Of a stretch of 64,000 nucleotides of DNA, positions 1-64,000 are shown piece after piece (the stretch's first letter is position 1; the number at the start of each line of letters is the position of its first letter). The position numbers and the translations under genes were made by a program. Location of the stretch: the NCBI GenBank assembly GCA_018268675.1, contig JAFDWB010000094.1, forward strand, positions 124,001 to 188,000. Reading direction: 5' to 3'. This DNA comes from Actinomycetota bacterium. Its GTDB lineage: Bacteria > Actinomycetota > Thermoleophilia > Solirubrobacterales > 70-9. The notes under the pieces were generated by a model that was not told where the DNA came from, made no database searches, and worked only from the letters and a program-made list of their open reading frames with translations.

Positions 1-186
1 GACGCGAAGGATGCCCGCGGCCTCGAGTGCCTTCGCGTGGTAAGAGACGTTGCCGAGCGGCTCGCCGGTCTCGCGGCTGAAGCGGGTCGGAGAGAGCTGC
101 CCCTGGTCGCGGATCGCCCGAATCAACGCGATCCGCAGTGGGTGGCCGAGAGCCTTGGCGATCTCGGCGGCCTTCCGGTCGTCCAT
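1..186 (-). CDS. ArsR-type winged-helix regulator, partial (N-terminus)
   Basis: The minus strand is open from an ATG at 186 to the window edge, giving 62 N-terminal residues; the C-terminus lies outside. The segment reads MDDRKAAEIAKALGHPLRIA and continues with a helix-turn-helix containing LSPTRFSRETGEPLGNVSYH and a following AKALEAAGIL helix. The LGHPLRIALI motif followed by the recognition helix and SYHAKALE is typical of ArsR/SmtB-like or domain-of-unknown-ligand winged-helix regulators (HTH_20 type). No metal-binding cysteines are seen in this part, so the signal is unknown. It is divergent from the small accessory genes that follow. Family call is firm, function is not. Confidence 0.75.
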   Translation of the reverse strand, partial: MDDRKAAEIAKALGHPLRIALIRAIRDQGQLSPTRFSRETGEPLGNVSYHAKALEAAGILRV

Positions 187-489
187 GCCTCGCGAGAGGC
201 TAGCCGAAGGAGTCTCTGTACGCTTAGGCGATCCTGCGCATCTGGCAGCGAGGCCCCGGGGATCGCCCGCATCCGCACTGGAGATGCCCCACAACGCGTT
301 GTCGCCGCACTTGACAGCCCTCGGCGCCGTCGCTTAGCCTCCGGGCCACATAAGTGGGGGCGACAGTGCGGAAACACCGCCGCCCCCTCAGCCGCCAGAG
401 GAATGAGCTCCAGCGGCCGGGGTGCAGGCTACCGCCCGGTTCCCCGACTTCAAGGCTCATCTCTGGCATCACATCCGGAGGAATGAGCG
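187..489. other. Gene-free stretch between the ArsR-like gene and the first accessory gene
   Basis: No convincing coding sequence is seen in these 303 bases. They hold a sigma70-like promoter at 311-340 and, next to the downstream start, a GGAGGA ribosome binding site near 476. Overlapping reading frames here lack family resemblance and codon bias. Confidence 0.5.
311..340 (+). promoter_or_regulatory. Putative sigma70-type promoter of the accessory operon
   Basis: A perfect -35 hexamer TTGACA at 311-316 is followed after 18 bases by TAGCCT at 335-340, which fits a -10 box. It lies about 150 bases before the first small gene of the accessory segment on the same strand. No transcript evidence; the -10 is only moderately good. 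Confidence 0.4.
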
Positions 490-801
490 ATGGGACAGAA
501 CGACGAGAACCGCCCCGGCTGGGTACGGCTTGCCGCAAGCAAACTGTGGCGTTGGGAGGGTGGCCCCGTGGTCATCGGCCTGGAGGCGGGCCGCGGGTGG
601 ATGCTCGAACTGAGCAGACACGGGCTGAACGGGCGCATGAGCATCCCGGTGGACGGTCCATTCGAGACCTTCCGCGAGGCCCGTGTGAGCGCAGAAGAGC
701 GGCTGCCCGCCTGCCGCGGGGCGGCCATCAAGGGCGACCCGCTGCGGCACCTGCGGCTGCTCGCGGAAGCCGCCGAAGTCGACCGTCTGGCGGTGGCGTG
801 A
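490..801 (+). CDS. Small hypothetical protein, accessory segment
   Basis: A 103-residue protein of unknown function. The start ATG is preceded by GGAGGA eight bases upstream, a good ribosome binding site. It carries WVRLAASKLWRWEGGPVVIG and a conserved-looking RGWMLELSRHGLNGRMSIPV stretch, consistent with a small alpha/beta fold rather than a membrane protein. Its TGA stop overlaps the next ATG by one base (TGATG), so it is probably translationally coupled to the LuxR-type gene. No family recognised. It sits in a short run of orphan genes ending at an integrase, so it is likely mobile-element cargo. Confidence 0.6.
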   Translation: MGQNDENRPGWVRLAASKLWRWEGGPVVIGLEAGRGWMLELSRHGLNGRMSIPVDGPFETFREARVSAEERLPACRGAAIKGDPLRHLRLLAEAAEVDRLAVA

Positions 802-1328
802 TGCATCTGGTCGAAGACGCCGAGCCGATCAACGGCGAGGCCCTCTGTGCGACCGATGTCGACCCGGTCGAGGCCGTCCGCACCCCGCCCGCCCGCTACC
901 TCTCGCAGCGCGAGCTGGAGGTGCTGACCCAGCTCGCCTGTGGTCTGACCTACAAACAGATCGCCGCCGAGATGCACCTCTCCGTCTCGGCGATCCGCAC
1001 GCACCTGCACAACGTCTATTCGAAGCTGGGCGTGGCGGATCGCGCCCAGGCGGTCCTCTACGCCGTCGCCTCCGGGTGGATCTCCGTCGACCTCGACCCC
1101 GACCGGCTGTCGGCCCGGCCCGCGGTCACGATCGCGACGATGCCTGTCACGCGGGTGCTGCCCCGGCTGGGCGCGGCGGAGAAGCTCTGCCTGCTCCGGG
1201 ACCTGCGGCGGGAACGCGACGCGCTGATCGACGAGGTGCTGGCCGAGGGGAAGAGCCTCGGCCACGTCGCGGTCCTCAGCGGCCTCAGCATCTCGCAGCT
1301 CGCTCGCTATTCGCGGCGGGCCGGCTGA
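801..1328 (+). CDS. LuxR-type helix-turn-helix protein
   Basis: A 175-residue protein whose residues about 33-90 form a GerE/LuxR HTH: LSQRELEVLTQLACGLTYKQ, then IAAEMHLSVSAIRTHLHNVY and SKLGVADRAQAVLYA. This domain binds DNA as a transcription factor. No receiver or PAS domain precedes it; only about 30 residues lie before the HTH. The C-terminal part (residues 110-175) contains a second predicted helix-turn-helix-like run, LAEGKSLGHVAVLSGLSISQ, which may help dimerise or bind DNA. The longer upstream open frame is ignored because the ATG at 801 overlaps the preceding stop. The next gene starts in the same TGATG manner, so three genes are coupled. Likely regulator of the element. Confidence 0.75.
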   Translation: MHLVEDAEPINGEALCATDVDPVEAVRTPPARYLSQRELEVLTQLACGLTYKQIAAEMHLSVSAIRTHLHNVYSKLGVADRAQAVLYAVASGWISVDLDPDRLSARPAVTIATMPVTRVLPRLGAAEKLCLLRDLRRERDALIDEVLAEGKSLGHVAVLSGLSISQLARYSRRAG

Positions 1329-1507
1329 TGCCGACGGAGATGCGCCGGCGCAGCCGCCGGGAGGCAGAAGCCGCCCTCAGCCCCGAGGACCGGCGCCTCA
1401 TGGCCGAGGACTGGTTCAAGCGGAAGATCAGGGCGAACCTCTACCCATCCCCCCAGGGCGAGTACAGCATCGCGGTGTTCGGCCGGCGGATCTACGGCGG
1501 CGCCTGA
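1328..1507 (+). CDS. Very small basic hypothetical protein
   Basis: A 59-residue protein starting at an ATG that overlaps the LuxR-type gene's TGA. It begins MPTEMRRRSRREAEAALSPE and ends in FGRRIYGGA. It is rich in Arg and Glu, probably helical, with no recognised domain. Its only support is translational coupling and consistent reading-frame composition. Function unknown; possibly a small DNA-associated accessory factor of the element. Confidence 0.45.
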   Translation: MPTEMRRRSRREAEAALSPEDRRLMAEDWFKRKIRANLYPSPQGEYSIAVFGRRIYGGA

Positions 1508-1529
1508 TGTGGCCCGTCACACGCCTCCA

Positions 1530-1739
1530 TCACCTCGTGGTGCGACGACCTCGGATCAGCAGCACCCCGCCGAGGATCAACCCACCGACCGCCAGGACAG
1601 CGACGGCTGCCGGGATCGACGAGGTGACGAGTGCGACGAGGATCGCGACGACGACGAGGGCGAGGAACGACACCTGGCCGGCCCTGGTGGCGGGGGTCTC
1701 GGTCAGTTTCGGCTGGACGACGGGCTCTTGGTCGGTCAT
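1530..1739 (-). CDS. Small two-segment membrane protein
   Basis: A 69-residue protein beginning MTDQEPVVQPKLTETPATRA. Two hydrophobic runs follow, roughly residues 22-40 (VSFLALVVVAILVALVT) and 43-62 (IPAAVAVLAVGGLILGGVLL), and it ends in the basic tail RGRRTTR. It should span the membrane twice with both ends inside. A start nine bases further out (1748, MGQM) is also possible; neither has a clear ribosome binding site. It is opposite in strand to its neighbours. No family recognised. Confidence 0.5.
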   Translation of the reverse strand: MTDQEPVVQPKLTETPATRAGQVSFLALVVVAILVALVTSSIPAAVAVLAVGGLILGGVLLIRGRRTTR

Positions 1740-1808
1740 CTGTCCCATATCGACTCGGACGGCCGCTGGCTTTAAACAGGAGACTCGATCCGAAGGGGTG
1801 TGTTTCTG

Positions 1809-2075
1809 ATGCCTCGCCCCGCCACCGGCTCGGTCGTCGAGCCCACAATGTGGCCGCTCACCTGGCGCCACTACCTGCGGTGGTTGATCCGGCGACTGAG
1901 AGGAGAGATGCCGATGCCTGAGGCGGCAAAAGAAGCTGTTGCACAGGGCCTCGCCGAGGTCATGGCAAAACGTCACCCCGAGTGCGGGTGGGTACCGGTC
2001 GACCGCGACGGCAGGCCCCGTGGGCGCATCGTCCTTCCTCCTAAGGGCGAGCGCGAAGGAAGGCGATGCAATTGA
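1809..2075 (+). CDS. Hypothetical protein with integrase-like N-terminus
   Basis: An 88-residue frame. Its first residues, MPRPATGSVVEP, closely match the first residues of the integrase at 2272, MPRPAKGQVIEP, in both protein and DNA. The rest is unrelated: a basic tryptophan-rich stretch, then PMPEAAKEAVAQGLAEVMAK and CGWVPVDRDGRPRGRIVLPP. An internal ATG at 908-910 of the 1 kb block (1908) has an AGGAG before it, so the translated product may be only about 55 residues. It overlaps the next gene by ten bases. No function assigned. Confidence 0.45.
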   Translation: MPRPATGSVVEPTMWPLTWRHYLRWLIRRLRGEMPMPEAAKEAVAQGLAEVMAKRHPECGWVPVDRDGRPRGRIVLPPKGEREGRRCN

Positions 2076-2272
2076 CGCTTCCGCCAGAGAATCGAGCCGC
2101 ACTGGAATCGCTATTCAGTTCAATCGCCGCGCGACTCCTTGCCGAAGAACAAGAGGCTGATCCTGGCGCCGCCCAAGGCAGTGGCGCCCCCGAGGGAGAA
2201 GCTGCCTTGATCGCGGGCTTTCGGGTCCTCGATCGTCGCGTGCCGGACAACCGCCCTGGGAGCGTGCGCTGA
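2066..2272 (+). CDS. Small hypothetical protein upstream of integrase
   Basis: A 68-residue acidic-to-neutral protein beginning MQLTLPPENRAALESLFSSI. The first 30 residues look like an amphipathic helix pair; the remainder is low complexity. The start has GAAGG a few bases upstream. Its TGA overlaps the integrase ATG (TGATG), so the two are probably co-translated. Position immediately before an integrase suggests an excisionase-like or regulatory role, but no winged-helix Xis motif is seen, so this is only context. Confidence 0.5.
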   Translation: MQLTLPPENRAALESLFSSIAARLLAEEQEADPGAAQGSGAPEGEAALIAGFRVLDRRVPDNRPGSVR

Positions 2273-3492
2273 TGCCTCGCCCCGCCAAAGGTCAGGTGAT
2301 CGAGCCCAAGGACGGTCGTGCCTGGGCCATCCGGTTCCGCGCCGGAGGGAGGCGGCGCTACGTAACCTTGGGCACGTCCGAGGAGGGCTGGAGCCGGCAG
2401 AAGGCGGAGGCGGAGCTGCGTCACGTCCTCGCCGACGTCGAGCGGGGTGTCTGGCAACCCTACGAGCCTCCGCCGGCCGAGGTGCCGGCGGAGGTGCCGA
2501 CCTTCCACCGCTTCTCGACCGACTGGCTGCGCGCGAGGGAAGGGGAATTGCGCCCGAGGACGGTGCACGACTACGAATGGTGCCTGTCCAACCACCTACT
2601 CCCATACTTCCGGCTTCACCGGCTCGACGAGATCGATGTCGCTGCGGTCGACGCCTACAAGGCATCCAAGGTGAAAGAAGGCCGCATCGCGGGCGCCCAG
2701 ATCAACAAGACCCTGAAGGCGCTCGCCATGATCCTCGACGCGGCCATCGAATATGGGGTCATCGACAAGGCGAACCCGGCCCGCGGTCGGCGTCGACGCG
2801 TAAAAGCTGATCCTCCGGCGCGGACCTGGGTCGAGCCCGAGCAGCTGATCGCCCTGCTCGAGGCGGCGCCGAAGGGCCACCGCATCATCGTGGCAACGCT
2901 CGCCGGCGCCGGGCTCCGGGTGGGGGAGGCCTGTGCGCTGCGCTGGCGTGATCTCGATCTCTCGACCTCTACGCTCACCGTGCGGGCCTCGAAGACCAAC
3001 ACCGGGCGGCGCGAGGTCGATCTTCCCCGCGCGCTCGTCGACGAATTGTGGACCCTGGCCGCCAGCAGCCCCCTGACCGAGCCCGACGATCCTGTCTTCA
3101 TCGGGACTCACAGGACGCCCCAGACGCCCGCAAATGTGAGCAGGCGGCTGAAGACCGCGATCAAGAGGGCGAACCCGAAGCTGGAAGGCCTGGGTATCGC
3201 GCCGATCAGCGAGCGCGTGACGCCGCACTCTCTTCGCCGCACCTACGCAAGCCTTCGCTATGCCTGCGGTGATGACGTCGTCTACGTCGCCGAGCAAGGC
3301 GGCTGGTCGGACCCCTCTTTCCCGATCCGCGTCTACGCTAGGTCGGTGCGACGGCGACAGAAGCTCTCCGGAGACCACCTCGAGGCCTTTGATTCGGCCA
3401 TCCATTGGGCAGCATTGGGCAGCGAGGTCGCATCCCGGTCTCAGGAGAGCCCCGAGGGCGTCGCCGAAAGAGCCCAGGAACCGGCAGCTTAG
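2272..3492 (+). CDS. Tyrosine recombinase / phage-type integrase
   Basis: A 406-residue site-specific recombinase. Residues 75-170 form a SAM-like core-binding domain (FSTDWLRAREGELRPRTVHD, then LLPYFRLHRLDEI). The catalytic domain follows from about 185. Catalytic residues are visible: Arg216 in AGAGLRVGEACALRW, Lys241, His319-x-x-Arg322 in TPHSLRRTY, Trp345 in GGWSD replacing the usual second His, and the nucleophile Tyr355 in IRVYARS. The Trp substitution is common in this superfamily. The N-terminus has an Arm-type MPRPAKGQVIEP...RYVTLG segment. It ends 19 bases before tRNA-Arg and reads toward it, which fits integration at that tRNA. Length and all key residues suggest an active enzyme. 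Confidence 0.93.
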   Translation: MPRPAKGQVIEPKDGRAWAIRFRAGGRRRYVTLGTSEEGWSRQKAEAELRHVLADVERGVWQPYEPPPAEVPAEVPTFHRFSTDWLRAREGELRPRTVHDYEWCLSNHLLPYFRLHRLDEIDVAAVDAYKASKVKEGRIAGAQINKTLKALAMILDAAIEYGVIDKANPARGRRRRVKADPPARTWVEPEQLIALLEAAPKGHRIIVATLAGAGLRVGEACALRWRDLDLSTSTLTVRASKTNTGRREVDLPRALVDELWTLAASSPLTEPDDPVFIGTHRTPQTPANVSRRLKTAIKRANPKLEGLGIAPISERVTPHSLRRTYASLRYACGDDVVYVAEQGGWSDPSFPIRVYARSVRRRQKLSGDHLEAFDSAIHWAALGSEVASRSQESPEGVAERAQEPAA

Positions 3493-3511
3493 AGCCGAAT
3501 GTTGGGATCCT

Positions 3512-3585
3512 GCCCCCGTAGCTCAGCTGGATAGAGCATCGGACTTCTAATCCGACGGTCGCTGGTTCGAATCCAGCCGGGGGCG
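3512..3585 (+). tRNA. tRNA-Arg (anticodon TCT)
   Basis: A 74-base cloverleaf. The acceptor arm GCCCCCG pairs with CGGGGGC at 3578-3584, followed by discriminator G. The D arm contains TAGCTCAGCTGGATAGAGC. The anticodon stem TCGGA/TCCGA encloses loop CTTCTAA, giving anticodon TCT for AGA codons. The T arm contains GGTTCGAATCC. CCA is not encoded. It lies directly after the integrase gene and is the likely attachment gene of the element. Confidence 0.95.
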
Positions 3586-3590
3586 CTCGC

Positions 3591-4358
3591 TCAACCGTGT
3601 TTCCGGGCGCGCCAGACTTCCTCGCAGGGCCAGCGGCGCGCCCAGTCGAGGGCGACGCTCGTGGAACTCGTCCTCGCGTCGGCGGGCGGGCGGACTTCGA
3701 TCAGCTCGACCACCTCGAGGCCGCAGTCGCCGAGCAGGGCGATCATCCTGCCGGGCGGCAGGTGGAATTCGACCGAGTCCTCGCCCGGCCACTCGACCCG
3801 GTGCATGCCGAAGAGCGGGCGCAGGAGCCGGTCGCCCGCCGGGATCGTCTCGTCGTCGGGGCCGCAGAGGATCGTGAAGATCGAGTTGACCAGGAAGACG
3901 AGCTCGCCGCCCGGGCGCAGCAGCCGCGCCGCCTCGGGGATCCAGGCATAGGGGTCGCACCAGATGCTCGCCCCGTACTCGGAGATCGCGATGTCGAAGG
4001 AGCCGTCGGGGTAGGGCACCCGCTCGGCGTCGCCGTGGAGGAGGGGGAACTCGAGCCCGAACTCCTGCTGGAAGCCGCGCGCCGTCCCCAGCTGCCTGGC
4101 GGAGTTGTCGATCCCGACCGGGCGGGCGCCGCGCCGGGCCAGCCAGGCGGAGACGTAGGCGGTGCCGCAGCCGAGCTCGATCGAGTCGCGGCCCTCGATC
4201 GCCGCCGGCAGCAGGCCGACCTCCGACTCCGGTACGGAGAAGATCCCCCAGGCCGGTTCCTCGCGTTCCCAGTCGCGCCTACCCCGGTCGACATATCGGT
4301 CCGCCAGCCTGTCCCAGAAGGCGCGGTTGGTCGCGACGTGCTCGGGGAGCTCGGCCAT
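3591..4358 (-). CDS. SAM-dependent class I methyltransferase
   Basis: A 255-residue Rossmann-fold methyltransferase. Motif I is IELGCGTAYVSAWLARRGAR at about residues 60-79, the acidic end of strand 2 is VGIDNS, motif II lies near HGDAERVPYPDGSFDIAISE, and motif III is RLLRPGGELVFLV. The N-terminal NRAFWDRLADRYVDRGRRDW is common in ubiquinone/menaquinone-biosynthesis-like or thiopurine-type family members (Methyltransf_11/25). The substrate cannot be read from sequence. It is the first ordinary chromosomal gene beyond the tRNA, tail to tail with the element. The start ATG at 4358 matches the family's N-terminus. Confidence 0.88.
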   Translation of the reverse strand: MAELPEHVATNRAFWDRLADRYVDRGRRDWEREEPAWGIFSVPESEVGLLPAAIEGRDSIELGCGTAYVSAWLARRGARPVGIDNSARQLGTARGFQQEFGLEFPLLHGDAERVPYPDGSFDIAISEYGASIWCDPYAWIPEAARLLRPGGELVFLVNSIFTILCGPDDETIPAGDRLLRPLFGMHRVEWPGEDSVEFHLPPGRMIALLGDCGLEVVELIEVRPPADARTSSTSVALDWARRWPCEEVWRARKHG

Positions 4359-4409
4359 GCGACGAGGCTAGCGCCCTGAACGTGTGCGTTCCTGGCCTCC
4401 TCGTCACGG

Positions 4410-5459
4410 CTAGCCGAGCCTGACGCTCACCGCCGCGCCGACGGGCTTCTTGGTCCCCGATTTCGGGCTCTGTTTCACGACCGTCCCGTCTCCCAGGGTC
4501 ACGCCGGGCTCCTTGGTGACCTGCCCGACCTTGCACTTGGCCGCTCGGATGGCTTTCTTGGCGGCCTTCAGATGCTTCCCGAGGAGCTTGGGGACGACGC
4601 ACTTCGCGATGGCCGGGCCCGGAGTCGGGGGTAGCGGGGCCGGCGAGGGGGGCGCCTGGTAAGTGAAGGACTGGGCCGCCGTCGCGGTGCCCGCCCGGGT
4701 GGTCACGCTGACCGGGACGCTGCCGGCCGTCGCGCTTGCGGGCGAGGTCGCGAGCACCGCCGTTTCGGAGACCTGGCCGAACGTCGCCGCGGCGCCGCCG
4801 AATTTGACCGCCGTCGTTCCCTCCAGATCAGTTCCGCTGATGAGGACGCTGGTGCCGCCCGCCGTCGATCCTGAGGTCGTGCCGATCACGAAGATCGTTG
4901 GCGCGGGCTGAACTTCCGCGTTGAAGCCGAGTTCGATGTTGGGCCCCACGGACGGGGTGGCGGTAGCCCCTTCTTCGAGGGTGGGGCTGAAGAAGCCCCA
5001 TTCGTTGCCGGGGACGCTGAGGGTGCCGATCGTGTCGCCGGCGTTGGTGTGGTCGAAGGCGATCAGTTGGCCCGTCTTGATCGGGAGCAGGGTGGTGAAG
5101 TGCTGCAGCCCGGTGCTCAGCGGAGTGGCGCCTGCGCTTTTCCCCGCTCCGGTGAACTGGCCGAGGCCGGTCGGGGCCAGGATGCGGAGGAAGTACGGCC
5201 CTCCTGATGCCCCGATGATGTTCCAACCGACGACCGCGCCGTCGACCGGAGACGTCGGATTGGGCTCGCCCCTCAGATTGAAGAGCGTGTTTCCCGTGCC
5301 GATCGTCGAGGTTGAGAAGGAGCCGATCAAGGGACTGCCGACGGTGACGATCGCCGCGCCCGCGGCGGAGGCGACCAAGAGGGGGATGGCAAAGGCGGCG
5401 ACGATCACCAGCGTCGCGACGTATCTGGCGGAGATGAGCTTGCTGCGCAGGCGCTTCAT
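4410..5459 (-). CDS. Secreted protein with IPT/TIG and PASTA-like domains
   Basis: A 349-residue exported protein. Residues 1-36 are a signal peptide: basic MKRLRSKL, then a long hydrophobic stretch and AGAA. Residues about 190-275 form an IPT/TIG immunoglobulin-like domain (GTTSGSTAGGTSVLISGTDL, ATSPASATAGSVPVSVTT). After a proline-rich linker comes a C-terminal PASTA-type repeat with CVVPKLLGKHLKAAKKAIRA, AAKCKVGQV and VVKQSPKSGTK. Such domains bind glycans or peptidoglycan and occur in surface proteins. The middle part (36-185) is not recognised. It is the first of several minus-strand exported proteins. Domain calls are good, role is unknown. Confidence 0.8.
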   Translation of the reverse strand: MKRLRSKLISARYVATLVIVAAFAIPLLVASAAGAAIVTVGSPLIGSFSTSTIGTGNTLFNLRGEPNPTSPVDGAVVGWNIIGASGGPYFLRILAPTGLGQFTGAGKSAGATPLSTGLQHFTTLLPIKTGQLIAFDHTNAGDTIGTLSVPGNEWGFFSPTLEEGATATPSVGPNIELGFNAEVQPAPTIFVIGTTSGSTAGGTSVLISGTDLEGTTAVKFGGAAATFGQVSETAVLATSPASATAGSVPVSVTTRAGTATAAQSFTYQAPPSPAPLPPTPGPAIAKCVVPKLLGKHLKAAKKAIRAAKCKVGQVTKEPGVTLGDGTVVKQSPKSGTKKPVGAAVSVRLG

Positions 5460-5597
5460 GACGGGATCCTTTGGATATCGAGTTTGACTGGAGGGCCGAA
5501 CGTCGTGACTCTCTCACCGTGGTTTCCTACCGGCAAGGAATAATTGTCCATCGGTGGTTGGGCCGCCACCTACTGCGAGGCCGGCCGCCGCAGCGGC

Positions 5598-6395
5598 TCA
5601 CGGTCGGCGCGGCTCGAAGGACACTTCGTAGCGGGTGGTCAGCGCTACTTTCAGCGGCGGATTTTCCGGCCAGGTCAGGGAGGGGAATTCGCAGAGGAAC
5701 TTGTGGCTGGCGACGACGTCGAAGGGCTTGCCGGCGGTGAAGTCGTCAGAGGCGGCGGCGGGGTGGAGCTCCTGGAGTTGGGTGCCGTCGAGGCCGCTCG
5801 CGTCGCCTTTGGGCGTGCAGGGCGCTTCGGAGTCGACCTGGGCGGCGGGCTCGAAGACGCCCGGGCAGGCGACGTAGGGGACGGGGCTCAAGGTGCCGAG
5901 GACGGTCAGCTCCCCGCCCGACCAGGAGAAGACAGGGTTGAAGTCGAGTTTCTTCGTCCCGCAGCCGCTGTCGTCGGAGATCGTCGGCAACGGCACCGGG
6001 TCGTCGGCGCGCGAGCCGCACGGCATGCCGTAGCTGAGCGAGAAGGTGCCCCGCTTCGACCAGGCTGCCGGGATCGACCAGCCGTCGGTCGAGAACGAGA
6101 AGAACCGGAGCTTGCCGTTCCTCAGGTAGGTCTCCGCCTCCAGCGGCTTCTTCTTCGGCGTCGCGAAGGTGAGGCCGACCCGGCCATGGCCGGTCGCCTC
6201 GGCGCTCGCTTCGCCGTAGTAGCTGACGCAGTGTTCGGGCCGTTCGGCGGCGAAGCTCCAGGTCACGATCTGCTTGCCGGCGATCGACATGTCCCACTCG
6301 GTGCGATGGGTGATCGCGGCCGGGGCCGCCGTCGCGGCGACCAGGAGGGCGGCGAGGGCGAGGGCGAGGGCGAGCGGGGACGAGCGACGGAGCAT
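5598..6395 (-). CDS. Secreted hypothetical protein
   Basis: A 265-residue protein. I start it at the ATG at 6395 because this gives MLRRSSPLALALALAALLVA followed by ATAAPAA, a textbook signal peptide; an upstream in-frame ATG at 6446 would bury it. The mature part contains repeated beta-strand-like segments such as AGKQIVTWSFAAERPEHCVS and RGTFSLSYGMPCGSRADD and eight or so cysteines, suggesting disulfide bonds. No family recognised. It is in a run of minus-strand exported proteins of similar composition. Confidence 0.7.
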   Translation of the reverse strand: MLRRSSPLALALALAALLVAATAAPAAITHRTEWDMSIAGKQIVTWSFAAERPEHCVSYYGEASAEATGHGRVGLTFATPKKKPLEAETYLRNGKLRFFSFSTDGWSIPAAWSKRGTFSLSYGMPCGSRADDPVPLPTISDDSGCGTKKLDFNPVFSWSGGELTVLGTLSPVPYVACPGVFEPAAQVDSEAPCTPKGDASGLDGTQLQELHPAAASDDFTAGKPFDVVASHKFLCEFPSLTWPENPPLKVALTTRYEVSFEPRRP

Positions 6396-6520
6396 CGGGA
6401 CGCGAGCGTGGCACGGGCGCGCGCCGCCCCGCATCGGGCAAACCACGGGTTTTCACCGGCGCTCGCGAACGGCCGCGTCCTGCCTCTCCGCGATCGCGCC
6501 CGGCCGCGCCGATCCTCCGG

Positions 6521-7387
6521 CTAGAGCCCCGGCGGGTGGCGGACGACGAAGCCGGCGGTCGAGGTCGGCTCGAGGTGCCAGCGGGGGCCGGTGCCGTGGG
6601 CGTCGCCGACCGTGTCCCAGCGCAGGCCGGCGATCTCCATGAAGGTGTGTTCGGCGTTGGCGTAGACGGTGATCCACTTGCCGGGGCCGGGTTCGCCCCA
6701 GCCCTCGAGGGCGCCGGAGGTGAGCGGTTCCGGGATCAGGCCGCCGCCGAAGAGGGCGAAGCTGACCGACCCCGAGCAGTCGTACCCGTAGGAGTAGAAG
6801 GAGGCGTGGCCGCCGCCCCAGACGTAGGGCCTGCCGACGATCGTGTTGGCGGCGTTGATGACCTTCTGGACCGCTTCGGGGGCGTCGGGCGGGGCGAGGG
6901 CGATGCCGGAGAGGAGGATCGCGGTCGAGCCCGTGTCACCCTGGCGGGTGTGGGCGAAGAGGCGGCCGCCGCCGGAGTGGGGGACCTTGGTGCCGTTGGT
7001 GCCGGCCGAGGCAGGCGGCATTTCGGACGGGTTCTTGACTTCTTCGGGGGCGGGGGTCGGTTCCGCTTCGGCTGCGGCGGCTTCTTCGCGGGCGAGCTTG
7101 CGCTCGGTGGCCGCGATCCGCTTCTGCACCTCCATCATCGCCAGGCCGTGGCCGATCGCGTCGACGGCCTTTTCGGCGCGGGTGGCGCCGAGCGCGTCGA
7201 TCAGCGCTTCGCCGAAGGCTTCGAGGTTGGCGGAGTGGCTCGCGGACGGGGCGGCGGCAGCGGTCTCGACGCTCGCGGGGGGCCCGAGCATGGCGAGCGC
7301 GGCGATCGCACAGACGACCGCCCCGGCGCCCCGCCGGACCCTCCTTCTGCCTCTGCCGCCGCTCTCGATTCTGTGCTGGGACCGCAT
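6521..7387 (-). CDS. NlpC/P60-like secreted cell-wall peptidase
   Basis: A 288-residue exported protein. The N-terminus has Arg-rich RGRRRVRRGAGAVVCAIAAL followed by a hydrophobic run and AAAAPS, an unusually long signal. A coiled region (MMEVQKRIAATERKLAREEA) is followed by a proline/glutamate-rich linker. The C-terminal 120 residues resemble NlpC/P60: GRPYVWGGGHASFYSYGYDC with the catalytic Cys in YDCSGSVSFAL and a likely catalytic His in ANAEHTFMEIAGLRWDT. These cysteine peptidases cleave peptidoglycan stem peptides. The insertion HASFYSYGYDCSG is typical of a distinct actinobacterial subgroup. Good family support, exact bond cleaved unknown. Confidence 0.78.
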   Translation of the reverse strand: MRSQHRIESGGRGRRRVRRGAGAVVCAIAALAMLGPPASVETAAAAPSASHSANLEAFGEALIDALGATRAEKAVDAIGHGLAMMEVQKRIAATERKLAREEAAAAEAEPTPAPEEVKNPSEMPPASAGTNGTKVPHSGGGRLFAHTRQGDTGSTAILLSGIALAPPDAPEAVQKVINAANTIVGRPYVWGGGHASFYSYGYDCSGSVSFALFGGGLIPEPLTSGALEGWGEPGPGKWITVYANAEHTFMEIAGLRWDTVGDAHGTGPRWHLEPTSTAGFVVRHPPGL

Positions 7388-7475
7388 TGCCTGTTCCAGA
7401 CGGAGAAACCTTAGCCCCCGCCGCAGTCGCGGATGTGAAGCGCCCGTTAGGAAGTGCCGTTAATTTCTCAGGCTC

Positions 7476-7652
7476 TTGAAAGTCCTCCTGATACCGATCG
7501 CGATCCTCGCCTTCCTCATCTTCCTGATCGTCCTCGGGGCGATCGGGCTCGGTATCGCCTTCCTCGTGCTCGCCGCGCTCGGCAAGCTCTGGCGGCTGCT
7601 CGGCGGCGCCGGGCGGCGGGTCAGCAGGGCCGGACGGCGGCAGCGGATCTGA
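7476..7652 (+). CDS. Tiny membrane protein with TTG start
   Basis: A 58-residue frame on the plus strand starting at TTG: hydrophobic KVLLIPIAILAFLIFLIVLG and GAIGLGIAFLVLAALGK form one long or two short membrane segments, followed by the basic tail WRLLGGAGRRVSRAGRRQRI. The composition (hydrophobic then strongly basic) is unlikely by chance, but no strong ribosome binding site precedes the start. Its last 32 bases overlap the 3' end of the opposite gene. No family recognised. Confidence 0.5.
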   Translation: MKVLLIPIAILAFLIFLIVLGAIGLGIAFLVLAALGKLWRLLGGAGRRVSRAGRRQRI

Positions 7653-8646
7653 CGACTTCGAAGGCGCTGCCCGGGATCCGCTTCAGGGCGTCCAGTTCGC
7701 CGTCGTCCCAGCGCCGGTCGCTGGTGCCGGAGATGTACCAGTTGGAGCCGTTGTCGGCGACGATCAGGCCGTATTCCTTCATCGCCACCGCGATCGCGCG
7801 GGCGGCGGTGCCCATGGCGCCGAGCGGGTAGCTCGCCCGCAGGCGCAGGCGCAGGCCCATCGGCGGCGCGGCGGCGCTGCGCGTGTCGCCCGCGCAGTGG
7901 GAGGCGGGATTGATCCAGGCGTCGCGGGTGCTCGCCATCGTTACCCGGATCGCGTGGTCGACGTCGCCCGCGGCCGCTTCTTCGTAGCGGACCAGGCCGG
8001 GGAAGATCGGCAGGCCGGCGGCGTCGGCCGAGGTCCAGCCGGCGGGGCGCAGGGCGGCCGAGCGGAGGTTCCATTCGACGCCCGCGTCGGCGTTCCAGTG
8101 CGGGTGCGGTCCCGATTTGTAGAAGGCGCGGTAGAGCTCGTAGAGCTTGCAGGTCGAGCGGTCGACGACGAGCACGTGGCGGTCGCCTTCGGAGTGGGCG
8201 CCGCCCTCGACCGGCGCGGCCGCGGGGATCGGGAACGGGCCGGGCGAGCTTTCGGTGCCGTAGGCCGTGTAGTGGACCGGGAGGGGCTTGGTGCCCGTGC
8301 CGACGACGGCGTAGGGGAACCCGTAGGCGCGCGGCGAGCCGAAATCGGGGTGGATCGCGGTGCCGCCGTGCGAGTCGATGTAGGCGATGACCTTGGCCGA
8401 GTCGGCGGCCCGCGGCGCCTGCGCGACGTTCTGGTTCCACGCGGCCTCGGTCCCGAGCGCCGGCGCGCGCGGCGAAAGGGACGGCGGCGGGGCGGGGAAG
8501 ACGGGGCACGAGCCGAGGTCGGGATATGGACCGAGCGCGCGCGCCGGGCCAGGGGTGAGGAGCGCGGCCCCGACGAGCGCCGCCACCCCAAGGAGCCCCG
8601 CCACCCAGACCGCACCCGGCCGGTGCGTCCGACTTTGCAGGGTCAT
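7621..8646 (-). CDS. Secreted hypothetical protein
   Basis: A 341-residue exported protein. I choose the ATG at 8646 because it yields MTLQSRTHRPGAVWVAGLLG, then a hydrophobic run ending PARALG, a signal peptide; the upstream ATG at 8733 would pass through a hairpin. Notable segments are AWNQNVAQAPRAADSAKVIA, DSHGGTAIHPDFGSP and RHVLVVDRSTCKLYELYRAF, a pattern found in a widespread but uncharacterised family of secreted actinobacterial proteins. The C-terminus has GLIVADNGSNWYISG and W..GELDALKRIPGSAFEVV. This resembles a periplasmic or extracellular beta-rich fold. Function unknown. Confidence 0.72.
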   Translation of the reverse strand: MTLQSRTHRPGAVWVAGLLGVAALVGAALLTPGPARALGPYPDLGSCPVFPAPPPSLSPRAPALGTEAAWNQNVAQAPRAADSAKVIAYIDSHGGTAIHPDFGSPRAYGFPYAVVGTGTKPLPVHYTAYGTESSPGPFPIPAAAPVEGGAHSEGDRHVLVVDRSTCKLYELYRAFYKSGPHPHWNADAGVEWNLRSAALRPAGWTSADAAGLPIFPGLVRYEEAAAGDVDHAIRVTMASTRDAWINPASHCAGDTRSAAAPPMGLRLRLRASYPLGAMGTAARAIAVAMKEYGLIVADNGSNWYISGTSDRRWDDGELDALKRIPGSAFEVVRSAAAVRPC

Positions 8647-8656
8647 ATCGACCCTC

Positions 8657-8700
8657 AAAGCTCGGAAGCACCGGCTCGCTCCGGCGAGCGTCCGAGCTTT
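8657..8700 (-). repeat. Hairpin in the leader of the secreted-protein gene
   Basis: The arms AAAGCTCGGA (8657-8666) and TCCGAGCTTT (8691-8700) are perfect complements, and an inner GCTCG/CGAGC pair extends the stem. It lies between the stop at 8735 and the start at 8646 of two minus-strand genes, so it could end the upstream transcript, attenuate the downstream one, or be another dispersed palindrome. A T-run follows it on the plus strand, not on the minus strand, so an intrinsic terminator for these genes is doubtful. Confidence 0.55.
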
Positions 8701-8734
8701 TCGGCCACATATGGCGGGAAAGTTCGGAAGCACG

Positions 8735-9070
8735 TCAGGGGCGCGGCTCTTCCGGGGCCGGGAGGCCCTCGCGCACGGTGAGCTTGCCGATCTGGAGGTC
8801 GTCGACGACCAACTCCTCGATTTCCACTTTTTCGAAGGTCGCCTGGCCGACCTTGAGCCTGCGCACCGTCAGGCGGCCGATCGCAAAGCCGCCGACCGCC
8901 GCCGCCCCGACCGCGAGAGCCCCGATCGCCAGCGCACCGACGGCCTCGGCGGCCCGCGCCTCCGTCACTCCGGTGTCGGCGCCGACGGCGACGACACCCC
9001 GAAGCACTGCGCCGATCGCCAGCGCGGATCGCGCCCCCGGCCGGGATGCCACGTGCCTATCGCGCTTCAT
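8735..9070 (-). CDS. Small protein with short hydrophobic repeat run
   Basis: A 111-residue protein. After a basic N-terminus (MKRDRHVASRPGARSALAIG) comes a run of five-residue-like repeats, ALAIGALAVGAAAVGGFAIG, then RLTVRRLKVGQATFEKVEIE and ELVVDDLQIGKLTV. The regular alternation of A/V/L with G suggests a right-handed beta-solenoid or a membrane-associated repeat. This pattern is known from small actinobacterial proteins of unknown role. It is the first gene of the minus-strand run; the gap upstream of it is hairpin-rich. Confidence 0.6.
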   Translation of the reverse strand: MKRDRHVASRPGARSALAIGAVLRGVVAVGADTGVTEARAAEAVGALAIGALAVGAAAVGGFAIGRLTVRRLKVGQATFEKVEIEELVVDDLQIGKLTVREGLPAPEEPRP

Positions 9071-9148
9071 GCGCCAAACGTACCTGGTGTGTGTCAGCTA
9101 TCGCGCCTCATGCGTATCCGGTGACGAAGAGGGCAAAGGCCCCGCAGA

Positions 9149-9191
9149 GCGTTCGTCGTTTGATCGGCATAGACGTCCAAGCGACGAACGC
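9149..9191. repeat. Intergenic palindrome, 10-bp stem
   Basis: GCGTTCGTCG at 9149-9158 is perfectly complementary to CGACGAACGC at 9182-9191, with a 23-base spacer. A perfect 12-base palindrome CGCACCGGTGCG follows directly at 9189-9200. The gap 9071-9417 (347 bases) holds no gene, only this and the two hairpins next to it. Confidence 0.6.
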
Positions 9192-9206
9192 ACCGGTGCG
9201 CCCCCA

Positions 9207-9253
9207 GTGAATTCGCAGAAACCCGCGGATAGCGCGGGGAAGTGCCAACGCAC
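9207..9253. repeat. Dispersed hairpin repeat, family D, copy 1
   Basis: This 47-base unit matches 39 of 47 bases of the unit at 45614-45660. It begins GTGAATTCGCAGAAACCCGC and contains the inner stem CCCGCG/GCGCGGG. In copy 2 the outer arms are perfectly complementary; here they have diverged, and the right part instead takes part in the overlapping hairpin at 9240-9291. Confidence 0.65.
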
Positions 9254-9291
9254 CAGCCCGGGCCGGGCTCGGGCCCGGTGCGTTCGCACTT
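9240..9291. repeat. Long intergenic hairpin overlapping family D copy 1
   Basis: AAGTGCCAACGCACC (9240-9254) pairs with GGTGCGTTCGCACTT (9277-9291) at 14 of 15 positions, and the GC-rich middle CCCGGGCC/GGGCTCGGGC can extend it. It shares its left arm with the family D unit, so the two structures are mutually exclusive. Confidence 0.6.
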
Positions 9292-9417
9292 ATCTACACC
9301 TGTCGTAGCCGACTGCGAACTCACGGGCATGGCGCAGACCAAGGCGCGGCCATCGCCCTCATAACCAGCCGAGGCATGAGGGGGATGGCCGCCCCGCCGG
9401 GCGGCAGCCGGCCCCGC

Positions 9418-10215
9418 CTACGACGACTGCGCCCGCTCGAGGCGCCGCTCGAGCTCGTCCAGTCCGTCGAGGCCCAGATCGGCCTCGGGCCTGGGCTCGT
9501 CGCGCCGTGAGGTGACCGTCCCTTCGATGCCGTCGAGGAGCCACTCGAGGCCCGGCTCGAAGCCGGAGTCGGGCGGCACGCCGAAGGGGTGACTGCGGTT
9601 GCGGTTGCCGGTGATCTTCTTGATCAGGGGTAGTTCGCCCGCCTCGAGGGCCGCGGCGACCTCGGGGTCCGCGTCGCGGAAGGAGTGGAGCGCCTCCTTG
9701 CCCTCGGGGCCGAGCGAGGCGAGCATCCGTTGGCGCGAGCGCTTGCGCATGCAGTAGCCGATCACGTAGTCGTCGATCGACATCAGGATCGCGCGGCCGG
9801 TCGGGGGGTCGACGTCGAGGCGAACCATGATCCCGACCGATTGCTCGACGTGGCGGAGGCGGTTGATCCGGGCGCGTGGGCGGCGGGAGGTGATGTCGAG
9901 GCTCCAGGGGTGGGCTTCGAAGGCGTCCTTGGTCTTGTGGGCGATCGCTCGGAGGGCGGTGCGCCAGTCGGCGGGGATCGGCTCGGGGAGGAGCATCTCG
10001 GCGGCGACCGCGTCGCGCATTAGGTCGATCAGCTCGTCCTTCGACTCGACATGGGTGTAGGGGGTCATGGTGGCGACCCCGAGCTCGTCGGCGAGGCGGC
10101 GCATGGAGACCGCCTCGACGCCCTCCGCGTCGGCGATCCGCACGGCGGCGGCGACGATCTCGGCGCGTCGGCAGGCCTTCTGGCCGTCTCCGTACTCGGC
10201 CGCGGTGGCATCCAT
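9418..10215 (-). CDS. TetR-family transcriptional regulator
   Basis: A 265-residue repressor-type protein. I start it at the ATG at 10215 (MDATAAEYGDGQKACRRAEI). The TetR HTH lies at about residues 18-62: IVAAAVRIADAEGVEAVSMR, RLADELGVATMTPYTHVESK, DELIDLM. The C-terminal ligand domain resembles the TetR_C_1 type (drug-responsive) with W-x-LRAIAH and AILMSIDDYVIGYCMRKRS. It is divergent from an ABC exporter operon with only 98 bases between starts, and two copies of a palindrome lie there, so it very probably represses that operon and itself. The inducer is unknown, likely an exported hydrophobic compound. Confidence 0.9.
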   Translation of the reverse strand: MDATAAEYGDGQKACRRAEIVAAAVRIADAEGVEAVSMRRLADELGVATMTPYTHVESKDELIDLMRDAVAAEMLLPEPIPADWRTALRAIAHKTKDAFEAHPWSLDITSRRPRARINRLRHVEQSVGIMVRLDVDPPTGRAILMSIDDYVIGYCMRKRSRQRMLASLGPEGKEALHSFRDADPEVAAALEAGELPLIKKITGNRNRSHPFGVPPDSGFEPGLEWLLDGIEGTVTSRRDEPRPEADLGLDGLDELERRLERAQSS

Positions 10216-10219
10216 GGTC

Positions 10220-10256
10220 CGTACAGTGTACAGTGGATCGGCCGTACAACGTACAG
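10220..10256. promoter_or_regulatory. Tandem TetR operators
   Basis: CGTACAGTGTACAG (10220-10233) and CGTACAACGTACAG (10243-10256) are two near-identical sites 23 bases apart start to start. Each contains the half-site GTACA in inverted form (TGTAC). They lie between the divergent TetR and ABC transporter genes, directly upstream of the TetR ATG, so binding would block both promoters. The spacing of about two helical turns suits cooperative dimers on one face of the DNA. Confidence 0.72.
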
Positions 10257-10313
10257 GCCGGGCGCCCCCCTGGGGAACAAGGGTCCGGCCACCCACCTTT
10301 CTCCCCACCCCCG

Positions 10314-11300
10314 ATGCCAACTCCCGCGATCTCCGTCAAAGACCTGCACAAATCGTTCGGCGACTTCGAGGCCGTCAAAGGCGTCGACTTCGAGGTCGCG
10401 ACGGGCGAGGTCTTCGGCTTCCTCGGCCCCAACGGCGCCGGCAAGACGACGACGATCAACATGCTCTGTACGCTCACCAGGCCCACCTCCGGCAACGCCG
10501 AGGTCGCGGGCTTCGACGTCGCCACCGCCCGCGACGACGTCCGCCGCCACATCGGCCTCGTCTTCCAGGACCAGACCCTCGACGGCTACCTCAGCGCCGA
10601 GCAGAACCTCCGCCTCCACGCCGAGCTCTACGGGGTCGAGAAGGCGGCGGTCAAGCCGCGCATGGAGCAGGTGCTGAGGATGGTCGGGCTCTGGGAGCGC
10701 CGCGACTCGCAGGTCCTCACCTTCTCCGGCGGCATGCGGCGCCGCCTCGAGATCGCCCGCGGGCTGATGCACTCGCCGCGCGTGCTCTTCCTCGACGAGC
10801 CGACGATCGGCCTCGACCCGCAGACCCGCGCCTCGATCTGGGGCTACATCCGCCAGCTCCAGCGCTCGGAGGAGATCACGATCTTCATGACCACCCACTA
10901 CATGGACGAGGCCGAGTTCTGCGGCCGGATCGTGATCATGGACCACGGCGAAATCGTCGCCCTCGACACCCCGGCGGCGCTGAAGGAAGCCGTCGGCGCC
11001 GACCGGATCCGGATCGAGACCGACGACGACGAGCGGGCGATCGCCGAGCTCGCCGAGCGCTTCGGCCTCGAGGCGACGGTCTCCGAGGGCGCCGTCAGCT
11101 TCGCCGTCGCCGACGGGGAGGAGTTCGTGCCGCGGCTCTTCGCCGAGCTGGACGTGCCGATCCGCTCGGTCAACCTCTCCCGCCCGACCCTCGACGACGT
11201 CTTCATGTCCCACACCGGGACGACGATCCGCGACGCCGAGGAGTCGGCGGCGAAAAACCGCAACCGCGCCGTCATGCAGGCGATGGTGGGACGCCGATGA
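10314..11300 (+). CDS. ABC exporter ATP-binding subunit, DrrA type
   Basis: A 328-residue ATPase that would power export of a drug or lipid. Walker A is GPNGAGKTT at residues 39-47, the Q-loop is in GLVFQDQTLDG, the signature is FSGGMRRRLE, Walker B is VLFLDEPTIGLDP, and the switch His is in FMTTHYMDEAE. The C-terminal 80 residues form the regulatory extension typical of DrrA/CcmA-like subunits (RPTLDDVFMSHTG). I use the ATG at 10314, which starts MPTPAISVKDLHKSFG and fits family length. Its stop overlaps the permease start (ATGA). Probably controlled by the divergent TetR. Confidence 0.93.
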   Translation: MPTPAISVKDLHKSFGDFEAVKGVDFEVATGEVFGFLGPNGAGKTTTINMLCTLTRPTSGNAEVAGFDVATARDDVRRHIGLVFQDQTLDGYLSAEQNLRLHAELYGVEKAAVKPRMEQVLRMVGLWERRDSQVLTFSGGMRRRLEIARGLMHSPRVLFLDEPTIGLDPQTRASIWGYIRQLQRSEEITIFMTTHYMDEAEFCGRIVIMDHGEIVALDTPAALKEAVGADRIRIETDDDERAIAELAERFGLEATVSEGAVSFAVADGEEFVPRLFAELDVPIRSVNLSRPTLDDVFMSHTGTTIRDAEESAAKNRNRAVMQAMVGRR

Positions 11301-12196
11301 GCGACGCGACGATCCCCGCCACCGCCGCCCCGGGCGCGCCCGCGCCGCCGCCCACGGTCGCGGTCCACGTCCCGCCCCGCAGCTGGCGCTCGGAGCTGCG
11401 CGCGATCAAGATCGTCTGGCGCCGCGAGCTGATCCGCTTCCAGAAAGACCGGATGCGGATCGTCACCGCGCTGGTCCAGCCGCTGCTCTTCCTCTTCGTC
11501 CTCGGCTCCGGCCTCCAGCAGCTCTCCGCCGCCAGCACTCACGGGGTCGAACTGAAGACCTTCATCTACCCCGGCGTCCTCTGCATCTCGGTGATGTTCA
11601 CGGCGATGTTCTCCGCTGCCTCGATCGTCTGGGACCGCGAGTTCGGCTTCCTCCGTGAGATGATGGTGGCGCCCGTCCGCCGCAGCTCGATCGTCGTCGG
11701 CAAGGTCTTCGGCGGCGCCACCGTCGCCTCCCTCCAGGGCGTGATCCTGCTGGCCCTCGCCTGGACCGTCCACGTCCCCTACAGCGTCGGCCTCGTACTC
11801 GGCGTCTTCGCCCTCCAACTCCTGCTCGCCTTCAGCATCACCGCCTTCGGGGTGATGGTCGCCGCGCGGATCAAGCAGATGCAGTCCTTCATGGGCGTGA
11901 TGCAGATGATCGTCACGCCGATGTTCTTCATCTCCGGCGCCCTCTTCCCGACCGCGGAGCTACCCGGCTGGCTCGCCTTCCTCAACCGCATCGACCCGAT
12001 CACCTACGCGGTCGCGCCGATGCGCACGCTGATCTTCGCCAACCTCGACATCTCCGCCGAAGCGCACCAGGCGCTGAACCCGCCGATCACCTGGTTCGGT
12101 TGGGACGTGCCGGTCGCCCTGCAGATCTTCACCGTCTTCGCCCTCGGCATGGTGATGCTGGCGATCGCGATCGCCGAGTTCAGCGCCGGCGAGTAG
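11297..12196 (+). CDS. ABC-2 type exporter permease, DrrB type
   Basis: A 299-residue integral membrane subunit. After a 45-residue cytoplasmic Pro/Ala-rich tail and the amphipathic AIKIVWRRELIRFQKDRMRI, six membrane segments follow, for example ALVQPLLFLFVLGSGL, IYPGVLCISVMFTAMFSAAS, GVILLALAWTV and GMVMLAIAIAEFSAG. The conserved DREFGFLREMMVAPVRRSSI motif between segments 2 and 3 is the ABC-2 signature, and FFISGALFPTAELPGWLAFL is the typical segment 5-6 loop. It pairs with the preceding ATPase, with overlapping stop and start codons. Substrate is unknown. Confidence 0.93.
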   Translation: MSDATIPATAAPGAPAPPPTVAVHVPPRSWRSELRAIKIVWRRELIRFQKDRMRIVTALVQPLLFLFVLGSGLQQLSAASTHGVELKTFIYPGVLCISVMFTAMFSAASIVWDREFGFLREMMVAPVRRSSIVVGKVFGGATVASLQGVILLALAWTVHVPYSVGLVLGVFALQLLLAFSITAFGVMVAARIKQMQSFMGVMQMIVTPMFFISGALFPTAELPGWLAFLNRIDPITYAVAPMRTLIFANLDISAEAHQALNPPITWFGWDVPVALQIFTVFALGMVMLAIAIAEFSAGE

Positions 12197-12251
12197 CGGC
12201 CCCGCCGCGATACCCTCGGCTGCGACGCAGTCGACCGAGAGGAGCGGGCAC

Positions 12252-12728
12252 ATGGAGAACAGCGGAACCGGGCAGCGGGACGGGCGGATCGCCTTCGTGC
12301 AGTCGTTGTGGCATCGCGAGATCGTCGACCAGGCCCGCGACTCCTTCCTCGCCGAGGCGGCCGAGCGCGGCGTCCCCGCCGATCAGATCGACCTCTTCGA
12401 GGTGACCGGCGCCTTCGAGATCCCACTCCACGCCAAGCGCCTCGCCGAGAGCGGCCGCTACCGCGCCGTGGTCGCCGCCGGCCTGGTCGTCGACGGCGGC
12501 ATCTACCGCCACGAGTTCGTCGCCGAGGCGGTCATCGACGGCCTCATGCGGGTCCAGCTCGACACCGGCGTGCCGGTCTTCTCCGCCGTCCTCACCCCGC
12601 ACCACTTCCACGAGCACGCCGACCACCAGCGCTTCTTCCACGAGCACTTCCAGGTCAAGGGCCGCGAGGTGGCCAAGGCCTGCACGGAGACGGTCGAGTC
12701 GCTCGACCGCCTGCCGGTCGCCGCATAG
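12252..12728 (+). CDS. ribH: 6,7-dimethyl-8-ribityllumazine synthase
   Basis: A 158-residue enzyme for the penultimate step of riboflavin synthesis, condensing the ribitylamino-pyrimidine with 3,4-dihydroxy-2-butanone 4-phosphate. Seen: RIAFVQSLWHREIVDQARDS, the substrate-loop VTGAFEIPLHAKRLAESGRY, VVAAGLVVDGGIYRHEFVAE and GVPVFSAVLTPHHFHEH. The GGIYRHEFVA form and extra His-rich HHFHEHADHQRFFHEHF loop match type II (RibH2-like decameric) synthases rather than the icosahedral ones. GAGGAG precedes the ATG. It stands alone without other rib genes in the window. Confidence 0.9.
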   Translation: MENSGTGQRDGRIAFVQSLWHREIVDQARDSFLAEAAERGVPADQIDLFEVTGAFEIPLHAKRLAESGRYRAVVAAGLVVDGGIYRHEFVAEAVIDGLMRVQLDTGVPVFSAVLTPHHFHEHADHQRFFHEHFQVKGREVAKACTETVESLDRLPVAA

Positions 12729-12779
12729 CCGCCGGTCACCCCCGCCTCGCCCCGGCCCGCTAGATTGGGGAGCCTCGCG

Positions 12780-12852
12780 GTGGCTGTAGCTCAGCTGGTA
12801 GAGCTCCTGGTTGTGGTCCAGGCGGTCGGGGGTTCGAGTCCCCTCAGCCACC
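12780..12852 (+). tRNA. tRNA-His (anticodon GTG)
   Basis: Acceptor GTGGCTG (12780-12786) pairs with CAGCCAC (12845-12851), followed by C. A G at 12779 can act as the G-1 special to tRNA-His, pairing with C73. The D arm has TAGCTCAGCTGGTAGAGC, the anticodon loop is TTGTGGT with anticodon GTG, and the T arm has GGTTCGAGTCC. CCA is not encoded. Confidence 0.95.
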
Positions 12853-12889
12853 CCTGTTGAGCGGCGGGTCGGTCGCTACGATCGTTGCG

Positions 12890-13813
12890 GTGGCAAGCGT
12901 CTCCGAGCTCATCTCGCTCTACGAAACCACGGAGTCGCTGGACGAGGCAAAGGCGGCACTCGACCGGCTCGCCGCGAGGGAGCAGCCCGTGGACCTCGAG
13001 TTGGGCGAGTGCTACGACGAGGTGGCCGAGCTCGCGGCCGACTCCGAGGACTACGTTCTCGCCGTCGACGCGCAGCGGCTCGCGATCGAGCACGGCTGCC
13101 GGCTCCCGGACCTGGCCCAGGAGATGCTGGGCTGGTACCTGCTGAAGGCCGGTGAGGCCGAGGAGGGGGAGGCGGTGTTCGCCGCCGCGGTCCAGGCGCG
13201 AGGGGACGATCCCAACCTGCACGGCACGATCGGCGCCGCGCGGTCGGACGCCGGCGATCACGAGGGCGCTTTGCGCGCCTTCGACCGGGCGCTCGAGTTG
13301 GCGGAGCGGGCCGAGGCCCTGGGGCCGGCGAGGAGCGCCTACGACCGGTCCACGGTCAGGCGGCTTCGGGCGGAACAGCAGGAATGCCGTCGTGAGCTCG
13401 GTCTTCCGTCCGAAACCGCCGGGCGGTTCGCCGGGATTGCCGGCGCCTCCTTCCCCGAGGCCGCTGCCTACGCGGTCGCCTGGTTCCCGCGCGAGGAGAT
13501 CGACGCGGCGCTGGCCCGGTGGCCCTCGCTCGCCGAGGACCTCGCCGACCCCGATTCCTAGTGCGCGATCATCGAGGCCCGCCTCCGCGAGGTGCAGGCC
13601 GCGACGGGACGGTCGCCGTCCGTCGCCGCGCTGGAGGTCGAGGCGCTCGTCGAGTTTGCGGCGGCGGCGGGGCTCGACCCCGGGACCGGGGAGGCGCGCA
13701 GTCGGCTCGCGGGCGAGCTGGGCGGCCGCGGCGAGGTCGTCGCCTGGCCGCCCGGCAGGAACGAGCAGTGCTGGTGCGGTTCGGGGCGCAAGTACAAGCG
13801 CTGCTGCGGTTGA
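12890..13813 (+). pseudogene. TPR-like SEC-C motif protein interrupted by one TAG
   Basis: Starting at GTG 12890 (MASVSELISLYETTESLDEA) a TPR-like helical protein runs to a TAG at 13559-13561, after LARWPSLAEDLADPDS. In the same frame the sequence continues without a break as CAIIEARLREVQAATGRSPS and ends in the zinc-binding SEC-C motif CWCGSGRKYKRCCG at 13813. Related proteins are continuous through this point, with a residue such as Tyr before the Cys, so TAC to TAG is the simplest lesion. The SEC-C tail is therefore not made with the body unless the stop is read through. No second lesion is visible, so the event is recent or the stop is suppressed. Known SEC-C proteins bind ribosomes, SecA or nucleic acid. 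Confidence 0.78.
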
Positions 13814-13856
13814 GCCGCGACGCCTGCATCGCGCGGGGGCGGAGGCGGTCGGTAGC

Positions 13857-14594
13857 TCAGCCGGTCGGGCCGAAGCGCTCGGTGCGGATGCGGTCGGGGG
13901 CGTAGCCAACCGCGAGGAGCATCTGGGCGATCGACTCGACGAAGGAGTTCGAGCCGCAGACGAAGGCGAGGCCGGAGTCGAAGGCCTCGGCGGCGAGGAG
14001 GCCGGGGAAGATGCGGCCGAGCTGGACGCGGGGGAGGTCGGGGGCCGGCGCTCCCTCCGGTTCGCGGGTCAGGGCGACGATCGCGTCGTCGCCGAGCTCG
14101 TCGGCGTAGATGACTTCGGCCCGGGTGCGGGCCGAGTAGAGGAGGCGCATCGGCAGGTCGGGGGCGGTGCGGCGGCGGTGGCGCAGCATGCACATCAGCG
14201 GCACCACGCCGGAGCCGCCGCCGATCAGGAGGACCGGCTCCTCGCCGCGCCAGACGAAGTAGGAGGCGAAGGGGCCACGGATCTCCACCTGGTCGCCCTC
14301 GACCAGGACGTCGTGGAGGTAGGTCGAGACCTCGCCGCCGTCGAGCCGGTCGACGGTCAGCTCGACCGCCCCTTCGTCGAGCGGCGAGGAGGCGATCGAG
14401 TAGGAGCGCTCGGCCCGGTAGCCGTCCGGCGCGGTGAGCCGCACGTCGTAGTGCTGCCCGGGGAGGTGCGGCACCCACATCGGCGGGCGCAGGCGGAAGG
14501 TCTTGGTGCGCGGCGTCTCGACCCGGATCCGCTCGACCTCGGCGATCTGCCAGCGGCCCGGGGCGCGCTGGGGGGCCTCGCTCAGTCCGACCAA
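13857..14594 (-). CDS. FAD/NAD(P)-binding ferredoxin-reductase-type oxidoreductase
   Basis: A 245-residue flavoprotein passing electrons between NAD(P)H and a partner. The FAD domain shows RAERSYSIASSPLDEG, where RxYSxx(S/N) binds flavin, then HDVLVEGDQVEIRGPF. The NAD domain shows VLLIGGGSGVVPLMCMLRHR and CGSNSFVESIAQMLL. No 2Fe-2S domain is fused. I start it at TTG 14594, which has AGGAG eight bases upstream and overlaps the preceding gene's stop by 11 bases; a GTG at 14612 is the alternative. It is co-transcribed with a sulfite-oxidase-fold enzyme and is its likely redox partner. Confidence 0.85.
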   Translation of the reverse strand: MVGLSEAPQRAPGRWQIAEVERIRVETPRTKTFRLRPPMWVPHLPGQHYDVRLTAPDGYRAERSYSIASSPLDEGAVELTVDRLDGGEVSTYLHDVLVEGDQVEIRGPFASYFVWRGEEPVLLIGGGSGVVPLMCMLRHRRRTAPDLPMRLLYSARTRAEVIYADELGDDAIVALTREPEGAPAPDLPRVQLGRIFPGLLAAEAFDSGLAFVCGSNSFVESIAQMLLAVGYAPDRIRTERFGPTG

Positions 14595-15199
14595 TATCGC
14601 TGCTCCTGCCACGGGTCGCCGCGGTTGTGGTAGCCGTTCGCCTCCCAGAAGCCCGGCTCGTCGTGGTCCATGATCCGCAGCCCGCTGACCCACTTGGCGC
14701 TCTTCCAGAAGTAGAGATGAGGGACGAGGAGGCGGGCCGGGCCGCCGTGCTCGCGGGGCAGCGGGGCGCCCTCGTGCTCGGTGACGACCCAGGCGCGGCC
14801 GCCGGTCAGGTCATCGAGCGCGAGGTTGGTCGTGTAGCCGCCGAAGGAGCGGGCCATCGAGAACTCGCCCTGCGGGCGCGCCGAGTCCAGCAGCACGTCG
14901 ACCGAGACGCCGCGGAAGCTGATGCCAAGCTTCGACCACTTGGTCACGCAGTGGATGTCGCAGGGGACGTCTTCGGCCGGGAGCCGGCCGAATTCCTCCC
15001 AGCTCCACTCGAGCTCGTGGTCGACCATGCCGTCGATGCGGAAGCTCCAGTCGCTCGGCTCGACCCGTGGGGTCGGCCCGGCGGTGAGGACGGGGAAGCC
15101 GCGCTCCAGGTACTGGCCCGGGGGCAGCCGGTCGGCGCCCGGCCCGTGGGGCTTGCCGACGAAGCCGCGCGAGACGAACCCTGGCTCTTCACCCGCCAT
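14582..15199 (-). CDS. Sulfite oxidase-fold molybdopterin oxidoreductase
   Basis: A 205-residue enzyme of the oxidoreductase-molybdopterin family (sulfite oxidase/MsrP fold). The Mo-ligating Cys is visible in DIHCVTKWSKLGISFRGVSV; conserved surroundings are RIDGMVDHELEWSWEEFGRL, TNLALDDLTGG, LVPHLYFWKSAKWVSGL and EPGFWEANGYHNRGDPWQEQ. It lacks a Tat signal and membrane segments, so it should be cytoplasmic, unlike MsrP. The Moco form here carries no second nucleotide. It overlaps mobA at one end and the flavin reductase at the other, so it belongs to the formate dehydrogenase/mobA operon. Substrate is not known. Confidence 0.88.
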   Translation of the reverse strand: MAGEEPGFVSRGFVGKPHGPGADRLPPGQYLERGFPVLTAGPTPRVEPSDWSFRIDGMVDHELEWSWEEFGRLPAEDVPCDIHCVTKWSKLGISFRGVSVDVLLDSARPQGEFSMARSFGGYTTNLALDDLTGGRAWVVTEHEGAPLPREHGGPARLLVPHLYFWKSAKWVSGLRIMDHDEPGFWEANGYHNRGDPWQEQRYWSD

Positions 15200-15791
15200 C
15201 GGGCGAACCTATCGCGTGCTCGGCCGCCTGCAACTCGGCGGCGGTGTTGACATTGAGGAAGGCGCGGGCCGTGTCGCCGAAGGGCGCGAGCTCGGCGTCC
15301 TCGAGGAGGCGCGGGGCGAGGCCGGCGACCGTGGCGCGGAGCGGCTCCTCGCGGGCGAGCGCGGCTTCGAGGCGGGGGAGGAGCGTCGGGGCCCAGCGCG
15401 CCGTCAGCGGCTGCGGCGCGCCGCCGGGGGCGGGGACCACGAGCGGCTCCGGCGCCTCGGCGAGCGCCCGCAAGAGCGCCGGCGGCGCGAACGGGAAGTC
15501 GCAGCCGACGACGACGAGCGGCGCGCCCGCGTGGCGCAGCGCGGCGACGATCCCGGCGAGCGGGTGCGTCGGCTCCGCGGGCTCGACGACGACCTCGGCC
15601 TCGCGCTTGCCGAGCGCCGCGCCGATCCCGCTCCCCGGCTTGGCGACCACGAAGGCATCGATGCCGGCCTCCGCCAGGGCCGCGAGGGGGTACGCGATCA
15701 GCGGCCGGCCCGCCAGCTCGACCGTCGCCTTGGCGCCGCCGAGCCGGCTGCCGCGGCCGCCCGCGAGGACGGCTCCGCGGGCGAGGCTCAG
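15189..15791 (-). CDS. mobA: Molybdenum cofactor guanylyltransferase, apparent CTG start
   Basis: About 200 residues. MobA attaches GMP to Mo-molybdopterin to make the bis-MGD cofactor used by the formate dehydrogenase next door. The nucleotide loop AVLAGGRGSRLGGAKATVEL, then GRPLIAYPLAALAEAG, VVVGCDFPFAPPALLRAL and FLNVNTAAEL are clear. The conserved loop begins only a few codons after the in-frame TGA of fdhA, and no ATG, GTG or TTG occurs between them; CTG at 15791-15789 (LSLARGAVLAGG) is the best start, 12 bases after that stop. A first internal ATG at 15650 would delete the active site. It overlaps the next gene by 11 bases. Confidence 0.85.
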   Translation of the reverse strand: MSLARGAVLAGGRGSRLGGAKATVELAGRPLIAYPLAALAEAGIDAFVVAKPGSGIGAALGKREAEVVVEPAEPTHPLAGIVAALRHAGAPLVVVGCDFPFAPPALLRALAEAPEPLVVPAPGGAPQPLTARWAPTLLPRLEAALAREEPLRATVAGLAPRLLEDAELAPFGDTARAFLNVNTAAELQAAEHAIGSPDGG

Positions 15792-15803
15792 GGCGCGATG
15801 GGG

Positions 15804-17918
15804 TCAGTCGCCATCGGCGAGGACCGGGACGAAGGAGGGCTGCTCGGAGATCGGCCGCACGTCGACCGCGATCACCTTGTACTCGGGGCAGGAGGTGTTG
15901 ACGTCGGCGGACTGGCCGACCAGCAGGTTCGTGCGGGTCTCGGGGAAGTGGAAGGTGGTGAAGACGTGGCCGGGCTCGATCCGGTCGGTCACCTTCGCCT
16001 CGACCTCGATCCGCCCGACCCGGCTGCGCACCGAGACCCGGTCGCCGTCGCCGATCCAGAGGCGCGCCGCGTCCACCGGGTGGACCTCGAGCACGTCGCG
16101 GTCGACCAGCTCCGCGTTGGCGGTGCGGCGGGTCATCGTCCCGGCGTTGTAGTGCTGGAGGATGCGACCGGTGACGAGCACCAGCGGGAACTCGTCGTCA
16201 GGCGCGTCCCCGGGCGCCTTGTAGGGCAACGGGGCGAAGTGGCCACGGCCGCCGGGCCGGTCGAAGGTGGTGTCGTAGAGCGTCGGCGAGTCGGTGCCGT
16301 CCGGGCGCACCGGCCACTGCAGGCCCTGGCTGCCGAGCCGCTCGCGGCTGACGCCGGCGTAGTGGGGGGTCAGCCGGGCGATCTCGTCGAGCGCGTCCCA
16401 GGGCGTCTCCCAGCCCGTCTCGTGGCCGAGCCGGCGCGACACCTCGCCGATGATCTCGAAGTCCGTCCGCGCTTCCCCCGGCGGGTCGATCGCCGGTTCG
16501 ACCGCCTGGAAGCGGCGCTCGGCGTTGATGAAGGTCCCTTCCTTTTCCAGGAACGCGGAGGCGGGGAGGACGACGTCGGCGTATTTGGTGGTCTCGTTCA
16601 GGAAGATCTCCTGGCAGACGAGGAACTCGAGGCTCTCCATCGCGGCGATCACGTGGGCGGTGTCGGGATCGGTCTGGGCGACGTCCTCGCCGAAGATGTA
16701 CATCGCCTTCAGGTCGCCGGCGACCGCGGCGTCGAACATCTGCGGGATCGTCTTCCCCTTGCGGCGCGAGAGCGGCGCGCCCCAGGCGGCTTCGAACGTG
16801 GCCGCCACCTCCTCGTCTTCGACCGAGCGGTAGGCGGTGTAGGTGTCGGGCAGGGCGCCCATGTCGGAGGAGCCCTGGACGTTGTTCTGCCCCCGCAGCG
16901 GCAGCAGCGCCGAGCCCGGCTTGCCGACCTTGCCGGTCATCATCGCCAGGTTGCAGAGCAGCTGCACCACCTCGGAGCCGTACATGTGCTCGGTCACGCC
17001 GAGGCCCCAGAGGAGCGACCCGCTCGCCGCCTCGCCGTAGAGGCGTGCCGCCGCTTCCAGGTCGGCGGCGGGAATGCCGGCGATCTCCTCGACCGCGGCA
17101 GGGTCGTAGCCCTCGAGCAGCTCCTCGACCGCCTCGTAGCCTTCGGTCCGCTCCGCCACGAACGCCTCGTCCACCAGGCCTTCCCGCCGGACCACGTGGC
17201 AGAGCCCTAGCGCGACCGCCGCGTTGGTGCCGGGACGCGGGGCGAGGTGGATCTCGCCGTAGTCGGCCAGCTCGATCCGCCGCGGATCGATCGTGATCAG
17301 CTTGCAGCCCCGCAGCGCCGCCTGCTTGATCCGCGCGCCGACCACCGGGTGCCCCTGGGTCGGGTTGACCCCCATCAGCACCCCCACCTCGGCGTGGTCG
17401 ATGTCGTCGAAGGAGCCGGTGGCGCCGGAGAGCCCGAAGGATCGCCGCAGCGCGAAGGACGTCGGCGAGTGGCAGACCCGCGAGCAGTTGTCGATGTTGT
17501 TGGTGCCGACCGCGGCGCGGATCAGGCGCTGCATCGCGTAGCAGTCCTCGTTGGTGGCGCGCGAGGAGGCGAGGCCCGCGATCGCGTCGGGGCCGTGGGC
17601 GGCCTTGACCCGTTCCAGTTCGGCGACGATGCGCCCGAGCGCCTCCTCCCAGCTCGCCGGCCGCAGCTCGCCGTCCTCGCGGATCAGCGGCGTCCGCAGG
17701 CGGTCCGGGGAGCGGCTGAACCCGTGGGCAAAGCGGCCCTTGAGGCAGGTGTGGCCGTGGTTCGCGGGGCCGTCGAGCGGGCCGATCGAGACGATGCGCC
17801 CGTCGATCGCCCGCGTCTCGAGCCGACAGCCGACGCCGCAGTAGCCGCAGGTCGTCGCCGCGACGCGATCGAATCTCTCCTCCGCCGCCGGTGCCTCGGG
17901 GATGGTCGCGTTTGCCAT
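15804..17918 (-). CDS. fdhA: Formate dehydrogenase catalytic subunit, Mo/4Fe-4S
   Basis: A 704-residue molybdopterin oxidoreductase oxidising formate to CO2. The N-terminal [4Fe-4S] site is CGYCGVGC (Cys24, 27, 31) with Cys58 in HTCLKGRF. The metal ligand is Cys149 in NCSRVCHSPTS, where some enzymes use selenocysteine; the neighbouring His150 is conserved. Other marks are GVNPTQGHPVVGARI, VLPASAFLEKEGTFINAERR and the C-terminal molydopterin-binding domain with VLVTGRILQHYNAGTMTRRT. No Tat signal, so cytoplasmic. The ATG at 17918 has GAGAGGAG upstream. It follows the electron-transfer subunit by two bases and precedes mobA. Confidence 0.93.
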   Translation of the reverse strand: MANATIPEAPAAEERFDRVAATTCGYCGVGCRLETRAIDGRIVSIGPLDGPANHGHTCLKGRFAHGFSRSPDRLRTPLIREDGELRPASWEEALGRIVAELERVKAAHGPDAIAGLASSRATNEDCYAMQRLIRAAVGTNNIDNCSRVCHSPTSFALRRSFGLSGATGSFDDIDHAEVGVLMGVNPTQGHPVVGARIKQAALRGCKLITIDPRRIELADYGEIHLAPRPGTNAAVALGLCHVVRREGLVDEAFVAERTEGYEAVEELLEGYDPAAVEEIAGIPAADLEAAARLYGEAASGSLLWGLGVTEHMYGSEVVQLLCNLAMMTGKVGKPGSALLPLRGQNNVQGSSDMGALPDTYTAYRSVEDEEVAATFEAAWGAPLSRRKGKTIPQMFDAAVAGDLKAMYIFGEDVAQTDPDTAHVIAAMESLEFLVCQEIFLNETTKYADVVLPASAFLEKEGTFINAERRFQAVEPAIDPPGEARTDFEIIGEVSRRLGHETGWETPWDALDEIARLTPHYAGVSRERLGSQGLQWPVRPDGTDSPTLYDTTFDRPGGRGHFAPLPYKAPGDAPDDEFPLVLVTGRILQHYNAGTMTRRTANAELVDRDVLEVHPVDAARLWIGDGDRVSVRSRVGRIEVEAKVTDRIEPGHVFTTFHFPETRTNLLVGQSADVNTSCPEYKVIAVDVRPISEQPSFVPVLADGD

Positions 17919-17920
17919 GC

Positions 17921-18556
17921 TCAGCTCCTCTCCAATTGTGCCACCAGGCTGATCTCGGAGATCGCGTCGGTGGGGCAGGTGTCGGCACAGGCGCCGCAGG
18001 AGACGCAGGTCGAGTCCTCGAAGCCGGCGTCGAGCCCGGCGGCGATGTTGGCGTCGAAGCCGCGCCCGGTCGCGGTCAGCGCGAAGGCGCCCTGGACCTC
18101 GTCGCAGGCCCGCACGCAGCGCCCGCAGGAGATGCAGAGCTCGTGGCGCAGCGCCAGGTAGGGATGGCGGAGGTCGTCCTCGCGGGCGTGGACGGCGCCG
18201 GTCCAGCGCGACCCGGTGACGCCGAGGCGCGCCGCGACCCGGGCGAGCTCGGTGTGGGGGGCGGGGGGCTCGGGGAGCTCGGAGAGGACGAGCTCGACCA
18301 CGGCGCGGGAGACGCGCCGCGCGGTCGCCTCCTCGGTCTCGATCTCCATCCCGTCCCGGCATGGGGTGGTGCAGGCGGGGAGCGGTTTCGGCGAGCCGGC
18401 GACCGCGACCATGCAGACGCGGCACGCCCCGAACGGGGCCTGGCGCTGGTCGAAACAGACGGTCGGCACCCAGTGCCCGGCGGCTTCGGCGGCTTCGAGG
18501 ATGGTCGCGCCGGGCGCCACCTCGACCGCGGTCCCGTCGACGGTGACGCGGCTCAC
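17921..18556 (-). CDS. Formate dehydrogenase iron-sulfur subunit (HoxU/NuoG-N-like)
   Basis: A 211-residue electron carrier. Residues 1-80 form a [2Fe-2S] ferredoxin-like domain with CFDQRQAPFGACRVC and PACTTPC. Residues about 130-200 carry two [4Fe-4S] clusters: CISCGRCVRAC and CVSCGACADTCP. This matches the N-terminal part of NuoG/HoxU or the FeS extension of FdhF in NAD-linked formate dehydrogenases. It would pass electrons from the molybdenum subunit to the flavin subunit. It starts at GTG 18556, overlapping the NuoEF-like stop (GTGA), and ends two bases before fdhA. Confidence 0.9.
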   Translation of the reverse strand: MSRVTVDGTAVEVAPGATILEAAEAAGHWVPTVCFDQRQAPFGACRVCMVAVAGSPKPLPACTTPCRDGMEIETEEATARRVSRAVVELVLSELPEPPAPHTELARVAARLGVTGSRWTGAVHAREDDLRHPYLALRHELCISCGRCVRACDEVQGAFALTATGRGFDANIAAGLDAGFEDSTCVSCGACADTCPTDAISEISLVAQLERS

Positions 18557-20208
18557 GCCAGCCCCAGCTCGTCGGGGAAGTGGGTGAGAAGGCTCCGCAG
18601 CGGCGCCGGGATGCCGCCGCCGTGGGCGCAGAGGCTGCCCAGCTCGAGCGCCTCGAGCAGCTCCTCGAAGCGCTCGCGCCGCACCGGCCCGTCGGCGGCG
18701 AACTCCTCGTAGGCGCGGCGCAGGCCGATCCGGCAGGGGAAGCACTTGCCGCAGCTCTCGTCGGCGCCGAAGCGCAGCAGGTGGCGGGCGACGTCGCGCA
18801 TGTCGGCGGTCTCGTCGAAGGCGAGGATGCTGCCGTGCCCGACCATGCAGCCGACCGCGGCGAGCGGGTCGAAGTCGAAGCGCGTGTCGAGCAGCGAGGC
18901 GGGCAGGATGCCGCCCAGCGGGCCGCCGATCTGCACCGCCTTGATCCGAGCGCCGTCGCGCAGGCCGCCGGCGACGTCCTCGCAGAGCTCCCGCACGGTC
19001 ATCCCGAACGGGACCTCGTAGACGCTCGGGCGGGCGAAGCGCTCGTTGAAGCAGACGAGCTTCGAGCCTGCGGTCTCGGTGTCGGGGCTGACGGCGCGGT
19101 AGGCGTCGGCGCCGCGCTCGGCGACGAAGGGGATGTTGCTGAGCGTCTCGACGTTGTTGACCACGGTCGGCATGCCGTAGACGCCGCGCTCGGCCGGGAA
19201 CGGCGGCCGCGCCGAGACGGTCCCGCGCAGCCCCTCGACGCAGGCCAGAAGCGCCGTCTCCTCGCCGACCACGTAGGAGCCAGCGCCCTCGATGATCGTC
19301 ACGTCGAAATCGAGGTCGGAGCCGAGGATCGCGGTGCCGAGGAGGCCCTCCTCGCGGGCCTGCGCCGCGGCGCGCTCCAGGGCAGGCTTCGAGGCCGGGT
19401 ACTCGGAGCGGCACAGCACAAAGCCGTGGCTCGCCCCGACCGCGAGGCCCGCCAGCGCCATCCCCTCGAGCAGCTTCTCGGGGCTGCGCTCCATCAGGTA
19501 CTTGTCGATGTAGGAGCCGGGGTCGCCCTCGTCCCCGTTGGCGACGACGAACTTCTCCGGCCCGGCCGCCCTGGCGACGAAGGACCACTTGGTCCCGGCG
19601 GGGAAGCCGGCGCCGCCGCGGCCACGCACCTCCGCCGCTTCCACCTCGGAGAGGAGGCGCTCGGGGCCGAGCTCGGCGAGCGCCCGCCGCAGGCCGCGCC
19701 ACTCGCTCGGGCGGGTGAGCACCGGCTCGGCCAGGAGGCTCTGCCACTCGGGCTCCGCCGCGGCGCGACTCTCGCCGGCGAGGACGCGCTCGATCACCCC
19801 GGCGCCCGCGTCGACCTGGTCGCCGACCCGGACCGCGGGCGAGGAGTGGCAGAAGCCGAGGCAGACGGTCTCGGCGAGGGATACGGAGCCGTCGGCGCTG
19901 CGCTCGCCGGGTGCCAGGCCGAGCCCGGCCTCGAGCTCCTCCACCGGCCGCTCGCCGGCGGCGACGAAGCAGGCAGTGCCGGTGCAGACGCGCACGTGAC
20001 GGCGCCCGCGCGGGGCGAGGAGGTCGTCGTAGAAGGTGGAGACGCCGTAGACGGCGGCCTCGGGTAGGCCGGAGACCTCGGCGGCGCGGCGGCGGTCGGC
20101 GTCGGTCAGCTCGCCGTGGTCCTCCATCGCCGCCTTCAGCACGTCAAGTGCGGTGGGGGCGTCGACCGCGTGGTGGCGGCGGATCAGCTCGACGAGGTTC
20201 CTGGACAA
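18553..20208 (-). CDS. NuoE-NuoF fused diaphorase subunit of formate dehydrogenase
   Basis: A 551-residue fusion. Residues 1-150 are NuoE-like, with [2Fe-2S] Cys75, Cys80, Cys116 and Cys120 (VCTGTACF, TVCLGFCHS). Residues 170-551 are NuoF-like, with FMN/NAD motif RGRGGAGFPAGTKWSFV, GDEGDPGSYIDKYLMER, and the [4Fe-4S] site SCGKCFPCRIG plus a later Cys in LGSLCAHGGG. It would reduce NAD+ with electrons from formate. The TTG at 20208 gives the family-typical SRNLVELIRRHHAVDAPTAL. First gene of the operon, divergent from the LysR gene with a palindrome between them. Confidence 0.92.
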   Translation of the reverse strand: MSRNLVELIRRHHAVDAPTALDVLKAAMEDHGELTDADRRRAAEVSGLPEAAVYGVSTFYDDLLAPRGRRHVRVCTGTACFVAAGERPVEELEAGLGLAPGERSADGSVSLAETVCLGFCHSSPAVRVGDQVDAGAGVIERVLAGESRAAAEPEWQSLLAEPVLTRPSEWRGLRRALAELGPERLLSEVEAAEVRGRGGAGFPAGTKWSFVARAAGPEKFVVANGDEGDPGSYIDKYLMERSPEKLLEGMALAGLAVGASHGFVLCRSEYPASKPALERAAAQAREEGLLGTAILGSDLDFDVTIIEGAGSYVVGEETALLACVEGLRGTVSARPPFPAERGVYGMPTVVNNVETLSNIPFVAERGADAYRAVSPDTETAGSKLVCFNERFARPSVYEVPFGMTVRELCEDVAGGLRDGARIKAVQIGGPLGGILPASLLDTRFDFDPLAAVGCMVGHGSILAFDETADMRDVARHLLRFGADESCGKCFPCRIGLRRAYEEFAADGPVRRERFEELLEALELGSLCAHGGGIPAPLRSLLTHFPDELGLA

Positions 20209-20266
20209 TCCACCACGAAAGGTAGGCGAACGGCCGGCCGTCGTCCAATTACGGGGGCTGTATCGG

Positions 20267-20285
20267 CGATAAACAGCGTTTATCG
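20267..20285. promoter_or_regulatory. Putative LysR-type operator
   Basis: CGATAAAC-AGC-GTTTATCG is a perfect inverted repeat with an 8-bp arm and 3-bp centre. It lies between the divergent formate dehydrogenase operon and the LysR gene, ending ten bases before the LysR GTG, so it could mediate autorepression and activation of the operon. It contains the T-N11-A pattern of LysR-family boxes. Binding is inferred only. Confidence 0.65.
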
Positions 20286-20294
20286 TTCGCGGCC

Positions 20295-21206
20295 GTGAAC
20301 GTCCGCCAGCTCGAATACCTCGATGCGCTCGCGCGCGAGCGGAGCTTCCGCCGCGCGGCGGAGGAGTGCAGCGCGACCCAGCCCGCCGTCTCGGTCGCGA
20401 TCGCCAAGCTGGAGAGCGAGCTCGGGGTGGAGCTGGTCCACCGCCACCGGCGCGAGGCGGTGCTGACGGCGCCCGGCGAGGCGCTCGTGCGGCGCGCCCG
20501 CGAGGCGCTCGCGGCGGTGCGCGACCTGACCGCCGAAGCCGGGCGCTTCGCCGGCACGCTCACCGGGCGGCTGCGGCTCGGCGTGATCCCCACCGCGCTG
20601 CCGGCGGTCGCCGAGATCACCAAGGTCCTGCTGGCGGCCCACCCCGGGGTCCACCTCGAGGTGCGCTCGCTGTCCTCGGACGAGATCGTCGGCGAGCTCG
20701 CCTCGTTCCGGATCGACGCCGGGCTCACCTACCTCGACAACGAGCCGCTCGGCGCGGTGACGACGATCCCGGTCTACACCGAGCGTTACGTCTTCCTCAC
20801 CGCCGACCCGGGGCCGGGGGAGCGGGTCCGCTGGGCAGACCTCGACGGCGCCGGCCTCTGCCTGCTCACCCCGGACATGCAGAACCGGCGGATCGTCGAC
20901 GGCGCGCTGGAGCGGAGCGGCGCGACCGTCGCCGCGGTGGTGGAGACGAACTCGATCTCGGCGCTGATCTCCTACGTGCGGGCGGGGTGGCCGAGCATCG
21001 TCTCCGACGCCTGGATCGGCCTCTACGGCGTCCCCGAGGGGATGAGCGCCGTGCCGCTGGCGGGGCCGACGGTGGCGCACTCGGTCGGCCTCGTGACCAG
21101 GCCGACGGAGCTGCCGCAGCCGCTGGTGAAGGCGCTGGTCGACAGCCTCGAACCCGATGTGGGCGACCGCATCGCGGCCGGGCGGCGGGCGCCGTCATCC
21201 TTCTGA
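20295..21206 (+). CDS. LysR-family transcriptional regulator
   Basis: A 303-residue regulator with an N-terminal winged HTH (NVRQLEYLDALARERSFRRA, AEECSATQPAVSVAIAKLES, ELGVELVHRHRREAVLTAPG) and a periplasmic-binding-like effector domain (GRLRLGVIPTALPAVAEITK, EVRSLSSDEIVGELASFRID). It starts with GTG 20295. It is divergent from the formate dehydrogenase operon and followed after one base by moeA, so it may tie formate dehydrogenase expression to Moco synthesis. The effector could be formate or molybdate, but nothing in the sequence settles this. Confidence 0.92.
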   Translation: MNVRQLEYLDALARERSFRRAAEECSATQPAVSVAIAKLESELGVELVHRHRREAVLTAPGEALVRRAREALAAVRDLTAEAGRFAGTLTGRLRLGVIPTALPAVAEITKVLLAAHPGVHLEVRSLSSDEIVGELASFRIDAGLTYLDNEPLGAVTTIPVYTERYVFLTADPGPGERVRWADLDGAGLCLLTPDMQNRRIVDGALERSGATVAAVVETNSISALISYVRAGWPSIVSDAWIGLYGVPEGMSAVPLAGPTVAHSVGLVTRPTELPQPLVKALVDSLEPDVGDRIAAGRRAPSSF

Positions 21207-21207
21207 G

Positions 21208-22431
21208 ATGGGCACGGCGATCGGGATCGAGGCGGCGCGGCGCGAGGTGCTCGCGCGGGTGCGGGCCCTGCCCGCCGAGGAGGTCGGGCTGGAGCAGGCG
21301 CTGGGGCGGCGGCTCGCCGTCGACGCGGTCGCCGACGCGCCCTTCCAGCCGTTCGACAACTCGGCGATGGACGGGTTCGCGGTGCGGGCGGCGGACATCG
21401 CTGAGGCGAGCGGGGAGGCGCCGGTCGCGCTGCGGGTGGTCGACGAGTCGCGGGCCGGGCACCCGGCGGCGGGGGCGGTCGGCGCCGGCGAGGCGATCGC
21501 GATCTCGACCGGCGCGATGCTCCCGGCCGACGCCGACACGGTCGTGCGGGTGGAGGACACGGAGCGCGACGGGGCCGACCGGGTCCTGGTGCGCGCCGCC
21601 GTGGCGCTCGGCGCCAACGTCCGCCGCGCCGGCGAGGACATCGTCGCGGGCGAGACGGTGGTGCGGGCGGGGGCGGAGCTGGGGCCGGCGGAGCTCGGCG
21701 CGCTGGCGACGATCGGGCTCGCGGCGCCGCTCGTCCACCGCCGCCCGCGGGTCGCGGTCGTCACCAGCGGCGACGAGCTGACCCCGCCCGACCGGCCGCT
21801 GGGCCCGGGCGGCATCCGCAACTCGAACTCCCACACCGTCCCGGCGCTGGCGCAATTGGCCGGGGCCGAGGTCGTCTCGGTCGACTGGACGCCGGACGAG
21901 CCCGCCGCGACCCGGGAGGCGCTCGGGCGGGCGCTCGAGGCCGACGTGGCGATCGTCTGCGGTGGCGTCTCGGTCGGCCCGCACGACCACGTCAAGGGGG
22001 CGCTCGCCGACCTCGGCGCCGAGCAGGTCTTCTGGCGGGTGGCACTGCGCCCGGGCGGCCCCACCTGGTTCGGCACCCGCGGCGAGGCGCTCGCCTTCGG
22101 CCTGCCCGGCAACCCGGTCTCGGTGATGGTCACCTTCCTCCTCTTCGTGCGGCCCGCCCTGCTCGCGATGGCGGGCGGGGACCCGGCCGCGCGGCGGGTC
22201 GCGGCCCGGCTCGGCGCCGCCTTCGCGAAGCCTCATGATCGCGCCGAGGCGGTCCGTTGCCGGCTCGAGCTGGACGACCGGGGCTGGATAGCGCGGCCCC
22301 TGCCGCGACAGGGCTCCCACGTGCTCACCTCGATGCTGGCTGCCGACTGCCTGGCCCTGGTTCCCGCCGAGCGCGACGGGCTCGCGGCGGGGGAGGCGGT
22401 CTCGGTCGAGCTCCTCGACCGGGCCACGTGA
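21208..22431 (+). CDS. moeA: Molybdopterin molybdenumtransferase
   Basis: A 407-residue enzyme inserting molybdate into adenylated molybdopterin. Seen: QPFDNSAMDGFAVRAADIAE, AVGAGEAIAISTGAMLPADA, ADTVVRVED, VVTSGDELTPPDRPLGPGGI, and the MPT-binding GGVSVGPHDHVKGALADLGA and GLPGNPVSVMVTFLLFVRPA. The ATG at 21208 is one base after the LysR stop. The C-terminal domain IV ends SHVLTSMLAADCLALVPAER. The last TGA lies inside an inverted repeat arm that recurs 140 bases downstream. Confidence 0.95.
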   Translation: MGTAIGIEAARREVLARVRALPAEEVGLEQALGRRLAVDAVADAPFQPFDNSAMDGFAVRAADIAEASGEAPVALRVVDESRAGHPAAGAVGAGEAIAISTGAMLPADADTVVRVEDTERDGADRVLVRAAVALGANVRRAGEDIVAGETVVRAGAELGPAELGALATIGLAAPLVHRRPRVAVVTSGDELTPPDRPLGPGGIRNSNSHTVPALAQLAGAEVVSVDWTPDEPAATREALGRALEADVAIVCGGVSVGPHDHVKGALADLGAEQVFWRVALRPGGPTWFGTRGEALAFGLPGNPVSVMVTFLLFVRPALLAMAGGDPAARRVAARLGAAFAKPHDRAEAVRCRLELDDRGWIARPLPRQGSHVLTSMLAADCLALVPAERDGLAAGEAVSVELLDRAT

Positions 22432-22590
22432 CTGATTCCCATCCCCCGCCCACCTGGATGACGCTCCCGACACACTTCGCATATCTGCGTCCTCGCCCTT
22501 GCCTTTGCCACCGGCAAAGGCGGCGGTCTGCGTCCTTGATCTGCTCGGTCGGGCGCGCCCCCAGTCGGACGCGGAATAGGAATCAGTCAC
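22428..22590. repeat. 163-bp intergenic segment bounded by 12-bp inverted repeats
   Basis: GTGACTGATTCC at 22428-22439 is perfectly complementary to GGAATCAGTCAC at 22579-22590. The left arm includes the moeA stop. The segment between carries no gene but an internal hairpin (GCCTTTGCC/GGCAAAGGC). The layout resembles a non-autonomous terminal-inverted-repeat element or a long structured leader for the moaD-moaE fusion, whose ATG is 14 bases further on. No target duplication is obvious. Confidence 0.55.
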
Positions 22591-22603
22591 CTAGCATGGG
22601 TCG

Positions 22604-23329
22604 ATGACCGTCACCGTCCGCCTCTTCGCGATCCTGCGCGAGCGCGCCGGGCGCGACTCGGTGGAGATCGAGCTTCCCGAGGGCGCCACCGTCGCCGACG
22701 CCTTGGAGCGCCTCGCCGCCGTCCCCGGTCTCGGCCCGCTGGTCGGCCGCCTGCCCCTGCGGATGGCCGTGAACCGCGAGTACGCCGACGCCGGCGCGAG
22801 CATCGGCCCCGGCGACGAGCTCGCCGCGATCCCGCCGATCTCCGGCGGCGCCCCCGCGGCCGACGACGACGCTTGTCCTCGATACGAAGACAAGCGTCGG
22901 GGGAGGACGCACGTTTCCGTGACGGATGAGGGGCTTTCGGCGGAGCGGCTCTCGCAGTGGGTCGGGGACGCGGGGGCGGGGGCGATCGTCGTCTTCCAGG
23001 GGGTGACGCGCGAGGTCGCCAGCCTCGACTACGAGGCCTACCGGGAGATGGCGGAGGAACGGATGGTCGAGATCCTCGCCGAGTGCGTGGAGCGCCACCA
23101 GCTGCTCGCCGCCGCCGCCGAGCACCGGGTCGGCAACGTGCCACTCGGTGAGCCGGCGGTCGTCGTCGCCGTCTCCGCCGGTCACCGTGGGGAAGCCTTC
23201 GAGGGCGCCCGCGAGGCGATCGACCGGATCAAGGCCGAGGCGCCGATCTGGAAGCGCGAGCTCGACGGCGCGGGCGAGGGCGAGTGGGTCGAGGGCACCG
23301 CCGCCCCGGAAGCGGAAGGCGCCGCGTGA
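22604..23329 (+). CDS. moaX: MoaD-MoaE fused molybdopterin synthase
   Basis: A 241-residue fusion of both molybdopterin synthase subunits, adding the dithiolene sulfurs to cPMP. Residues 1-82 are MoaD (TVRLFAILRERAGRDSVEIE) ending PPISGG at Gly81-Gly82, which must be thiocarboxylated. MoaE begins near residue 108 with LSQWVGDAGAGAIVVFQGVT, then EHRVGNVPLGEPAVVVAVSA and APIWKRE with the catalytic Lys. Since Gly82 is internal, the protein must be cut there, as is known for mycobacterial MoaX. The 20-odd residue linker includes DDACPRYEDKRRG encoded by a perfect palindrome whose second copy is intergenic. Its stop overlaps moaC. Confidence 0.92.
   Translation: MTVTVRLFAILRERAGRDSVEIELPEGATVADALERLAAVPGLGPLVGRLPLRMAVNREYADAGASIGPGDELAAIPPISGGAPAADDDACPRYEDKRRGRTHVSVTDEGLSAERLSQWVGDAGAGAIVVFQGVTREVASLDYEAYREMAEERMVEILAECVERHQLLAAAAEHRVGNVPLGEPAVVVAVSAGHRGEAFEGAREAIDRIKAEAPIWKRELDGAGEGEWVEGTAAPEAEGAA
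22867..22899. repeat. Dispersed palindrome, family F, copy 1 (inside the MoaD-MoaE gene)
   Basis: CGACGCTTGTC (22867-22877) and GACAAGCGTCG (22889-22899) form a perfect 11-bp stem around CTCGATACGAA. On the opposite strand it matches the intergenic copy at 30677-30709, including flanking C-runs. It falls in frame at residues 88-99 of the fusion, in the linker. Confidence 0.8.
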
Positions 23330-23817
23330 GCGACCTCACCCACATCGGCCCCGATGGCCGCGCGCGGATGGTCGACGTCGGGGCGAAGCCCGCCGGCGAG
23401 CGCCGGGCCGTCGCGCGCGCCCGCCTGCGAATGTCCCCGACGACCGCTCGCGCGGTGGAGCGCGGCGAGGGTCCCAAGGGCGAGGTCCTCGGGGTCGCGC
23501 GGATCGCCGGGGTCCAAGGGGCGAAGCAGACCGCGGCGCTGATCCCCCTCTGCCACCCGCTGGCGCTCACCTTCGTCGATGTCACCGCGAACGTCGACGT
23601 CGACGCGGGCCTGGTCGAGCTGCTCGCCGAGGCGCGCACGGTCGGTCAGACCGGGGTCGAGATGGAGGCGATGACCGCCGCCTCGGTCGCCGCGCTGACC
23701 GTCTACGACATGGTCAAGGGGATGGAGCGGGGGGTCGCGATCGAGTCGGTCGTGTTGCTCACCAAGGAGGGCGGGCGGTCGGGCACCTGGCGCCTGGAGG
23801 AGGAGGCCGGTGGCTGA
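23326..23817 (+). CDS. moaC: Cyclic pyranopterin monophosphate synthase
   Basis: A 163-residue enzyme converting the MoaA product to cPMP. Conserved: LTHIGPDGRARMVDVGAKPA, GVARIAGVQGAKQTAALIPL, CHPLALTFVDV, GQTGVEMEAMTAASVAALTV and YDMVKGMERGVAIESVVLLT. The active-site Lys and the DMVK segment are present. It starts at GTG 23326 overlapping the fusion's stop (GTGA), and its end overlaps the next gene by eight bases. Confidence 0.95.
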   Translation: MSDLTHIGPDGRARMVDVGAKPAGERRAVARARLRMSPTTARAVERGEGPKGEVLGVARIAGVQGAKQTAALIPLCHPLALTFVDVTANVDVDAGLVELLAEARTVGQTGVEMEAMTAASVAALTVYDMVKGMERGVAIESVVLLTKEGGRSGTWRLEEEAGG

Positions 23818-24310
23818 GGAGCGGCCGCGGGCGGCGCTCCTCACGGTCTCGAGCTCCAAGGCCCGCGGCGAGGGGGAGGACGAGGGCGGCGCACGGATGG
23901 CGGCGTTGGCGGAGCGCCTCGGGCTCGAGATCGCCGCCCGCGAGGTGGTCGCCGACGAACGGGCGACGATCGAGGCGCGCCTGCTCCATTTCTGCGACGA
24001 GCTCGGCGTCGACCTCGCCCTCACCGGCGGTGGCACCGGCCTCACCTACGACGACGTCACCCCGGAGGCGACCCGCGCGGTGCTCGAGCGCGAGGCGCCC
24101 GGGATCGCGGAGGCGATCCGCCTCGCCTCCCGCGACCACACCCGCCACTGGATGCTCTCGCGCGGCGTCGCCGGCACCCGCGGGCACACGCTGATCGTCA
24201 ATTTGCCGGGGAATCCCGCTGCGGTCGATCAGGCGGGCGAGGTGCTCGCGCCGGTGCTGCCGCATGCCCTCGACCTGCTCGCCGGGCGGCGCCGCGGGCA
24301 CGGCGGCTGA
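23810..24310 (+). CDS. Molybdopterin adenylyltransferase (Mog/MoaB family)
   Basis: A 166-residue protein that adenylates molybdopterin before metal insertion by MoeA. Motifs: ALLTVSSSKARGEGEDEGGA, DLALTGGGTGLTYDDVTPEA (the GGTG/T substrate loop), REAPGIAEAIRLAS and TLIVNLPGNPAAVDQAGEVL. GGTGLTYDDVTPE is the Mog/MoaB hallmark. GTG start at 23810 with GGAGGAGG ahead. It is the adenylation partner for the MoeA in the same operon. Confidence 0.9.
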   Translation: MAEERPRAALLTVSSSKARGEGEDEGGARMAALAERLGLEIAAREVVADERATIEARLLHFCDELGVDLALTGGGTGLTYDDVTPEATRAVLEREAPGIAEAIRLASRDHTRHWMLSRGVAGTRGHTLIVNLPGNPAAVDQAGEVLAPVLPHALDLLAGRRRGHGG

Positions 24311-24313
24311 GGC

Positions 24314-25342
24314 ATGGCCCGGGGGTCGGACGGGATGACCGAGTACGGTCTGGGGGTGCCCCTCGAGGATGCCCACGGACGCTTGATCGGGGACCTGCGG
24401 GTCTCGGTGACCGACCGCTGCAACTTCCGCTGCCACTACTGCATGCCGGTCGAGGGCATGCCGTGGATCCCGCGCGAGGAGATCCTCACCTTCGAGGAGA
24501 TCGAGCGCCTGGTCGCGTTGCTGGTCGGCCTCGGCATCGCCGACGTGCGGCTGACCGGGGGCGAGCCGCTGGTGCGGCGCGAATTTCCGGCGCTGGTCGC
24601 GCGCCTGCGGGGGATCGAGGGCATCCATGACCTCTCGCTGACCACCAACGGCTACCTGCTCGAGGCGCAGGCCGCCGACCTCGTCGCCGCCGGGATCGAC
24701 CGCGTCAACGTCTCGATCGACAGCCTCGCCCGCGCCCGCTTCTTCGAGGTCACCCGCCGCGACGCGCTCGACCGGGTGCTGGCCGGACTCGACGCGATCG
24801 CCGCCTTCCCCGAGGTCAGCCCGGTGAAGGTGAACGCGGTGCCGATGCCGGGCTTCGACCGCGACGACGTGATCCGCTTCTGCGACCTCGCCCGCGAGCG
24901 CGGCTTCCAGGTCCGCTTCATCGAGTTCATGCCGCTCGACGGCGACCGCAACTGGACCGCCGAGCAGGTGCTGACGGGGGCGCAGGTGCGGGCGATGGTC
25001 GAGGAGGTCCACCCGCTCCTCGAGCGCCCGCGCGAGCCACACGCGACGGCGCGGGTCTTCGCCTTCGCCGACGGCCGCGGCGAGATCGGCTTCGTCAACC
25101 CGGTGTCAGAACCGTTCTGCGGCGACTGCAACCGCCTCCGCCTCACCGCCGACGGGCGTCTGCGCACCTGCCTCTTCTCCCAGCACGAGACCGATCTCCG
25201 CGGCCCCCTGCGGGCGGGCGCCGACGACGCCGAGCTGGAGTCGATCGTCCGCGCCGCGGTCTGGCGCAAGGAGCTGAAGCACCGCATCGACGAGCCCGGC
25301 TTCCGGCCGCCGGCCCGCACCATGAGCGCGATCGGCGGCTGA
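24314..25342 (+). CDS. moaA: GTP 3',8-cyclase (radical SAM)
   Basis: A 342-residue radical SAM enzyme making the first Moco precursor from GTP. The SAM cluster is CNFRCHYC (Cys36, 40, 43); the second [4Fe-4S] site is CGDCNRLRLTADGRLRTC; the family C-terminal di-glycine is present (MSAIGG). Other marks: VRLTGGEPLVRREFPALVAR, GIDRVNVSIDSL and QVRFIEFMPL. All catalytic features are intact. It follows Mog/MoaB by three bases. Confidence 0.96.
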   Translation: MARGSDGMTEYGLGVPLEDAHGRLIGDLRVSVTDRCNFRCHYCMPVEGMPWIPREEILTFEEIERLVALLVGLGIADVRLTGGEPLVRREFPALVARLRGIEGIHDLSLTTNGYLLEAQAADLVAAGIDRVNVSIDSLARARFFEVTRRDALDRVLAGLDAIAAFPEVSPVKVNAVPMPGFDRDDVIRFCDLARERGFQVRFIEFMPLDGDRNWTAEQVLTGAQVRAMVEEVHPLLERPREPHATARVFAFADGRGEIGFVNPVSEPFCGDCNRLRLTADGRLRTCLFSQHETDLRGPLRAGADDAELESIVRAAVWRKELKHRIDEPGFRPPARTMSAIGG

Positions 25343-25343
25343 G

Positions 25344-25565
25344 ATGCCCGACATGACGCGCGCCGAGTGGCTCCGCGCCTTCTGCGCCGAGATCGGCGCC
25401 GAGCCGCCGAGCGACGACGAGGCCGACGCCCTCCTCGAACTGGCCGCGATCGCCGCCCACTCCTCCGAGCGCACCGCCGCCCCGCTTGCCTGCTGGGTGG
25501 CGGGACGGACGGGCCGGTCCCCCGCCGAGCTCCGCGAGATCGCCCGCGGCGTCAGCGCGGGGTAA
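25344..25565 (+). CDS. Small DUF6457-like protein of the Moco operon
   Basis: A 73-residue acidic helical protein starting MPDMTRAEWLRAFCAEIGAE and containing DALLELAAIAAHSSERTAAP and LACWVAGRTGRSPAELREIA. This is the pattern of the DUF6457 family, which is often found in or fused to Moco genes such as mobA. It begins one base after the moaA stop (TGAGATG) and ends the operon. Possible chaperone or regulatory helper in Moco synthesis; role unproven. Confidence 0.8.
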   Translation: MPDMTRAEWLRAFCAEIGAEPPSDDEADALLELAAIAAHSSERTAAPLACWVAGRTGRSPAELREIARGVSAG

Positions 25566-25684
25566 GGGTTCGGGCCCCTAGCGCCAGCTGCCGCCCGACG
25601 GCGCGCCCCCCTCATGCTTCGGCGGTTATGAGGGCGACGGGCGCGCCTAGGCGTGCGCCGGGACCAGGGAGCCCCGGCCTTCCC

Positions 25685-25721
25685 GTGTTCCCTACTTGCA
25701 CATAGGCCAAGTAGGGAACAC
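25685..25721. repeat. Dispersed palindrome, family A, copy 1
   Basis: GTGTTCCCTACTTG (25685-25698) pairs perfectly with CAAGTAGGGAACAC (25708-25721) around a 9-base loop. Flanks CCCCGGCCTTCC before and CGCAGGG after are shared with copy 2 at 54052-54090, as is a CCTAGGC-like stretch about 30 bases upstream. It lies in the convergent gap 25566-25900, which holds no gene. Confidence 0.8.
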
Positions 25722-25754
25722 CGCAGGGGCCGACCGACCGGGCCCGGGCCACAC

Positions 25755-25859
25755 CGCGGTCGTCCTTTCCCACCCTCCCCCCGAGCGCGGTCGACCTGAC
25801 CCGCGCCATAGGTGGGAAGGGACGACCGCGCCCCCGCGACCGCGGGTTAGGTCGACCGC
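25755..25859. repeat. Two interleaved long inverted repeats
   Basis: Arm 1L CGCGGTCGTCCTTTCCCACC (25755-25774) pairs with 1R GGTGGGAAGGGACGACCGCG (25811-25830), 19 of 20 bases plus a possible G-U. Arm 2L GCGGTCGACCTGACCCGCG (25787-25805) pairs with 2R CGCGGGTTAGGTCGACCGC (25841-25859), 18 of 19. The order is 1L-2L-1R-2R, so the helices cannot nest: they form a pseudoknot or alternate. 1L and 2L also share GCGGTCG. Located between convergent Moco operon and fdhD. Confidence 0.8.
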
Positions 25860-25900
25860 ACCCTCTCTGTGCGCCGCCGGGGCACCGGCCGGCGTCGGCT

Positions 25901-26653
25901 CTACCCCCGCACGCGCTCCGCGCCTGCGTACACGTTGGTGCTGCCGCGGCGGGTGAAGCCGGCGAGGGTCATGTGGCGGTCGGTGGCGAGGGCGATGGCG
26001 AGGGTGCTGGGGGCGCCGACGCCGACCAGGATCGGGGCGCCGGCGACGGCCGCCTTCTGGACCAGCTCGAAGGAGAGGCGGCCGCTGACGCAGAGGATGC
26101 CGTCGGTGAGGGGGAGGTGGCCGTCGAGGAGGGCCCGTCCCACGACCTTGTCCATCGCGTTGTGGCGGCCGACGTCCTCGCGCGCGATCAGGAGGTTGCC
26201 GCGGGCGTCGAAGAGGCCGGTGGCGTGGACGCCGCCGGTGAGCTCGAAGGTCGGCTGCTGGAGGCGGTCCGGGAGGGCGACGAGAAGGGATCGGTCGACC
26301 ACCGGGCCGGGACCGAGAGGGGCGCTCGCCACCGCGACCTCCTCCAACGCCCCCTTGCCGCACACCCCGCACGAGGAGGTCGTGTAGAAGCGACGCTCGC
26401 CCGGGTCGCGAAGGAGAGGCCCGGCGACTTCGACCGTGTTGGCGGCGAAATCGGCGGTGAGGCCGGCCTCGTGCGGCCCGTCGATCAGGCCCTCGCCGTA
26501 GAGGAAGCCGAGCGCCAGCTCCTCGTCGTGCCCGGGCGTGCGCATCGTGACGCTCAGCGGGCGGCCGTCGACGCGGATCTCGAGCGGCTCCTCGATCGCC
26601 ACCGCGTCGCGCTTGCCGTCCCGCTCGACCTCCTCCCAGGCGCGCATCGTCAT
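25901..26653 (-). CDS. fdhD: Formate dehydrogenase sulfur carrier
   Basis: A 250-residue protein that carries sulfur from a cysteine desulfurase to the Mo-bisMGD cofactor, needed for active formate dehydrogenase. The CxxC-type loop is TTSSCGVCGKGALEEV; others are IEEPLEIRVDGRPLSVTMRT, HDEELALGFLYGEGLI, HATGLFDARGNLLIAREDVG, RHNAMDKVVGRALLDG and SGRLSFELVQKAAVAGAPIL. The ATG at 26653 fits MTMRAWEEVERDGKRDAVAI. It faces the Moco operon tail to tail rather than lying in the fdh operon. Confidence 0.94.
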   Translation of the reverse strand: MTMRAWEEVERDGKRDAVAIEEPLEIRVDGRPLSVTMRTPGHDEELALGFLYGEGLIDGPHEAGLTADFAANTVEVAGPLLRDPGERRFYTTSSCGVCGKGALEEVAVASAPLGPGPVVDRSLLVALPDRLQQPTFELTGGVHATGLFDARGNLLIAREDVGRHNAMDKVVGRALLDGHLPLTDGILCVSGRLSFELVQKAAVAGAPILVGVGAPSTLAIALATDRHMTLAGFTRRGSTNVYAGAERVRG

Positions 26654-26700
26654 CGGACCGAGGTTAGCCGCCGACCGCGATCGGGTTTCGCGGCGGGAAG

Positions 26701-27555
26701 TCAGCCGACGCTGCGGGCGCCGATCAGGTGGGAGCCCCAGTAGCCGCTGTTCAGCGGGTGTTCCATCACGCCCTGGGACGTCGCCGAGATCGCCGTTTCG
26801 GGGCCGAGGGCGATGCCGACGTGCGAGGCGCCCGGCCCGTCGGTGTCGAAGAAGACGAGGTCGCCGGCGGTGATTTCCGTGAGGTTGACCGGTTCGCCGA
26901 ATTCGAACTGGGCGAAGCTCGTGCGCGGCAGCTGAATCCCGGCCTGGGCGAAGGCGTAGACCATCAGCCCGGAGCAGTCGAACGAGGTGGGCCCGGTGGC
27001 GCCCCACTGGTAGGGCGCCCCGATCGCGGCCCGCGCGGCTTCGATCGCCGGCAGGACCGAGGTCGGCGCGGCGGCGGTCGGCGGGGGAGGCGCCTTGGGC
27101 GCGGGCGCCGTCACCGGGATCCGCAGCAGGAGCAGGACGCGAACGTGCGGGCGGCCGTCCGCGGTCAGGTGGTGGGCGCGCTGGAAGCGGCGGATCGCGG
27201 CGCGGGTCTGGGGGCCGAGGACGCCGTCGACGGGAACCCGGAGCTTGCGCTGCAGGCGCATGATCTGGCTGCGGGTGAGCCGCGCGACCGGCCCGCCGCC
27301 GGCTTCTGGAGCGGGGGCCGGGGCGGTTTCGGTGGGCGCCGGTTCGGTCGGCACCGGTTCCGGAGGGGCGCTCGCGCTCGTCGGCGCCGCACCGCCGGGA
27401 GCCGCGGCACCACCGGTCGTCGCCGCGTTCGCGGACGCCGCGCCCGCGAGCGCCATCAACAGCACCGCCGCGGCGATCCGCAGGGTCAGGGACCGCCGAT
27501 AGTCCCGGCCGCTTCGCCGGGCGCTCGGGGTGGGGTTCGTCTGGCCTCGCTCCAT
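26701..27555 (-). CDS. Secreted NlpC/P60 peptidase with peptidoglycan-binding domain
   Basis: A 284-residue exported hydrolase. Signal peptide: basic RDYRRSLTLRIAAAVLLMAL then AGAASANAA. After a Pro/Ala linker, residues about 85-130 form a PG_binding_1 domain (LTRSQIMRLQRKLRVPVDGV, LGPQTRAAIRRFQRAH). The C-terminal NlpC/P60 domain has APYQWGATGPTSFDCSGLMV with the catalytic Cys, then AGDLVFFDTDGPGASHVGIA with the His. It would cut peptidoglycan stem peptides. Start ATG 27555. A ydaO-type c-di-AMP riboswitch lies immediately upstream. Confidence 0.9.
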   Translation of the reverse strand: MERGQTNPTPSARRSGRDYRRSLTLRIAAAVLLMALAGAASANAATTGGAAAPGGAAPTSASAPPEPVPTEPAPTETAPAPAPEAGGGPVARLTRSQIMRLQRKLRVPVDGVLGPQTRAAIRRFQRAHHLTADGRPHVRVLLLLRIPVTAPAPKAPPPPTAAAPTSVLPAIEAARAAIGAPYQWGATGPTSFDCSGLMVYAFAQAGIQLPRTSFAQFEFGEPVNLTEITAGDLVFFDTDGPGASHVGIALGPETAISATSQGVMEHPLNSGYWGSHLIGARSVG

Positions 27556-27559
27556 CGTT

Positions 27560-27700
27560 GAAATGCCTGCGAGGTGAGCTGACGGGCTCGCGCTCAACGT
27601 GCGCTACGTCCGAAGACGATTCGCCCCAGGCCGCCACTTCGGCGACCGGTGGTTCCCCCGCTCCTCGGATCCTCGGGGACCCGACGATTAGGCAGACCGA
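27560..27700 (-). ncRNA. ydaO/yuaA-type c-di-AMP riboswitch
   Basis: Read on the minus strand, the leader contains GGAGCGGGGGAACCAC near 27650, then GGGGCGAATC near 27625 and CCGTCAGCTCACCTCGCAGG near 27575, in the order and wording of the ydaO-yuaA riboswitch. It ends about five bases before the NlpC/P60 start. In actinobacteria this riboswitch controls cell-wall peptidase genes and turns them off when c-di-AMP is high. Boundaries are approximate. Confidence 0.85.
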
Positions 27701-27770
27701 CACTCAAGCACATCGAGGCGACGCCGTCCAGGGCAGATCGATCGGCCGCCCCCACAAGGGGGCCGACCGC

Positions 27771-28331
27771 CTACCCGAGCTGGGCGACCAGGACGGCGGT
27801 GCCGAAGAGGAAGGCGGCGCCCGTGGCGGCGGCCACCGGTGCGGTCGCCGGGCCGCCGTGGACGCCGGTCGTGTGGACGACGGCGTGGCCCTTGCCGCGG
27901 GCGATCAGGTGTCGGTTGACGGGCACGGTCACGGCCGCGGCGATCGCGAGGGCGAAGCTCAGGCTCCCCCAGAACAGCAGGGTGCCGAGGCCCGCGTCCA
28001 TCGCCCCCGGCACGGCGATGACGACGAGGTTGTCGATCAGCTCCATCGTCGCGATGCTCAGCGTGTCGGCGGCGAGCGCGATCGGGATCACCGCACCGAG
28101 CGCGAGGCCCGCGCGGAGCAGCGGCAGGCTCGTCAGGCCGTAGCCGAAGCCGAAGGCGAGGACGGTCACCAGCACGACGGTCGCCAGGTTCGAGAAGCCG
28201 AAGGCGGTGCCGATCGCCATCCCGCCGATCTCGCCGATCGCGCAGCCGGTCAGGCAGTGCAGGGTCGCCGAGATGGCGGTGGCGGTGAGGGCGCGCCCGT
28301 CAGGGGGCGAGTGGTCGTGTGCGGCTTGCAT
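27771..28331 (-). CDS. DUF4396 integral membrane protein
   Basis: A 186-residue membrane protein. Its core ATAISATLHCLTGCAIGEIG followed by GMAIGTAFGFSN and four more hydrophobic segments match the DUF4396 family. His and Cys in LHCLTGC could bind a metal within the membrane. The N-terminus is His-containing (MQAAHDHSPPDG) and a loop has GKGHAVVHTTGVHGG. A CsoR-like palindrome lies 11 bases upstream of its ATG. Copper-linked transport or protection is a fair inference, but no csoR or copA is present in the window. Confidence 0.82.
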   Translation of the reverse strand: MQAAHDHSPPDGRALTATAISATLHCLTGCAIGEIGGMAIGTAFGFSNLATVVLVTVLAFGFGYGLTSLPLLRAGLALGAVIPIALAADTLSIATMELIDNLVVIAVPGAMDAGLGTLLFWGSLSFALAIAAAVTVPVNRHLIARGKGHAVVHTTGVHGGPATAPVAAATGAAFLFGTAVLVAQLG

Positions 28332-28341
28332 CTCCCTGAAG

Positions 28342-28360
28342 TATACCCCATAGGGGTATA
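28342..28360. promoter_or_regulatory. CsoR-like copper operator
   Basis: TATACCCC-ATA-GGGGTATA is a perfect 8-bp inverted repeat of the TACCCC-N-GGGGTA class bound by CsoR/RcnR-family copper or nickel sensors. It lies between the DUF4396 gene and the divergent CoA-transferase gene, so it may control either. Confidence 0.7.
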
Positions 28361-28397
28361 TTGCACGGCGCGCTCGGCATGGTCATATGGTCCTGGG

Positions 28398-29792
28398 ATG
28401 CCCGCTCCTCCCGAGACATCGCTCGCGACCGCGCTGCGGGCGGTCGGGTTGCCCGCCGAGCTCGCGCCGCGGCTGGAGGTCGGCGGCGAGCCGGGGGCGC
28501 CGGCGCGCCTCCCGGTCGAGGACCTCGGCCTCGCCTGCGTCGGCGCCGCCCTCCTCGCCGCGGCGCGCCTGCACGAGGCGCGGACCGGGGAGTGGCTTGC
28601 GCCGAGCCTCGAACGCGGCCCGCTCCGCGCGGCCCTCGTCAGCGAGCGCCTCTTCCGCGTCGAGGGCGAGCCGGCCGGCGGCGGCTTCGCCCCGGCGTCC
28701 CGCTTCTGGCGTGCCGCCGACGGCTGGGTACGCACCCACGCGAACTTCCCCTGGCACCGCGAGGCGCTGCTGCGGGCGCTCGGGGTCGCCGAGGAGAGCG
28801 CGCTCGAGGCGGCGATCGCGGAGCGGCGCGCCGCGGCGGTCGAGGACGCGGTGTTCGAGGCGGGCGGCGTCGCCGCCGCGGTCCGCGCGCCCGCCGACTG
28901 GCGCGCCCACCCGCAGGGCGCCGCCGTGGCCGCCGAGCCGCTGGTCGACCGCGTCGGCCTCGGCGACGCCCCGCCCCGCCGGCGCGACTCCGCTCCGGCG
29001 CCCGCCGCCGGGGTCCGCGTCCTCGATCTGACCCGCGTCATCGCGGGCCCCGTGTGCAGTCGCTACCTCGGCGCGCTCGGCGCCGAGGTCCTGCGCCTGG
29101 ACCCGCCGCACCGACCTGACGGACCGCCCGGATCCCCGGCCGACACGCTGCTCGGCAAGCGGAGCGCGTCGCTCGACCTCCGCACCGCGGCGGGAGCGCG
29201 GCGCCTGGAGGAGCTCCTCGCCGGCGCCGACGTCGTCCTGCTCGGCCACCGGCCGGGCGCGCTCCGTCACTTCGGCCTCGCGCCGGAGGGGCTGGCGGCG
29301 CGGCATCCCGGCCTGGTGGTGATGGAGCTCGACGCCTGGGGACACGCCGGCCCCTGGCGCGAGCGCCGCGGCTTCGACAGCATCGTCCAGGCCGCGAGCG
29401 GCATCGCCGCCATGGAAGCCGGCCCGGACGGCGAGCCGGGCGCGCTGCCCTGCCAGCTCCTCGACCACGGCACCGGCTATCTCGCCGCGGCGGCGGTGCT
29501 CGCGGCGCTCGCCGAGCAACGCGAGCGCGGCGGCAGCTTCCTCAGCCGCCTCTCGCTCGCCCGCGCCGCGGCCTGGCTGCTTGACGCGGGTGCCGGTCCC
29601 GCGGACGATTGCGCGAGCGAGGTCGGGCCGGCCCCGTGGCACGAGGACGGCGCCGCGTTCGTCGCCACCCTCGACGCCGACCCCGCGATCGCCGCCGTCC
29701 CGCCGCCCGGCTCGCTCGCGGGCGCCCCGCTGCGCTGGCGCGGCCACGCCGCCCGCTACCTGGCGGCCGCTCCCGCCTGGAGCCCCTCGTAA
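28398..29792 (+). CDS. CoA-transferase family III (CaiB/BaiF) protein
   Basis: A 464-residue protein. The second half shows the family core: VLDLTRVIAGPVCSRYLGAL, GAEVLRLDPPHRPDGPPGSP, LGKRSASLDLRTAAGARRLE, GADVVLLGHRPGALRHFGLA, and MELDAWGHAGPWRERRGFDS. In place of the usual catalytic Asp context the segment near RGFDSIVQAASGIAAMEAG is preserved. The N-terminal 200 residues form a second, degenerate copy (VEDLGLACVGAALLAAARLH), as in two-domain members of this family. Substrate acid is unknown. Start ATG 28398 gives MPAPPETSLATALRAVGLPA. Confidence 0.82.
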   Translation: MPAPPETSLATALRAVGLPAELAPRLEVGGEPGAPARLPVEDLGLACVGAALLAAARLHEARTGEWLAPSLERGPLRAALVSERLFRVEGEPAGGGFAPASRFWRAADGWVRTHANFPWHREALLRALGVAEESALEAAIAERRAAAVEDAVFEAGGVAAAVRAPADWRAHPQGAAVAAEPLVDRVGLGDAPPRRRDSAPAPAAGVRVLDLTRVIAGPVCSRYLGALGAEVLRLDPPHRPDGPPGSPADTLLGKRSASLDLRTAAGARRLEELLAGADVVLLGHRPGALRHFGLAPEGLAARHPGLVVMELDAWGHAGPWRERRGFDSIVQAASGIAAMEAGPDGEPGALPCQLLDHGTGYLAAAAVLAALAEQRERGGSFLSRLSLARAAAWLLDAGAGPADDCASEVGPAPWHEDGAAFVATLDADPAIAAVPPPGSLAGAPLRWRGHAARYLAAAPAWSPS

Positions 29793-29808
29793 GGCCCGGG
29801 CGGGCCGC

Positions 29809-30648
29809 TCAGTCCTCGCCGAAGCCCGCGGTGAGCGCCTCCACGTAGCGCGCGGCAGAGCGGCGCACGGCGTCGTGGGCGTCGGCCGCGACGACGCGGC
29901 CGAACCAGGCGCCGTAGAGGCGGTCGAACTCGAACGGCTCGAGGGCGGCGACCATCTCCTCGATCTTGGCGGCGGGGAGCGGGATGAGGTTCGGGTAGGA
30001 GCGCATGAAGCTGACCCAGCGGCGGTCGGCGACGACCTGAAGGATGTCGCCGGAGAGGAGGGCGCCGCGCCCGTCGGCCCCGGCGGGCCAGTGGAGGACG
30101 GTGCCGCCGGCGAAGTGGCCGCCGAGGCGCAGCAGCGTCAGGCCGCCGGGGAGGTCGAGGCGCTCCCCGTCCCAGAGCTCGATCGCCGGGTCGGGCCGCA
30201 TCACCCAGCGGCGGTCGGCGGCATGGAGCAGGATCGGCGCCTCGAAGGCGCGGCTCCACTCGACCATCGTCGTGTAGTAGTGCGGGTGGGAGATCGCGAT
30301 CGCCGCGATGCCGCCGCGCCCGCGCACCGCCTCGACCACCTCGGCGTCGAACGGCGCGAGGCAGTCCCACAGCACGTTCGCCGCCGCGGTCTCCACCAGC
30401 AGCGCCCGCTGCCCGATCGCGAACGCGGGCTCCGAGCCGATCCCGGTCAGCCCCGGCTCTTCGGTGCGGATGTCGGCCCGGTGCGCGTCCCGCAGCTCCG
30501 CGAGCGTCGTCCACCGTTGGCCCTCGTGGCCGACGTACTGGCGTTCGTCCGCACAGATCGCGCACTCTGCCGGCGGCGCGGCCGCGGGCGCGTGCTGAGC
30601 CCCGCACGTGACGCAGACATAGGCGACGCCCGCCCCCGATCCCTCCAT
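29809..30648 (-). CDS. Metallo-beta-lactamase-fold protein with N-terminal zinc ribbon
   Basis: A 279-residue protein. Residues 1-35 hold a zinc-ribbon-like pair, VCVTCGAQ and CAICADERQYVG. The MBL part has ALLVETAAANVLWDCLAPFD, AIAISHPHYYTTMVEWSRAF (SHPHYY replaces HxHxDH), RLGGHFAGGTVLHWPA and LLSGDILQVVADRRWVSFMR. The altered first motif with an intact GHFAGG and SGD is known from a distinct MBL subgroup. Start ATG 30648; a longer version would run into the palindrome at 30677. Confidence 0.82.
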   Translation of the reverse strand: MEGSGAGVAYVCVTCGAQHAPAAAPPAECAICADERQYVGHEGQRWTTLAELRDAHRADIRTEEPGLTGIGSEPAFAIGQRALLVETAAANVLWDCLAPFDAEVVEAVRGRGGIAAIAISHPHYYTTMVEWSRAFEAPILLHAADRRWVMRPDPAIELWDGERLDLPGGLTLLRLGGHFAGGTVLHWPAGADGRGALLSGDILQVVADRRWVSFMRSYPNLIPLPAAKIEEMVAALEPFEFDRLYGAWFGRVVAADAHDAVRRSAARYVEALTAGFGED

Positions 30649-30676
30649 CGACCCATCGTCCCAGACCCGCCGCCCC

Positions 30677-30709
30677 CGACGCTTGTCTGCGTATCGAAGA
30701 CAAGCGTCG
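30677..30709. repeat. Dispersed palindrome, family F, copy 2
   Basis: CGACGCTTGTCT (30677-30688) and AGACAAGCGTCG (30698-30709) form a perfect 12-bp stem around GCGTATCGA. It matches copy 1 in the MoaD-MoaE gene on the opposite strand, including the loop GTATCGA and C-rich flank. It lies between the divergent MBL gene and MBL remnant. Confidence 0.8.
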
Positions 30710-30721
30710 TAGGCTCGGACC

Positions 30722-30950
30722 ATGCGGGTGACGATGCTCGACGGGGGGCACTTCACCTCGGCCGCCGGGATCTGGCGGCGCGGGGAGGACATGGAGCGCC
30801 GGGTGCCGCCGCGCGCCACAGGAGGGCGCCGAGTCGATCGGTTTCTTCGAGCTCGAGCAGGAGGCGGCGATCGATCGCCAGTCGACCTCGCCTCGCTCAC
30901 CAGGGTGGTGCTGACCCACCTTCACTCCGCGTGGCGCGCCAACTGGCCGG
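30722..30950 (+). pseudogene. Decayed metallo-beta-lactamase-fold gene remnant
   Basis: The start reads MRVTMLDGGHFTSAAGIWRR, as in MBL-fold hydrolases. Then a different frame carries EGAESIGFFELEQEAAIDRQ, and the first frame resumes with VDLASLTRVVLTHLHS, the start of the HxHxDH motif, which stops at HLHSA without the Asp-His. About 200 residues of a normal protein are missing. At least two frameshifts and a truncation are needed, so it is a pseudogene. The MpaB-type gene begins just after. Confidence 0.72.
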
Positions 30951-30971
30951 CCGGCCGGCATCATCCCCGGC

Positions 30972-31841
30972 GTGCACTACTTTCCGCCCGGGGAGTCGAT
31001 GGCGAGGCGCGTCCACGGCGAGCGCTCGGTGGGGCTGCTCTACGGCCAGCGGGCGCTCCTGATCGGAGCGCTCGAACCGCTCACCTATACCGGCACGATG
31101 CTCAGCACCAAGGCCGGCGACCGTCCCTTCGAGCGCCTCGTGCGGACGGCGAAGGCGCAGGAGACGATCTTCCTCGGCACCAGGGAGGAGGCGGACCGCG
31201 CGCTTGCCCGCGTCCACAACCAGCACCGGCGCGTCGCCGGGACCCTGCCGGAGGCGGCCGGCGCCCACCCCGCGGGCGCGCCCTACTCGGCCTTCGACCC
31301 GGAGCTGATGCTGTGGACGCTGGCGGTGATCGCCGACTCGGGCCGGGCGATGTACGAGGCGATGGTGGGGCCGCTCGCGCCCGCCGAGCGCGAGGCGCTC
31401 TGGCAGGACTACCGCCGCTTCGGCGACCTCTTCGGCATGCCGCTCGCCGCGGCGCCCGCCACCTACCCCGAGTTCGCCGCCTGGTTCGCGGCGCAGCTCG
31501 CCTCGCCCGACCTCCAGGCGACTCCGCACGCGCTCGCCTTCGCCCCGCTGGTCGCCTTCGAGCACCCGGTCCCCCGCGCCGCCCGCCCGAACCTCGCCGC
31601 CCAGAACCTGATCATCAAGGGGACGCTGCCGCCGCGCGTCCGCGCCATCTTCGGCATCCCCTGGGACGCCCGCCGCGAGCGCTCCTTCCGCGCCCTCACC
31701 GCTGCCCACCGCCGCGCCCGCCACCTGATGCCCCACGCGGTCCGCCGCGGCCGCAACGACCACTTCTTCGACGTCGTCGCCACCGGCGAGCGCCTCCGCG
31801 GCGGCACCCCGACGCCCGAGCTGGGCGCCCGGGCCTCCTGA
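30972..31841 (+). CDS. DUF2236 / MpaB-type oxygenase family protein
   Basis: A 289-residue protein of the family containing rubber oxygenase Lcp and MpaB, which bind a b-type haem. It begins at GTG 30972 with HYFPPGESMARRVHGERSVG, then LLYGQRALLIGALEPLTYTG, a run with DRPFERLVRTAKAQETIFLG, VHNQHRRVAGTLPEA and DPELMLWTLAVIADSGRAMY. The HNQHRRV histidine and R are in the expected haem-side region. No signal peptide. Substrate is unknown. Confidence 0.85.
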   Translation: MHYFPPGESMARRVHGERSVGLLYGQRALLIGALEPLTYTGTMLSTKAGDRPFERLVRTAKAQETIFLGTREEADRALARVHNQHRRVAGTLPEAAGAHPAGAPYSAFDPELMLWTLAVIADSGRAMYEAMVGPLAPAEREALWQDYRRFGDLFGMPLAAAPATYPEFAAWFAAQLASPDLQATPHALAFAPLVAFEHPVPRAARPNLAAQNLIIKGTLPPRVRAIFGIPWDARRERSFRALTAAHRRARHLMPHAVRRGRNDHFFDVVATGERLRGGTPTPELGARAS

Positions 31842-31874
31842 CCCGCGGGCCTAGAGGTGGATTCAAGGGACGCG

Positions 31875-31924
31875 GGCCGTCTCGTCCACGACCCTGGCGG
31901 GCTGTGGCCGTGGCCGAGACGGCC
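31875..31924. repeat. Dispersed palindrome, family C, copy 1
   Basis: GGCCGTCTCGTCCACG (31875-31890) pairs with CGTGGCCGAGACGGCC (31909-31924) at 15 of 16 positions around an 18-base spacer. The 50-base unit is nearly identical to 45511-45560. Downstream flank TTCGGGGAGAGGA also matches. The gap 31842-32245 has no gene. Confidence 0.8.
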
Positions 31925-32029
31925 GGGTGTTCGGGGAGAGGACGAAGGGTCGCGGGGGAGTTACGGGAGCGCCACGGGTCCGTCACCGAAGTGGGACCTC
32001 GCCGTCGCCAGGACGACGCCCTCCGTCCA

Positions 32030-32068
32030 GCTGTTCCTTATGCCGGTATACCGGCCATAAGGAACAGC
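32030..32068. repeat. Dispersed palindrome, family B, copy 1
   Basis: GCTGTTCCTTATG (32030-32042) pairs perfectly with CATAAGGAACAGC (32056-32068), and the centre CCGGTATACCGG is itself a palindrome. The unit and about 120 bases around it, including CGCCCTCCGTCCAG before and GTTCCTCCCGTCTTCCTCAG after, match copy 2 at 45693-45745. Confidence 0.82.
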
Positions 32069-32245
32069 GGAAGGGAGTCTGGCCGAGGAGAGGGGAGATC
32101 GTCACAGTTCCTCCCGTCTTCCTCAGACGCCTGGGCGGGGCCTCGATCCCGGCGCTCCTCTCACACGAGACGCCCAGGATGCACCTCGGACGGCCGCCTC
32201 GGCCCGGAGCCTCGGCCGTCTCTCCTCGCAACGGAATCGATTGAC

Positions 32246-33676
32246 CTAACTGTCGAACCCCAGACCGAGCCGGTCGAGCAGACCGAGCCAGAGGCCGCGG
32301 CGGCCGTCGCGGCGGTCGGCGGCGGCGAGGCGGTTGCGGGTCAGCTGGATCACGGCGCTGCGCAGAGGCTCGGGCGGGAAGGGGAGCGGCTTGCGGCGGA
32401 CGTAGCGGCTGCGGGTCGCCTCGGTGTCGCGGCCGTCGAGGAGGTCGAGGGCGACGCGGGCGCCGAAGCGGGTGGAGACGACGCCGAGGCCGGTGTAGCC
32501 GGCGGCGTAGGCGACGCGGCCGCCGAGGGTGGTGCCGAAGAAGACCGAGAAGCGGCTGCAGGTGTCGATCGCGCCGCCCCAGCGATGGGTGAAGCGGATG
32601 CCCTCGAGCTGGGGGAAGGTGACGCGGAAGTTCTGCACCAGGCGGCCGAAGGTCGCGTCGTGGTCGTCGAGCGCCGGCCCGACCGGCCCGCCGCGGCGGT
32701 AGACGGCGTCGAAGCCGCCCCAGAGCATCCGTTCGTCGGCGCTCAGCCGGTAGTAGTGGAACCGGTTGCCGCCGTCGCCGATCCCCTGGCGGCGCTCCCA
32801 GCCGATCGCCCGCCGCTGCGCCGGGGTCAGCGGCTCGGTCATCAGCGCGTAGTCGTAGACGGGGGCGACGTAGCGGCGGATCGCGCGGACCGGGGAGGGG
32901 TAGGCGCTGGTGCCGACCACCACCCGGCGGGCGCGCACGGCCCCGGCGTCGGTGCGGACGAGGACCGCGTCGCCGGCCTCCTCCAGCCCCCGCACCGGGC
33001 TCTCCTCGTGGACGCGCACGCCGGCCCGCCGCGCCGCCTCGCAGAGGCCGAGCGCCAGTTTCGCCGGGTCGAGCACGCCGCCCGCGTCCCTGATCCAGGC
33101 GCCGCCGCGGTAGATCGGCGAGTCCACCTCGGCCCGCATCGCGGCGGCGTCGGGAAAGACCTCGACGTCGTAGCCGAAGCGGCCGTAGAGCGCCGCCGTC
33201 TCGGCGGGCCAGCCGTCCTGGTAGGCGGCGACGCTCGGCGTCAGCTCGCCGGTCAGCTCGAGGTCGCAGTCGATCCCGTGGCGCTCGAGGTCGGCGAGCA
33301 TCCCGGCGAGGTTCTCCCGCCCGAGCCGCTCGAGCAGCTCGATCTCGTCGGCGAAGCGGGCGAGGCCGTTCTCGAGCCCGTGGGTGAGCGAGCCGATCGC
33401 GAAGCCGCCGTTGCGGCCGCTGGCGCCGAAGCCGATCGTCTCCGCCTCCAGCAGCACGACATCGCGGCCGGGGTCGTCGGCCTTCGCCTGGAGCGCCGCC
33501 CAGAGCCCGGTGAAGCCGCCGCCGACGATGCAGAGGTCGGCCTCCTCGGTGCCGCGCAGGGGAGGGGACGGGTCGCGTGCCGGCAGCCCGGCGAGCCAGA
33601 ACGACCGCGGCTCGGCGTCGGCGTAGGCGGCGCGCTCGGCGTCGGTGACCGGGGTGAGGGGCCAGGGCGCGGGCAT
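32246..33676 (-). CDS. FAD-dependent amine oxidase-like (DAO family) protein
   Basis: A 476-residue flavoprotein of the D-amino acid oxidase superfamily. The FAD-binding GxGxxG region is ADLCIVGGGFTGLWAALQAK, then LLEAETIGFGASGRNGGFAI, a pattern typical of gamma-glutamylputrescine and related amine oxidases; the C-terminal FAD motif is THRWGGAIDTCSRFSVFFGT and AYAAGYTGLGVVSTRFGARV. It likely oxidises an amine or N-methyl amino acid. It is divergent from the amidohydrolase operon across 66 bases. Exact substrate unknown. Confidence 0.88.
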   Translation of the reverse strand: MPAPWPLTPVTDAERAAYADAEPRSFWLAGLPARDPSPPLRGTEEADLCIVGGGFTGLWAALQAKADDPGRDVVLLEAETIGFGASGRNGGFAIGSLTHGLENGLARFADEIELLERLGRENLAGMLADLERHGIDCDLELTGELTPSVAAYQDGWPAETAALYGRFGYDVEVFPDAAAMRAEVDSPIYRGGAWIRDAGGVLDPAKLALGLCEAARRAGVRVHEESPVRGLEEAGDAVLVRTDAGAVRARRVVVGTSAYPSPVRAIRRYVAPVYDYALMTEPLTPAQRRAIGWERRQGIGDGGNRFHYYRLSADERMLWGGFDAVYRRGGPVGPALDDHDATFGRLVQNFRVTFPQLEGIRFTHRWGGAIDTCSRFSVFFGTTLGGRVAYAAGYTGLGVVSTRFGARVALDLLDGRDTEATRSRYVRRKPLPFPPEPLRSAVIQLTRNRLAAADRRDGRRGLWLGLLDRLGLGFDS

Positions 33677-33742
33677 TGCTCCTTATATCCGCTGGCGGCG
33701 TTCCGTGACATAAGTCGAGAATCTTGATAGAGTTAGACAAGA

Positions 33743-34687
33743 ATGAAGACCGTCGACGTCCATCAGCATCTGCTCGGGGACCCGTTGGTGGAGGCGCTCG
33801 CACGGCGCACCGCGCCGCCGATGCTGGTCCGGCGCCGCGACGGCTGGACCTTCAGGATCGCCGCCGAGCCCGACAGCGTCCTCACCTTCGCCGCCACCGA
33901 CGCGGACCTGCGGCGCGCCGAGCTGGGGGAGGACGGGATCGAGCTGGCGCTGGTCGCGCTCTCCAGCGCGCTCGGGATCGAGACGCTGCCCGTGGAGGAG
34001 TCGAGCGCGCTGATCGAGGCCCACCACGAGGGGATCGAGGCGCTGCCGGCCGACTTCGGCGGCTGGGGCGCGGTCCCGCTTGCCGAGCCGGAGCCCGACC
34101 CCGCCGGCGTCGACCTCGCCCTCGATCGCGGCTGCGTCGGGATCACGCTGCCCGCGGCGGCGCTCGCCGACCCGGCCGCCGTGGAACGGGTCGGCCCGCT
34201 GCTCGCCCGCCTCGAGGAGCGCGGCGCACCGCTTTTCGTCCACCCGGGGCCGGTCGTCGCGGCCGGCCGTCCCGACGGCGCCGTCGCCCTCCCGCACTGG
34301 TGGCCGGCGCTCACCGACTACGTCGCCCAGATGCAGGCCGCCTGGTTCGCCTTCCTGCACGTCGGCCGCCGCGCCCACCCGCGCCTGCGCGTCCTCTTCG
34401 CGATGCTCGCGGGTGGGGCGCCGCTCCAGCTCGAGCGCTACGCCACCCGCCGCGGCGTCCCGGCGCCCGACCCCGACCAGCTCGTCTTCTACGACATCTC
34501 CTCCTACGGACCGCGGATGACCGGCGCCGTCGCCGAGGTGGTCGGCGCCGGGCAGCTCGTCTACGGCTCCGACCGGCCGGTCGTCGACCCGCGCCGGCCG
34601 CGCCTCGACCCCGGCGCGCGCCTCGCCTTCCTGGCCACGAACCCCGGCCGACTCTTGAACCCGGACCCGAAAGGAGCCCTCGCGTGA
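33743..34687 (+). CDS. Amidohydrolase (amidohydro-related) family protein
   Basis: A 314-residue TIM-barrel hydrolase or decarboxylase. It starts MKTVDVHQHLLGDPLVEALA with the metal motif HQH, has LFVHPGP for a barrel-end His, HWWPALTDYVAQMQAAWFAF, and a C-terminal active-site Asp in LVYGSDRPV. This is the Amidohydro_2 family, which includes decarboxylases and lactone hydrolases. Its stop overlaps the cysteine dioxygenase-like gene (GTGA). First gene of a plus-strand operon. Confidence 0.85.
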   Translation: MKTVDVHQHLLGDPLVEALARRTAPPMLVRRRDGWTFRIAAEPDSVLTFAATDADLRRAELGEDGIELALVALSSALGIETLPVEESSALIEAHHEGIEALPADFGGWGAVPLAEPEPDPAGVDLALDRGCVGITLPAAALADPAAVERVGPLLARLEERGAPLFVHPGPVVAAGRPDGAVALPHWWPALTDYVAQMQAAWFAFLHVGRRAHPRLRVLFAMLAGGAPLQLERYATRRGVPAPDPDQLVFYDISSYGPRMTGAVAEVVGAGQLVYGSDRPVVDPRRPRLDPGARLAFLATNPGRLLNPDPKGALA

Positions 34688-35259
34688 CGCTCAGCCACGA
34701 GGACATCGCACGGCCGCACGGCCGTGATCTGACCGATGGGGAGCTGGTCGCCGTCGCGACCCAGTTCGCCGCGCAGCCGGAGCTCTGGGCCGAACACGTC
34801 TGCCACGATCCGGACCGCCGGACCTACGCGCAGCTCCTTCGCGACCGCCACCTCGACGTCTGGGTGCTCTGCTGGTCGCGCGACCACGACACCGGCTTCC
34901 ACGACCACGACCTCTCGGCGGGCGCGGTGGCGGTCGTCGCCGGGAGCGTGCGCGAGGATCGGCTGGCGCTCGGCCGCCCGGTCGAGGAGCCGCTCAGCCG
35001 GATCGCGAGCGCCGGCACCGCGTTCAGCTTCACCGCCTCCGACATCCACCGCGTGCTGCACGCGGGCGAGGGCCCGGCGGTGACGATCCACGCCTACTCG
35101 CCGCCGCTCGTGCGGATGGGCAGCTACACGGTCGAGCCGAACGGCCGCCTCCTCCGCCACACCGTCAGCTATGAGGACGAGCTCCGGCAGCTCGAGCCCG
35201 CCGAGGTGACCCGGTACGGTTCGGCGCGATGGCAGACGACGGCCGCCGCCCCATCCTGA
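34684..35259 (+). CDS. Cysteine dioxygenase-like cupin
   Basis: A 191-residue cupin of the type I cysteine dioxygenase family. The iron ligands fit HDTGFHDHDLSAGAVAVVAG (two His in HDH) and DIHRVLHAGEGPAVTIHAYS (third His). YAQLLRDRHLDVWVLCWSRD leads into the first cupin motif, and MGSYTVEPNGRL ends the second. These enzymes add O2 to a thiol. It starts at GTG 34684 overlapping the amidohydrolase stop and overlaps the next gene by 31 bases. Thiol substrate unknown. Confidence 0.85.
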   Translation: MTLSHEDIARPHGRDLTDGELVAVATQFAAQPELWAEHVCHDPDRRTYAQLLRDRHLDVWVLCWSRDHDTGFHDHDLSAGAVAVVAGSVREDRLALGRPVEEPLSRIASAGTAFSFTASDIHRVLHAGEGPAVTIHAYSPPLVRMGSYTVEPNGRLLRHTVSYEDELRQLEPAEVTRYGSARWQTTAAAPS

Positions 35260-35687
35260 TCGCCTACGACGGTTCCGAGTGCGCCGGGGCGGCGATCGAC
35301 AAGGTGGCGGAGGAGTTCGCGCCGCGCGATGTGGTGATCCTCGTCGTCTCCGAGGAGCTCGAGAAAGTCCCGTTCCTCGGCGCCGCCGGCGTGCCGGTCG
35401 AGGCGAAGACGATGGAGATGCTGACGGCCGCGGCGCGCAAAGGCGCCCAGGAGACCGCCGAGCGGGGCGCCGAGCGGGCCCGTGCCGGTGGCCTCGAGGC
35501 GACGACCGCGATCTACGAAGGCGGCCCGGTCTGGAGCGCGATCGTCGAGGCCGCCGACGCCGACGACGCGGCGCTGATCGCGCTCGGCTCGCGCGGCCTT
35601 TCCGGTGTCAAGCACGTGCTGCTCGGCAGCGTCTCCGGCGCCGTCGCCCAGCACAGCCGCCGCAGCGTCCTCATCGTCCACAGTTGA
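35229..35687 (+). CDS. Universal stress protein (UspA)
   Basis: A 152-residue single-domain USP. PILIAYDGSECAGAAIDKVA forms the first strand and helix, VIEAADADD-like middle, and the ATP-binding G-2x-G-9x-G(S/T) region is GSRGLSGVKHVLLGSVSGAV followed by AQHSRRSVLIVH. It probably binds ATP. It overlaps the cupin gene's 3' end and is followed by a TTG start overlapping its own stop. Confidence 0.93.
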   Translation: MADDGRRPILIAYDGSECAGAAIDKVAEEFAPRDVVILVVSEELEKVPFLGAAGVPVEAKTMEMLTAAARKGAQETAERGAERARAGGLEATTAIYEGGPVWSAIVEAADADDAALIALGSRGLSGVKHVLLGSVSGAVAQHSRRSVLIVHS

Positions 35688-36724
35688 CGCACCGCAAGCG
35701 GATCGGGTTCCTCAGCTTCGGCCACTGGTCGCGGGCGCCGGGTTCGCGGACGACGAGCGCCGCCGACGCGCTCCGCCAGACGGTCGAGCTGGCGGTCGCC
35801 GCGGAGGAGATCGGGATCGACGGTGCCTTCGTCCGCGTCCACCACTTCCAGCGCCAGCTCGCCTCGCCGTTCCCGCTGCTCGCCGCGATCGGGGTGGCGA
35901 CGCGGCGGATCGAGATCGGCACCGGGGTGATCGACATGCGCTACGAGTCGCCCCTCTACATGGCCGAGGACGCGGGCGCCGCCGACCTGTTGGCGGGCGG
36001 GCGGCTGCAGCTCGGGATCAGCCGCGGCTCGCCGGAGCCGGCGCTGCACGGGGCGCGCGCCTTCGGCCACGTCCCCGCCGAGGGCGAAACCGACGCCGAC
36101 CTGGCCCGCGCCCACACCGAGCTCTTCCGCGCCGCGATCGCCGGCGAGCCCGTCGTCGCGACCGACCCGACGATGGCGGGCGGGATCGGACACCTCGCGA
36201 TCCAGCCGCGCTCCGAGGGTCTGCCCGACCGCATCTGGTGGGGCGCCGGGAGCCGTGAGACCGGCGTCTGGACCGCCCGCCAGGGCATGAACCTGATGAG
36301 CTCCACCCTGCTCACCGAGGACACCGGGGTGCCCTTCGACCAGCTGCAGGCCGAACAGATCACGATGTTCCGCGACGCCTGGCGCGAGGCGGGTTGGGAG
36401 CGCGAGCCCCGCGTCTCGGTCAGCCGCAGCGTGATCCCGATCGCGAGCGACCTCGACCGCGCATATTTCGGCCGCGAGGTCGGCGCCGGCGACACCACCG
36501 GCTATCTCGACGGCGGCATCGCCCGCTTCGGCCGCACCTACACCGGCGAGCCCGACCGGATCGCCGCCGAACTCACCGAGGACGCCGCCGTCGCCCTCGC
36601 CGACACGATCCTGATGACGGTCCCCAACCAGCTCGGCGTCGACTACAACGCCGAGCTCCTGCGCAACATCGCCGCGCACGTCGCCCCGGCGATCGGCTGG
36701 AGCCCGGCCACCGCCGACGTCTGA
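35684..36724 (+). CDS. LLM-class flavin-dependent oxidoreductase
   Basis: A 346-residue luciferase-like monooxygenase family protein. It starts at TTG 35684 (LTHRKRIGFLSFGHWSRAPG). Marks: VELAVAAEEIGIDGAFVRVH, ASPFPLLAAIGVATRRIEIG, GVIDMRYESPLYMAEDAGAA, RLQLGISRGSPEPALHGA. The barrel uses reduced FMN or F420; AFGH-type binding residues cannot be separated by eye. It follows USP by overlapping stop and start. Substrate unknown. Confidence 0.88.
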   Translation: MTHRKRIGFLSFGHWSRAPGSRTTSAADALRQTVELAVAAEEIGIDGAFVRVHHFQRQLASPFPLLAAIGVATRRIEIGTGVIDMRYESPLYMAEDAGAADLLAGGRLQLGISRGSPEPALHGARAFGHVPAEGETDADLARAHTELFRAAIAGEPVVATDPTMAGGIGHLAIQPRSEGLPDRIWWGAGSRETGVWTARQGMNLMSSTLLTEDTGVPFDQLQAEQITMFRDAWREAGWEREPRVSVSRSVIPIASDLDRAYFGREVGAGDTTGYLDGGIARFGRTYTGEPDRIAAELTEDAAVALADTILMTVPNQLGVDYNAELLRNIAAHVAPAIGWSPATADV

Positions 36725-36753
36725 GCGGCCCGTTGTGAAAGCCTGAGCGCTCG

Positions 36754-37932
36754 ATGCCCGCCGAGCGCAACCTGCCGAGCCCCGAGGCCGAGGAGATCGT
36801 CGGCCTGGCCCGCTCGCTGGCCCGCGAGGAGCTGGCGCCGCGCGCGGCCGCCGCGGAGGAGGATGCGGCCTTTCCGCGGGACGTCTTCCGCAGGCTGGGG
36901 GCGCTCGGCTTCCTCGGCATGCCCTACGCCGAGGAGCTCGGCGGTTCGGGGCAGCCCTACGAGGTCTACCTCCAGGCACTGGAGGAGATCGCCGCGGTGT
37001 GGGCGAGCGTCGCGGTCGGCGTCTCGGTCCACGTGATGTCCTGCTGGCCGCTCGCGACCCGGGGGACCGAGGAGCAGCGCGGGCGCTGGCTGGCGGAGAT
37101 GCTGGCGGGGGAGCTGCTCGGCGGCTACTGCCTCTCGGAGGCCGAGGCGGGCTCCGACCCGGCGGCGATGCGCACCCGGGCGGTGCGGGCGGGCGAGGGC
37201 GAGGGCGCCGGCTGGTCGGTCACCGGCTCGAAGGCCTGGGTGACCCACGGCGGCGAGGCCGACTTCTACACGCTCTTCGCCCGCACCTCCGAGGACCGCG
37301 GGGGCGGGATCTCCTGCTTCCTCGTCCCCGGGGACGCGCCGGGGCTCTCGACCCGGCCGCCGGAGCGCAAGATGGGCCTCACCGGCTCGACCACCGCGAC
37401 GCTCGACCACGACTCCGTCCCGCTCGAGGCCGGGCGCCTGATCGGCGGTGAGGGGGAAGGCCTCGCGATCGCGCTCGCGGCGCTCGACTCGGGCCGGCTC
37501 GGCATCGCCGCGGTGGCGACCGGCCTCGCCCAGGGCTCGCTCGACGCCGCGGTCGCCTACGCCAAGGAGCGCCATACGTTCGGCCGCCCGATCATCGACC
37601 ACCAGGGCCTCGGCTTCCTGCTCGCCGACATGGCGGCGGCGGTCGAGGCGGCGCGCGCGGTGACGCTCGAGGCGGCCCGCCGGCGCGATCGCGGGCTGCC
37701 CTTCTCGCGCCAGGCCTCGATCGCCAAGCTGGTGGCCACCGACGCGGCGATGAAGGTGACCACCGACGCGGTCCAGGTCCTCGGCGGCTTCGGCTACACC
37801 AAGGAGTTCCCGGTCGAGCGCCACATGCGCGAGGCCAAGGTGATGCAGATCTTCGAGGGGACCAACCAGATCCAGCGCCTGGTGATCGCCAGGCATCTCG
37901 CCCGCACGGGCCGAGGAGAGGGGCAACGATGA
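36754..37932 (+). CDS. Acyl-CoA dehydrogenase
   Basis: A 392-residue FAD enzyme that makes a 2,3-double bond in an acyl-CoA. Marks: LPSPEAEEIVGLARSLAREE, GFLGMPYAEELGGSGQPYEV, GGYCLSEAEAGSDPAAMRTR (flavin loop), VTGSKAWVTHGGEADFYTLF, VAYAKERHTFGRPIIDHQGL and the C-terminal IFEGTNQIQRLVIARHLART. The EGTNQIQR motif with catalytic Glu is intact. It ends four bases into the SDR start (ATGA), so the two likely act in series on a CoA ester. Confidence 0.94.
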   Translation: MPAERNLPSPEAEEIVGLARSLAREELAPRAAAAEEDAAFPRDVFRRLGALGFLGMPYAEELGGSGQPYEVYLQALEEIAAVWASVAVGVSVHVMSCWPLATRGTEEQRGRWLAEMLAGELLGGYCLSEAEAGSDPAAMRTRAVRAGEGEGAGWSVTGSKAWVTHGGEADFYTLFARTSEDRGGGISCFLVPGDAPGLSTRPPERKMGLTGSTTATLDHDSVPLEAGRLIGGEGEGLAIALAALDSGRLGIAAVATGLAQGSLDAAVAYAKERHTFGRPIIDHQGLGFLLADMAAAVEAARAVTLEAARRRDRGLPFSRQASIAKLVATDAAMKVTTDAVQVLGGFGYTKEFPVERHMREAKVMQIFEGTNQIQRLVIARHLARTGRGEGQR

Positions 37933-38687
37933 GAGTCGATGGTGCGGTGGCGGCGGTGTTCGGTGGGGCCTCGGGGCTCGGCGAGGCGACCGCGCGGCGG
38001 CTCGCGGCGAGCGGGGCGCGGGTGCTGGTCGCCGACCTGGACGAGGGGCGCGCGGCCGCGGTGGCGGCGGAGATCGGCGGCGCACACATCGGCTGCGACG
38101 TCGCCGAGGCGGCCTCGGTCGAGGGCGCGGTCGCCGTCGCGGGGGGGCTCGGCGAGCTGCGGATCGCGGTCGACTGCGCCGGCATCGCCACCCCGACCAA
38201 GCTGATCCGCAAGGGCGTCGCGACGCCGCTCGAGGACTTCGCCAGGGTGATCGCGGTCAACCTGCTCGGCACGATCAACGTGCTCCGCTGCGTCGCTGCC
38301 GCGATGGCCCGCACCGAGCCCGTCGCCGACGGCGAGCGCGGCGTCTGCGTCACCACCGCCTCGATCGCCGCCTACGAGGGCCAGGTCGGCCAGGTCGCCT
38401 ACGCCGCCTCGAAGGCGGGCGTCGCGGGCCTCACCCTGCCGGTCGCCCGCGAGCTCGCCGACCGCGCGATCCGCGTCGTCGCGATCGCCCCCGGCCTCTT
38501 CGACACCCCGCTCCTGGCCGGCCTCCCCGCCGCCGCCCGCGAGGGCCTCGCCGCCTCGGTCCCCTACCCGGCCCGCCTTGGCGACCCGGCCGAGTACGCC
38601 GCCCTGGTGGAGCACATCGTCCTCAACCCGATGCTGAACGGCGAGACGGTCCGCCTCGACGGGGCGCTGCGGATGGGGCCGGGCTGA
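37929..38687 (+). CDS. Short-chain dehydrogenase/reductase
   Basis: A 252-residue NAD-dependent enzyme, most like 3-hydroxyacyl-CoA dehydrogenase type II (HSD17B10-like). The cofactor loop is AVFGGASGLGEATARRLAAS with Asp after strand 2 (VLVADLDEG), indicating NAD. The catalytic Ser-Tyr-Lys lie in GVCVTTASIAAYEGQVGQVA and YAASKAGVAGLTLPVARELA. RVVAIAPGLFDTPLLAGLP closes the pocket. It overlaps the acyl-CoA dehydrogenase by four bases, a beta-oxidation-type pair. Confidence 0.92.
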   Translation: MRVDGAVAAVFGGASGLGEATARRLAASGARVLVADLDEGRAAAVAAEIGGAHIGCDVAEAASVEGAVAVAGGLGELRIAVDCAGIATPTKLIRKGVATPLEDFARVIAVNLLGTINVLRCVAAAMARTEPVADGERGVCVTTASIAAYEGQVGQVAYAASKAGVAGLTLPVARELADRAIRVVAIAPGLFDTPLLAGLPAAAREGLAASVPYPARLGDPAEYAALVEHIVLNPMLNGETVRLDGALRMGPG

Positions 38688-38738
38688 GCGGACGGGTGCC
38701 GCCTGCCGCCCGGCGGCAGCCAGCAGCGCCCCGAACCC

Positions 38739-40403
38739 TCACCGCGGCGCGAAGCTCGCCAGGTCCTGGCCGTAGACCGGGCTGACCACGACCTTGCTCG
38801 CGTCGATGGCGCTGGAGACGAAGGTGGTCAGCGCGAGGGAGCCGAAGGGGGCCCAGGGGGCCTGGCGCATCACCTGGCGGTCGAGGTGGGCGTAGGCGGC
38901 TTCCTGGCGCGGACCGAGGGGTTCGGTGTCGAGCTTGGCGATCTGGCGGTTGATCGCCGGGTCGTCGAAGCGGGAGTAGTTGCTGGTGGCGGTCGGCGTG
39001 ATGCTTTCGCCGGAGAGCTGAGGCTGGAAGTAATCGTTCGGGTGCGGGTAGTCCATGAACCAGTTGGCCCAGCCGGTGTCGAGGTTCGGGGTCGAGGCAT
39101 TGCCGATGATCGTCGTGTAGTTGGCCGCGGGGACGACTTTCAGCGTCGGCTGGAGGCCGAGTTCGCGCAGCACCCCTTCGTAGTATTCGCCCGCCTGCTT
39201 GTTCGGCCCGTAGTCGTCGGTCCAGACCGTCACCTTGCGGGTGCGTGGGTTGGCGGCCGCCATCAGCGCCCGCGCCTTCGCCATGTCGTGCGGGTAGGGC
39301 CGGAAGGGGCGGTGCCCCGGCATCGCCGCCGGCAGCACCTGCTGGGTCGCGTGCAGCTGCCCGCCGTAGATGCGTTCGAGCGCCGCCGGGTCGATCGCGT
39401 AGTTGACCGCGCGGCGCACCCGCACGTCGTCGAACGGCGGCTTGTGCACGTTCATCCAGAAGTAGTAGACGTCGATCTGCGGCGTGGTCAGCAGCTGGCT
39501 GCCGGCGAAGCGTTCGCTCAGTTCGGCGTAGCGGTCGGGCGGCGGCGGCTCCTCCATCCAGTCGATCTTCCCCCGCAGCACTTCGTTCACCGCGGTCTCT
39601 GGGTTGCTGATCACCTGCACGTCGATCGCGTCGTAGTGCCCGGGCGGGATCTGCGGCAGCCGCGGGCCGTTCGCCTTCGCCCACTGCGGGTTGCGGCGGT
39701 ATTCCCAACCGCGGCCCGGCTTCGAGGCGACGATCACGTACGGGCCGGTCGCGGGCGGCGGGCTGCCGGAAAGGTCCTTGTGCGGCGTCCCCGCCGGCAG
39801 CGGCGCGGCGAAGAGCATCGCCAGCTCGTTGGTGAAGGTGCTGCGCGGGTGCACCAGGTGGATGACGATCCGCCCGGTCGCGTCGTCGGCTTCGATCCCG
39901 GCGATGCCGCCGCGCTTGGTCTTCGCGAAGCGTTCGGCGCCGACGATGTCGGTGTAGAACGGCGTCGCGGGCGAGTTCATCGCGATCACCCGTTCGATCG
40001 TCGCGCGGAAGTCGGAGGCGCGGACCGGCGTGCCGTCGGAGTAGCGCAGCCCCTTGCGCAGGAAGAGCGTGTAGGTGTGGCCGCCGTCGCCGATCCGCGG
40101 CAGCGCCCGCGCCAGTCCGGGGATCAGCTTCGCTCCGGCGGCGCCGTCGGCGTGCGCATAGGTGAGCAGCGGAACGTAGGTCTCCCACATCGCCGACCAG
40201 CCTTCGAGCGAGTAGCTCAGCGACGGGTCGAGGTAGTCGGGGAAGGCGGCGTAGGTGACCTCGAGCGTCGACGGCGGCGCGTCCGATTCGCCCGAACCCC
40301 CGCAGCCCGCGACGAGCAGCCCGGCGGCGACCAGCGCGAGGAGCCAGGGCGCGGCGCGACGGGATCGTTTCCCGGACCGCCTCCCGAAGCTCGTCCCGTC
40401 CAC
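38739..40403 (-). CDS. ABC transporter substrate-binding lipoprotein (SBP_bac_5)
   Basis: A 554-residue peptide/nickel-type binding protein. It starts at GTG 40403 with GGAG just before it. The lipobox is LLALVAAGLLVAGC, with lipidated Cys about 35 residues in, so it anchors to the membrane's outer face. Family marks: DYLDPSLSYSLEGWSAMWET, TYTLFLRKGLRYSDGTPVRA, SDFRATIERV and VRRAVNYAIDPAALERIYGG. No permease or ATPase genes adjoin it, so it may serve a distant transporter. Ligand unknown. Confidence 0.9.
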   Translation of the reverse strand: MDGTSFGRRSGKRSRRAAPWLLALVAAGLLVAGCGGSGESDAPPSTLEVTYAAFPDYLDPSLSYSLEGWSAMWETYVPLLTYAHADGAAGAKLIPGLARALPRIGDGGHTYTLFLRKGLRYSDGTPVRASDFRATIERVIAMNSPATPFYTDIVGAERFAKTKRGGIAGIEADDATGRIVIHLVHPRSTFTNELAMLFAAPLPAGTPHKDLSGSPPPATGPYVIVASKPGRGWEYRRNPQWAKANGPRLPQIPPGHYDAIDVQVISNPETAVNEVLRGKIDWMEEPPPPDRYAELSERFAGSQLLTTPQIDVYYFWMNVHKPPFDDVRVRRAVNYAIDPAALERIYGGQLHATQQVLPAAMPGHRPFRPYPHDMAKARALMAAANPRTRKVTVWTDDYGPNKQAGEYYEGVLRELGLQPTLKVVPAANYTTIIGNASTPNLDTGWANWFMDYPHPNDYFQPQLSGESITPTATSNYSRFDDPAINRQIAKLDTEPLGPRQEAAYAHLDRQVMRQAPWAPFGSLALTTFVSSAIDASKVVVSPVYGQDLASFAPR

Positions 40404-40505
40404 GGCTCCATTCTGAAGGTCCGCCCGCGGGAGTTCAAAGAACTTTTTGTATGAGTACGCGGGCAATTCTCGGTCCTCCGGCCCGGGACCGCGCGGCGGC
40501 GGAGG

Positions 40506-41402
40506 TCAGCTCTGCTCGCCGAGGCGGTGGCCGGCGCGCTGCTCGGCGACGCGCAGGAGAGCGGAGTCGTCCTCGTCCCCGTGGCCGGCGGCGCGGAGCT
40601 GGCGCAGCATCTGCTGGACCTCGGCGGTGAGGGGGAGGGGCGCGTCGACTTCGCCGCTCGCGCCGAGGGCGATCTCGAGGTCCTTGTGGTGGAGGTCGAT
40701 CTTGAAGCCGGGGGCGAAGTCGTGGCGAAGGAAGTTCTCGCGGCGGACCTCCATGATCCGGTTCGCGGCCATGCCGCCGCCGACCGCGTCGAGGATCGCG
40801 GCCGGGTCGGCGCCGAGCTTCGAGCCGAGCACCAGCGCCTCGGCGAGCCCGGCGAAAATGACCGCGACCAGGATCTGGTTGCACGCCTTGGCGACCTGCC
40901 CGGCGCCGGCCGCGCCGACGTGGGTGACGCGCGAGCCGAGCACCTCGAAGACCGGTCGCGCCCGCTCGACGTCGGTCGCCTCGCCGCCGACCATGATCGA
41001 GAGGGTGCCGTCGCGGGCGCCGACGTCGCCGCCGGAGACCGGCGCGTCGAGGAAGCCGACGCCCCGGGCGGCCGCCTCGGCGGCGAGCTCGCGGGCGAGC
41101 GCCGGGGAGACGGTGCTCATGTCGATGACGAGGGCGCCCGCGGGCGCCGCCGCGATCGCCCCGTCCGGCCCGCCGAGCACCGCGCGCACGGCGGCGTCGT
41201 CGCTGAGGATCGTGATCACGACGTCGGCCGCGGCGGCCACCGAGGCCGGCCCGTCGGCGGGCCGAGCACCCGCCTCGACCAGCTCCGCGAGCGGCTCCGG
41301 GCTGCGGTTCCAGGCGACGACCTCGAGATCGGCGGCCAGCAGGTTGCGCGCCATCGGTGCGCCCATCACGCCCAGCCCGATGAAGCCGATCTTGGTCGCC
41401 AT
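40506..41402 (-). CDS. Beta-hydroxyacid dehydrogenase (3-hydroxyisobutyrate/GarR type)
   Basis: A 298-residue NAD(P)-dependent enzyme. The cofactor site is KIGFIGLGVMGAPMARNLLA; the substrate loop is FLDAPVSGGDVGARDGTLSI; the catalytic Lys is in GAGQVAKACNQILVAVIFAG. The family includes tartronate semialdehyde reductase and 3-hydroxyisobutyrate dehydrogenase; the exact acid is not decided here. Its C-terminal tail is rich in Arg and Glu. Start ATG 41402. Confidence 0.92.
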   Translation of the reverse strand: MATKIGFIGLGVMGAPMARNLLAADLEVVAWNRSPEPLAELVEAGARPADGPASVAAAADVVITILSDDAAVRAVLGGPDGAIAAAPAGALVIDMSTVSPALARELAAEAAARGVGFLDAPVSGGDVGARDGTLSIMVGGEATDVERARPVFEVLGSRVTHVGAAGAGQVAKACNQILVAVIFAGLAEALVLGSKLGADPAAILDAVGGGMAANRIMEVRRENFLRHDFAPGFKIDLHHKDLEIALGASGEVDAPLPLTAEVQQMLRQLRAAGHGDEDDSALLRVAEQRAGHRLGEQS

Positions 41403-41412
41403 GGGGCGGAGG

Positions 41413-42123
41413 CTAAGGCACCGACGCGCCGCGCGGGACGATCACCAGAAGCTCGCTGTGGGCGAGGACGGTGCCGTCGGGGTCGAGGATCGCGGTCGCG
41501 GCGAATCCCTTGCGGCCGTCGCGCGCGAGCGGCCGGCCGACGACGATGTGCTCGACGCCGGCGCGCGGCGGGGCGACGATCGCGGTCTGCTGGCGGGCGA
41601 GGAAGGCGACGGGGAGATCGGTCCCGTGGAGGGCGAAGTAGCCGGGGCAGTCGAGCGCCGCCCAGACGAACTCGGGGAGCACCCCACCGCCGGCGTCGGC
41701 CGCCCAGGTGGGCGGTGTCCAGGGCGAGGCGACGAGCTCGGTGCCCGCGACCGGACCGGCGCAGACGTGGAAGCCGTCGGCGCGGGCGCGGCCGCAGACG
41801 AAGCAGTGGTCGAAGGTTCCGTCGGGCGGCGTGGTGAAGCGCGCGGTGGCGGCGCGGGCCGTGTCGAGGTCGACGGCGGGCGCGTCCCAGGGAGCGAGCG
41901 GCGGCGCCGGGACGGCCTCGGCGATCAGCTCGTCGGAGGGCGAGTGGGCGCGCGCCGCGCCATCCGCGAACCGCACGGCAAGCGGCTTGCCAAGCGGGAT
42001 CGGGCGCCTCAGCGAGACCGCTGCGGGCCCCTCCAGATGCGCGGCGAGGAGGGCGCAGGAGTAGCCGCCCTGCCCGCTTGCGGGCGGGCCGTTGAAGCGC
42101 CTGGGGACGGTGACGGTGGCCAC
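41413..42123 (-). CDS. Hotdog-fold thioesterase-like protein
   Basis: A 236-residue protein beginning MATVTVPRRFNGPPASGQGG and YSCALLAAHLEGPAAVSLRR. The rest shows SWTPPTWAADAGGGVLPEFV-like spacing, CFVCGRARADGFHVCAGPV and VEHIVVGRPLARDGRKGFAA, with DPDGTVLAHSELLVIV at the end. This fits a double-hotdog thioesterase-type family in actinobacteria; the CxxC in DHCFVCGRA is distinctive. It precedes the dehydrogenase by 10 bases on the same strand. Confidence 0.65.
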   Translation of the reverse strand: MATVTVPRRFNGPPASGQGGYSCALLAAHLEGPAAVSLRRPIPLGKPLAVRFADGAARAHSPSDELIAEAVPAPPLAPWDAPAVDLDTARAATARFTTPPDGTFDHCFVCGRARADGFHVCAGPVAGTELVASPWTPPTWAADAGGGVLPEFVWAALDCPGYFALHGTDLPVAFLARQQTAIVAPPRAGVEHIVVGRPLARDGRKGFAATAILDPDGTVLAHSELLVIVPRGASVP

Positions 42124-42267
42124 TGGGAGCGGTCGATCCTACGGCGTGCGCTCGCCGGGGCGCGGGTGCGACGGCGGGCAGATCACGCCAACTTGGCTCG
42201 GCAAGCCACATTCCGCCGACGGAGCGGGTACGGTGCGACCGCCCCCGGAGACTCCAAGGAGCGAGGT

Positions 42268-42648
42268 ATGCCAAAACAGACCAAATCGACCCGAAAAACC
42301 GCGGCGAAAAAAGCGGCGGCGACCCGGTCGAAAAAACCCGCAAAAGCTGCCGGCAAAGGCGCGAAAAAAACCGCCAAAGCCGGGAGTGCGAAAAAAGCAA
42401 CGAAAGCCGTGAAAAAAGCGACCAAAGCCGCGGCGAAAAAACCGGCTGCGAAAAAAGCCTCGGCGAAAAAAGCGGCGAAAAAACCCGCCAAAGCCGCGGC
42501 GAGAAAAACGACGGCGAAATCGAAAGCCAAACCGAAAGCCAAATCGGCCAAAGCGAAATCGACGAAAGCGAAATCGACTTCGAAAGCCGCCAAACCGAAA
42601 GCCAAAACGGCGAGAGCGAAAGCGGCGAAAAGAAGCACGAAAAAATAG
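42268..42648 (+). CDS. Lysine/alanine-rich histone H1-like protein
   Basis: A 126-residue, extremely basic protein made almost only of Ala, Lys, Ser, Thr and Pro (KKAAATRSKKPAKAAGKGAK, KATKAVKKATKAAAKKPAAK, KAKSAKAKSTKAKSTSKAAK). It resembles histone H1 C-tails and bacterial AlgP/HctB or Lsr2-tail-like proteins and would bind DNA nonspecifically. The lysine codons are overwhelmingly AAA, in a genome that otherwise favours AAG and GC, with runs up to seven A's. GAGG lies before the ATG at 42268. A transferred or selectively biased gene is possible. Confidence 0.85.
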   Translation: MPKQTKSTRKTAAKKAAATRSKKPAKAAGKGAKKTAKAGSAKKATKAVKKATKAAAKKPAAKKASAKKAAKKPAKAAARKTTAKSKAKPKAKSAKAKSTKAKSTSKAAKPKAKTARAKAAKRSTKK

Positions 42649-42911
42649 TCCGGCTGTCCGAGACAGCTTCGCCGGCAGGGGAATCTCGGCGCCGCGGCGG
42701 GGAGCACCGGTCTCACCGACCGCGTCCCGCGCGCAGCGACCGGACGCGTGCGCGAGGACGTGTCACCGGCGGCCTGGCCCTGTATCTCGGCACCGGCCCG
42801 ACCATCGCCCGTTGAAGGGGGCTGCGGTCGTCGGGCCCAGTTGGGCCCCGGGTCCCGGGCCGTCGACGATCGTCGGCGGCCCGGCCCGCGGGCTCCCATT
42901 AGGCTGAGTCG

Positions 42912-43232
42912 GTGGCGACCGCCGACCTCACCGTCATCGGCCTCGGGCGACCCGACCCGAGCGCGGGCGCCTACGTCGCCGCGATCCAGCGCCGCCTCGC
43001 CGAACAGGACCGCGTCCGGTACCGCATGCACGCGATGGGCACCTCCCTGGAAGGCCCGACCGAGGACATCCTCGCCGTCGTCGGGGACCTCCACGCGGTC
43101 CCCTTCGAGCTCGGCCTGCCCCGCGTCTACACCGTGTTGAAGCTGGACGAGCGCCGCGACCGTCCCGACCAGACCCTCGACGACAAGGTCGCATCGGTCG
43201 AGGCCCGCCTCGCCGCCGACCCCGGGCCCTAG
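42912..43232 (+). CDS. MTH1187/YqgV-family thiamine-binding protein
   Basis: A 106-residue protein of the MTH1187-like fold. It starts at GTG 42912 with ATADLTVIGLGRPDPSAGAY, then AIQRRLAEQDRVRYRMHAMG, TSLEGPTEDILAVVGDLHAV and RVYTVLKLDERRDRPDQTLD. The RYRMHAMGTSLEG motif and DERRDR tail match the family, members of which bind thiamine or a hydroxymethylpyrimidine. It converges with the next gene with four bases of overlap. Confidence 0.78.
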   Translation: MATADLTVIGLGRPDPSAGAYVAAIQRRLAEQDRVRYRMHAMGTSLEGPTEDILAVVGDLHAVPFELGLPRVYTVLKLDERRDRPDQTLDDKVASVEARLAADPGP

Positions 43233-43627
43233 AACTTCGTCCCCCGCCTGAGCACCCAGCGCTCGCCGGGTCCGTAGTCCAGCACCAACCCGTCGGGGCT
43301 GATCAGGTGCCAGCTCTCGAGGTCGTCTGGTTCGCCATCCTCCGCCGGGATCGGCACCACGCTCAACTCCGACGCGTCGGAGAACCGGATGGTCAAGACG
43401 CCCGAGCGCACGTCCAGGTTCGCGCCCACCACAACTTTGCCGGCGAAGAGATCGGGGTCCGACGGCGAGTACTCGGCGTGGAACGTCGAGAACCACCACT
43501 CCTCGCCTTCGGCGTCTTCCACTTTGAGCAGGAGGACCTCGGGGTAGCCTGGCCGCGAGGAGACGACCGGGCCGCGGAAGCGAGCCAGGAGGTCCAGAGG
43601 GGAGACTTCAGAAATCACGGTCGGCAT
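43229..43627 (-). CDS. Hypothetical protein
   Basis: A 132-residue protein. I start it at the ATG 43627 (MPTVISEVSPLDLLARFRGP). It contains YPEVLLLKVEDAEGEEWWFS, TFHAEYSPSDPDLFAGKVVV and LTIRFSDASELSVVPIPAED, suggesting a small beta-sandwich. No signal or membrane segment. No family recognised. It sits tail to tail with the MTH1187-like gene. Confidence 0.6.
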   Translation of the reverse strand: MPTVISEVSPLDLLARFRGPVVSSRPGYPEVLLLKVEDAEGEEWWFSTFHAEYSPSDPDLFAGKVVVGANLDVRSGVLTIRFSDASELSVVPIPAEDGEPDDLESWHLISPDGLVLDYGPGERWVLRRGTKF

Positions 43628-43931
43628 CTGTCCTCTTTCCAGTCTCGCAGCCAAATAATCAGATTTCCATAGGCCCGGTGTCGTCTGTCTCCAGACGCTC
43701 TGATGTCCCGGGCGGGAGCCATCCCTGCCTCAAGGGCTCGGGCGTGCGCGTCTCTCCCCCTCAGGTCCTCGGATGAATCCGGGATTTGCGGAAACGTTGC
43801 GGGGTGGGGCCTTGCGCGGGGGCGGGTGGCAGGTAGGTTGGCTCCTGCGACCGGGAGAGACCGGGGCCCCGCGAAAAGCCAGGTGGGGAAACGGTCTCGA
43901 AGGTGACGTAACGAGCTTCTGAGCGCGAAGG
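43628..43931. other. Gene-free stretch
   Basis: About 304 bases between two minus-strand genes without a supported gene. Open frames here lack family matches. A CCCGGGCGGGAG and a GGGAGAGACCGGGGCCCCG-like GC-rich stretch occur but no long perfect inverted repeat was seen. Confidence 0.45.
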
Positions 43932-45308
43932 CTACGCGCGCGGCAGGCGACGAGCGTCCCACCGGTCGCTTTTTCGTGGCCTCGGCCGGCCGGCCGCGGT
44001 GGCTCTAACGAGGGGCGGGCGGAGTGGGCCGACGGTCGCCTCGACCGCGGCGGCGACGCGGAGGAGGAGCGGCTCGGCGCCGGGCCTGCCGATCAGCTGG
44101 AGGCCCACCGGGAGGCCCTCGACGAGCCCGGCGGGGACCGCGACGATCGGGCAGTCGAGCTGGCTGAGCGGCGCGACGCAGGAGAGGAGGGCGGTGCGGA
44201 CCGGGAGGCGGTTGCCGCGGATGGTCACCTCGGCGGCATCGAGCGGCGGCGCGAGCACCGGGGAGGCCGGGGCGATGACCGCGTCGAAGCCGTCCATCGC
44301 GGCGGCGAAGGCGCGGGTGAACAGGCGGCGGTGGCGCTGGGCGCGCAGGTAGAGCTCGCCGGGGAGCCGGTAGCCCGGCTCGATCCGTGCCCGCACCTCG
44401 GGCGCGTAGCGGTCGCGCCGGCGCTCGAACCAGGGGGCGTGGGCGGCGGCCACCTCAGTCGCCTGGACGAGCCGCTGGATCGCCATCGCGCGGCCGAGGT
44501 CGGGGAGGGCGCAGTCGACGATCTCGGCGCCTCGGTCGGCGAGCCCCGACGCCGCCGCGGCGACTGCCGTCGCGACCGGCTCCTCGGCGAGCGCCTGCAC
44601 CGAGCCCGCCAATCCCAGCCGCAGCCCCGCCACCTCGGGCCGCGGCGCGGACGCGACCGGGCGCCCGGCGAGGACGTCGAGCAGCAGCGCCGCCCGCGTG
44701 ACGTCGGCGGCGAGCGGGCCGACCGCGTCGAGGCTCCAGGCCAGCGGCACCACGCCGTCGGCCGGCACGAGGCCGCGCGTGGGGCGGATGCCGACCACCC
44801 CGCAGAGCGCCGCCGGGAGGCGGATCGAACCGCTGGTGTCGGTGCCGATCGCGCCCTCCGCCATCCCCGCCGCGACCGCCGCCGCCGGCCCCGAGCTCGA
44901 GCCGCCGGCCAGCCGCGCCGGGTCCCACGGGTTGCGGCAGTCGCCCTTGTGCGGGTTGCGGCCGTCGATCCCGCAGGCGAACTCGTTGGTGTTGCCCTTG
45001 CCGACGACTACTGCGCCGGCCGCCCGCAGCCGCGCCACCACCGTCGCGTCCTCCTCGGGATGGCGAACCCAGCCGGCCGCCCCCGCCGTGGTCGGCATCC
45101 CGGCGACGTCGACGATGTCCTTGACGCAGATCGGCATCCCGGCGAGTGGCAGCCGCCCGCCCCCGCCGGCCGCCACCCGCGCCTCGACTTCGGCCGCCTC
45201 CGCCCGCGCCCCTTCGCGGTCGAGGTGGAGATAGGCGTTCAGGCTCGGGTTCAGCCGCTCGGCCGCGGCGATCGCCGCCTCGACCCGCTCCTCCACCCGC
45301 CCGCTCAC
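43932..45308 (-). CDS. Amidase signature-family amidase
   Basis: A 458-residue amidase of the GatA-like family. The catalytic triad residues are visible: Lys63 in GMPICVKDIVD, cis-Ser near 138 in AGGSSSGPAAAVA, nucleophile Ser161 in TDTSGSIRLPAALCGVVG. TRGLVPADGVVPLAWSLDAV follows. It starts at GTG 45308 overlapping a 44-codon gene. Substrate unknown; allophanate or amide hydrolysis are typical roles. Confidence 0.93.
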   Translation of the reverse strand: MSGRVEERVEAAIAAAERLNPSLNAYLHLDREGARAEAAEVEARVAAGGGGRLPLAGMPICVKDIVDVAGMPTTAGAAGWVRHPEEDATVVARLRAAGAVVVGKGNTNEFACGIDGRNPHKGDCRNPWDPARLAGGSSSGPAAAVAAGMAEGAIGTDTSGSIRLPAALCGVVGIRPTRGLVPADGVVPLAWSLDAVGPLAADVTRAALLLDVLAGRPVASAPRPEVAGLRLGLAGSVQALAEEPVATAVAAAASGLADRGAEIVDCALPDLGRAMAIQRLVQATEVAAAHAPWFERRRDRYAPEVRARIEPGYRLPGELYLRAQRHRRLFTRAFAAAMDGFDAVIAPASPVLAPPLDAAEVTIRGNRLPVRTALLSCVAPLSQLDCPIVAVPAGLVEGLPVGLQLIGRPGAEPLLLRVAAAVEATVGPLRPPLVRATAAGRPRPRKSDRWDARRLPRA

Positions 45309-45439
45309 TGCCAGTCCTGCGGCCCCAGAACCGGCGGCACCCCGTCGACCTCCTCCTCCGACAGCCCCGCCGCAAGCCCCTCGAGCTCCGCCAGCTCGGC
45401 GGCGACCAGGGTGTCGGGATCGTCGGGCGGGGTCGTCAT
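45305..45439 (-). CDS. Tiny acidic protein coupled to the amidase
   Basis: A 44-residue frame starting MTTPPDDPDTLVAAELAELE and ending in SEEEVDGVPPVLGPQDWQ. Its TGA overlaps the amidase GTG, a typical coupled arrangement. It is strongly acidic and helical, reminiscent of GatC/AtzG-type small partners, but too short to place firmly. No family recognised. Confidence 0.5.
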   Translation of the reverse strand: MTTPPDDPDTLVAAELAELEGLAAGLSEEEVDGVPPVLGPQDWQ

Positions 45440-45510
45440 CTGGGCAAGGCTAGACGGTTGGTTCGGGGTGTCGGGGCCGGGGAAGCTGGCGCCCGATGGC
45501 ACAAGGGACG

Positions 45511-45560
45511 GGCCGTCTCGGCCACGACCCTGGCGGGCTGTGGCCGTGGCCGAGACGGCC
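45511..45560. repeat. Dispersed palindrome, family C, copy 2
   Basis: GGCCGTCTCGGCCACG (45511-45526) pairs perfectly with CGTGGCCGAGACGGCC (45545-45560). The 18-base spacer is identical to that of copy 1 at 31875-31924. Part of a 538-base gap (45440-45977) that holds families C, D and B in order. Confidence 0.82.
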
Positions 45561-45611
45561 GGGTCTCCGGGGAGAGGAAGGATCGGCACGCCGCAGCAGG
45601 GACGCACGCCC

Positions 45612-45662
45612 CGGTGAGTTCGCAGAAACCCGCGCCATGCGCGGGAAAGTGCGAACTCACCG
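45612..45662. repeat. Dispersed hairpin repeat, family D, copy 2
   Basis: CGGTGAGTTCGCA (45612-45624) pairs perfectly with TGCGAACTCACCG (45650-45662), a 13-bp outer stem, with inner CCCGCGC/GCGCGGG at 45629-45645 and a CAT loop. GAAA and AAAG face each other between the stems. It is inserted between the C and B units here, but not in the other C-B module. Confidence 0.82.
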
Positions 45663-45692
45663 TGAGGGGACGGTGCGCGCGAAGGACGCCCT

Positions 45693-45745
45693 CCGTCCAG
45701 CTGTTCCTTATGCCGGTATGTCGGCCATAAGGAACAGCTGGACGG
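45693..45745. repeat. Dispersed palindrome, family B, copy 2
   Basis: CCGTCCAGCTGTTCCTTATG (45693-45712) pairs perfectly with CATAAGGAACAGCTGGACGG (45726-45745), a 20-bp stem around CCGGTATGTCGGC. Downstream it shares GAGATC...GTTCCTCCCGTCTTCC with copy 1. Confidence 0.85.
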
Positions 45746-45977
45746 GGTCGGGCCGAGGAAAGGGGAGATCCGTCACCGTTCCTCCCGTCTTCCTCAGACG
45801 CCCAGGACGCAACACGGACGGCCGCCCCGCCCCCGGACAACGCGCCTTCGTCCCTCCCCCGACCCACCTCGGACGTCCCGCCGGCCCCGAACGCCGCCCC
45901 GCGCCCACATCCCCCGCCAACAGTCGCGGCGCGCTAATCTACTTAAACCTGATCGGAATTAAGGAAGAGGAGTCAAG

Positions 45978-46637
45978 ATGGCATTGAGACTTGGGGACGA
46001 AGCGCCGAACTTCGAGGCGGAGACCACCGAGGGTCACATCAACTTCCACGACTGGCTGGGCGACTCGTGGGGTGTGCTGTTCTCGCACCCGAAGGCGTTC
46101 ACGCCGGTCTGCACCACCGAGCTCGGCTACATGGCCTCGATCGAGCCGGAGTTCGCCAAGCGGAACACCAAGATCATCGGCCTCTCCGTCGACCCGCTCG
46201 AGAGCAACGAGGGCTGGTCGAAGGACATCGAGGAGACGCAGGGCACGGCGCCGAACTACCCGCTGATCTCCGACGCCGACTTTGCCGTCTCGAAGGCCTA
46301 CGGGATGCTCCCCGCCGATGTCGCGGGCGATGCCGCCGAGCGCACCCCGGCCGACAACCAGACGGTCCGCAACGTCTTCGTCATCGGTCCCGACAAGAAA
46401 GTCAAACTGATCCTCGTCTACCCGATGACCACGGGGCGCAACTTCGACGAGGTGCTGCGCGTGATCGACTCCCTGCAGCTGACCGCCAACAGCAAAGTGG
46501 CGACCCCGGCGCAGTGGCAGGCGGGCGACGACGTGTTCATCTCCGGCTCGGTGAAAAACGACGAGGCCAAGGAGTTGTTCGGCGACTGGGAGGAGCCGAA
46601 GCCCTACATCCGCATCGTCCCCGACCCCTCGAAGTAA
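45978..46637 (+). CDS. 1-Cys peroxiredoxin (Prx6 type)
   Basis: A 219-residue thiol peroxidase reducing H2O2 and organic peroxides. The peroxidatic Cys45 is in FSHPKAFTPVCTTELGYMAS; the C-terminal extension with KVATPAQWQAGDDVFIS and PYIRIVPDPSK is that of Prx6-type enzymes. No resolving Cys is present, so it is 1-Cys. AGGAAGAGGAG precedes the ATG. The upstream AT-rich ACTTAAACCTGATCGGAATT is unlike the surrounding GC-rich DNA and may hold its promoter. Confidence 0.94.
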   Translation: MALRLGDEAPNFEAETTEGHINFHDWLGDSWGVLFSHPKAFTPVCTTELGYMASIEPEFAKRNTKIIGLSVDPLESNEGWSKDIEETQGTAPNYPLISDADFAVSKAYGMLPADVAGDAAERTPADNQTVRNVFVIGPDKKVKLILVYPMTTGRNFDEVLRVIDSLQLTANSKVATPAQWQAGDDVFISGSVKNDEAKELFGDWEEPKPYIRIVPDPSK

Positions 46638-46641
46638 GGAC

Positions 46642-47769
46642 CTAGGCAGACGGCGGCGGCGCGATCTTCGTCGTCGCCGCCGCGTCGATGAGGGCGCGGG
46701 CGGCGTCGGGGTCCTCGCCCGCGGCCTGGAGGAGGTCGAAGGCGATCGCCCGCGTCTGGCCGAAGACCATCGTCGGCCAGAGCGAGTTGTGGACGTCGGC
46801 GGCGCCGGCCATCTCGACCGCTCGCGAGGCGCGTTCGCGGACGTCGGCGCGGGCGCCCGCACCCCCGCGGTCGGCCTCGGCGAGCGCCCGGGTCGTCGCC
46901 GCCAGTTCCGCCACCGCTTCGCCGAGGCGAGGGTCGATGCGGGCGGCGCGGCGGATCGCGGTGGTGGCGGCACGGGCGAGGACGCGGGAGTCGCGGACCG
47001 CGTAGTCGATCTGCGGCGCGGCGCCCGCCTGCGGGTCGAGCTCCTCGAGCAGGCTTCGGCGGCGAGGCGAGAAGGCGGCGATCTCACCGGCCTCGGTGAC
47101 CGCGTCGTAGAGGACGTCGACGCCCGCGTCGAGGCGCCGCGCGGCGGCCAGCGCCGCTTCCGCGTCGGCGAGGTCGCCGGTGGCGAGGGCGGCGGCGATC
47201 GCCTCGAGCGTCGCGGCGAGGTCGGCGAGCGCGTCCCGGCGCGCCTCTTGGACCGCGGCGAACGGCTCGTGGAAGGAGAAGAGGAGGCCGAAGGCGATCG
47301 CCACGGCGCCGCCGACGCAGGCGTCGAGGAAGCGGTCGATCTCGGCGCCCTGGCCCGGCAGGGTCATGATCAGGAGCGCCGAGACGGCGGCCTGGTTGAT
47401 CAGGATCTGGCTGCCGTTGAGGAGCAGGGACACCGCCATCACCAGGGCGACGAGCACCGTCACCTGGATCGCGCCGACGCCGATCAGCTTGACCAGCGCC
47501 GCGGCGATCCCGATCCCGATCGCGACGCCGATCGACAGCTCGATCGCGCGGGCGCGCGGCTGTCCCCGGGAGAGGCCCAGCGAGATGACGGCCGCCGCCG
47601 AGGCGAAGAAAGGCTCCGACTGGCCGACCAGCAGCCGCGCCAGCGCCCAGGCGACGCCGGCGGCGACCGCCGATTGCAGGATCGGCAGCCAGGCGCCCGA
47701 GAGATTCTCGAAGCGCACCCGCGCCGCGCCGCGCACGCGTTGCTCGAGGGCCCAGTCCCGGGATGGCAT
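46642..47769 (-). CDS. FUSC-family membrane protein
   Basis: A 375-residue membrane protein of the FUSC/aromatic-acid-exporter family. The N-terminal half has six hydrophobic segments (FFASAAAVISLGLSRGQPRA, RAIELSIGVAIGIGIAAALV, VALVMAVSLLLNGSQILINQ). The C-terminal half is a coiled, Ala/Arg-rich cytoplasmic domain. GxxGxxxG-like IGVAIGIGIAA and the RxRAIELSxG segment are family marks. Probable efflux of an organic anion, not shown. Confidence 0.83.
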   Translation of the reverse strand: MPSRDWALEQRVRGAARVRFENLSGAWLPILQSAVAAGVAWALARLLVGQSEPFFASAAAVISLGLSRGQPRARAIELSIGVAIGIGIAAALVKLIGVGAIQVTVLVALVMAVSLLLNGSQILINQAAVSALLIMTLPGQGAEIDRFLDACVGGAVAIAFGLLFSFHEPFAAVQEARRDALADLAATLEAIAAALATGDLADAEAALAAARRLDAGVDVLYDAVTEAGEIAAFSPRRRSLLEELDPQAGAAPQIDYAVRDSRVLARAATTAIRRAARIDPRLGEAVAELAATTRALAEADRGGAGARADVRERASRAVEMAGAADVHNSLWPTMVFGQTRAIAFDLLQAAGEDPDAARALIDAAATTKIAPPPSA

Positions 47770-47790
47770 CTGCGCCGAGCCTAGCCTGCG

Positions 47791-49041
47791 CTACGGCAGC
47801 GCGGCGCGGCGGCGCAGCAGCTCGTCGCGCTCGACCGCGTTGGCGCTGAGCGCGGCGGCGCGCTCGTAGGCCGCCGCCGCGCCCGCCTCGTCGCCGCGCC
47901 GGCGCAGGAGGTCGGCGTGGGTCGCGTGGAGTGGCGGGTAGCGCTCCAGCTGCGGGTCGTCGAGCAGCGGCTCGAGCAGCACCAGCGCCTCCTCGGGGCC
48001 GACCGCGAAGCCGACCGCGGCGGCGTGGTTCAGCGCGACGACCGGGGAGGGATCGAGCGCCGCCAGCCGCGCGTAGAGGGCCGCGACCTGGGCCCAGTCG
48101 GTCTCCGCCGGATCCGGGGCCTCGACGTGGAGCGCCGTGATCGCCGCCTGCAGCGCGTAGGGACCGGGCGGGCCGAGGCGGATCGCGCGGGCCAGCGCCT
48201 CGTGGCCGCGGGCGAGCTCCTCCTCGTCCCAGCGCCCGCGGTCCTGCTCGCCGAGCGCGACGAAGGCGCCCGCCGCGTCGGTGCGCGCCTCCCCCCGCGC
48301 GTCGTGCAGGAGCATCAGCGCCAAGAGGCCCCAGGCCTCGGCCTCGTCGGGCATCAGCTCGACAAGAAGGCGCGCCAGGCGGATCGCCTCGGCGCAGAGG
48401 TCGGTGCGCAGGAGCTCCTCGCCGGCGGTGCGTGCGTACCCCTCGTTGAAGATCAGGTAGAGCACCCGGAGGACGCCGCGCAGGCGCTCGGGCAGCTCCG
48501 CCGCGGGCGGCACCCGGTAGGGGATCCCGGCGGCGGCGATCTTCGCCTTGGCGCGGACGATCCGCTTGCCCATCGTCGGCTCGGCGACGAGGAAGGCGCG
48601 GGCGATCTCGCCGGTCGTGAGGCCGCCGAGCGCGCGCAGGGTGAGCGCCTCGCGCGCCTCGAGGCCGAGCGCCGGGTGACAGCAGGTGAAGATCAGCCGC
48701 AGGCGGTCGTCCTCGATCTCGGTCGGTTCGTCCATCTCGGGGTCCTCCGCGGCGGTCGCGTCGATGCGCATCAGCTCGGCGAGGCGCTCCGCCCGCCCGC
48801 CGGTGGCGCGGGCGCGGCGCAGGCGGTCGATCGCCTTGCGCCGCGCCGTCACCGTCAGCCAGGCGCCGGGGCGGGCCGGGACGCCGTCGCGGCGCCAGCT
48901 CGCGAGCGCCGCCTCGAAGGCGTCCTGCACCGCGTCTTCGGCCAGGGCGAAGTCGCCGACCTGGCGGATCAGCGCCGCGAGGACGGCGCCGCGCTCCTCG
49001 CGGAAGGCGGCGCCGACGGCGGCGTCAACATCGGCGCTCAC
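47791..49041 (-). CDS. ECF sigma factor with DUF6596 C-terminus (ECF42-type)
   Basis: A 416-residue sigma factor. Sigma70 region 2 is FALAEDAVQDAFEAALASWR with GAWLTVTARRKAIDRLRRAR; region 4 lies at ALTLRALGGLTTGEIARAFL, AEPTMGKRIVRAKAKI. The long C-terminal extension (RGVLRVLYLIFNEGYA, LLVELMPDEAEAWGLLALML) is the SigX/DUF6596 domain, and DGPF/YCII genes accompany this group (ECF42). It starts at GTG 49041 overlapping the YCII stop. Confidence 0.9.
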   Translation of the reverse strand: MSADVDAAVGAAFREERGAVLAALIRQVGDFALAEDAVQDAFEAALASWRRDGVPARPGAWLTVTARRKAIDRLRRARATGGRAERLAELMRIDATAAEDPEMDEPTEIEDDRLRLIFTCCHPALGLEAREALTLRALGGLTTGEIARAFLVAEPTMGKRIVRAKAKIAAAGIPYRVPPAAELPERLRGVLRVLYLIFNEGYARTAGEELLRTDLCAEAIRLARLLVELMPDEAEAWGLLALMLLHDARGEARTDAAGAFVALGEQDRGRWDEEELARGHEALARAIRLGPPGPYALQAAITALHVEAPDPAETDWAQVAALYARLAALDPSPVVALNHAAAVGFAVGPEEALVLLEPLLDDPQLERYPPLHATHADLLRRRGDEAGAAAAYERAAALSANAVERDELLRRRAALP

Positions 49042-49430
49042 GCCTCCGCTGCCGCTCCCTCGGTGCGGTAGCGCAGCATCTCCTCCTCGCTCATCAGGGG
49101 CCGCACCTCGACCGTGCCGAAGCGGGCGATCGGCAGCTTCGCCGCCGCCGCGGTGGCCGCGTCGAGGTCCTCGAGGTCGAGGATGAAGTAGCCGCCGAGG
49201 ATCTCCTTCGTCACCGCGAAGGGGCCGTCGGTCAGCTCGGTCGCGAGATCGCGGACCTGGACCGTGGTCGCGGTCTCCGAGGGCCGCAGCCGCCCGTTGC
49301 CGACCAGGGCGCCGCTCGCCGCGAACTCGTCGATCACCTTTTTCCACTCCGGCAGGTCCGCGTCGCGCCGGGCGATCTCCGCCTCGTCGGTGGGCTCGTC
49401 GGCGTAGAGAAGCAGCATGTAGTTGGGCAT
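49038..49430 (-). CDS. YCII/DGPF-domain protein, partner of the ECF sigma factor
   Basis: A 130-residue protein starting MPNYMLLLYADEPTDEAEIA. It has PEWKKVIDEFAASGALVGNG, RLRPSETATTVQVRD and the DGPFAVTKEILGGYFILDLE motif that names the DGPF/YCII family. It precedes the sigma gene and overlaps it by four bases, the arrangement known for ECF42. Its biochemical role is unsettled; family members are probably stress-linked regulators or cyclases. Confidence 0.92.
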   Translation of the reverse strand: MPNYMLLLYADEPTDEAEIARRDADLPEWKKVIDEFAASGALVGNGRLRPSETATTVQVRDLATELTDGPFAVTKEILGGYFILDLEDLDAATAAAAKLPIARFGTVEVRPLMSEEEMLRYRTEGAAAEA

Positions 49431-49566
49431 CGCCAACCTCCTGTGTCGTCGTTCGCCGCCGCTCGGGGCGGCGCCTTTGAAGATACGACGCCGCAGAGAT
49501 CCGCATTTGGACACCGCCGGGGGCGGATGCGGGCGGTCCGCCTGACTCTCAGCTACCTTCGAACGC

Positions 49567-50832
49567 GTGGGGGGCGCCACCGAACCGCTGAGCTATCGCC
49601 GTCCGGCGCCACCACCGCGGCGCCGCCGGCTCTGGCCGGCCCTGGCGATCGCGGCGGTGGTGCTCGTCGTCCTCGCCGTCGCGGCGTTGGTCCGGGCGGA
49701 GACGAAGACGATGCCTTACCTGGTCGTCCACCGGGTGGCGCCGCGGTCCGTGAAGCTCCCCGGCGGCGCGTTCAGGCCGGCCTGGCCGAGCGAAGGGGCG
49801 GCGGCCGTGGCGGTCGAGGGGCTCGGCAGCCTCGGCTCGACCGGCGGCCAGAATCCGGTGCCGATCGCCAGCGTCGCCAAGGTGATGACCGCCTACCTGA
49901 CCCTGAAGCAGTTTCCGCTGGCGCCCGGCGCCGAAGGCTTCCACGTGCGGATCAGCAAGGCGCAGGTGGCCGAAGAGCGGCAACGGGTGGCGCTCGACCA
50001 GTCGACGATCAAGGTGCGGGCGGGGGAGACGCTCTCCGAGCGCCAGCTGCTCGAAGCGCTGATGCTGCCCTCGGCCAACAACATCGCGGCGCTGCTCGCC
50101 GTCCACGACGCGGGCTCGATCGGCGCCTTCGTCGAACGGATGAATCAGACGGCGGGCGAACTGGGGATGGCGGCGACCACCTACACCGACCCGAGCGGCT
50201 ACGAAGCGAGCACGGTCTCGACCGCCGCCGACCAGATGAAGCTGGCGCGGGTGGCGATGGCGGACCCGACCTTCGCCCAGATCGTGGCCAAGCCCTCGAC
50301 CGTGCTGCCGGTGGTCGGGCGCGTCGTCAACTACAACGAACTGGTCGGCCACGACGGCTACGTCGGGATCAAGACCGGCTCCGACGAAGCGGCGGGCGGC
50401 TGCCTGCTCTTCGCCAAGCGGATGACGGCGGGCGGGAAGACGTTCACCGTGCTGGGGGCGATCTTCGGCCAGCGCGAAGGCGAACTGGTGAGTGCCGCCC
50501 TGGCAGGCGCCGACCGGCTCGCCGGCTCGGTCGCCGCCGGGGTCGAGGAGCGGGTCGCGGTCCCCGCCGGGACCACGGTGATGCGGCTCGAGAACGCCGA
50601 CGGGAACACCGTCCCGGTAAAGACCGCGCGGACGCTGCGCGAGGTCGGCTGGCCCGGGATGCGGACGAGCCTCCACCTCGGCGTCGGCCCCGCCCGGCGC
50701 AGCGCCCGGCAGGGCGAACGGCTGGGGACGCTGATCGTGCGCGGGCCGAGTGGGGTCGCGCGCACGCCGGTCGTGGCGGCGGCGACGCTCGGCGAACCGT
50801 CGCTCGCCTGGCGCCTCCAGCACCTGCCTTAG
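49567..50832 (+). CDS. D-alanyl-D-alanine carboxypeptidase (DacA/PBP5-like)
   Basis: A 421-residue membrane-anchored peptidase trimming peptidoglycan pentapeptides. An N-terminal anchor (RRRLWPALAIAAVVLVVLAV) precedes the catalytic domain. SxxK is in PIASVAKVMTAYL, SxN in LMLPSANNIAALLAVHDAGS, KTG in YVGIKTGSDEAAGG. A C-terminal beta-sandwich follows (VAVPAGTTVMRLENADGNTV). Start GTG 49567, divergent from YCII by 137 bases. Confidence 0.92.
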   Translation: MGGATEPLSYRRPAPPPRRRRLWPALAIAAVVLVVLAVAALVRAETKTMPYLVVHRVAPRSVKLPGGAFRPAWPSEGAAAVAVEGLGSLGSTGGQNPVPIASVAKVMTAYLTLKQFPLAPGAEGFHVRISKAQVAEERQRVALDQSTIKVRAGETLSERQLLEALMLPSANNIAALLAVHDAGSIGAFVERMNQTAGELGMAATTYTDPSGYEASTVSTAADQMKLARVAMADPTFAQIVAKPSTVLPVVGRVVNYNELVGHDGYVGIKTGSDEAAGGCLLFAKRMTAGGKTFTVLGAIFGQREGELVSAALAGADRLAGSVAAGVEERVAVPAGTTVMRLENADGNTVPVKTARTLREVGWPGMRTSLHLGVGPARRSARQGERLGTLIVRGPSGVARTPVVAAATLGEPSLAWRLQHLP

Positions 50833-50838
50833 CAGCCG

Positions 50839-51132
50839 CTACTCCGTCTTCTCGCCTTCCATCGGCGCCGCCGCGGTCGCCACCGGGGTCGGGGCGCCGG
50901 CGCCGGCGACCGGGGCGGCCGTCGCGGCCGGCGGGGCCTCTACCGGGGCGGGGACGCTCTCCACCGGGGTGTCGGTGGAAGCCTTGTCCTTCCCCTCGAT
51001 CGATTCTTTGAACTGCCTGATGCCGGAGCCGAGTGAGCGCCCCGCCTCCGGGAGCTTTTTCGGTCCGAGGACGAGGATGGCGATGATGAGGACCACCAAC
51101 AGGTGCATGGGGCTCTCCAGGCCACTGAACAT
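50839..51132 (-). CDS. tatA: Twin-arginine translocase subunit TatA
   Basis: A 97-residue TatA. The N-terminus MFSGLESPMHLLVVLIIAIL contains the single membrane helix, followed by the hinge VLGPKKLPEAGRSLGSGIRQ and an amphipathic helix FKESIEGKDKAS, then a Pro/Ala-rich tail. GGAGG-like AAGAGGAGG lies before the ATG at 51132 on the minus strand. It pores folded proteins across the membrane with TatC. tatC is not in the window. Confidence 0.92.
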   Translation of the reverse strand: MFSGLESPMHLLVVLIIAILVLGPKKLPEAGRSLGSGIRQFKESIEGKDKASTDTPVESVPAPVEAPPAATAAPVAGAGAPTPVATAAAPMEGEKTE

Positions 51133-51247
51133 GCGCACCTCCTCTTTGGTCGGATTGCGGGGCTGCGGCCGGGGCGGACCGCACTGCAAATCCTACGCCG
51201 CGCGGGCATCGGGGGATAGAGCGGGCAGTGGCCTGAGGGTCGGGGGC

Positions 51248-53014
51248 TCAGTTGCCGTGCGCGGACTTGTTGAGGCCCGCGGTCGGCTTGCTGACGATGA
51301 CCTTCGCGCAGTCCTGCGGTTCGGGGTCGATCTTGTCGACGATCGCCGTCCCTTCCGGGCGGCCCTTTTCACCGCACTGGATGTACCAGTCGCGGACGGA
51401 GTCGGTGGCGACGATGACGTCGTTCCCGCCGCGGCCGAAGAAGCTGTCGACGCCGGGCTGGCCGATCATCACGTTGGCGCGCGAGTCGCCGATCAGCATG
51501 TCGTTGTCGAAGGAGCCCTCGATGTTCTCGTCGGAGCGCGGGAGGCGGACTTTGTCGCAGTGCTTGACCGCGTCGATCCAGGCCCAGCCTTGGGCCAGCG
51601 AGATGTAGAGCGTGCCGGGGTGGGCCTGGGTCTCGGCGAAGGAGGCGTTGTCTTCCCCGGGGCCGCCGTCGAGGACTCCGCCCGCGCAGCCGCCGCCCGC
51701 CGCCAGCAGGTCGCCGCCGCCTTCGCCGTAGAGGTAGGTCGGCCCGGGCAGGCCGCCGATCAGCCCGTCGGAGCCTTCGCCGCCGTAGAGGTGATCGGAG
51801 CCGGGGCCTGACTGGAGCAGGTCTTCCTCGGGGCCGCCGTGGACCGTGTCGTTGCCGTCGCCGCCGTTGACGCGGACGAAGTCGACCGCTTCGAGGCTGC
51901 TCTTGACTTCGAAGCTGTCGTTGCCGGGCCCGAGATCGGCCATCAGCCAGCGCGCCGGGCCGAAGGTCGGGCAGGTGACCTGCTTCGGTTCGCCGGGCGT
52001 GGGCGCGCAGTCGGAGCCTGCGGCGAGGCGCGCCGCGCCGCTCACCGTGAAGTACCCGGTTGCCCGCGGCGCTTCGCTCCCCTTCGGTTCGGCGGGCGTG
52101 GCTTCGCCGGGAGCGCCCGCGGTCCCCGCTTCGATTTCCGTGTAGGAGACGGTGAGGTGGTCGGGGCCGGCGCCGCCGACGATCTGCAGCCCGCCGCCGC
52201 CTTCCGGGCTGGGGTCGAGGGTGACGTAGGCGGAGCCGCGCGGCGCCGGTTCCCTGCCGCAGGAGATGCGGACCGCACCGCCCTCGCACTTGTCGTCGCC
52301 CTGGCCGCCGTTCAGCGTGTCGCGCCCGCCGCCGCCGCGGATCGTGTCGTTGCCGGGCCCGCCGACGATCAGGTTGGGGTGCTTGTCGCCGATCAGGGTG
52401 TCGTGGAAGGCGGAGCCTTCGATCGACTCGAAGCGGAAGAGGCGGTCGTGGCCGTCGCCGAGCGCCTTGTGCCGGGGCAGCGAGACCCAGACACCGCTGC
52501 CCTTGCGGCCCGCCACCGCGGTCGAGAAGGAGGCGATGTCACCCTTGCCGGGGCCGCCGTCCATGCGGTCGTAGCCGTAGTCGCCGCGGACGAGGTCTTC
52601 GTTGCCGGGGCCGCCGTTGACGGTGTCGATGCCGAGCCCGCCGCTCACTTCGTCGCGGTTGCCGGGGCCGCCGCTGACGTGGTCGTCGCCGAGGTCGCCG
52701 AAGACGCGGTCGGTCCCCTGGCCGCCTTCGATCCAGTCGTTGCCGCGGCCGCCGTGGATCAGATCGTTCCCCGGGCCGCCGCAGATGACGTCGTTGCCGA
52801 GCCCGCCGTAGACGGTGTCGTCGCCCGGCCCGGCCCAGATCACGTCGGCCTTGTCGGTGCCGTGGATGACGTCGTTGCCGCCGGTGCCGACGATCGTCGC
52901 CTTCCTCCCGTCGCACATCGGCGTGGCGCCGGTTTCGGCGGCGGCGGGGGTGACGGCGAGGAAGGCGCCGATCGCGCAGGCGAGCAGGACGATGGGGACG
53001 AGACGGCGCGACAC
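51248..53014 (-). CDS. RTX-repeat (hemolysin-type calcium-binding) exported protein
   Basis: A 588-residue protein. Starts at GTG 53014 with SRRLVPIVLLACAIGAFLAV, a signal peptide ending TPAAAE. Residues about 40-155 and 175-215 carry tandem GGxGxDxU nonapeptides such as GGNDVIHGTDKADVIWAGPG and GDDTVYGGLGNDVICGGPGN; another set lies near 340-420 and 500-530. These bind Ca2+ and form beta-rolls. No lipase or protease catalytic domain was recognised between them. RTX repeats are usually exported; here a Sec signal rather than a type I system is used. Highly repetitive, so assembly errors are possible. Confidence 0.87.
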   Translation of the reverse strand: MSRRLVPIVLLACAIGAFLAVTPAAAETGATPMCDGRKATIVGTGGNDVIHGTDKADVIWAGPGDDTVYGGLGNDVICGGPGNDLIHGGRGNDWIEGGQGTDRVFGDLGDDHVSGGPGNRDEVSGGLGIDTVNGGPGNEDLVRGDYGYDRMDGGPGKGDIASFSTAVAGRKGSGVWVSLPRHKALGDGHDRLFRFESIEGSAFHDTLIGDKHPNLIVGGPGNDTIRGGGGRDTLNGGQGDDKCEGGAVRISCGREPAPRGSAYVTLDPSPEGGGGLQIVGGAGPDHLTVSYTEIEAGTAGAPGEATPAEPKGSEAPRATGYFTVSGAARLAAGSDCAPTPGEPKQVTCPTFGPARWLMADLGPGNDSFEVKSSLEAVDFVRVNGGDGNDTVHGGPEEDLLQSGPGSDHLYGGEGSDGLIGGLPGPTYLYGEGGGDLLAAGGGCAGGVLDGGPGEDNASFAETQAHPGTLYISLAQGWAWIDAVKHCDKVRLPRSDENIEGSFDNDMLIGDSRANVMIGQPGVDSFFGRGGNDVIVATDSVRDWYIQCGEKGRPEGTAIVDKIDPEPQDCAKVIVSKPTAGLNKSAHGN

Positions 53015-53089
53015 CGTGGGAATTCTGCCGCCTCGGGCGGCGTCGCGCCGCCCGGGCCGGGTCGGGATCCGATGATCTAGCGTGGCCGG

Positions 53090-53980
53090 ATGGCGACTCG
53101 GTCCGAAGCCGACGAGAGCATCCGCGGCAATCCCGCGGTGGCCGTGGGCCTGGTGGCGACGGCGATCGTCTCGGTCCAGTGTGGGTCGGCGCTGGCGACC
53201 ACCCTCTTCGACCGGGTCGGGCCCGCGGGGGCCGTCTTCCTGCGCTCGACCTTCGCGGCGCTGATCCTGTTGGCGATCGCGCACCGCGACGTCGCCCGGC
53301 TGCGGCGGTCCGACCTGCGCGACGTCGCCCTCTTCGGCGTCAACCTGGCGGCGATGAATTTCAGCTTCTACCAGTCGATCGACCGCCTGCCGCTCGGCGT
53401 CGCCGTCACGCTCGAGTTCTGCGGGCCGCTGGCGGTCGCCGTGTTCGGCTCGCGGCGGCGGCGCGACCTGCTCTGGGCGGCGCTCGCGGCGGTCGGCATC
53501 GTGCTCCTCTCGGGCGACTTCGGCGGCGGCGCGATCGACCCCCTCGGGGCGCTCCTGGCCCTCACGGCGGGCGCCTGCTGGGGTCTCTACATCCTGATGA
53601 GCGCCCGCGTCGGCGGCCGCTCGGAGGGTCTCGGCGGCCTCGCGGTGGCGATGTCGATCTCGGCCTGCCTCCTCGCCCCGGCGGGCCTCGCCGCGGGCGC
53701 CGGGAAGATGGCCTCGGCCGAAGTCCTCGCCCGTGGCCTCGGCGTCGGCGTCCTCAGCTCCGCCATCCCCTACGCCTTCGAGATCGAGGCCCTCCGCCGC
53801 CTCCCGAACGCCGTCTTCGGCGTGATGATGAGCCTCGAGCCGGGCGTCGCCGCCCTGATCGGCTTCCTCGCCCTCGGCCAGGGCCTCTCCTGGGTCGAAG
53901 CGATGGCGATCGCCCTGGTGGTCGCCGCAAGCGCCGGGGCGCTGCACTCGGCGGCGACGCCGGCGCCGCGGGACGGGTAG
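53090..53980 (+). CDS. EamA/RhtA-family exporter
   Basis: A 296-residue ten-helix transporter of the drug/metabolite superfamily. Each half carries an EamA repeat: AVAVGLVATAIVSVQCGSAL through LRSTFAALILLAIAHRD, then SFYQSIDRLPLGVAVTLEFC and GVVMSLEPGVAALIGFLALG-like VFGVMMSLEPGVAALIGFLA. The pair LPLGVAVTLEFCGPLAVAV and MSLEPGVAALIGFLALGQ match RhtA threonine/homoserine exporters. Substrate unknown. Confidence 0.9.
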   Translation: MATRSEADESIRGNPAVAVGLVATAIVSVQCGSALATTLFDRVGPAGAVFLRSTFAALILLAIAHRDVARLRRSDLRDVALFGVNLAAMNFSFYQSIDRLPLGVAVTLEFCGPLAVAVFGSRRRRDLLWAALAAVGIVLLSGDFGGGAIDPLGALLALTAGACWGLYILMSARVGGRSEGLGGLAVAMSISACLLAPAGLAAGAGKMASAEVLARGLGVGVLSSAIPYAFEIEALRRLPNAVFGVMMSLEPGVAALIGFLALGQGLSWVEAMAIALVVAASAGALHSAATPAPRDG

Positions 53981-54051
53981 CGGGGAAAGCTGGCGCCCGG
54001 GCCGCCTGCCGCCCCTAGGCCTGCGCCAGATCGTGGGACCCCCGGCCTTCC

Positions 54052-54090
54052 GGTGTTCCTTACTTGCATATATGGCAAGTAAGGAACACC
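54052..54090. repeat. Dispersed palindrome, family A, copy 2
   Basis: GGTGTTCCTTACTTGC (54052-54067) pairs perfectly with GCAAGTAAGGAACACC (54075-54090) around ATATATG. It shares CCCCGGCCTTCC and CGCAGGG flanks with copy 1 at 25685-25721. It differs by paired changes in the stem (CCCTAC/GTAGGG versus CCTTAC/GTAAGG), evidence for selection on pairing or gene conversion. Confidence 0.85.
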
Positions 54091-54167
54091 GCAGGGATCG
54101 GGGGACGCCGGGCGCGCCCGGGCGCCGCGAGGTGCCGGCCGCCCGGCCCTTCGGGTACAACCGTTCT

Positions 54168-54932
54168 GTGGCGGGACGGGGCAAGGCGAAAGGGAAGGGG
54201 GTGCGGGTGGTCGTGCGGGGGCGGGTGCAGGGCATCGGCTTCCGCGAAGCGACGGTGCGGCGGGCGGCGGCGCTCGGGGTGTTCGGGTGGGTGCGGAACG
54301 GGGACGACGGCACGCTGCTCGTCCATGCCGAGGGGGCGGAGGAGGCGGTCGATGCGTTGGTGGAGTGGCTCGGGGAGGGGCCGCGCGGGGCGGCGGTCGC
54401 GGAGGTCGAGGTGGAGAAGGGGAAGGTCGAAGGCCATGAGCAGTTCGCGATCCGCGGGATCGCCGCCGGGGTCTTCGTCGTCCAGGAGCACCAGGCGACG
54501 GCGCATCACTGGGACCTGCGGCTCGAGGTCGACGGGGTGATGCGCTCCTGGGCGGTGCCGAAAGGGCCCTCGATGGACCCGGCGCAGAAACGACTCGCGG
54601 TGCAGGTCGAGGACCACGAGAAGTCCCACAACGATTTCGAAGGGCGCGCGGGGGAGGGCGGCGTGATCGTCTGGGACCGCGGCACCTACGAGCAGGGCGG
54701 CCGGGTGGCCTGGCCGGAGGCGCTCGAGCGCGGGCACGCGGTCTTCGTCCTCCACGGCGAGAAGCTCGAGGGCGGCTTCGCCCTGCAGCGCACGCGACCG
54801 GGGGAGAAGCCGCAGTGGCTCCTGATCAAGCGCAAGGACGACGCCGCGCGCCCGGGCTCCGACGTGGTCGCCGAGGCCCCTCGATCGGTGGTGAGCGGCC
54901 GGACGCTCGCCGACGTCGTCGCCGGCGACTGA
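54168..54932 (+). CDS. Acylphosphatase fused to LigD-type 3'-phosphoesterase domain
   Basis: A 254-residue fusion. Residues 12-100 are acylphosphatase: RVVVRGRVQGIGFREATVRR with the catalytic Arg, GWVRNGDDGTLLVHAEG with the Asn. Residues 105-230 are the phosphoesterase domain of LigD: FVVQEHQATAHHWDLRLEVD, GVMRSWAVPKGPSMDP, VEDHEKSHNDFEG and WLLIKRKDD. The His-Asp set (EH, HH.D) for metal and 3'-end processing is kept. No ligase or polymerase domain is attached. Start GTG 54168; an earlier frame would cross the palindrome at 54052. The fusion is unusual. Confidence 0.88.
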   Translation: MAGRGKAKGKGVRVVVRGRVQGIGFREATVRRAAALGVFGWVRNGDDGTLLVHAEGAEEAVDALVEWLGEGPRGAAVAEVEVEKGKVEGHEQFAIRGIAAGVFVVQEHQATAHHWDLRLEVDGVMRSWAVPKGPSMDPAQKRLAVQVEDHEKSHNDFEGRAGEGGVIVWDRGTYEQGGRVAWPEALERGHAVFVLHGEKLEGGFALQRTRPGEKPQWLLIKRKDDAARPGSDVVAEAPRSVVSGRTLADVVAGD

Positions 54933-54988
54933 GCCCCGGCGCAGCTTTCCTTGCAGATCCCCTTTTCCGCCGCGGGTGATGGCACACT

Positions 54989-55002
54989 CGAACATATGTT
55001 CG
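54989..55002. promoter_or_regulatory. SOS box (LexA-type), overlapping a start codon
   Basis: CGAAC-ATAT-GTTCG is a perfect 14-base palindrome matching the LexA consensus of actinobacteria and Bacillus (CGAAC-N4-GTTCG). It overlaps the ATG of the following small gene, whose ATG is its central bases 54996-54998. TTGCAG near 54953 could be a -35. Confidence 0.78.
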
Positions 55003-55334
55003 TAGAAACGCATGACATAGACGCGATTGGGCTCCGCGACGGGGTCGCGGAGGTGGAGACGAGCGAGCGGCGGCCGCTGCTGCGGGTGGTTCATGACGCC
55101 GACCGGGAGCGCGAGGCGCAGGCGATCATCCTGCGGCTCGTCCTCACAGAACGGCCCGCGGAACTGCGGACCTGCGCGGTGATGGCGCGGATCGGCGATC
55201 CCGAGATGGCCGGTCGGGCGATCACGGCACTGGTCGAGGCCGGGCTGCTGCTGAAGGTCGACGAGTACGTCCTCGCGACGACCGCCGCGGTCGACCTCCA
55301 CGCGCTCGGCAACACCGCCCCGCAGGCCGCCTGA
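54996..55334 (+). CDS. Small winged-helix-like protein under an SOS box
   Basis: A 112-residue protein beginning MFVETHDIDAIGLRDGVAEV. It contains HDADREREAQAIILRLVLTE, RPAELRTCAVMARIGDPEMA and GRAITALVEAGLLLKVDEYV, which look like helices 1-3 and wing of a winged HTH similar to those in small transcriptional regulators. The ATG lies within a LexA-type box, so the transcript would be leaderless or the true start is slightly different. Next to a LigD-phosphoesterase gene, a DNA-damage link is likely. Confidence 0.72.
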   Translation: MFVETHDIDAIGLRDGVAEVETSERRPLLRVVHDADREREAQAIILRLVLTERPAELRTCAVMARIGDPEMAGRAITALVEAGLLLKVDEYVLATTAAVDLHALGNTAPQAA

Positions 55335-55367
55335 GTCGCCGCGACGCCCGCCGCCTAAGCTCCATCC

Positions 55368-56300
55368 ATGGCGGTGGAGCTGCCACAGCGGGTGGCGATG
55401 CGCGAGGTCGGGCCGCGGGACGGGTTCCAGAACGAGCCGGAGACGATCGCGACCGCGGACAAGATCCGCCTCCTCGACATGCTCTCGGCGACCGGGGTGG
55501 GGCGGATCGAGGTGACCTCCTTCGTGCGCGCCGACGTGATCCCGCAGCTCGCCGACGGCGCCGAGGTGCTCGAAGGGATCGAGCGGCGGCCCGGCGTCTC
55601 CTTCTCCGTCCTGATCCCCAACGAGCGCGGGCTGGAGCGGGCGCTGCCGCTGCGCGAGCGCTTCGACGAGATCAGCGTCTTCCTCTCCGCCTCGGAGTCC
55701 CACAACCGCGCCAACGTGAACCGCTCGGTCGCCGACTCGCTCGCAGGCCTCGAGCCGACCCTCGCCGCCGCGGGCGCCGCCGGTCTGCGCCGCGAGGGCG
55801 TCATCTCGACCTCCTTCGGCTGCCCCTACGAGGGCGCGGTGCCGGCCGAGCGCGTCTTCGCGATCGCCGAGCGGCTGATCGCCGCAGGCTGCGAGGAGAT
55901 CGCCTTCGGCGACACCACCGGGATGGCCAACCCGCGCCAGGTCCGCGAGTTTTTCGCCGCCGCCCGCGAGCGCCTCGCCGGGGTCGAGCTCACCGCCCAC
56001 TTCCACAACACCCGCGGGCAGGGCCTCGCCAACGTGCTCGCCGCGCTGGAGGAGGGGATCGCGTCCTTCGAGGCCAGCTTCGGCGAGCTCGGCGGCTGTC
56101 CGGTCCCGCCCGGCTCGACCGGCAACGTCTCCAGCGAGGACGTCGTCTCGATGCTCCACGAGATGGGGATCGAGACCGGCATCGACCTGCCCGCGCTGAT
56201 CGCCGCCTCGCGCGCCGCGCAGGAGGTGCTCGGCCGCCCGCTCGGCGCCCACGTGCTGCGCGCCGGGCCGGTTGACTGGCGAGTCGGCCAGTCCCAATAA
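55368..56300 (+). CDS. mvaB: Hydroxymethylglutaryl-CoA lyase
   Basis: A 310-residue TIM-barrel lyase splitting HMG-CoA to acetoacetate and acetyl-CoA, the last step of leucine breakdown. Marks: REVGPRDGFQNEPETIATAD with the metal Asp, RREGVISTSFGCPYEGAVPA, IAFGDTTGMANPRQVREFFA, LTAHFHNTRGQGLANVLAAL with the metal His pair and GELGGCPVPPGSTGNVSSED with the catalytic Cys of the G-loop. It is followed by a carboxylase beta subunit at nine bases. Confidence 0.93.
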   Translation: MAVELPQRVAMREVGPRDGFQNEPETIATADKIRLLDMLSATGVGRIEVTSFVRADVIPQLADGAEVLEGIERRPGVSFSVLIPNERGLERALPLRERFDEISVFLSASESHNRANVNRSVADSLAGLEPTLAAAGAAGLRREGVISTSFGCPYEGAVPAERVFAIAERLIAAGCEEIAFGDTTGMANPRQVREFFAAARERLAGVELTAHFHNTRGQGLANVLAALEEGIASFEASFGELGGCPVPPGSTGNVSSEDVVSMLHEMGIETGIDLPALIAASRAAQEVLGRPLGAHVLRAGPVDWRVGQSQ

Positions 56301-56309
56301 GCTCCCTCC

Positions 56310-57830
56310 ATGACCGAGTTCGGAGAGGCGGTCGCCGCCGCGCTGGCGGGCGGCCCGGAGCGCCACCGCGAGAAGACCGCGGCGCAGGGCAAGCTGCCGG
56401 TGCGCGAGCGCGTCGCCCGCCTCGTCGACCCCGGCTCCTTCGCCGAGGAGGGCCTGCTCGCCAATTGGGAGCAGGACGGGCTCGGCGCCGACGGCGTGCT
56501 CACCGGGTTGGCCCGGATCGACTCGCGCCCGGTCGCGCTGATGGCCAACGACCCGACCGTGAAGGCGGGCTCCTGGGGGCCGAAGACGGTGGAGAAGATC
56601 CTCCGCGTCCAGGAGCGGGCGCTGAAGCTGCAGGTCCCGATCGTCTACGTGGTCGATTCGGCGGGCGCGCGGATCACCGAGCAGGTGCAGATGTTCCCGG
56701 GGCGGCGCGGCGCCGGGCGCATCTTCCACAACGAGGTGCGCCTCTCCGGCCAGGTGCCGCAGGTCTGCCTCCTGCTCGGCCCGAGCGCCGCGGGCGGCGC
56801 CTACATCCCGGCCTTCTGCGACGTCGTGATCATGCGCGACGGCAACGCCTCGATGTACCTGGGGTCGCCGCGGATGGCCGAGATGGTGATCGGCGAGAAG
56901 GTGACGCTCGAGGAGATGGGCGGGGCGCGGATGCACACCGGAGTCTCCGGCTGCGGCCACTTCCTGGTGAAGTCCGACGAGGAGGCGATCGACCTCGCCC
57001 GCCGCTACCTGTCCTATATGCCCGGCAACTGGCGCGAGGAGCCGCCGCCCGAGCCGCCCGCCGCGCCCGCGTCGGACGCCGCGATCGACGCGATCGTTCC
57101 CGCCGACGAGAACGTCCCCTTCGACATGCGCGAGGTGCTCGACGTCCTCCTCGACGCCCATTCCTTCCTCGAGGTCCACAAGCGCTGGGCGAAAGAGCTG
57201 ATCGTCGGATACGGGCGGCTCGACGGCCGCGCGGTCGGGGTCGTCGCCAACCAGCCGCGCCAGAAAGGTGGCGTCCTCTTCGTCGACTCCGCCGACAAGG
57301 CGGCCCGCTTCATCCAGACGTGCAACGCCTTCAACGTGCCGCTGTTGTTCCTCGCCGACGTGCCCGGGTTCATGATCGGGACCGCGGTCGAGCGCCAGGG
57401 GATCATCCGTCACGGCGCCAAGATGATCAGCGCGGTGAGCGAAGCGACGGTGCCGAAAATCTCGGTGATCGTCCGCAAGGCCTACGGGGCGGGGCTCTAC
57501 GCGATGGCGGGACCCGCCTTCGAGCCCGACTGCTGCATCGCCCTGCCGGGCGCCTCGATCGCGGTGATGGGACCGGAGGCCGCCGTCAACGCCGTCTTCT
57601 TCAACCAGATCCAGGCGATCGAGGATGAGGCGGAGCGGGCCGCCTTCGTCGCCGCCCGGCGCGAGGAGTACGCCGCCGACATCGACCTCCTGCACCTGGC
57701 CTCGGAGCTGGTCCTCGACGCGATCGTCGAGCCGCGGGACCTGCGCGCCGAGCTGATCCGCCGCTTCGCCCTCGTCGCCACCGGGCGGCGCGAGTTCGCG
57801 GCGCGCCGCAATCCCGTCACGCCCGCCTGA
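56310..57830 (+). CDS. Acyl-CoA carboxylase, carboxyltransferase (beta) subunit
   Basis: A 506-residue carboxyltransferase. Marks: RERVARLVDPGSFAEEGLLA, GGAYIPAFCDVVIMRDGNAS, YLGSPRMAEMVIGEKVTLEE and MGGARMHTGVSGCGHFLVKS for CoA-side binding; PLLFLADVPGFMIGTAVERQ and GIIRHGAKMISAVSEATVPK for the biotin side. It fits propionyl- or methylcrotonyl-CoA carboxylase beta chains. With HMG-CoA lyase next to it, methylcrotonyl-CoA carboxylase is favoured. The biotin subunit is not here. Confidence 0.92.
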   Translation: MTEFGEAVAAALAGGPERHREKTAAQGKLPVRERVARLVDPGSFAEEGLLANWEQDGLGADGVLTGLARIDSRPVALMANDPTVKAGSWGPKTVEKILRVQERALKLQVPIVYVVDSAGARITEQVQMFPGRRGAGRIFHNEVRLSGQVPQVCLLLGPSAAGGAYIPAFCDVVIMRDGNASMYLGSPRMAEMVIGEKVTLEEMGGARMHTGVSGCGHFLVKSDEEAIDLARRYLSYMPGNWREEPPPEPPAAPASDAAIDAIVPADENVPFDMREVLDVLLDAHSFLEVHKRWAKELIVGYGRLDGRAVGVVANQPRQKGGVLFVDSADKAARFIQTCNAFNVPLLFLADVPGFMIGTAVERQGIIRHGAKMISAVSEATVPKISVIVRKAYGAGLYAMAGPAFEPDCCIALPGASIAVMGPEAAVNAVFFNQIQAIEDEAERAAFVAARREEYAADIDLLHLASELVLDAIVEPRDLRAELIRRFALVATGRREFAARRNPVTPA

Positions 57831-57899
57831 GCGCGGCGCGGGGCGCCCGTCGAGGCCCGCGTTCAGGGCGCCTTGAGGCGGCGCCGCTACCGTTTCCGG

Positions 57900-58574
57900 A
57901 TGTCCCGCAAGGTCAAAACGCCGCTGCTTGCTGCGCTCGCCTGCGCCGTGGCGATCGCCCCGCTGGCCGCCGTCGCCTACGCGGTGGGCCCGTTCCAGCA
58001 CCTCGACCTGCGCGTCTTCTTCCACCTGCGCCGCGAAGAAGGCCCGATCAACGGGCTCGCCTCGGTGCTGGTCAACCTCGGCGACCTGACCTCGCTGCTG
58101 ATCGGGCTCGCGGCCGTGTGCGCGCTCGGCCTGCGCTGGGGACGGCGGCGCGAGATGGTGGCCGCGCTGGTCGTCGTCGCGGGCGCCAACCTGACCACCC
58201 AGCTGCTCAAGGTGACGCTCGAACACGCCCGCCACCAGGCCTTCGAACACGGCATCGAACTCCCCTGGGCGAACTCCTTCCCCAGCGGCCACACGACGGC
58301 GGCCGCCTCGATCGCGATCGCGCTCCTCCTGGTCGCCCCCGCCGCGCACCGGCTCGCCGCCGCCGTGGTGGGCGCGGCGTTGACCGCGGCGGTCGGGTTC
58401 TCGGTGGTGATCCTCGGCTGGCACTACCCGAGCGACGTGCTCGGCGGCCTGCTCGTAGTCGGCGCCTGGGGCTTCGCCGCCCTCGCCTGGCTGCGCCGGC
58501 AGTCCGATTCCGACCGCGCCCCACGCACCCGTGAGCACCGCCGCCGGCCCGACCTGGCCGTCTCCGCCGATTAG
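57900..58574 (+). CDS. PAP2-family membrane phosphatase
   Basis: A 224-residue six-helix phosphatase. I use the ATG 57900 (MSRKVKTPLLAALACAVAIA) rather than an upstream TTG. The PAP2 motifs are LLKVTLEHARH (KxxxxxxRP region, altered), SFPSGHTTAAASIAIALLLV (PSGH) and VILGWHYPSDVLGGLLVVGA (SRxxxxxHxxxD type). It would dephosphorylate a lipid or undecaprenyl-type phosphate on the outer face. Confidence 0.86.
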   Translation: MSRKVKTPLLAALACAVAIAPLAAVAYAVGPFQHLDLRVFFHLRREEGPINGLASVLVNLGDLTSLLIGLAAVCALGLRWGRRREMVAALVVVAGANLTTQLLKVTLEHARHQAFEHGIELPWANSFPSGHTTAAASIAIALLLVAPAAHRLAAAVVGAALTAAVGFSVVILGWHYPSDVLGGLLVVGAWGFAALAWLRRQSDSDRAPRTREHRRRPDLAVSAD

Positions 58575-58603
58575 ACCGCTCTACAGTTCCCTCGCGTGCC
58601 CGC

Positions 58604-58687
58604 GCCGGAGTGGCGGAATTGGCATACGCGATCGACTCAAAATCGATTGCCCTTACGGGCTTGAGGGTTCGAGTCCCTCCTCCGGCA
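58604..58687 (+). tRNA. tRNA-Leu (anticodon CAA)
   Basis: An 84-base class II tRNA with acceptor GCCGGAG/CTCCGGC, then A. The D arm has TGGCGGAATTGGCATACGC; the anticodon loop CTCAAAA gives CAA. A long variable arm (TGCCCTTACGGGCT) is typical of tRNA-Leu. T arm GGTTCGAGTCC. CCA not encoded. Confidence 0.95.
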
Positions 58688-58708
58688 TCGCCGCCCCTCC
58701 GGGCAGGG

Positions 58709-59233
58709 TCAGGCGGGCTGCGGTGCGGCGCCGCCTGAGCCCGCGCCGTAGTCCTCGCCGTTGCCGATCGGGCGCTCCTCCTCGATGTTCCAGCCCTGGT
58801 TGAAGCCGTAGAGGGCGACGACGATCACCGCCAGCTGGACGACCATCAGCGCCAGCACCAGGATCCCGACCAGCGAGGAGGAGAAGAGCGCCTGGCTGAA
58901 CCCCGCCTTGTCGCGGGCGAACCAGCTGTTGGCGCCGACGGCGCAGAAGATCGCCAGGATCATCGACAGCGCCGCCGCCAGCGGCAGGATCCCGCGGCGC
59001 CAGCGCGCCACCAGGATGGCGAAGAAGAAATACAGCAGCGCGTAGATCGCACAGACGATCCCCATCCCGTTGCCGCCCTCGAGCACGCTCCAGCCCCCGA
59101 TCGTGATCAGCCCCGCCAACCCCGCGGTCAGCAGCAACAGCAGCACGATCAGCCACTTGGTGGTCACCGACCCAGGCTTCTCCCGATTCGGCCGCCACAA
59201 CTCGTAGCCCGGTCTCACCTCCCCTACAGGCAC
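58709..59233 (-). CDS. Four-helix hypothetical membrane protein
   Basis: A 174-residue membrane protein. After a basic N-terminus (LWRPNREKPGSVTTKW) four hydrophobic segments follow: LIVLLLLLTAGLAGLITIGG, GIVCAIYALLYFFFAILVAR, LAAALSMILAIFCAVGANSW and LVGILVLALMVVQLAVIVVA. A cytoplasmic acidic tail EEERPIGNGEDYGAG ends it. No family recognised; it lies between two tRNA-Leu genes. Confidence 0.7.
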   Translation of the reverse strand: MPVGEVRPGYELWRPNREKPGSVTTKWLIVLLLLLTAGLAGLITIGGWSVLEGGNGMGIVCAIYALLYFFFAILVARWRRGILPLAAALSMILAIFCAVGANSWFARDKAGFSQALFSSSLVGILVLALMVVQLAVIVVALYGFNQGWNIEEERPIGNGEDYGAGSGGAAPQPA

Positions 59234-59299
59234 GCCACGATCATAGAATCTGTCCTCGACGCGGCATTGACCGCGGGTTAAGCCCGTCTAGGGCACCGC

Positions 59300-59384
59300 G
59301 CGGGCGTGGCGGAATTGGAATACGCGCCAGGTTTAGGTCCTGGTGGGCCTTCGGCCCGTGGGGGTTCAAGTCCCTCCGCCCGCA
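59300..59384 (+). tRNA. tRNA-Leu (anticodon TAG)
   Basis: An 85-base class II tRNA. Acceptor GCGGGCG/CGCCCGC, then A. D arm TGGCGGAATTGGAATACGC; anticodon loop TTTAGGT gives TAG. The long variable arm is TGGGCCTTCGGCCC. T arm GGTTCAAGTCC. CCA not encoded. hicAB lies directly downstream. Confidence 0.95.
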
Positions 59385-59438
59385 TCTTCCGCGGCCCCCG
59401 CGTCGGAGCGGGGAGTTCCTCGGCTAGCGTAACCGGCG

Positions 59439-59639
59439 GTGCCCGAGACGCAGAGACAGTGGATCAAGAAGCTCCAGGTGGCTGGCTGGGTCCTGGAGCG
59501 CGGTGGCAAGCACCAGGTCAAGATGACGAAACCGGGCTGTCGGCCGATCACGCTACCTGAGAACAAGCGAAGGGCTTATTCGAGAGGATTCGAGGCACAG
59601 CTCAGGCGCGAGATGAAGGTAGCCGAGAAGGGCGACTGA
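59439..59639 (+). CDS. hicA: HicA-family toxin
   Basis: A 66-residue HicA-like mRNA interferase. It starts at GTG 59439 and reads PETQRQWIKKLQVAGWVLER then GGKHQVKMTKPGCRPITLPE; the conserved Gly-x-x-His with catalytic His is in GGKHQVKM. HicA double-stranded-RNA-binding-like proteins cut translated mRNA. It is one base before its antitoxin gene. The pair sits right after tRNA-Leu, a usual integration hotspot. Confidence 0.82.
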   Translation: MPETQRQWIKKLQVAGWVLERGGKHQVKMTKPGCRPITLPENKRRAYSRGFEAQLRREMKVAEKGD

Positions 59640-59640
59640 G

Positions 59641-59943
59641 GTGGATCGTAGCCCCATAGATGCGGGCGAAGACGCGTCTGGTGGGCTACCCTTGCCTTGG
59701 ATGTCCGACCGTCATCTGCACTTCAAGATTCGCCAGGAGGAGGGTTCCTTCTGGGCCACTGTTGACGAGTATCCAGGTGTGCTCGCCACCGGGGACGATT
59801 TGGAGGAGCTGCGGGCGAGCCTCGAGGAGGGTATCCAGATGATGAAGGCAGCGCCCGGTGAAGCGCTTCCCCAGATCCGCCTCTCTCCGTTGAAGCTCGA
59901 GTCGAGCGAGACGCCGGCGAGCGCCGAGCTTCTTCCGGCCTGA
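59641..59943 (+). CDS. hicB: HicB-family antitoxin
   Basis: A 100-residue HicB-like antitoxin. The core HFKIRQEEGSFWATVDEYPG, VLATGDDLEELRASLEEGIQ matches the partial RNase-H fold of HicB with the YPG motif. No DNA-binding domain is attached at the C-terminus (SSETPASAELLPA), so repression may need another protein. Starts at GTG 59641, or at ATG 59701 (MSDRHLHFKIRQE), which better matches HicB length. Confidence 0.8.
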   Translation: MDRSPIDAGEDASGGLPLPWMSDRHLHFKIRQEEGSFWATVDEYPGVLATGDDLEELRASLEEGIQMMKAAPGEALPQIRLSPLKLESSETPASAELLPA

Positions 59944-59959
59944 CCCGGCTTGTGATCGG

Positions 59960-60838
59960 CTAGGCCGCGAGCCGCTCCAGGTCGAGCGCGGCCAGGCGGG
60001 CCGGGTCGGCGAGGAAGTCGACACCGGCGATCCGGCCTTCGCGGACGCGGACGGCGCCTACCGAGAGGGGTTTGCCGGCGAAAAAGGTGACGATGCCGAC
60101 CGCGCCGTTGACGCGGGCGAGGTGGGCCTCGGCGCCGGTGGTGGCGAAGGCGCGGGCCTGGCGGAGGACGGCGTCGGCGCCGCGGACCTCGGTGAGCTCG
60201 CGGTCGGGGCCGAAGTCGGCGCGGAAGACGACGTCGGGGTGGAGGACGTGGAGGAGGCGGTCGAAGTCGCCTTCGCGGGAGGCGGCGACGAAGGCCTCGA
60301 CCACCTCGCGCTGGGCGTCGAGGTCGGGGTCCGGGGACGGGTCGGCGGCGCGCAGGCGGCGGCGCCCGCGGCTGGCGAGCTGCCTCGCGGCGGCGGGGGT
60401 GCGGTCGAGGATCGGGGCGATCTCCTCGAAGGAGACGCCGAACATGTCGTGGAGGACGAAAGCCAGGCGCTCCGCCGGGTTGAGGGTTTCCAGCACGATC
60501 AGCATCGCGATGCCGATCGAGTCGGCGAGCAGCGCCTCGTGCTCGGGGTCGGTGCCGTCGATCGGGTCGACGATCGGGTCCGGCACCCGTAGGTCGAGGG
60601 GCTGCTCGCGGCGGGTGTCGCGGGCGCGCAGCATGTTCAGACAGATGCGCGCGACGACGGTGGTGAGCCAGCCGCCGAGGTTCTCGATCGCCTCGGCGTC
60701 GCTGCGGTCGAGGCGCAGCCAGGCCTCCTGGACCGCGTCGTCGGCCTCCCCGGTCGAGCCGAGCATCCGGTAGGCGACCGCCCGCAGGCGCGGCCGTTGC
60801 TGCTCGAACGCGGCGACGATCGGGTTGCCTTCGGTCAT
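59960..60838 (-). CDS. ECF41-like sigma factor with SnoaL domain
   Basis: A 292-residue sigma factor. Region 2 is AYRMLGSTGEADDAVQEAWL with WLTTVVARICLNMLR; region 4 is FVLHDMFGVSFEEIAPILDR with ASRGRRRL. The C-terminal 110 residues are a SnoaL/NTF2-like domain (LLHVLHPDVVFRADFGPDRE, IAGVDFLADPARLAALDLER), a feature of ECF41 that inhibits and activates the sigma. I use the ATG 60838, with AAAGGGGG upstream. No carboxymuconolactone gene typical of ECF41 is adjacent. Confidence 0.9.
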   Translation of the reverse strand: MTEGNPIVAAFEQQRPRLRAVAYRMLGSTGEADDAVQEAWLRLDRSDAEAIENLGGWLTTVVARICLNMLRARDTRREQPLDLRVPDPIVDPIDGTDPEHEALLADSIGIAMLIVLETLNPAERLAFVLHDMFGVSFEEIAPILDRTPAAARQLASRGRRRLRAADPSPDPDLDAQREVVEAFVAASREGDFDRLLHVLHPDVVFRADFGPDRELTEVRGADAVLRQARAFATTGAEAHLARVNGAVGIVTFFAGKPLSVGAVRVREGRIAGVDFLADPARLAALDLERLAA

Positions 60839-60957
60839 CGTTTTGCCCCCTTTCGCTGGTGTCATTGGAACAGACCCGCGGCGCGTCGGCGATGTGACAG
60901 GACGCTCGGGCGGCGGTAGCGTCTGAGCGGCTCGGACGGGGAGACCGGCGCGTCGTC

Positions 60958-63138
60958 ATGAGCGCACCGAGTCACAGCTTCGGCACCTATCTCGTGGGCA
61001 GCGGTTGGCTCCTCGGCATCCTGGCCGCGGCCGGGCTCGGCGGGCACTGGCTGCGGCGGCTGCTCGTCCCCGCCTACGAGGGCGCCCTCGCCCGCCTCGC
61101 CGCGCTCGTCCTCGCGCCGGCCCTGCTGGTGCTCTCGCTCGAGCTGGTCGGCAGCTTCGGCGGCCTGCGGCCGGAGTGGATGCTCGTCGGTTGCGCGGTA
61201 CCCGCGGCGGTCGCGACGGGGCTCGGGCTGCGGTTCGCGCCGCGCGCCTCGGCGCGGGGGACGGAGGCGCCCCCGCCCCGACAGCGGGCGCCGCGGGTCG
61301 AACCCTGGGCGCTCGCGGTGGCCCTCGTGGTCGCCGCGGTGGCGGTCGCCCAGTGGAGCATGCCGAGCCTCCTGAACCTCGACCGCGGCATGTTCGGCGG
61401 CGACACGACCTGGTACCACCTGCCTTTCGCGATCCACTTCGCCCAGTCCGGCTCGACCTGGGGCCTCCTCTACACCGACCCGCTGAAGCTGACCGCCTGG
61501 TTCTACCCGGCGAGCTCGGAGCTCCTCGGCGCGGTCGGCATCGTGCTCTTCCACGACGACTGGCTCTACCCGCTGCTGAACCTCGGCTGGCTGTGCCTCG
61601 GGCTGCTGGCCGGCTGGTGCCTGGGACGGCCGCGCGGCGTCGGCCCGGCCTGTACGGTCGCCGCCGCGATCGCGCTCGACTCTGGCGTCCTGATCCTCAC
61701 CCAGGCGGGCGAAGCGCGCAACGACGAGATGGGGATCGCCCTGCTCCTCGCCACCGCCGCCCTCCTCTACAACGGCTACCGCGACGGTGGGTGGGGAGCG
61801 CTGGCGTTGGCCGGGGTGGCCGGCGGGCTCGCCGCCTCGGTGAAGCTGACGATGCTGGCGCCGGTCGGGGCGATGGCGGCGGTGGCGCTGGTCGCGATCG
61901 CGGCGCGGCGCCGGCGCGGCGGGCCGCTCGGCGCGCTCGCGCTGCTTTCGGCGGGCGCGCTCGCCGGCGGCTACTGGTACCTGCGCAACCTCGCCCACGC
62001 CGGCAACCCGGTGCCGGAGGTCCACGGGATCGGCCCGCTCGAACTCCCCTATCCGCATCAGATGGACCTCTACCCGCGGCCGCCGCGGAGCGTCGCCGAC
62101 TACCTGGGCGACGCGCACGTGCTCGGCGCCTGGTTCGTCCCCGGCCTGCACGAGGCGCTCGGCCCGCTCTGGCCGGGCGTGCTGGCGCTGGCGCTGGCGG
62201 GCGCGGTCTGGGCGGTGGTCGGCAGCCGCGAGCCGATCCTCGCCGCGATCGGCGCCGCCGCGATCCTCACCGCGGTCGTCTACCTCTTCACCCCGCTGAC
62301 CGCCGCCGGCCCGCCCGGCGAACCGGCCGGCTTCTTCACCAACACGCGCTACCTGCTGCCGGGGGTGGCGCTGGGCCTGGTGCTGCTGCCGCTCGCCGGG
62401 CCGCTCCGCCGCAACCGCGTGACCCGGGGCGCGACGCTCGCCGGCCTCGCCGCGGTCTTCGCGGTCGGCGCGGTGACCGGACCCGGCTGGGAGGCGCGCT
62501 TCCTCTGGGGTGCGGCCCTCTGCGTCGTCGCGCTCGTCCTCGCTCCGGCGCTCGCCGCGATCTTCCGGCGCGCGCCCGGGCTCGCGTCCCGGCCCCGCCT
62601 GCGCGGCGCGCTCCTCGCCGCCCTCGCCCTGGCCCTCCTCCTGCCCGCGCTGGCGCTCGGCCACGGCGCCGAGAACCGCTACCTCCGCCGCCACTACTCG
62701 CTGGCGACCCTGCGGGTGGGGGAGCCCGGCCTGCCGGTGCGGACCTTCGCCTGGGCGCACGACCAACGCGACCGCCGGATCGGCATCGCCGGCGCCGGTG
62801 AGCTCTTCTTCGACCAGGCGATCCTCGCGGGCGACGAAGACTCGAACATCGTCCGCTACGTCGGCCGGCCGCTCCCGCACGGCGGCTACCGGGTGGCGCC
62901 CTCGTGCGCGGACTTCCGCCGCCTCGTCGACCGCGGCCGCTTCGATTTCCTCGTCATCACCGAGTTCGGCGACAACGCCCCAGGCCGCCGCCGCTACCCG
63001 TTGCGCGAGTGGGTCGAAGGCGACCCGGCCCTGGAACTGATCCGGACCGAGAAGGCGTTCCCGCAGACCGCCTACACCTACCGGGTGCGCGGCCGGCTCG
63101 ACCCGGGCGGCTGCCCGGGTCGAGGCCGATCCGCCTGA
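60958..63138 (+). CDS. Large multi-helix membrane protein, GT-C glycosyltransferase-like
   Basis: A 726-residue membrane protein with about 13-15 hydrophobic segments. The luminal loop GGDTTWYHLPFAIHFAQSG and DPLKLTAWFYPASSELLGAV resemble GT-C dolichyl-phosphate mannosyltransferase proteins, where an acidic pair (DD in HDDWLYP or GDTTWYH) acts. Its C-terminal 200 residues are extracytoplasmic (HDQRDRRIGIAGAGELFFDQ, GRFDFLVITEFGDNAPGRRR). Probably wall or glycolipid glycosylation; substrate unknown. Confidence 0.72.
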   Translation: MSAPSHSFGTYLVGSGWLLGILAAAGLGGHWLRRLLVPAYEGALARLAALVLAPALLVLSLELVGSFGGLRPEWMLVGCAVPAAVATGLGLRFAPRASARGTEAPPPRQRAPRVEPWALAVALVVAAVAVAQWSMPSLLNLDRGMFGGDTTWYHLPFAIHFAQSGSTWGLLYTDPLKLTAWFYPASSELLGAVGIVLFHDDWLYPLLNLGWLCLGLLAGWCLGRPRGVGPACTVAAAIALDSGVLILTQAGEARNDEMGIALLLATAALLYNGYRDGGWGALALAGVAGGLAASVKLTMLAPVGAMAAVALVAIAARRRRGGPLGALALLSAGALAGGYWYLRNLAHAGNPVPEVHGIGPLELPYPHQMDLYPRPPRSVADYLGDAHVLGAWFVPGLHEALGPLWPGVLALALAGAVWAVVGSREPILAAIGAAAILTAVVYLFTPLTAAGPPGEPAGFFTNTRYLLPGVALGLVLLPLAGPLRRNRVTRGATLAGLAAVFAVGAVTGPGWEARFLWGAALCVVALVLAPALAAIFRRAPGLASRPRLRGALLAALALALLLPALALGHGAENRYLRRHYSLATLRVGEPGLPVRTFAWAHDQRDRRIGIAGAGELFFDQAILAGDEDSNIVRYVGRPLPHGGYRVAPSCADFRRLVDRGRFDFLVITEFGDNAPGRRRYPLREWVEGDPALELIRTEKAFPQTAYTYRVRGRLDPGGCPGRGRSA

Positions 63139-63140
63139 CC

Positions 63141-64000
63141 TCAGGAGGCGACGATGCCCTCGCCGCCGACGGCGCCGGGCACGGTCACCTGGCCGAGCGG
63201 CTGGAGGGCGCCGCCCGCTTCGGCCTTGAACTCGTCGACGACGCCTTCGGCGCCCGCCTGGACGTAGAGGAACCCCGCCGCCGCGGCCGCGTCGACGGTG
63301 CCCGGCGAGGTCGCCGTGTTGCCGAGCGGGGTCAGCGAGGCGCCGCTCGCGGCGAACGCCGAGACGCTGCCCGAGCCCGCGTTCGAGAGGTAGAACGTCG
63401 CGCCGACGTGGGCGATCCAGCAGGTCGCGGCCTGGCCGGTCGGGGCGGTGGCGAGCTGCGTGAGCGAGCCGTCGCCACCGATCGCGAACGAGGCGAGCGA
63501 GTTGGTCCCCGCCTCGGCGACGAGCAGGTTCCCGGCGGCGTCGAAGTCGACCGCGAACGGGACCGCTCCCGGCAGGCTGGTGACGACCGGGGTCTGGGCG
63601 GGCGCGCCGTTGCCGGGGACGGGGAAGACGTCGATCGCGCTGGTGTTGCCCTTGGTGGTGACGATCAGCGCCGAGCCGTCCGGGGTGAAGGCGACCTGGC
63701 CTGGGGTGTGGGTGAATTCCGGCTTCGCGTTCGGGTCGAGGCCGAGCGGCCGGTTCCATCCCGGCACCAGGTGCGGTCTGCCGCCGGCGAGCCGGAAGCC
63801 CTGGATCGAGCCGCCGCCGCGCGCGTTCAGGACGTAGAGGGAGTTGCCGTGGACGGTGAGGCTGACCGGGAATTCACCGCCCGAGGGGACGATCGCTTCC
63901 TGGCGCAGGCGCGCGCCTTCGACGGCGAACTCGGTGATCGTGTCGCTGCCCGCGTTGACGGCGAAGAGGAGGCCCGCTTCGGAGTCGAGGGCGAGCCCAC
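63141..64000 (-). CDS. Beta-propeller (lactonase/YncE-like) protein, partial
   Basis: The minus-strand frame enters from the window edge and ends at TGA 63141, so at least 285 residues are seen and the N-terminus is missing. Repeats such as HTPGQVAFTPDGSALIVTTK, AVPFAVDFDAAGNLLVAEAG, GRPHLVPGWNR and GEFPVSLTVHGNSLYVLNAR are blades of a seven-bladed propeller like 6-phosphogluconolactonase or YncE. No export signal can be judged. Function unknown. Confidence 0.8.
   Translation of the reverse strand, partial: GLALDSEAGLLFAVNAGSDTITEFAVEGARLRQEAIVPSGGEFPVSLTVHGNSLYVLNARGGGSIQGFRLAGGRPHLVPGWNRPLGLDPNAKPEFTHTPGQVAFTPDGSALIVTTKGNTSAIDVFPVPGNGAPAQTPVVTSLPGAVPFAVDFDAAGNLLVAEAGTNSLASFAIGGDGSLTQLATAPTGQAATCWIAHVGATFYLSNAGSGSVSAFAASGASLTPLGNTATSPGTVDAAAAAGFLYVQAGAEGVVDEFKAEAGGALQPLGQVTVPGAVGGEGIVAS

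What the first reader, a model, noticed from the sequence alone, without database searches (positions are those of the whole stretch)
31860..32200. Composite C-B repeat module, second copy at 45500-45870
Two 300-400 bp modules carry a family C palindrome, then a family B palindrome, in the same order, with matching flanks (CGCCCTCCGTCCAG, GAGATC..GTTCCTCCCGTCTTCCTCAG, ACGCCCAGGA-GC). The second has an added family D hairpin between them. That modularity resembles BIME-type clustering or a mosaic element, and lies in both convergent and divergent gaps.
Basis: seen in the sequence. Interest (0 to 1): 0.74.

Follow-up and report, generated by a model that had tools for sequence, protein, structure and literature searches.

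The report
Mosaic palindromic mobile repeat, genus-specific
The two repeat modules are shortened copies of a roughly 600-base non-coding repeat, built from several DNA hairpins between two mirror-image end hairpins, that appears to have spread through the gaps between genes in a few related actinobacteria, although none of the enzymes known to move such repeats could be found.

Summary
The two modules align well outside the hairpins: hairpins 100/104 identical, flanks 185/217; flank-only score 87 against a background maximum of 33. They are not the basic unit. Both are internally deleted copies of a ~550-600 bp mosaic repeat: left end, hairpin C, optional D, B, F, hairpin G, right end. C and G carry the same 12-nt loop in inverted orientation, so the element has inverted terminal hairpins. 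Their stems covary strongly, and interior palindromes are exchanged between copies and species. At least 40 copies occur in this genome; relatives only in the larger genomes of one Solirubrobacterales genus. Of ten orthologous sites, eight are present/absent and two shared. Copies favour convergent gene gaps (47 of 87). No RAYT/Y1 transposase (12 genomes), clear target-site duplication or autonomous copy was found. Best reading: a non-autonomous, REPIN/MITE-like DNA element moved by an unidentified enzyme. It resembles BIME/REPIN in design but fails their defining tests: a new variant of a known kind. Mobility is inferred, not shown.

The parts
31863..32197 (+). Module 1: internally deleted copy of the mosaic element (partial left end, C, spacer, B, spacer, right end); F hairpin lost, G reduced to its 3' arm
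   Evidence: alignment with full copies; 19 further copies match over about 260-290 nt at 82-87%
31875..31924 (+). Left terminal hairpin (family C), loop CTGGCGGGCTGT
32023..32077 (.). Interior palindrome B (core 32030-32068)
32078..32129 (+). Conserved spacer between B and F, ends CTTCCTCAGACG
   Evidence: shared by both modules and by full copies
32129..32140 (.). Deletion scar where hairpin F is missing
   Evidence: comparison with full copy L029
32167..32179 (+). Remnant 3' arm of right terminal hairpin G
   Evidence: comparison with L029/L040
32182..32197 (+). Right-end motif CACCTCGGACGGCCGC
   Evidence: conserved at the right end of copies
45480..45829 (+). Module 2: internally deleted copy with left end, C, D, B, right end; F to G deleted
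45480..45509 (+). Left-end motif GGGAAGCTGGCGCCCGATGGCACAAGGGAC
   Evidence: shared by most full copies
45511..45560 (+). Left terminal hairpin C
45612..45662 (.). Interior palindrome D (optional module, also found alone in the genome)
45693..45745 (.). Interior palindrome B
45796..45803 (.). Deletion junction at microhomology AGACGCCC (F to G removed)
   Evidence: comparison with full copies

Best explanation
The modules are decayed copies of a non-autonomous, DNA-level mobile repeat. Its identity marks are two terminal hairpins in inverted orientation (C left, G right), each with a 12-nt loop CKGGCRGGCTGT and a stem of about 15-19 bp. Between them lies an exchangeable cargo of other palindromes. 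An unidentified trans-acting enzyme probably recognises the folded terminal hairpins (cruciform, or single-stranded DNA at the replication fork) and moves or copies what lies between. Copies settle, or survive, mainly between the 3' ends of convergent genes. Interior palindromes are later lost by slippage or microhomology deletion, replaced, or hit by insertion sequences. Shown: copy number, inverted ends, stem covariation, module exchange, site turnover between species, 3'-gap bias, IS insertion in the interior palindromes. Inferred: transposition itself, the folded-DNA intermediate, and the enzyme.
For: Copies: 40 scored places in the own genome (cap of the search; 230 first-look candidates). 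Terminal-hairpin pattern counts: G000 48, G003 35, G006 122, G007 27, G008 166, G011 216 (some double counts), zero in six congeners and three outgroups, 0-1 in the reversed control. In most loci with two hairpins the order is + then -. Covariation: 129 unique loop hits without any pairing filter give 89% Watson-Crick in 19 stem positions against 60% (max 65%) with arms shuffled; 16 of 19 positions show two or more pair types; G-T only 1%. Species-specific versions with exchanged interiors, also within one genome. Site turnover: 8 of 10 orthologous sites present/absent, one where the empty site has 4 bp between convergent stop codons. 3'-gap bias 47/33/6 convergent/tandem/divergent against 74/330/168 in other gaps. 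A full copy folds far better than shuffles as single-stranded DNA (z -10.7). Absent from 49 other family/order genomes.
Against: No transposition or excision event was seen; all genomes compared are different species. No unambiguous target-site duplication, and the outer ends vary (tandem ~33-bp units in L164), so the moved unit is not sharply bounded. No copy encloses its own transposase: the transposase genes found inside copies belong to insertion sequences with their own ends. RAYT/Y1 is absent; IS110, DDE_Tnp_1 and reverse transcriptase families are each missing from some element-bearing genomes. Two sites are shared between G006 and G011, so some copies are old. One copy (L003) has its right loop inverted.
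Confidence: 0.6

Rival explanations
1. Host-maintained 3'-end modules: arrays of strong hairpins between genes that act as bidirectional transcription terminators or insulators, or as binding sites for a nucleoid or topology protein (BIME-like role), spread and homogenised by recombination rather than by transposition.
For: Strong bias to convergent gaps, beyond what counting 3' ends alone predicts; solo palindromes of family H and others lie a few to some tens of bases after stop codons, one conserved at an orthologous position with a changed loop; stem pairing is conserved.
Against: The set of occupied sites differs between species; the family is absent from the smaller genomes of the same genus; inverted terminal hairpins with a conserved loop are not needed for termination; no T-tracts are seen next to the hairpins.
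Confidence: 0.2
2. Passive mosaic: palindromes breed by replication slippage, template switching and gene conversion, and elements accrete; no dedicated enzyme exists.
For: Microhomology deletion junctions in the window copies, tandem left-end units, D module flanked by a ~12-bp direct repeat, loop inversion in L003; no transposase found.
Against: Does not explain copies scattered over different intergenic sites with the same two inverted ends, nor the conserved asymmetric loop.
Confidence: 0.13
3. A structured non-coding RNA gene family or conserved 3'UTR element.
For: Strong predicted folding and stem covariation.
Against: The two ends carry the same loop on opposite strands, so one transcript could not show both in the same form; G-T pairs are about 1% of cells, fewer than RNA helices usually tolerate; no Rfam family at gathering score, only weak chance-like matches below it; the interior is not conserved between species.
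Confidence: 0.05

Closest known systems
REPIN (REP doublets forming hairpins; PMC3116915)
   Same: Two inverted hairpin-bearing ends define the unit; high copy, extragenic, species-specific, variable spacer, singlets look like remnants
   Different: REPINs in the paper are short (71 bp between the invariant 16-mers for GI) and tied to RAYT transposases; here the ends are 200-850 bp apart, stems 15-19 bp with a 12-nt loop, several other palindromes inside, and no Y1/RAYT gene in 12 congeneric genomes
BIME (bacterial interspersed mosaic element; PMC2817692)
   Same: Mosaic of palindromic units with conserved spacers, extragenic
   Different: Not built from alternating copies of one REP; ends and interior are different palindrome families, and interiors are swapped
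CGTC- and GTAG-tagged REP dimers (PMC3733652)
   Same: Hairpin dimers in opposite orientation, often heterodimers, mostly downstream of genes; the CGTC group also lacks a dedicated transposase
   Different: CGTC families there have 8-9 bp stems, 4-5 nt loops and an unpaired tag; here 15-19 bp stems, 12-nt loop, no unpaired GTAG/CGTC tag seen
MITEs (review PMC10969869)
   Same: Short non-coding repeats with inverted ends, present/absent between genomes
   Different: No clear target-site duplication, no parent insertion sequence with the same ends found
Repetitive or double hairpin elements of mitochondrial DNA (e.g. PMC4478555, PMC2800124)
   Same: Hairpin elements spread in intergenic DNA, mostly GC-rich
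   Different: Organellar; resemblance in kind only, no shared sequence tested

Membership tests
REP/REPIN (RAYT-mobilised) | A RAYT / Y1 (IS200/605-type) transposase in the genome | tested here: not met
   PF01797: 0 of 12 congeneric genomes, control rang in 5 known genomes; the genomes are draft assemblies
REP/REPIN (RAYT-mobilised) | Inverted pair of conserved hairpins as the unit | tested here: met
   + then - order in most two-hairpin loci (exception L003)
GTAG/CGTC-tagged REP | Short stem with unpaired GTAG or CGTC tag at its base | tested here: not met
   stem 15-19 bp, 12-nt loop, hairpin bases pair on into the flanks
BIME | Alternating REP units of one family with set spacers | tested here: not met
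   different palindrome families C, D, B, F, G in fixed order
BIME | Binding of gyrase, IHF or Pol I | not testable with these tools
   needs binding assays
MITE | Inverted ends shared with an autonomous parent element | tested here: inconclusive
   inverted ends yes; no copy with its own transposase among the loci read, but large parts of the relatives were not read
MITE | Target-site duplication | tested here: inconclusive
   filled/empty pairs are from different species and too diverged at the junctions; ends vary in length
Structured RNA (Rfam) | Match at gathering score | tested here: not met
   none over the modules; only sub-threshold matches
Phage- or plasmid-borne repeat | Occurrence in viral, phage or plasmid records | tested here: not met
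   no match

The most novel reading that the evidence does not exclude
A cargo-swapping, hairpin-ended mobile element of a new type: the terminal hairpins with the CKGGCRGGCTGT loop are recognised as folded DNA by an undescribed, RAYT-independent enzyme of this actinobacterial genus, and the interior is a replaceable cassette of palindromes.
Probability: 0.25. Interest if true: 0.82.

Novelty: new variant of a known kind. Interest (0 to 1): 0.6.

Why it matters
How REP-like palindromes spread in genomes without RAYT transposases is an open question (stated for CGTC REPs in PMC3733652). Here is a compact clade in which some congeners carry 27 to over 160 terminal hairpins and others none, with a conserved loop as bait, so the enzyme, if there is one, could be found by gene presence/absence and by loop binding. 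It also explains why these draft assemblies break inside many copies.

Tried and rejected
RAYT/Y1 as mover: none in 12 genomes. IS91-type Y2: no match, but the control rang nowhere, so uninformative. IS110-type, DDE_Tnp_1 and reverse transcriptase as mover: each absent from some carriers; rve-type genes occur in all carriers but also in three of the five small-genome congeners without elements, so not diagnostic. Transposase genes inside copies as autonomous versions: rejected, they are insertion sequences inserted into interior palindromes; in three copies (G008 L225 and L226, G003 L222) the insertion has its own ends GAGGCTGTCGC..GCGACAGCCTC, in L225 exactly at the dyad centre CCCCTATA / TATAGGGG, and an IS110-family one splits a B hairpin in G008. 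Rfam RNA: none. Viral, plasmid, phage origin: no match. Literature for this order: nothing found in the held library, which is not proof of absence.

Full report
CHECK OF THE OBSERVATION. The sequences at 31860-32200 and 45500-45870 hold the C and B palindromes in the same order, with D only in the second. A base-by-base alignment gives 100/104 identities in the hairpins and 185/217 in the aligned flanks; with the hairpins masked, the local alignment score is 87, against a maximum of 33 for 385 random window segments.

THE REAL UNIT. A search of the own genome (4.2 Mb, 95 contigs) with module 1 returned 40 scored places out of 230 first-look candidates. About nine of these lie at contig ends (C25, C84, C65, C93, C78, C74, C80, C86, C41), so the repeat breaks the assembly. 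Full copies (for instance L004, L007, L009, L016) run: left end GGGAAGCTGGCGCCCG..CAAGGGACG; hairpin C; spacer; optional D; spacer; palindrome B; spacer CCTCCCGTCTTCCTCAGACG; palindrome F (GCTGCAGCGATAAGTGTCGC.. or GCTGCAAGGATTTAGGTCGC..); spacer; hairpin G; right end CTCGGACGGCCGC..CCCGTCCCTCCCC; about 550-600 bp. Two subfamilies differ in B and F. Both window copies resemble the second and are deletion derivatives: module 1 lost F at its base and most of G; module 2 lost F to G between two AGACGCCC words. The D module in L027, L040 and L028 is flanked by a near-perfect 12-bp direct repeat (GAGGAAGGGTCG) that occurs once in D-less copies, which looks like one old insertion.

INVERTED TERMINAL HAIRPINS. 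C and G share the loop CKGGCRGGCTGT, on opposite strands. In relatives the same two ends occur with quite different stems and interiors. Most two-hairpin loci are + then -, 200-850 bp apart. Over 129 unique loop hits with no pairing filter, 89% of 19 stem positions are Watson-Crick, against 60% (maximum 65%) when arms are re-dealt; 16 of 19 positions have two or more pair types; G-T is 1%. Related sequences inflate such tests, but one representative for each of 64 distinct 5' arms still gives 85%. Recurrent mismatches (A.C at pair 3, T.C at pair 9) occur in several species. The opposite-strand symmetry and the lack of G-T pairs point to DNA rather than RNA; this step is inference.

DISTRIBUTION. 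Of 60 relatives searched, six had matches, all in the same genus and all with 3.4-4.7 Mb genomes; the 2.4-2.9 Mb congeners and 49 family/order genomes had none. Counts of the terminal hairpin: 48 in the own genome, 27-216 in five congeners, none elsewhere, control 0-1. Equating SZAS-9, SZAS-14 and 70-9 with G006, G008 and G011 rests on equal contig lengths; RYN_247 = G003 and SZAS-15 = G007 are guesses from hairpin type. No match in viral contigs, plasmids or phages.

MODULARITY. In G011, loci with near-identical left hairpins carry three different interior palindromes in the same place. Palindromes of families B, D, H, E and A also occur alone, H often just after stop codons.

SITES. With a simple codon-usage gene finder, 87 elements lie in 47 convergent, 33 tandem and 6 divergent gaps and 1 inside a call, against 74, 330 and 168 for other gaps of 30 bp or more (a few split copies are counted twice). 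In synteny, module 2 sits where four relatives have a ~1 kb gene that reads like a permease (judged by eye, not scanned), and the nearby gap at window 50830 holds a full element only in G006. Over all loci held, ten element sites could be compared with an orthologous gap in another species: eight are present/absent, two shared by G006 and G011. The cleanest pair is G006 L111 (filled) and G003 L093 (4 bp between convergent stops); no clear target duplication is visible there or at L039/L223.

INSERTION SEQUENCES USE THE PALINDROMES. In G008 and G003 three copies contain an IS with ends GAGGCTGTCGC../..GCGACAGCCTC, in G008 L225 exactly at the centre of CCCCTATAGGGG with TATA on both sides; another copy holds a different DDE element, and one an IS110-family element that splits hairpin B. 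This parallels insertion sequences that target REP sequences (PMC1525189, title and abstract only).

MECHANISM. The best-supported account is a non-autonomous DNA element whose folded ends are recognised by an enzyme in trans. Evidence is strongest for the ends (covariation plus inverted conserved loop) and for turnover of sites, and weakest for the enzyme: Y1/RAYT is absent; IS110, DDE_Tnp_1 and reverse transcriptase are patchy; rve is not diagnostic; the Y2 search is uninformative. The 3'-gap bias may be target choice or survival.

COMPARISON. It works like a REPIN enlarged with cargo, and like a mosaic BIME. It is not filed as either, since RAYT, tagged REP units and alternating REP structure were tested and not met. 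It is filed as a new variant of a known kind (palindromic, non-autonomous, interspersed repeats).

Noticed in passing
window 9276-9327; C93:103601-103715; L011 1196-1290: A second composite repeat: two D-type palindromes about 80 bp apart next to another hairpin (GGCGCGGCCATC..CCCTCAT..ATGAGGG..GATGGCCGCGCC), repeated at several places.
   Followed up: partly
window 25632-25728 and 54000-54096: Solo palindrome family E (GTGTTCCTTACTTGC..GCAAGTAAGGAACAC) with 97 nt of shared sequence at 81%.
   Followed up: no
window 22866-22906 and 30670-30710: Solo palindrome family A (CGACGCTTGTC..GACAAGCGTCG) in two inverted copies, 41 nt at 93%.
   Followed up: no
L183 9328-10048, L185 7337-8003; C82:108865, C93:73652, 189256, 206864: Palindrome family H (GTTGATGGGCCGAAAAC..GTTTTCGGCCCATCAAC), often just after stop codons, in several carrier species; at one orthologous site it is conserved with a changed loop, which suggests a terminator.
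   Followed up: partly
L003 about 1340-1400: Right terminal hairpin with its loop inverted between unchanged arms, unlike the other aligned copies.
   Followed up: no
L164 about 3130-3330: Left end of a copy extended into several tandem ~33-bp units GAAGCTGTCGCCCG..AAGGGATG.GGCC.
   Followed up: no
window 27549-27704: c-di-AMP riboswitch (ydaO/yuaA leader), 67 bits.
   Followed up: no
window 51248-53014: Gene with many 27-bp repeats (GCCGCC..GTCGTTGCC), perhaps calcium-binding nonapeptide repeats; not tested.
   Followed up: no
window 42268-42648: Small gene with lysine/alanine-rich repeats (AAAGCCGCGGCGAAAAAACC..), possibly a histone-like tail; not tested.
   Followed up: no

What the first reader, a model, noticed from the sequence alone, without database searches (positions are those of the whole stretch)
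45612..45662. Family D hairpin with mirrored GAAA/AAAG internal loop
A 13-bp outer stem and 7-bp inner stem are separated by GAAA opposite AAAG. The 9207-9253 copy keeps GCAGAAACCCGCG and GCGGGGAAGTGC wording (39 of 47). The conserved internal loop suggests a structured RNA or protein-bound DNA form rather than chance.
Basis: seen in the sequence. Interest (0 to 1): 0.6.

Follow-up and report, generated by a model that had tools for sequence, protein, structure and literature searches.

The report
Dispersed intergenic DNA hairpin repeat
This hairpin is one of many copies of a short palindromic DNA repeat scattered between genes in one bacterial genus; it behaves like a small mobile hairpin similar to known REP repeats, and not like a single-locus RNA.

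Summary
The hairpin at 45612-45662 is real and as described, and so is the 39-of-47 match at 9207-9253. It is one copy of a dispersed palindrome: at least 78 places are listed in the window's own genome, more in four congeners, none found by DNA search in 29 genomes of other genera. All 40 home copies examined are intergenic. In tandem spacers the strand agrees with the genes as often as not (21 vs 21, four genomes). At 20 of 23 two-flank orthologous sites the relative has no copy. Across species both stems covary strongly, so the hairpin is under constraint. The internal loop is open in 62 of 62 copies from two species (19 exactly GAAA/AAAG) but fully paired in 17 of 43 copies from two others with the same outer stem, so it marks a subfamily. 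Best reading: a REP/BIME-like non-autonomous hairpin, probably copied as single-stranded DNA by an unidentified enzyme; Y1/RAYT was found in 0 of 12 congeners. New member of a known kind, modest interest.

The parts
45612..45624 (+). outer stem, 5' arm (CGGTGAGTTCGCA); GTTCGCA is its near-invariant part
   Evidence: columns 9-15 nearly or fully invariant in 103 copies
45625..45628 (+). 5' side of internal loop, GAAA
   Evidence: state per copy
45629..45645 (+). inner stem CCCGCGC / GCGCGGG with CAT loop
   Evidence: covariation across species
45646..45649 (+). 3' side of internal loop, AAAG (family consensus is RAA followed by G or C)
45650..45662 (+). outer stem, 3' arm (TGCGAACTCACCG)
9203..9260 (+). 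second copy of the same repeat in the window (core 9207-9253), outer arm partly decayed
   Evidence: 55.4 bits with model R1; 39 of 47 identical
9271..9328 (-). sister hairpin: same outer stem and 25-nt interior, different inner sequence
   Evidence: 34.0 bits with R1; item I5
45511..45560 (.). neighbouring hairpin family H1, part of the same composite spacer element
45693..45745 (.). neighbouring hairpin family H3, part of the same composite spacer element
31860..32110 (+). second composite with H1 and H3 but without the finding's hairpin

Best explanation
It is one copy of a REP-like interspersed palindrome of about 50 bp: a non-autonomous mobile DNA hairpin that spreads through intergenic DNA, alone or inside composite spacer elements with other hairpin families. 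Shown: dispersal, intergenic position, lineage-specific presence, constraint on the hairpin. Inferred: a copy exposed as single-stranded DNA (lagging strand or transcription bubble) folds; an enzyme acting in trans reads the near-invariant GTTCGCA/TGCGAAC outer stem together with the hairpin and copies or moves it to new sites; copies survive mainly downstream of genes and away from promoters. The inner module can differ in sequence if it stays palindromic and 25 nt long. The GAAA/RAAG mismatch block marks one successful subfamily. The enzyme is not identified. I put the dispersed-mobile-palindrome part at 0.8 and the single-stranded-DNA, enzyme-in-trans step at about 0.45.
For: Copy number: 69 BLAST matches (both strands of about 40 places) for a 91-bp query; at least 78 distinct places among the G000 rows listed for model R1. 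GTGAGTTCGCA occurs 131 times in the home genome against 1 for the reversed control. Distribution: DNA query found in 5 of 12 congeners, own genome included, and 0 of 29 genomes of other genera. Position: 40 of 40 home copies intergenic; over four genomes 38 convergent, 42 tandem, 10 divergent, 10 inside a called ORF, 5 at contig ends, of 105. Empty sites: at four home loci 14 of 14 two-flank comparisons lack the repeat; the focal spacer lacks it in 4 of 4. Fold constraint. Fixed length: 25 nt between GTTCGCA and TGCGAAC in 103 of 105. In the window 8 strong hairpins lie in 10.2 kb of spacer, 0 in 53.8 kb of genes; 10 rounds of shuffled spacers gave 0.
Against: No mobilising enzyme found: PF01797 (Y1/RAYT) 0 of 12 congeners, with the control ringing in 5 of 14 known genomes. 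Most insertions seen are longer than the hairpin (about 200-330 bp), so the unit that moves may be larger, or the spacers may have been lost in the relatives. One site is shared by G000 and G008. No clean target duplication was seen. Copies of one genome alone show no covariation. Ten of 65 copies in the relatives lie inside called ORFs.
Confidence: 0.8

Rival explanations
1. Structured RNA or small-RNA gene whose GAAA/AAAG loop binds a protein.
For: Strong predicted RNA fold; loop open in 62 of 62 copies of two species; GAAA/GAAG kept in G011 around a new inner stem; covariation.
Against: Either strand faces transcription equally (21 vs 21), G.U 35 vs A.C 50; loop closed in 17 of 43 copies of two other species; no Rfam family above cut-off; no promoter or terminator match around the focal copy.
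Confidence: 0.08
2. Bidirectional terminator or 3'-end stabiliser of mRNA: a hairpin is kept downstream of genes because transcripts end or are protected there.
For: 38 convergent vs 10 divergent; distance to gene 3' ends is shorter than to starts in all four genomes (medians 138 vs 285, 9.5 vs 125.5, 14 vs 48, 239.5 vs 376); at one orthologous site G008 has this hairpin and G000 a different one.
Against: The focal copy is in a divergent spacer; no U-tract; orthologous spacers without any strong hairpin are common. A 3' bias is also the rule for REPs (PMC3733652, section read). It could be a secondary use.
Confidence: 0.2
3. MITE of a conventional DDE transposon, with the outer stem as its terminal inverted repeats.
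For: The outer stem is the most conserved part and the interior can be swapped; repeat-bearing composites carry a second copy of a roughly 12-bp direct repeat that a composite without the hairpin has once (by eye).
Against: No autonomous element with these ends was found. The two 1.2-kb pairs of inverted arms examined enclose an ordinary gene that looks like an FAH-family hydrolase (G003; name recalled) and an IS30 inserted into a copy (G000); that IS30 is single copy in the home genome. The interior is kept at 25 nt and palindromic, which a MITE interior need not be.
Confidence: 0.15

Closest known systems
REP sequences (GTAG and CGTC superfamilies; PMC3733652)
   Same: Short, high-copy, extragenic imperfect palindromes; species-specific families; mostly between convergent or unidirectional genes and near 3' ends; CGTC repeats also lack a dedicated transposase (abstract, one section and three passages read).
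   Different: No unpaired GTAG or CGTC tag; about 50 bp against 20-40 bp; no Y1/RAYT gene in 12 of 12 congeners.
BIMEs (bacterial interspersed mosaic elements; term from the PMC2817692 abstract in the listing)
   Same: The hairpin sits in composites with other hairpin families in fixed order.
   Different: The partners are unrelated hairpins, whereas BIMEs are described as regularly spaced REPs in alternating orientation; alternation was not tested here.
Stem-loop sequence families of bacterial genomes (PMC2267715; abstract read)
   Same: Repeated intergenic families that share a predicted stem-loop.
   Different: That survey covered 40 genomes; whether any was close to this genus was not checked. 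A constant outer stem with swapped inner stem is not mentioned in the abstract.
REPINs / TnpA-REP hairpins (PMC3116915, PMC8266576; search listing only)
   Same: Small hairpins thought to be mobilised in trans.
   Different: The cognate enzyme family was not found here.

Membership tests
REP (GTAG/CGTC) | Small extragenic palindrome in high copy number | tested here: met
   At least 78 places listed; 40 of 40 home copies intergenic
REP (GTAG/CGTC) | Unpaired GTAG or CGTC tag at one end | tested here: not met
   Consensus of 40 and of 103 copies shows no such tag; ends read CCCGGTGAG...CTCACCGGGG
REP (GTAG/CGTC) | RAYT (Y1) transposase in the genome (GTAG class) | tested here: not met
   PF01797 in 0 of 12 congeners; control rings in 5 of 14
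REP (GTAG/CGTC) | Bias to convergent/unidirectional spacers and gene 3' ends | tested here: met
   38 convergent, 42 tandem, 10 divergent of 105, with a home-made gene finder
BIME | Mosaic of palindromic units in alternating orientation | tested here: inconclusive
   Composites with H1 and H3 in fixed order; alternation not counted
Rfam RNA family | Match above a family's gathering score | tested here: not met
   None at the site; the only sub-threshold hit over the repeat itself is a microRNA model at 20.5 bits against a cut-off of 85
Intrinsic terminator | G+C hairpin followed by a U-tract | tested here: not met
   0 found in 45300-46050
MITE | Target-site duplication and a matching autonomous transposon | tested here: inconclusive
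   No clean duplication at empty sites; one roughly 12-bp direct-repeat lead; no autonomous element seen in the two candidates opened

The most novel reading that the evidence does not exclude
A two-part mobile palindrome: an invariant 7-bp handle (GTTCGCA/TGCGAAC) around an exchangeable 25-nt palindromic cartridge whose length is fixed while its sequence is rewritten by compensatory changes, moved by an enzyme that is not of the Y1/RAYT family, in a genus whose spacers hold several such hairpin families.
Probability: 0.3. Interest if true: 0.55.

Novelty: new member of a known kind. Interest (0 to 1): 0.3.

Why it matters
REP-like hairpins are usually explained by RAYT enzymes. A genus rich in untagged hairpins with no detectable Y1 protein would be a system in which to look for another mobilising enzyme, and its constant-handle, variable-interior design gives a direct test of what such an enzyme reads. 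For annotation, it warns that covariation in an intergenic hairpin does not by itself prove an RNA gene.

Tried and rejected
Chance: rejected. Single-locus RNA gene: rejected as the main reading. Covariation within the home genome alone: none (1 pair and 1 cell with both sides changed, 412 of 500 shuffles as high); only the four-species set is informative. Rows dropped: for alignment A5 I left out 2 of 105 copies that have a 1-nt deletion (L021, L037), so 103 rows, 101 distinct. The 20 loci per relative were taken from the top of hit lists, so they are not a random sample.

Autonomous element with these ends: two 1.2-kb inverted pairs were fetched (G003 C105, G000 C21). The first encloses an FAH-like gene with full copies in the two spacers; the second is an IS30-family transposase (NF033563, 132 bits) inserted in a copy, single copy in the genome. 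Phages, plasmids and viral contigs: no match. The one hit outside the order, a Balneolales record (L064), is a bare 19-mer without a hairpin, about what chance gives in that much DNA. A common GTTC/GAAC core in all hairpin families: seen in 43 of 103 home hairpins, but single-linkage clustering merged families and no null was run, so it is not claimed. Literature: three searches listed no description of this repeat; only three papers were opened.

Full report
What is there. The hairpin at 45612-45662 is exactly as described, on both strands, and is far outside chance. It lies in the 538-bp spacer between a gene pair on the - strand (amidase, PF01425, preceded by a 45-codon frame) and a peroxiredoxin (PF00578) on the + strand, which is a divergent spacer. 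Two unrelated hairpins flank it, H1 at 45511-45560 and H3 at 45693-45745. The second copy at 9207-9253 is 39 of 47 identical, and a sister hairpin with the same outer stem but another interior follows at 9271-9328.

Census. A 91-bp query gives 69 matches in the window's own genome (the palindrome is hit on both strands). Among 41 genomes it is found in 5 of 12 congeners (own genome included) and 0 of 29 genomes from other genera. A covariance model built from 40 home copies (R1) reports 145 matches in the home genome, 93 in G003, 128 in G008, 122 in G011, 10 in G006, and 0-2 in each of the other ten genomes tried. At most 150 candidates per genome were scored and both strands count. I count 78 distinct home places among the listed rows. 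G003:C148 has the same length (24,777) as record JAOPZF010000048.1, so G003 is probably Solirubrobacterales isolate RYN_247; the organism of the window itself was not named by any tool.

Context. With a codon-usage gene finder written for this task, 40 of 40 home copies are intergenic. Over 105 copies of four genomes: 38 convergent, 42 tandem, 10 divergent, 10 inside a called ORF (all in the other three genomes, on which the finder was not trained), 5 at contig ends. In tandem spacers the repeat points with the genes 21 times and against them 21 times. Mismatches of G.U type on the defined strand number 35 and of A.C type (G.U on the other strand) 50. So no strand is preferred, which fits a DNA-level element better than an RNA.

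Insertion history. At four home loci checked against five relatives, both flanks align in 14 cases and the repeat is absent in 14 of 14; in three further cases (G008 at L022, G007 and G011 at L037) only one flank aligned and these are not counted. In one of the 14, G006 has a different hairpin there. Relatives mostly have a few dozen bases between the genes where the home genome has about 90-360 bases with one or two hairpins. At the focal locus both flanks align in G003, G006, G007 and G008 and none has the repeat; they have coding sequence there instead, and the G006 protein matches CitMHS and ArsB transporters. Five further comparisons came from loci already fetched: L047 against G011 (absent), L046 against G008 (absent), L027 against G003 and G008 (a copy elsewhere in the same spacer), and L026 against G008 (a copy at the same point). 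In all, 20 of 23 lack it, 2 have it at another point, 1 shares it. At a second site in the last pair, G008 has this hairpin where G000 has an unrelated one.

The fold and the loop. Within the home genome there is no covariation: the copies are too alike. Across four species both stems covary: for example A-T to C-G at the eighth position (33 sequences) and G-C to A-U or C-G in the inner stem. The 25-nt interior is kept in 103 of 105 copies. In G008 and G011 the same positions are fully paired in 8 of 22 and 9 of 21 copies (CTTT/AAAG, CTTA/TAAG, GTTA/TAAC, GTTC/GAAC, GTTT/AAAC, GTAA/TTAC), and partly paired in others. In G011, GAAA/GAAG returns around a different inner stem, TGACCGC/GCGGTCA. 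So an open-loop subfamily and closed-loop subfamilies share one outer stem and one length. Pair counting at the loop positions themselves gives 35% of cells paired.

Composite elements. In home loci H1, this repeat and H3 recur in order. Of 11 H1 sites found in the fetched loci (chosen because they hold the repeat, so biased), 10 carry the repeat about 59 bp after H1. The window's other composite (31860-32110) has H1 and H3 but not the repeat. Its junction appears to have one copy of a GAGGAAGGGTCG-like repeat that flanks the missing part in other composites (by eye). This could be a deletion between direct repeats or an insertion with a target duplication.

Explanation. The best fit is a REP-like, non-autonomous mobile hairpin. 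Copying from single-stranded DNA by an enzyme in trans is inference: it explains why the fold is kept while the strand does not matter, why a short outer sequence is nearly invariant, and why the interior can be rewritten if it stays palindromic. The best-known enzyme family for this, Y1/RAYT (PF01797), is missing from 12 of 12 congeners with a working control; draft genomes of 78-100% completeness leave some doubt for each, little for all. An effect on transcripts at gene ends may be a secondary use.

Known kinds. It works like a REP and shares REP habits of location (PMC3733652: abstract and the section on genome distribution read). It does not meet two defining features that I tested, the GTAG/CGTC tag and the RAYT gene, so I do not file it as a REP. 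It is a new family among interspersed stem-loop repeats.

Noticed in passing
window 31860-32110 and 45495-45790: Two composites of hairpin families H1 and H3, one with and one without the finding's hairpin; the module that bears the hairpin seems flanked by a roughly 12-bp direct repeat.
   Followed up: partly
window spacers: Eight strong hairpins of several families lie in 10.2 kb of spacer and none in 53.8 kb of genes; spacers of this genome are full of unrelated palindromes.
   Followed up: partly
L109 1745-2935 (G000 C21): IS30-family transposase gene, seemingly frameshifted, inserted in a copy of the hairpin; the two part-hairpins beside it have opposite orientation.
   Followed up: partly
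window 27549-27704, - strand: c-di-AMP riboswitch (RF00379, 67 bits).
   Followed up: no
window 42270-42648, + strand: Reading frame with a long Lys/Ala/Pro-rich, histone H1-like tail (label recalled); my gene finder did not call it.
   Followed up: no
window 51248-53014, - strand: Gene with many repeats at spacings that are multiples of 3, often 27 bases, suggestive of RTX-like glycine/aspartate repeats (label recalled).
   Followed up: no
congeners G000-G011: The repeat-rich genomes are large ones (4.0-4.3 Mb); the small ones (2.4-2.9 Mb) have none or nearly none, though G006 (4.7 Mb) has few and G007 (3.8 Mb) none.
   Followed up: no
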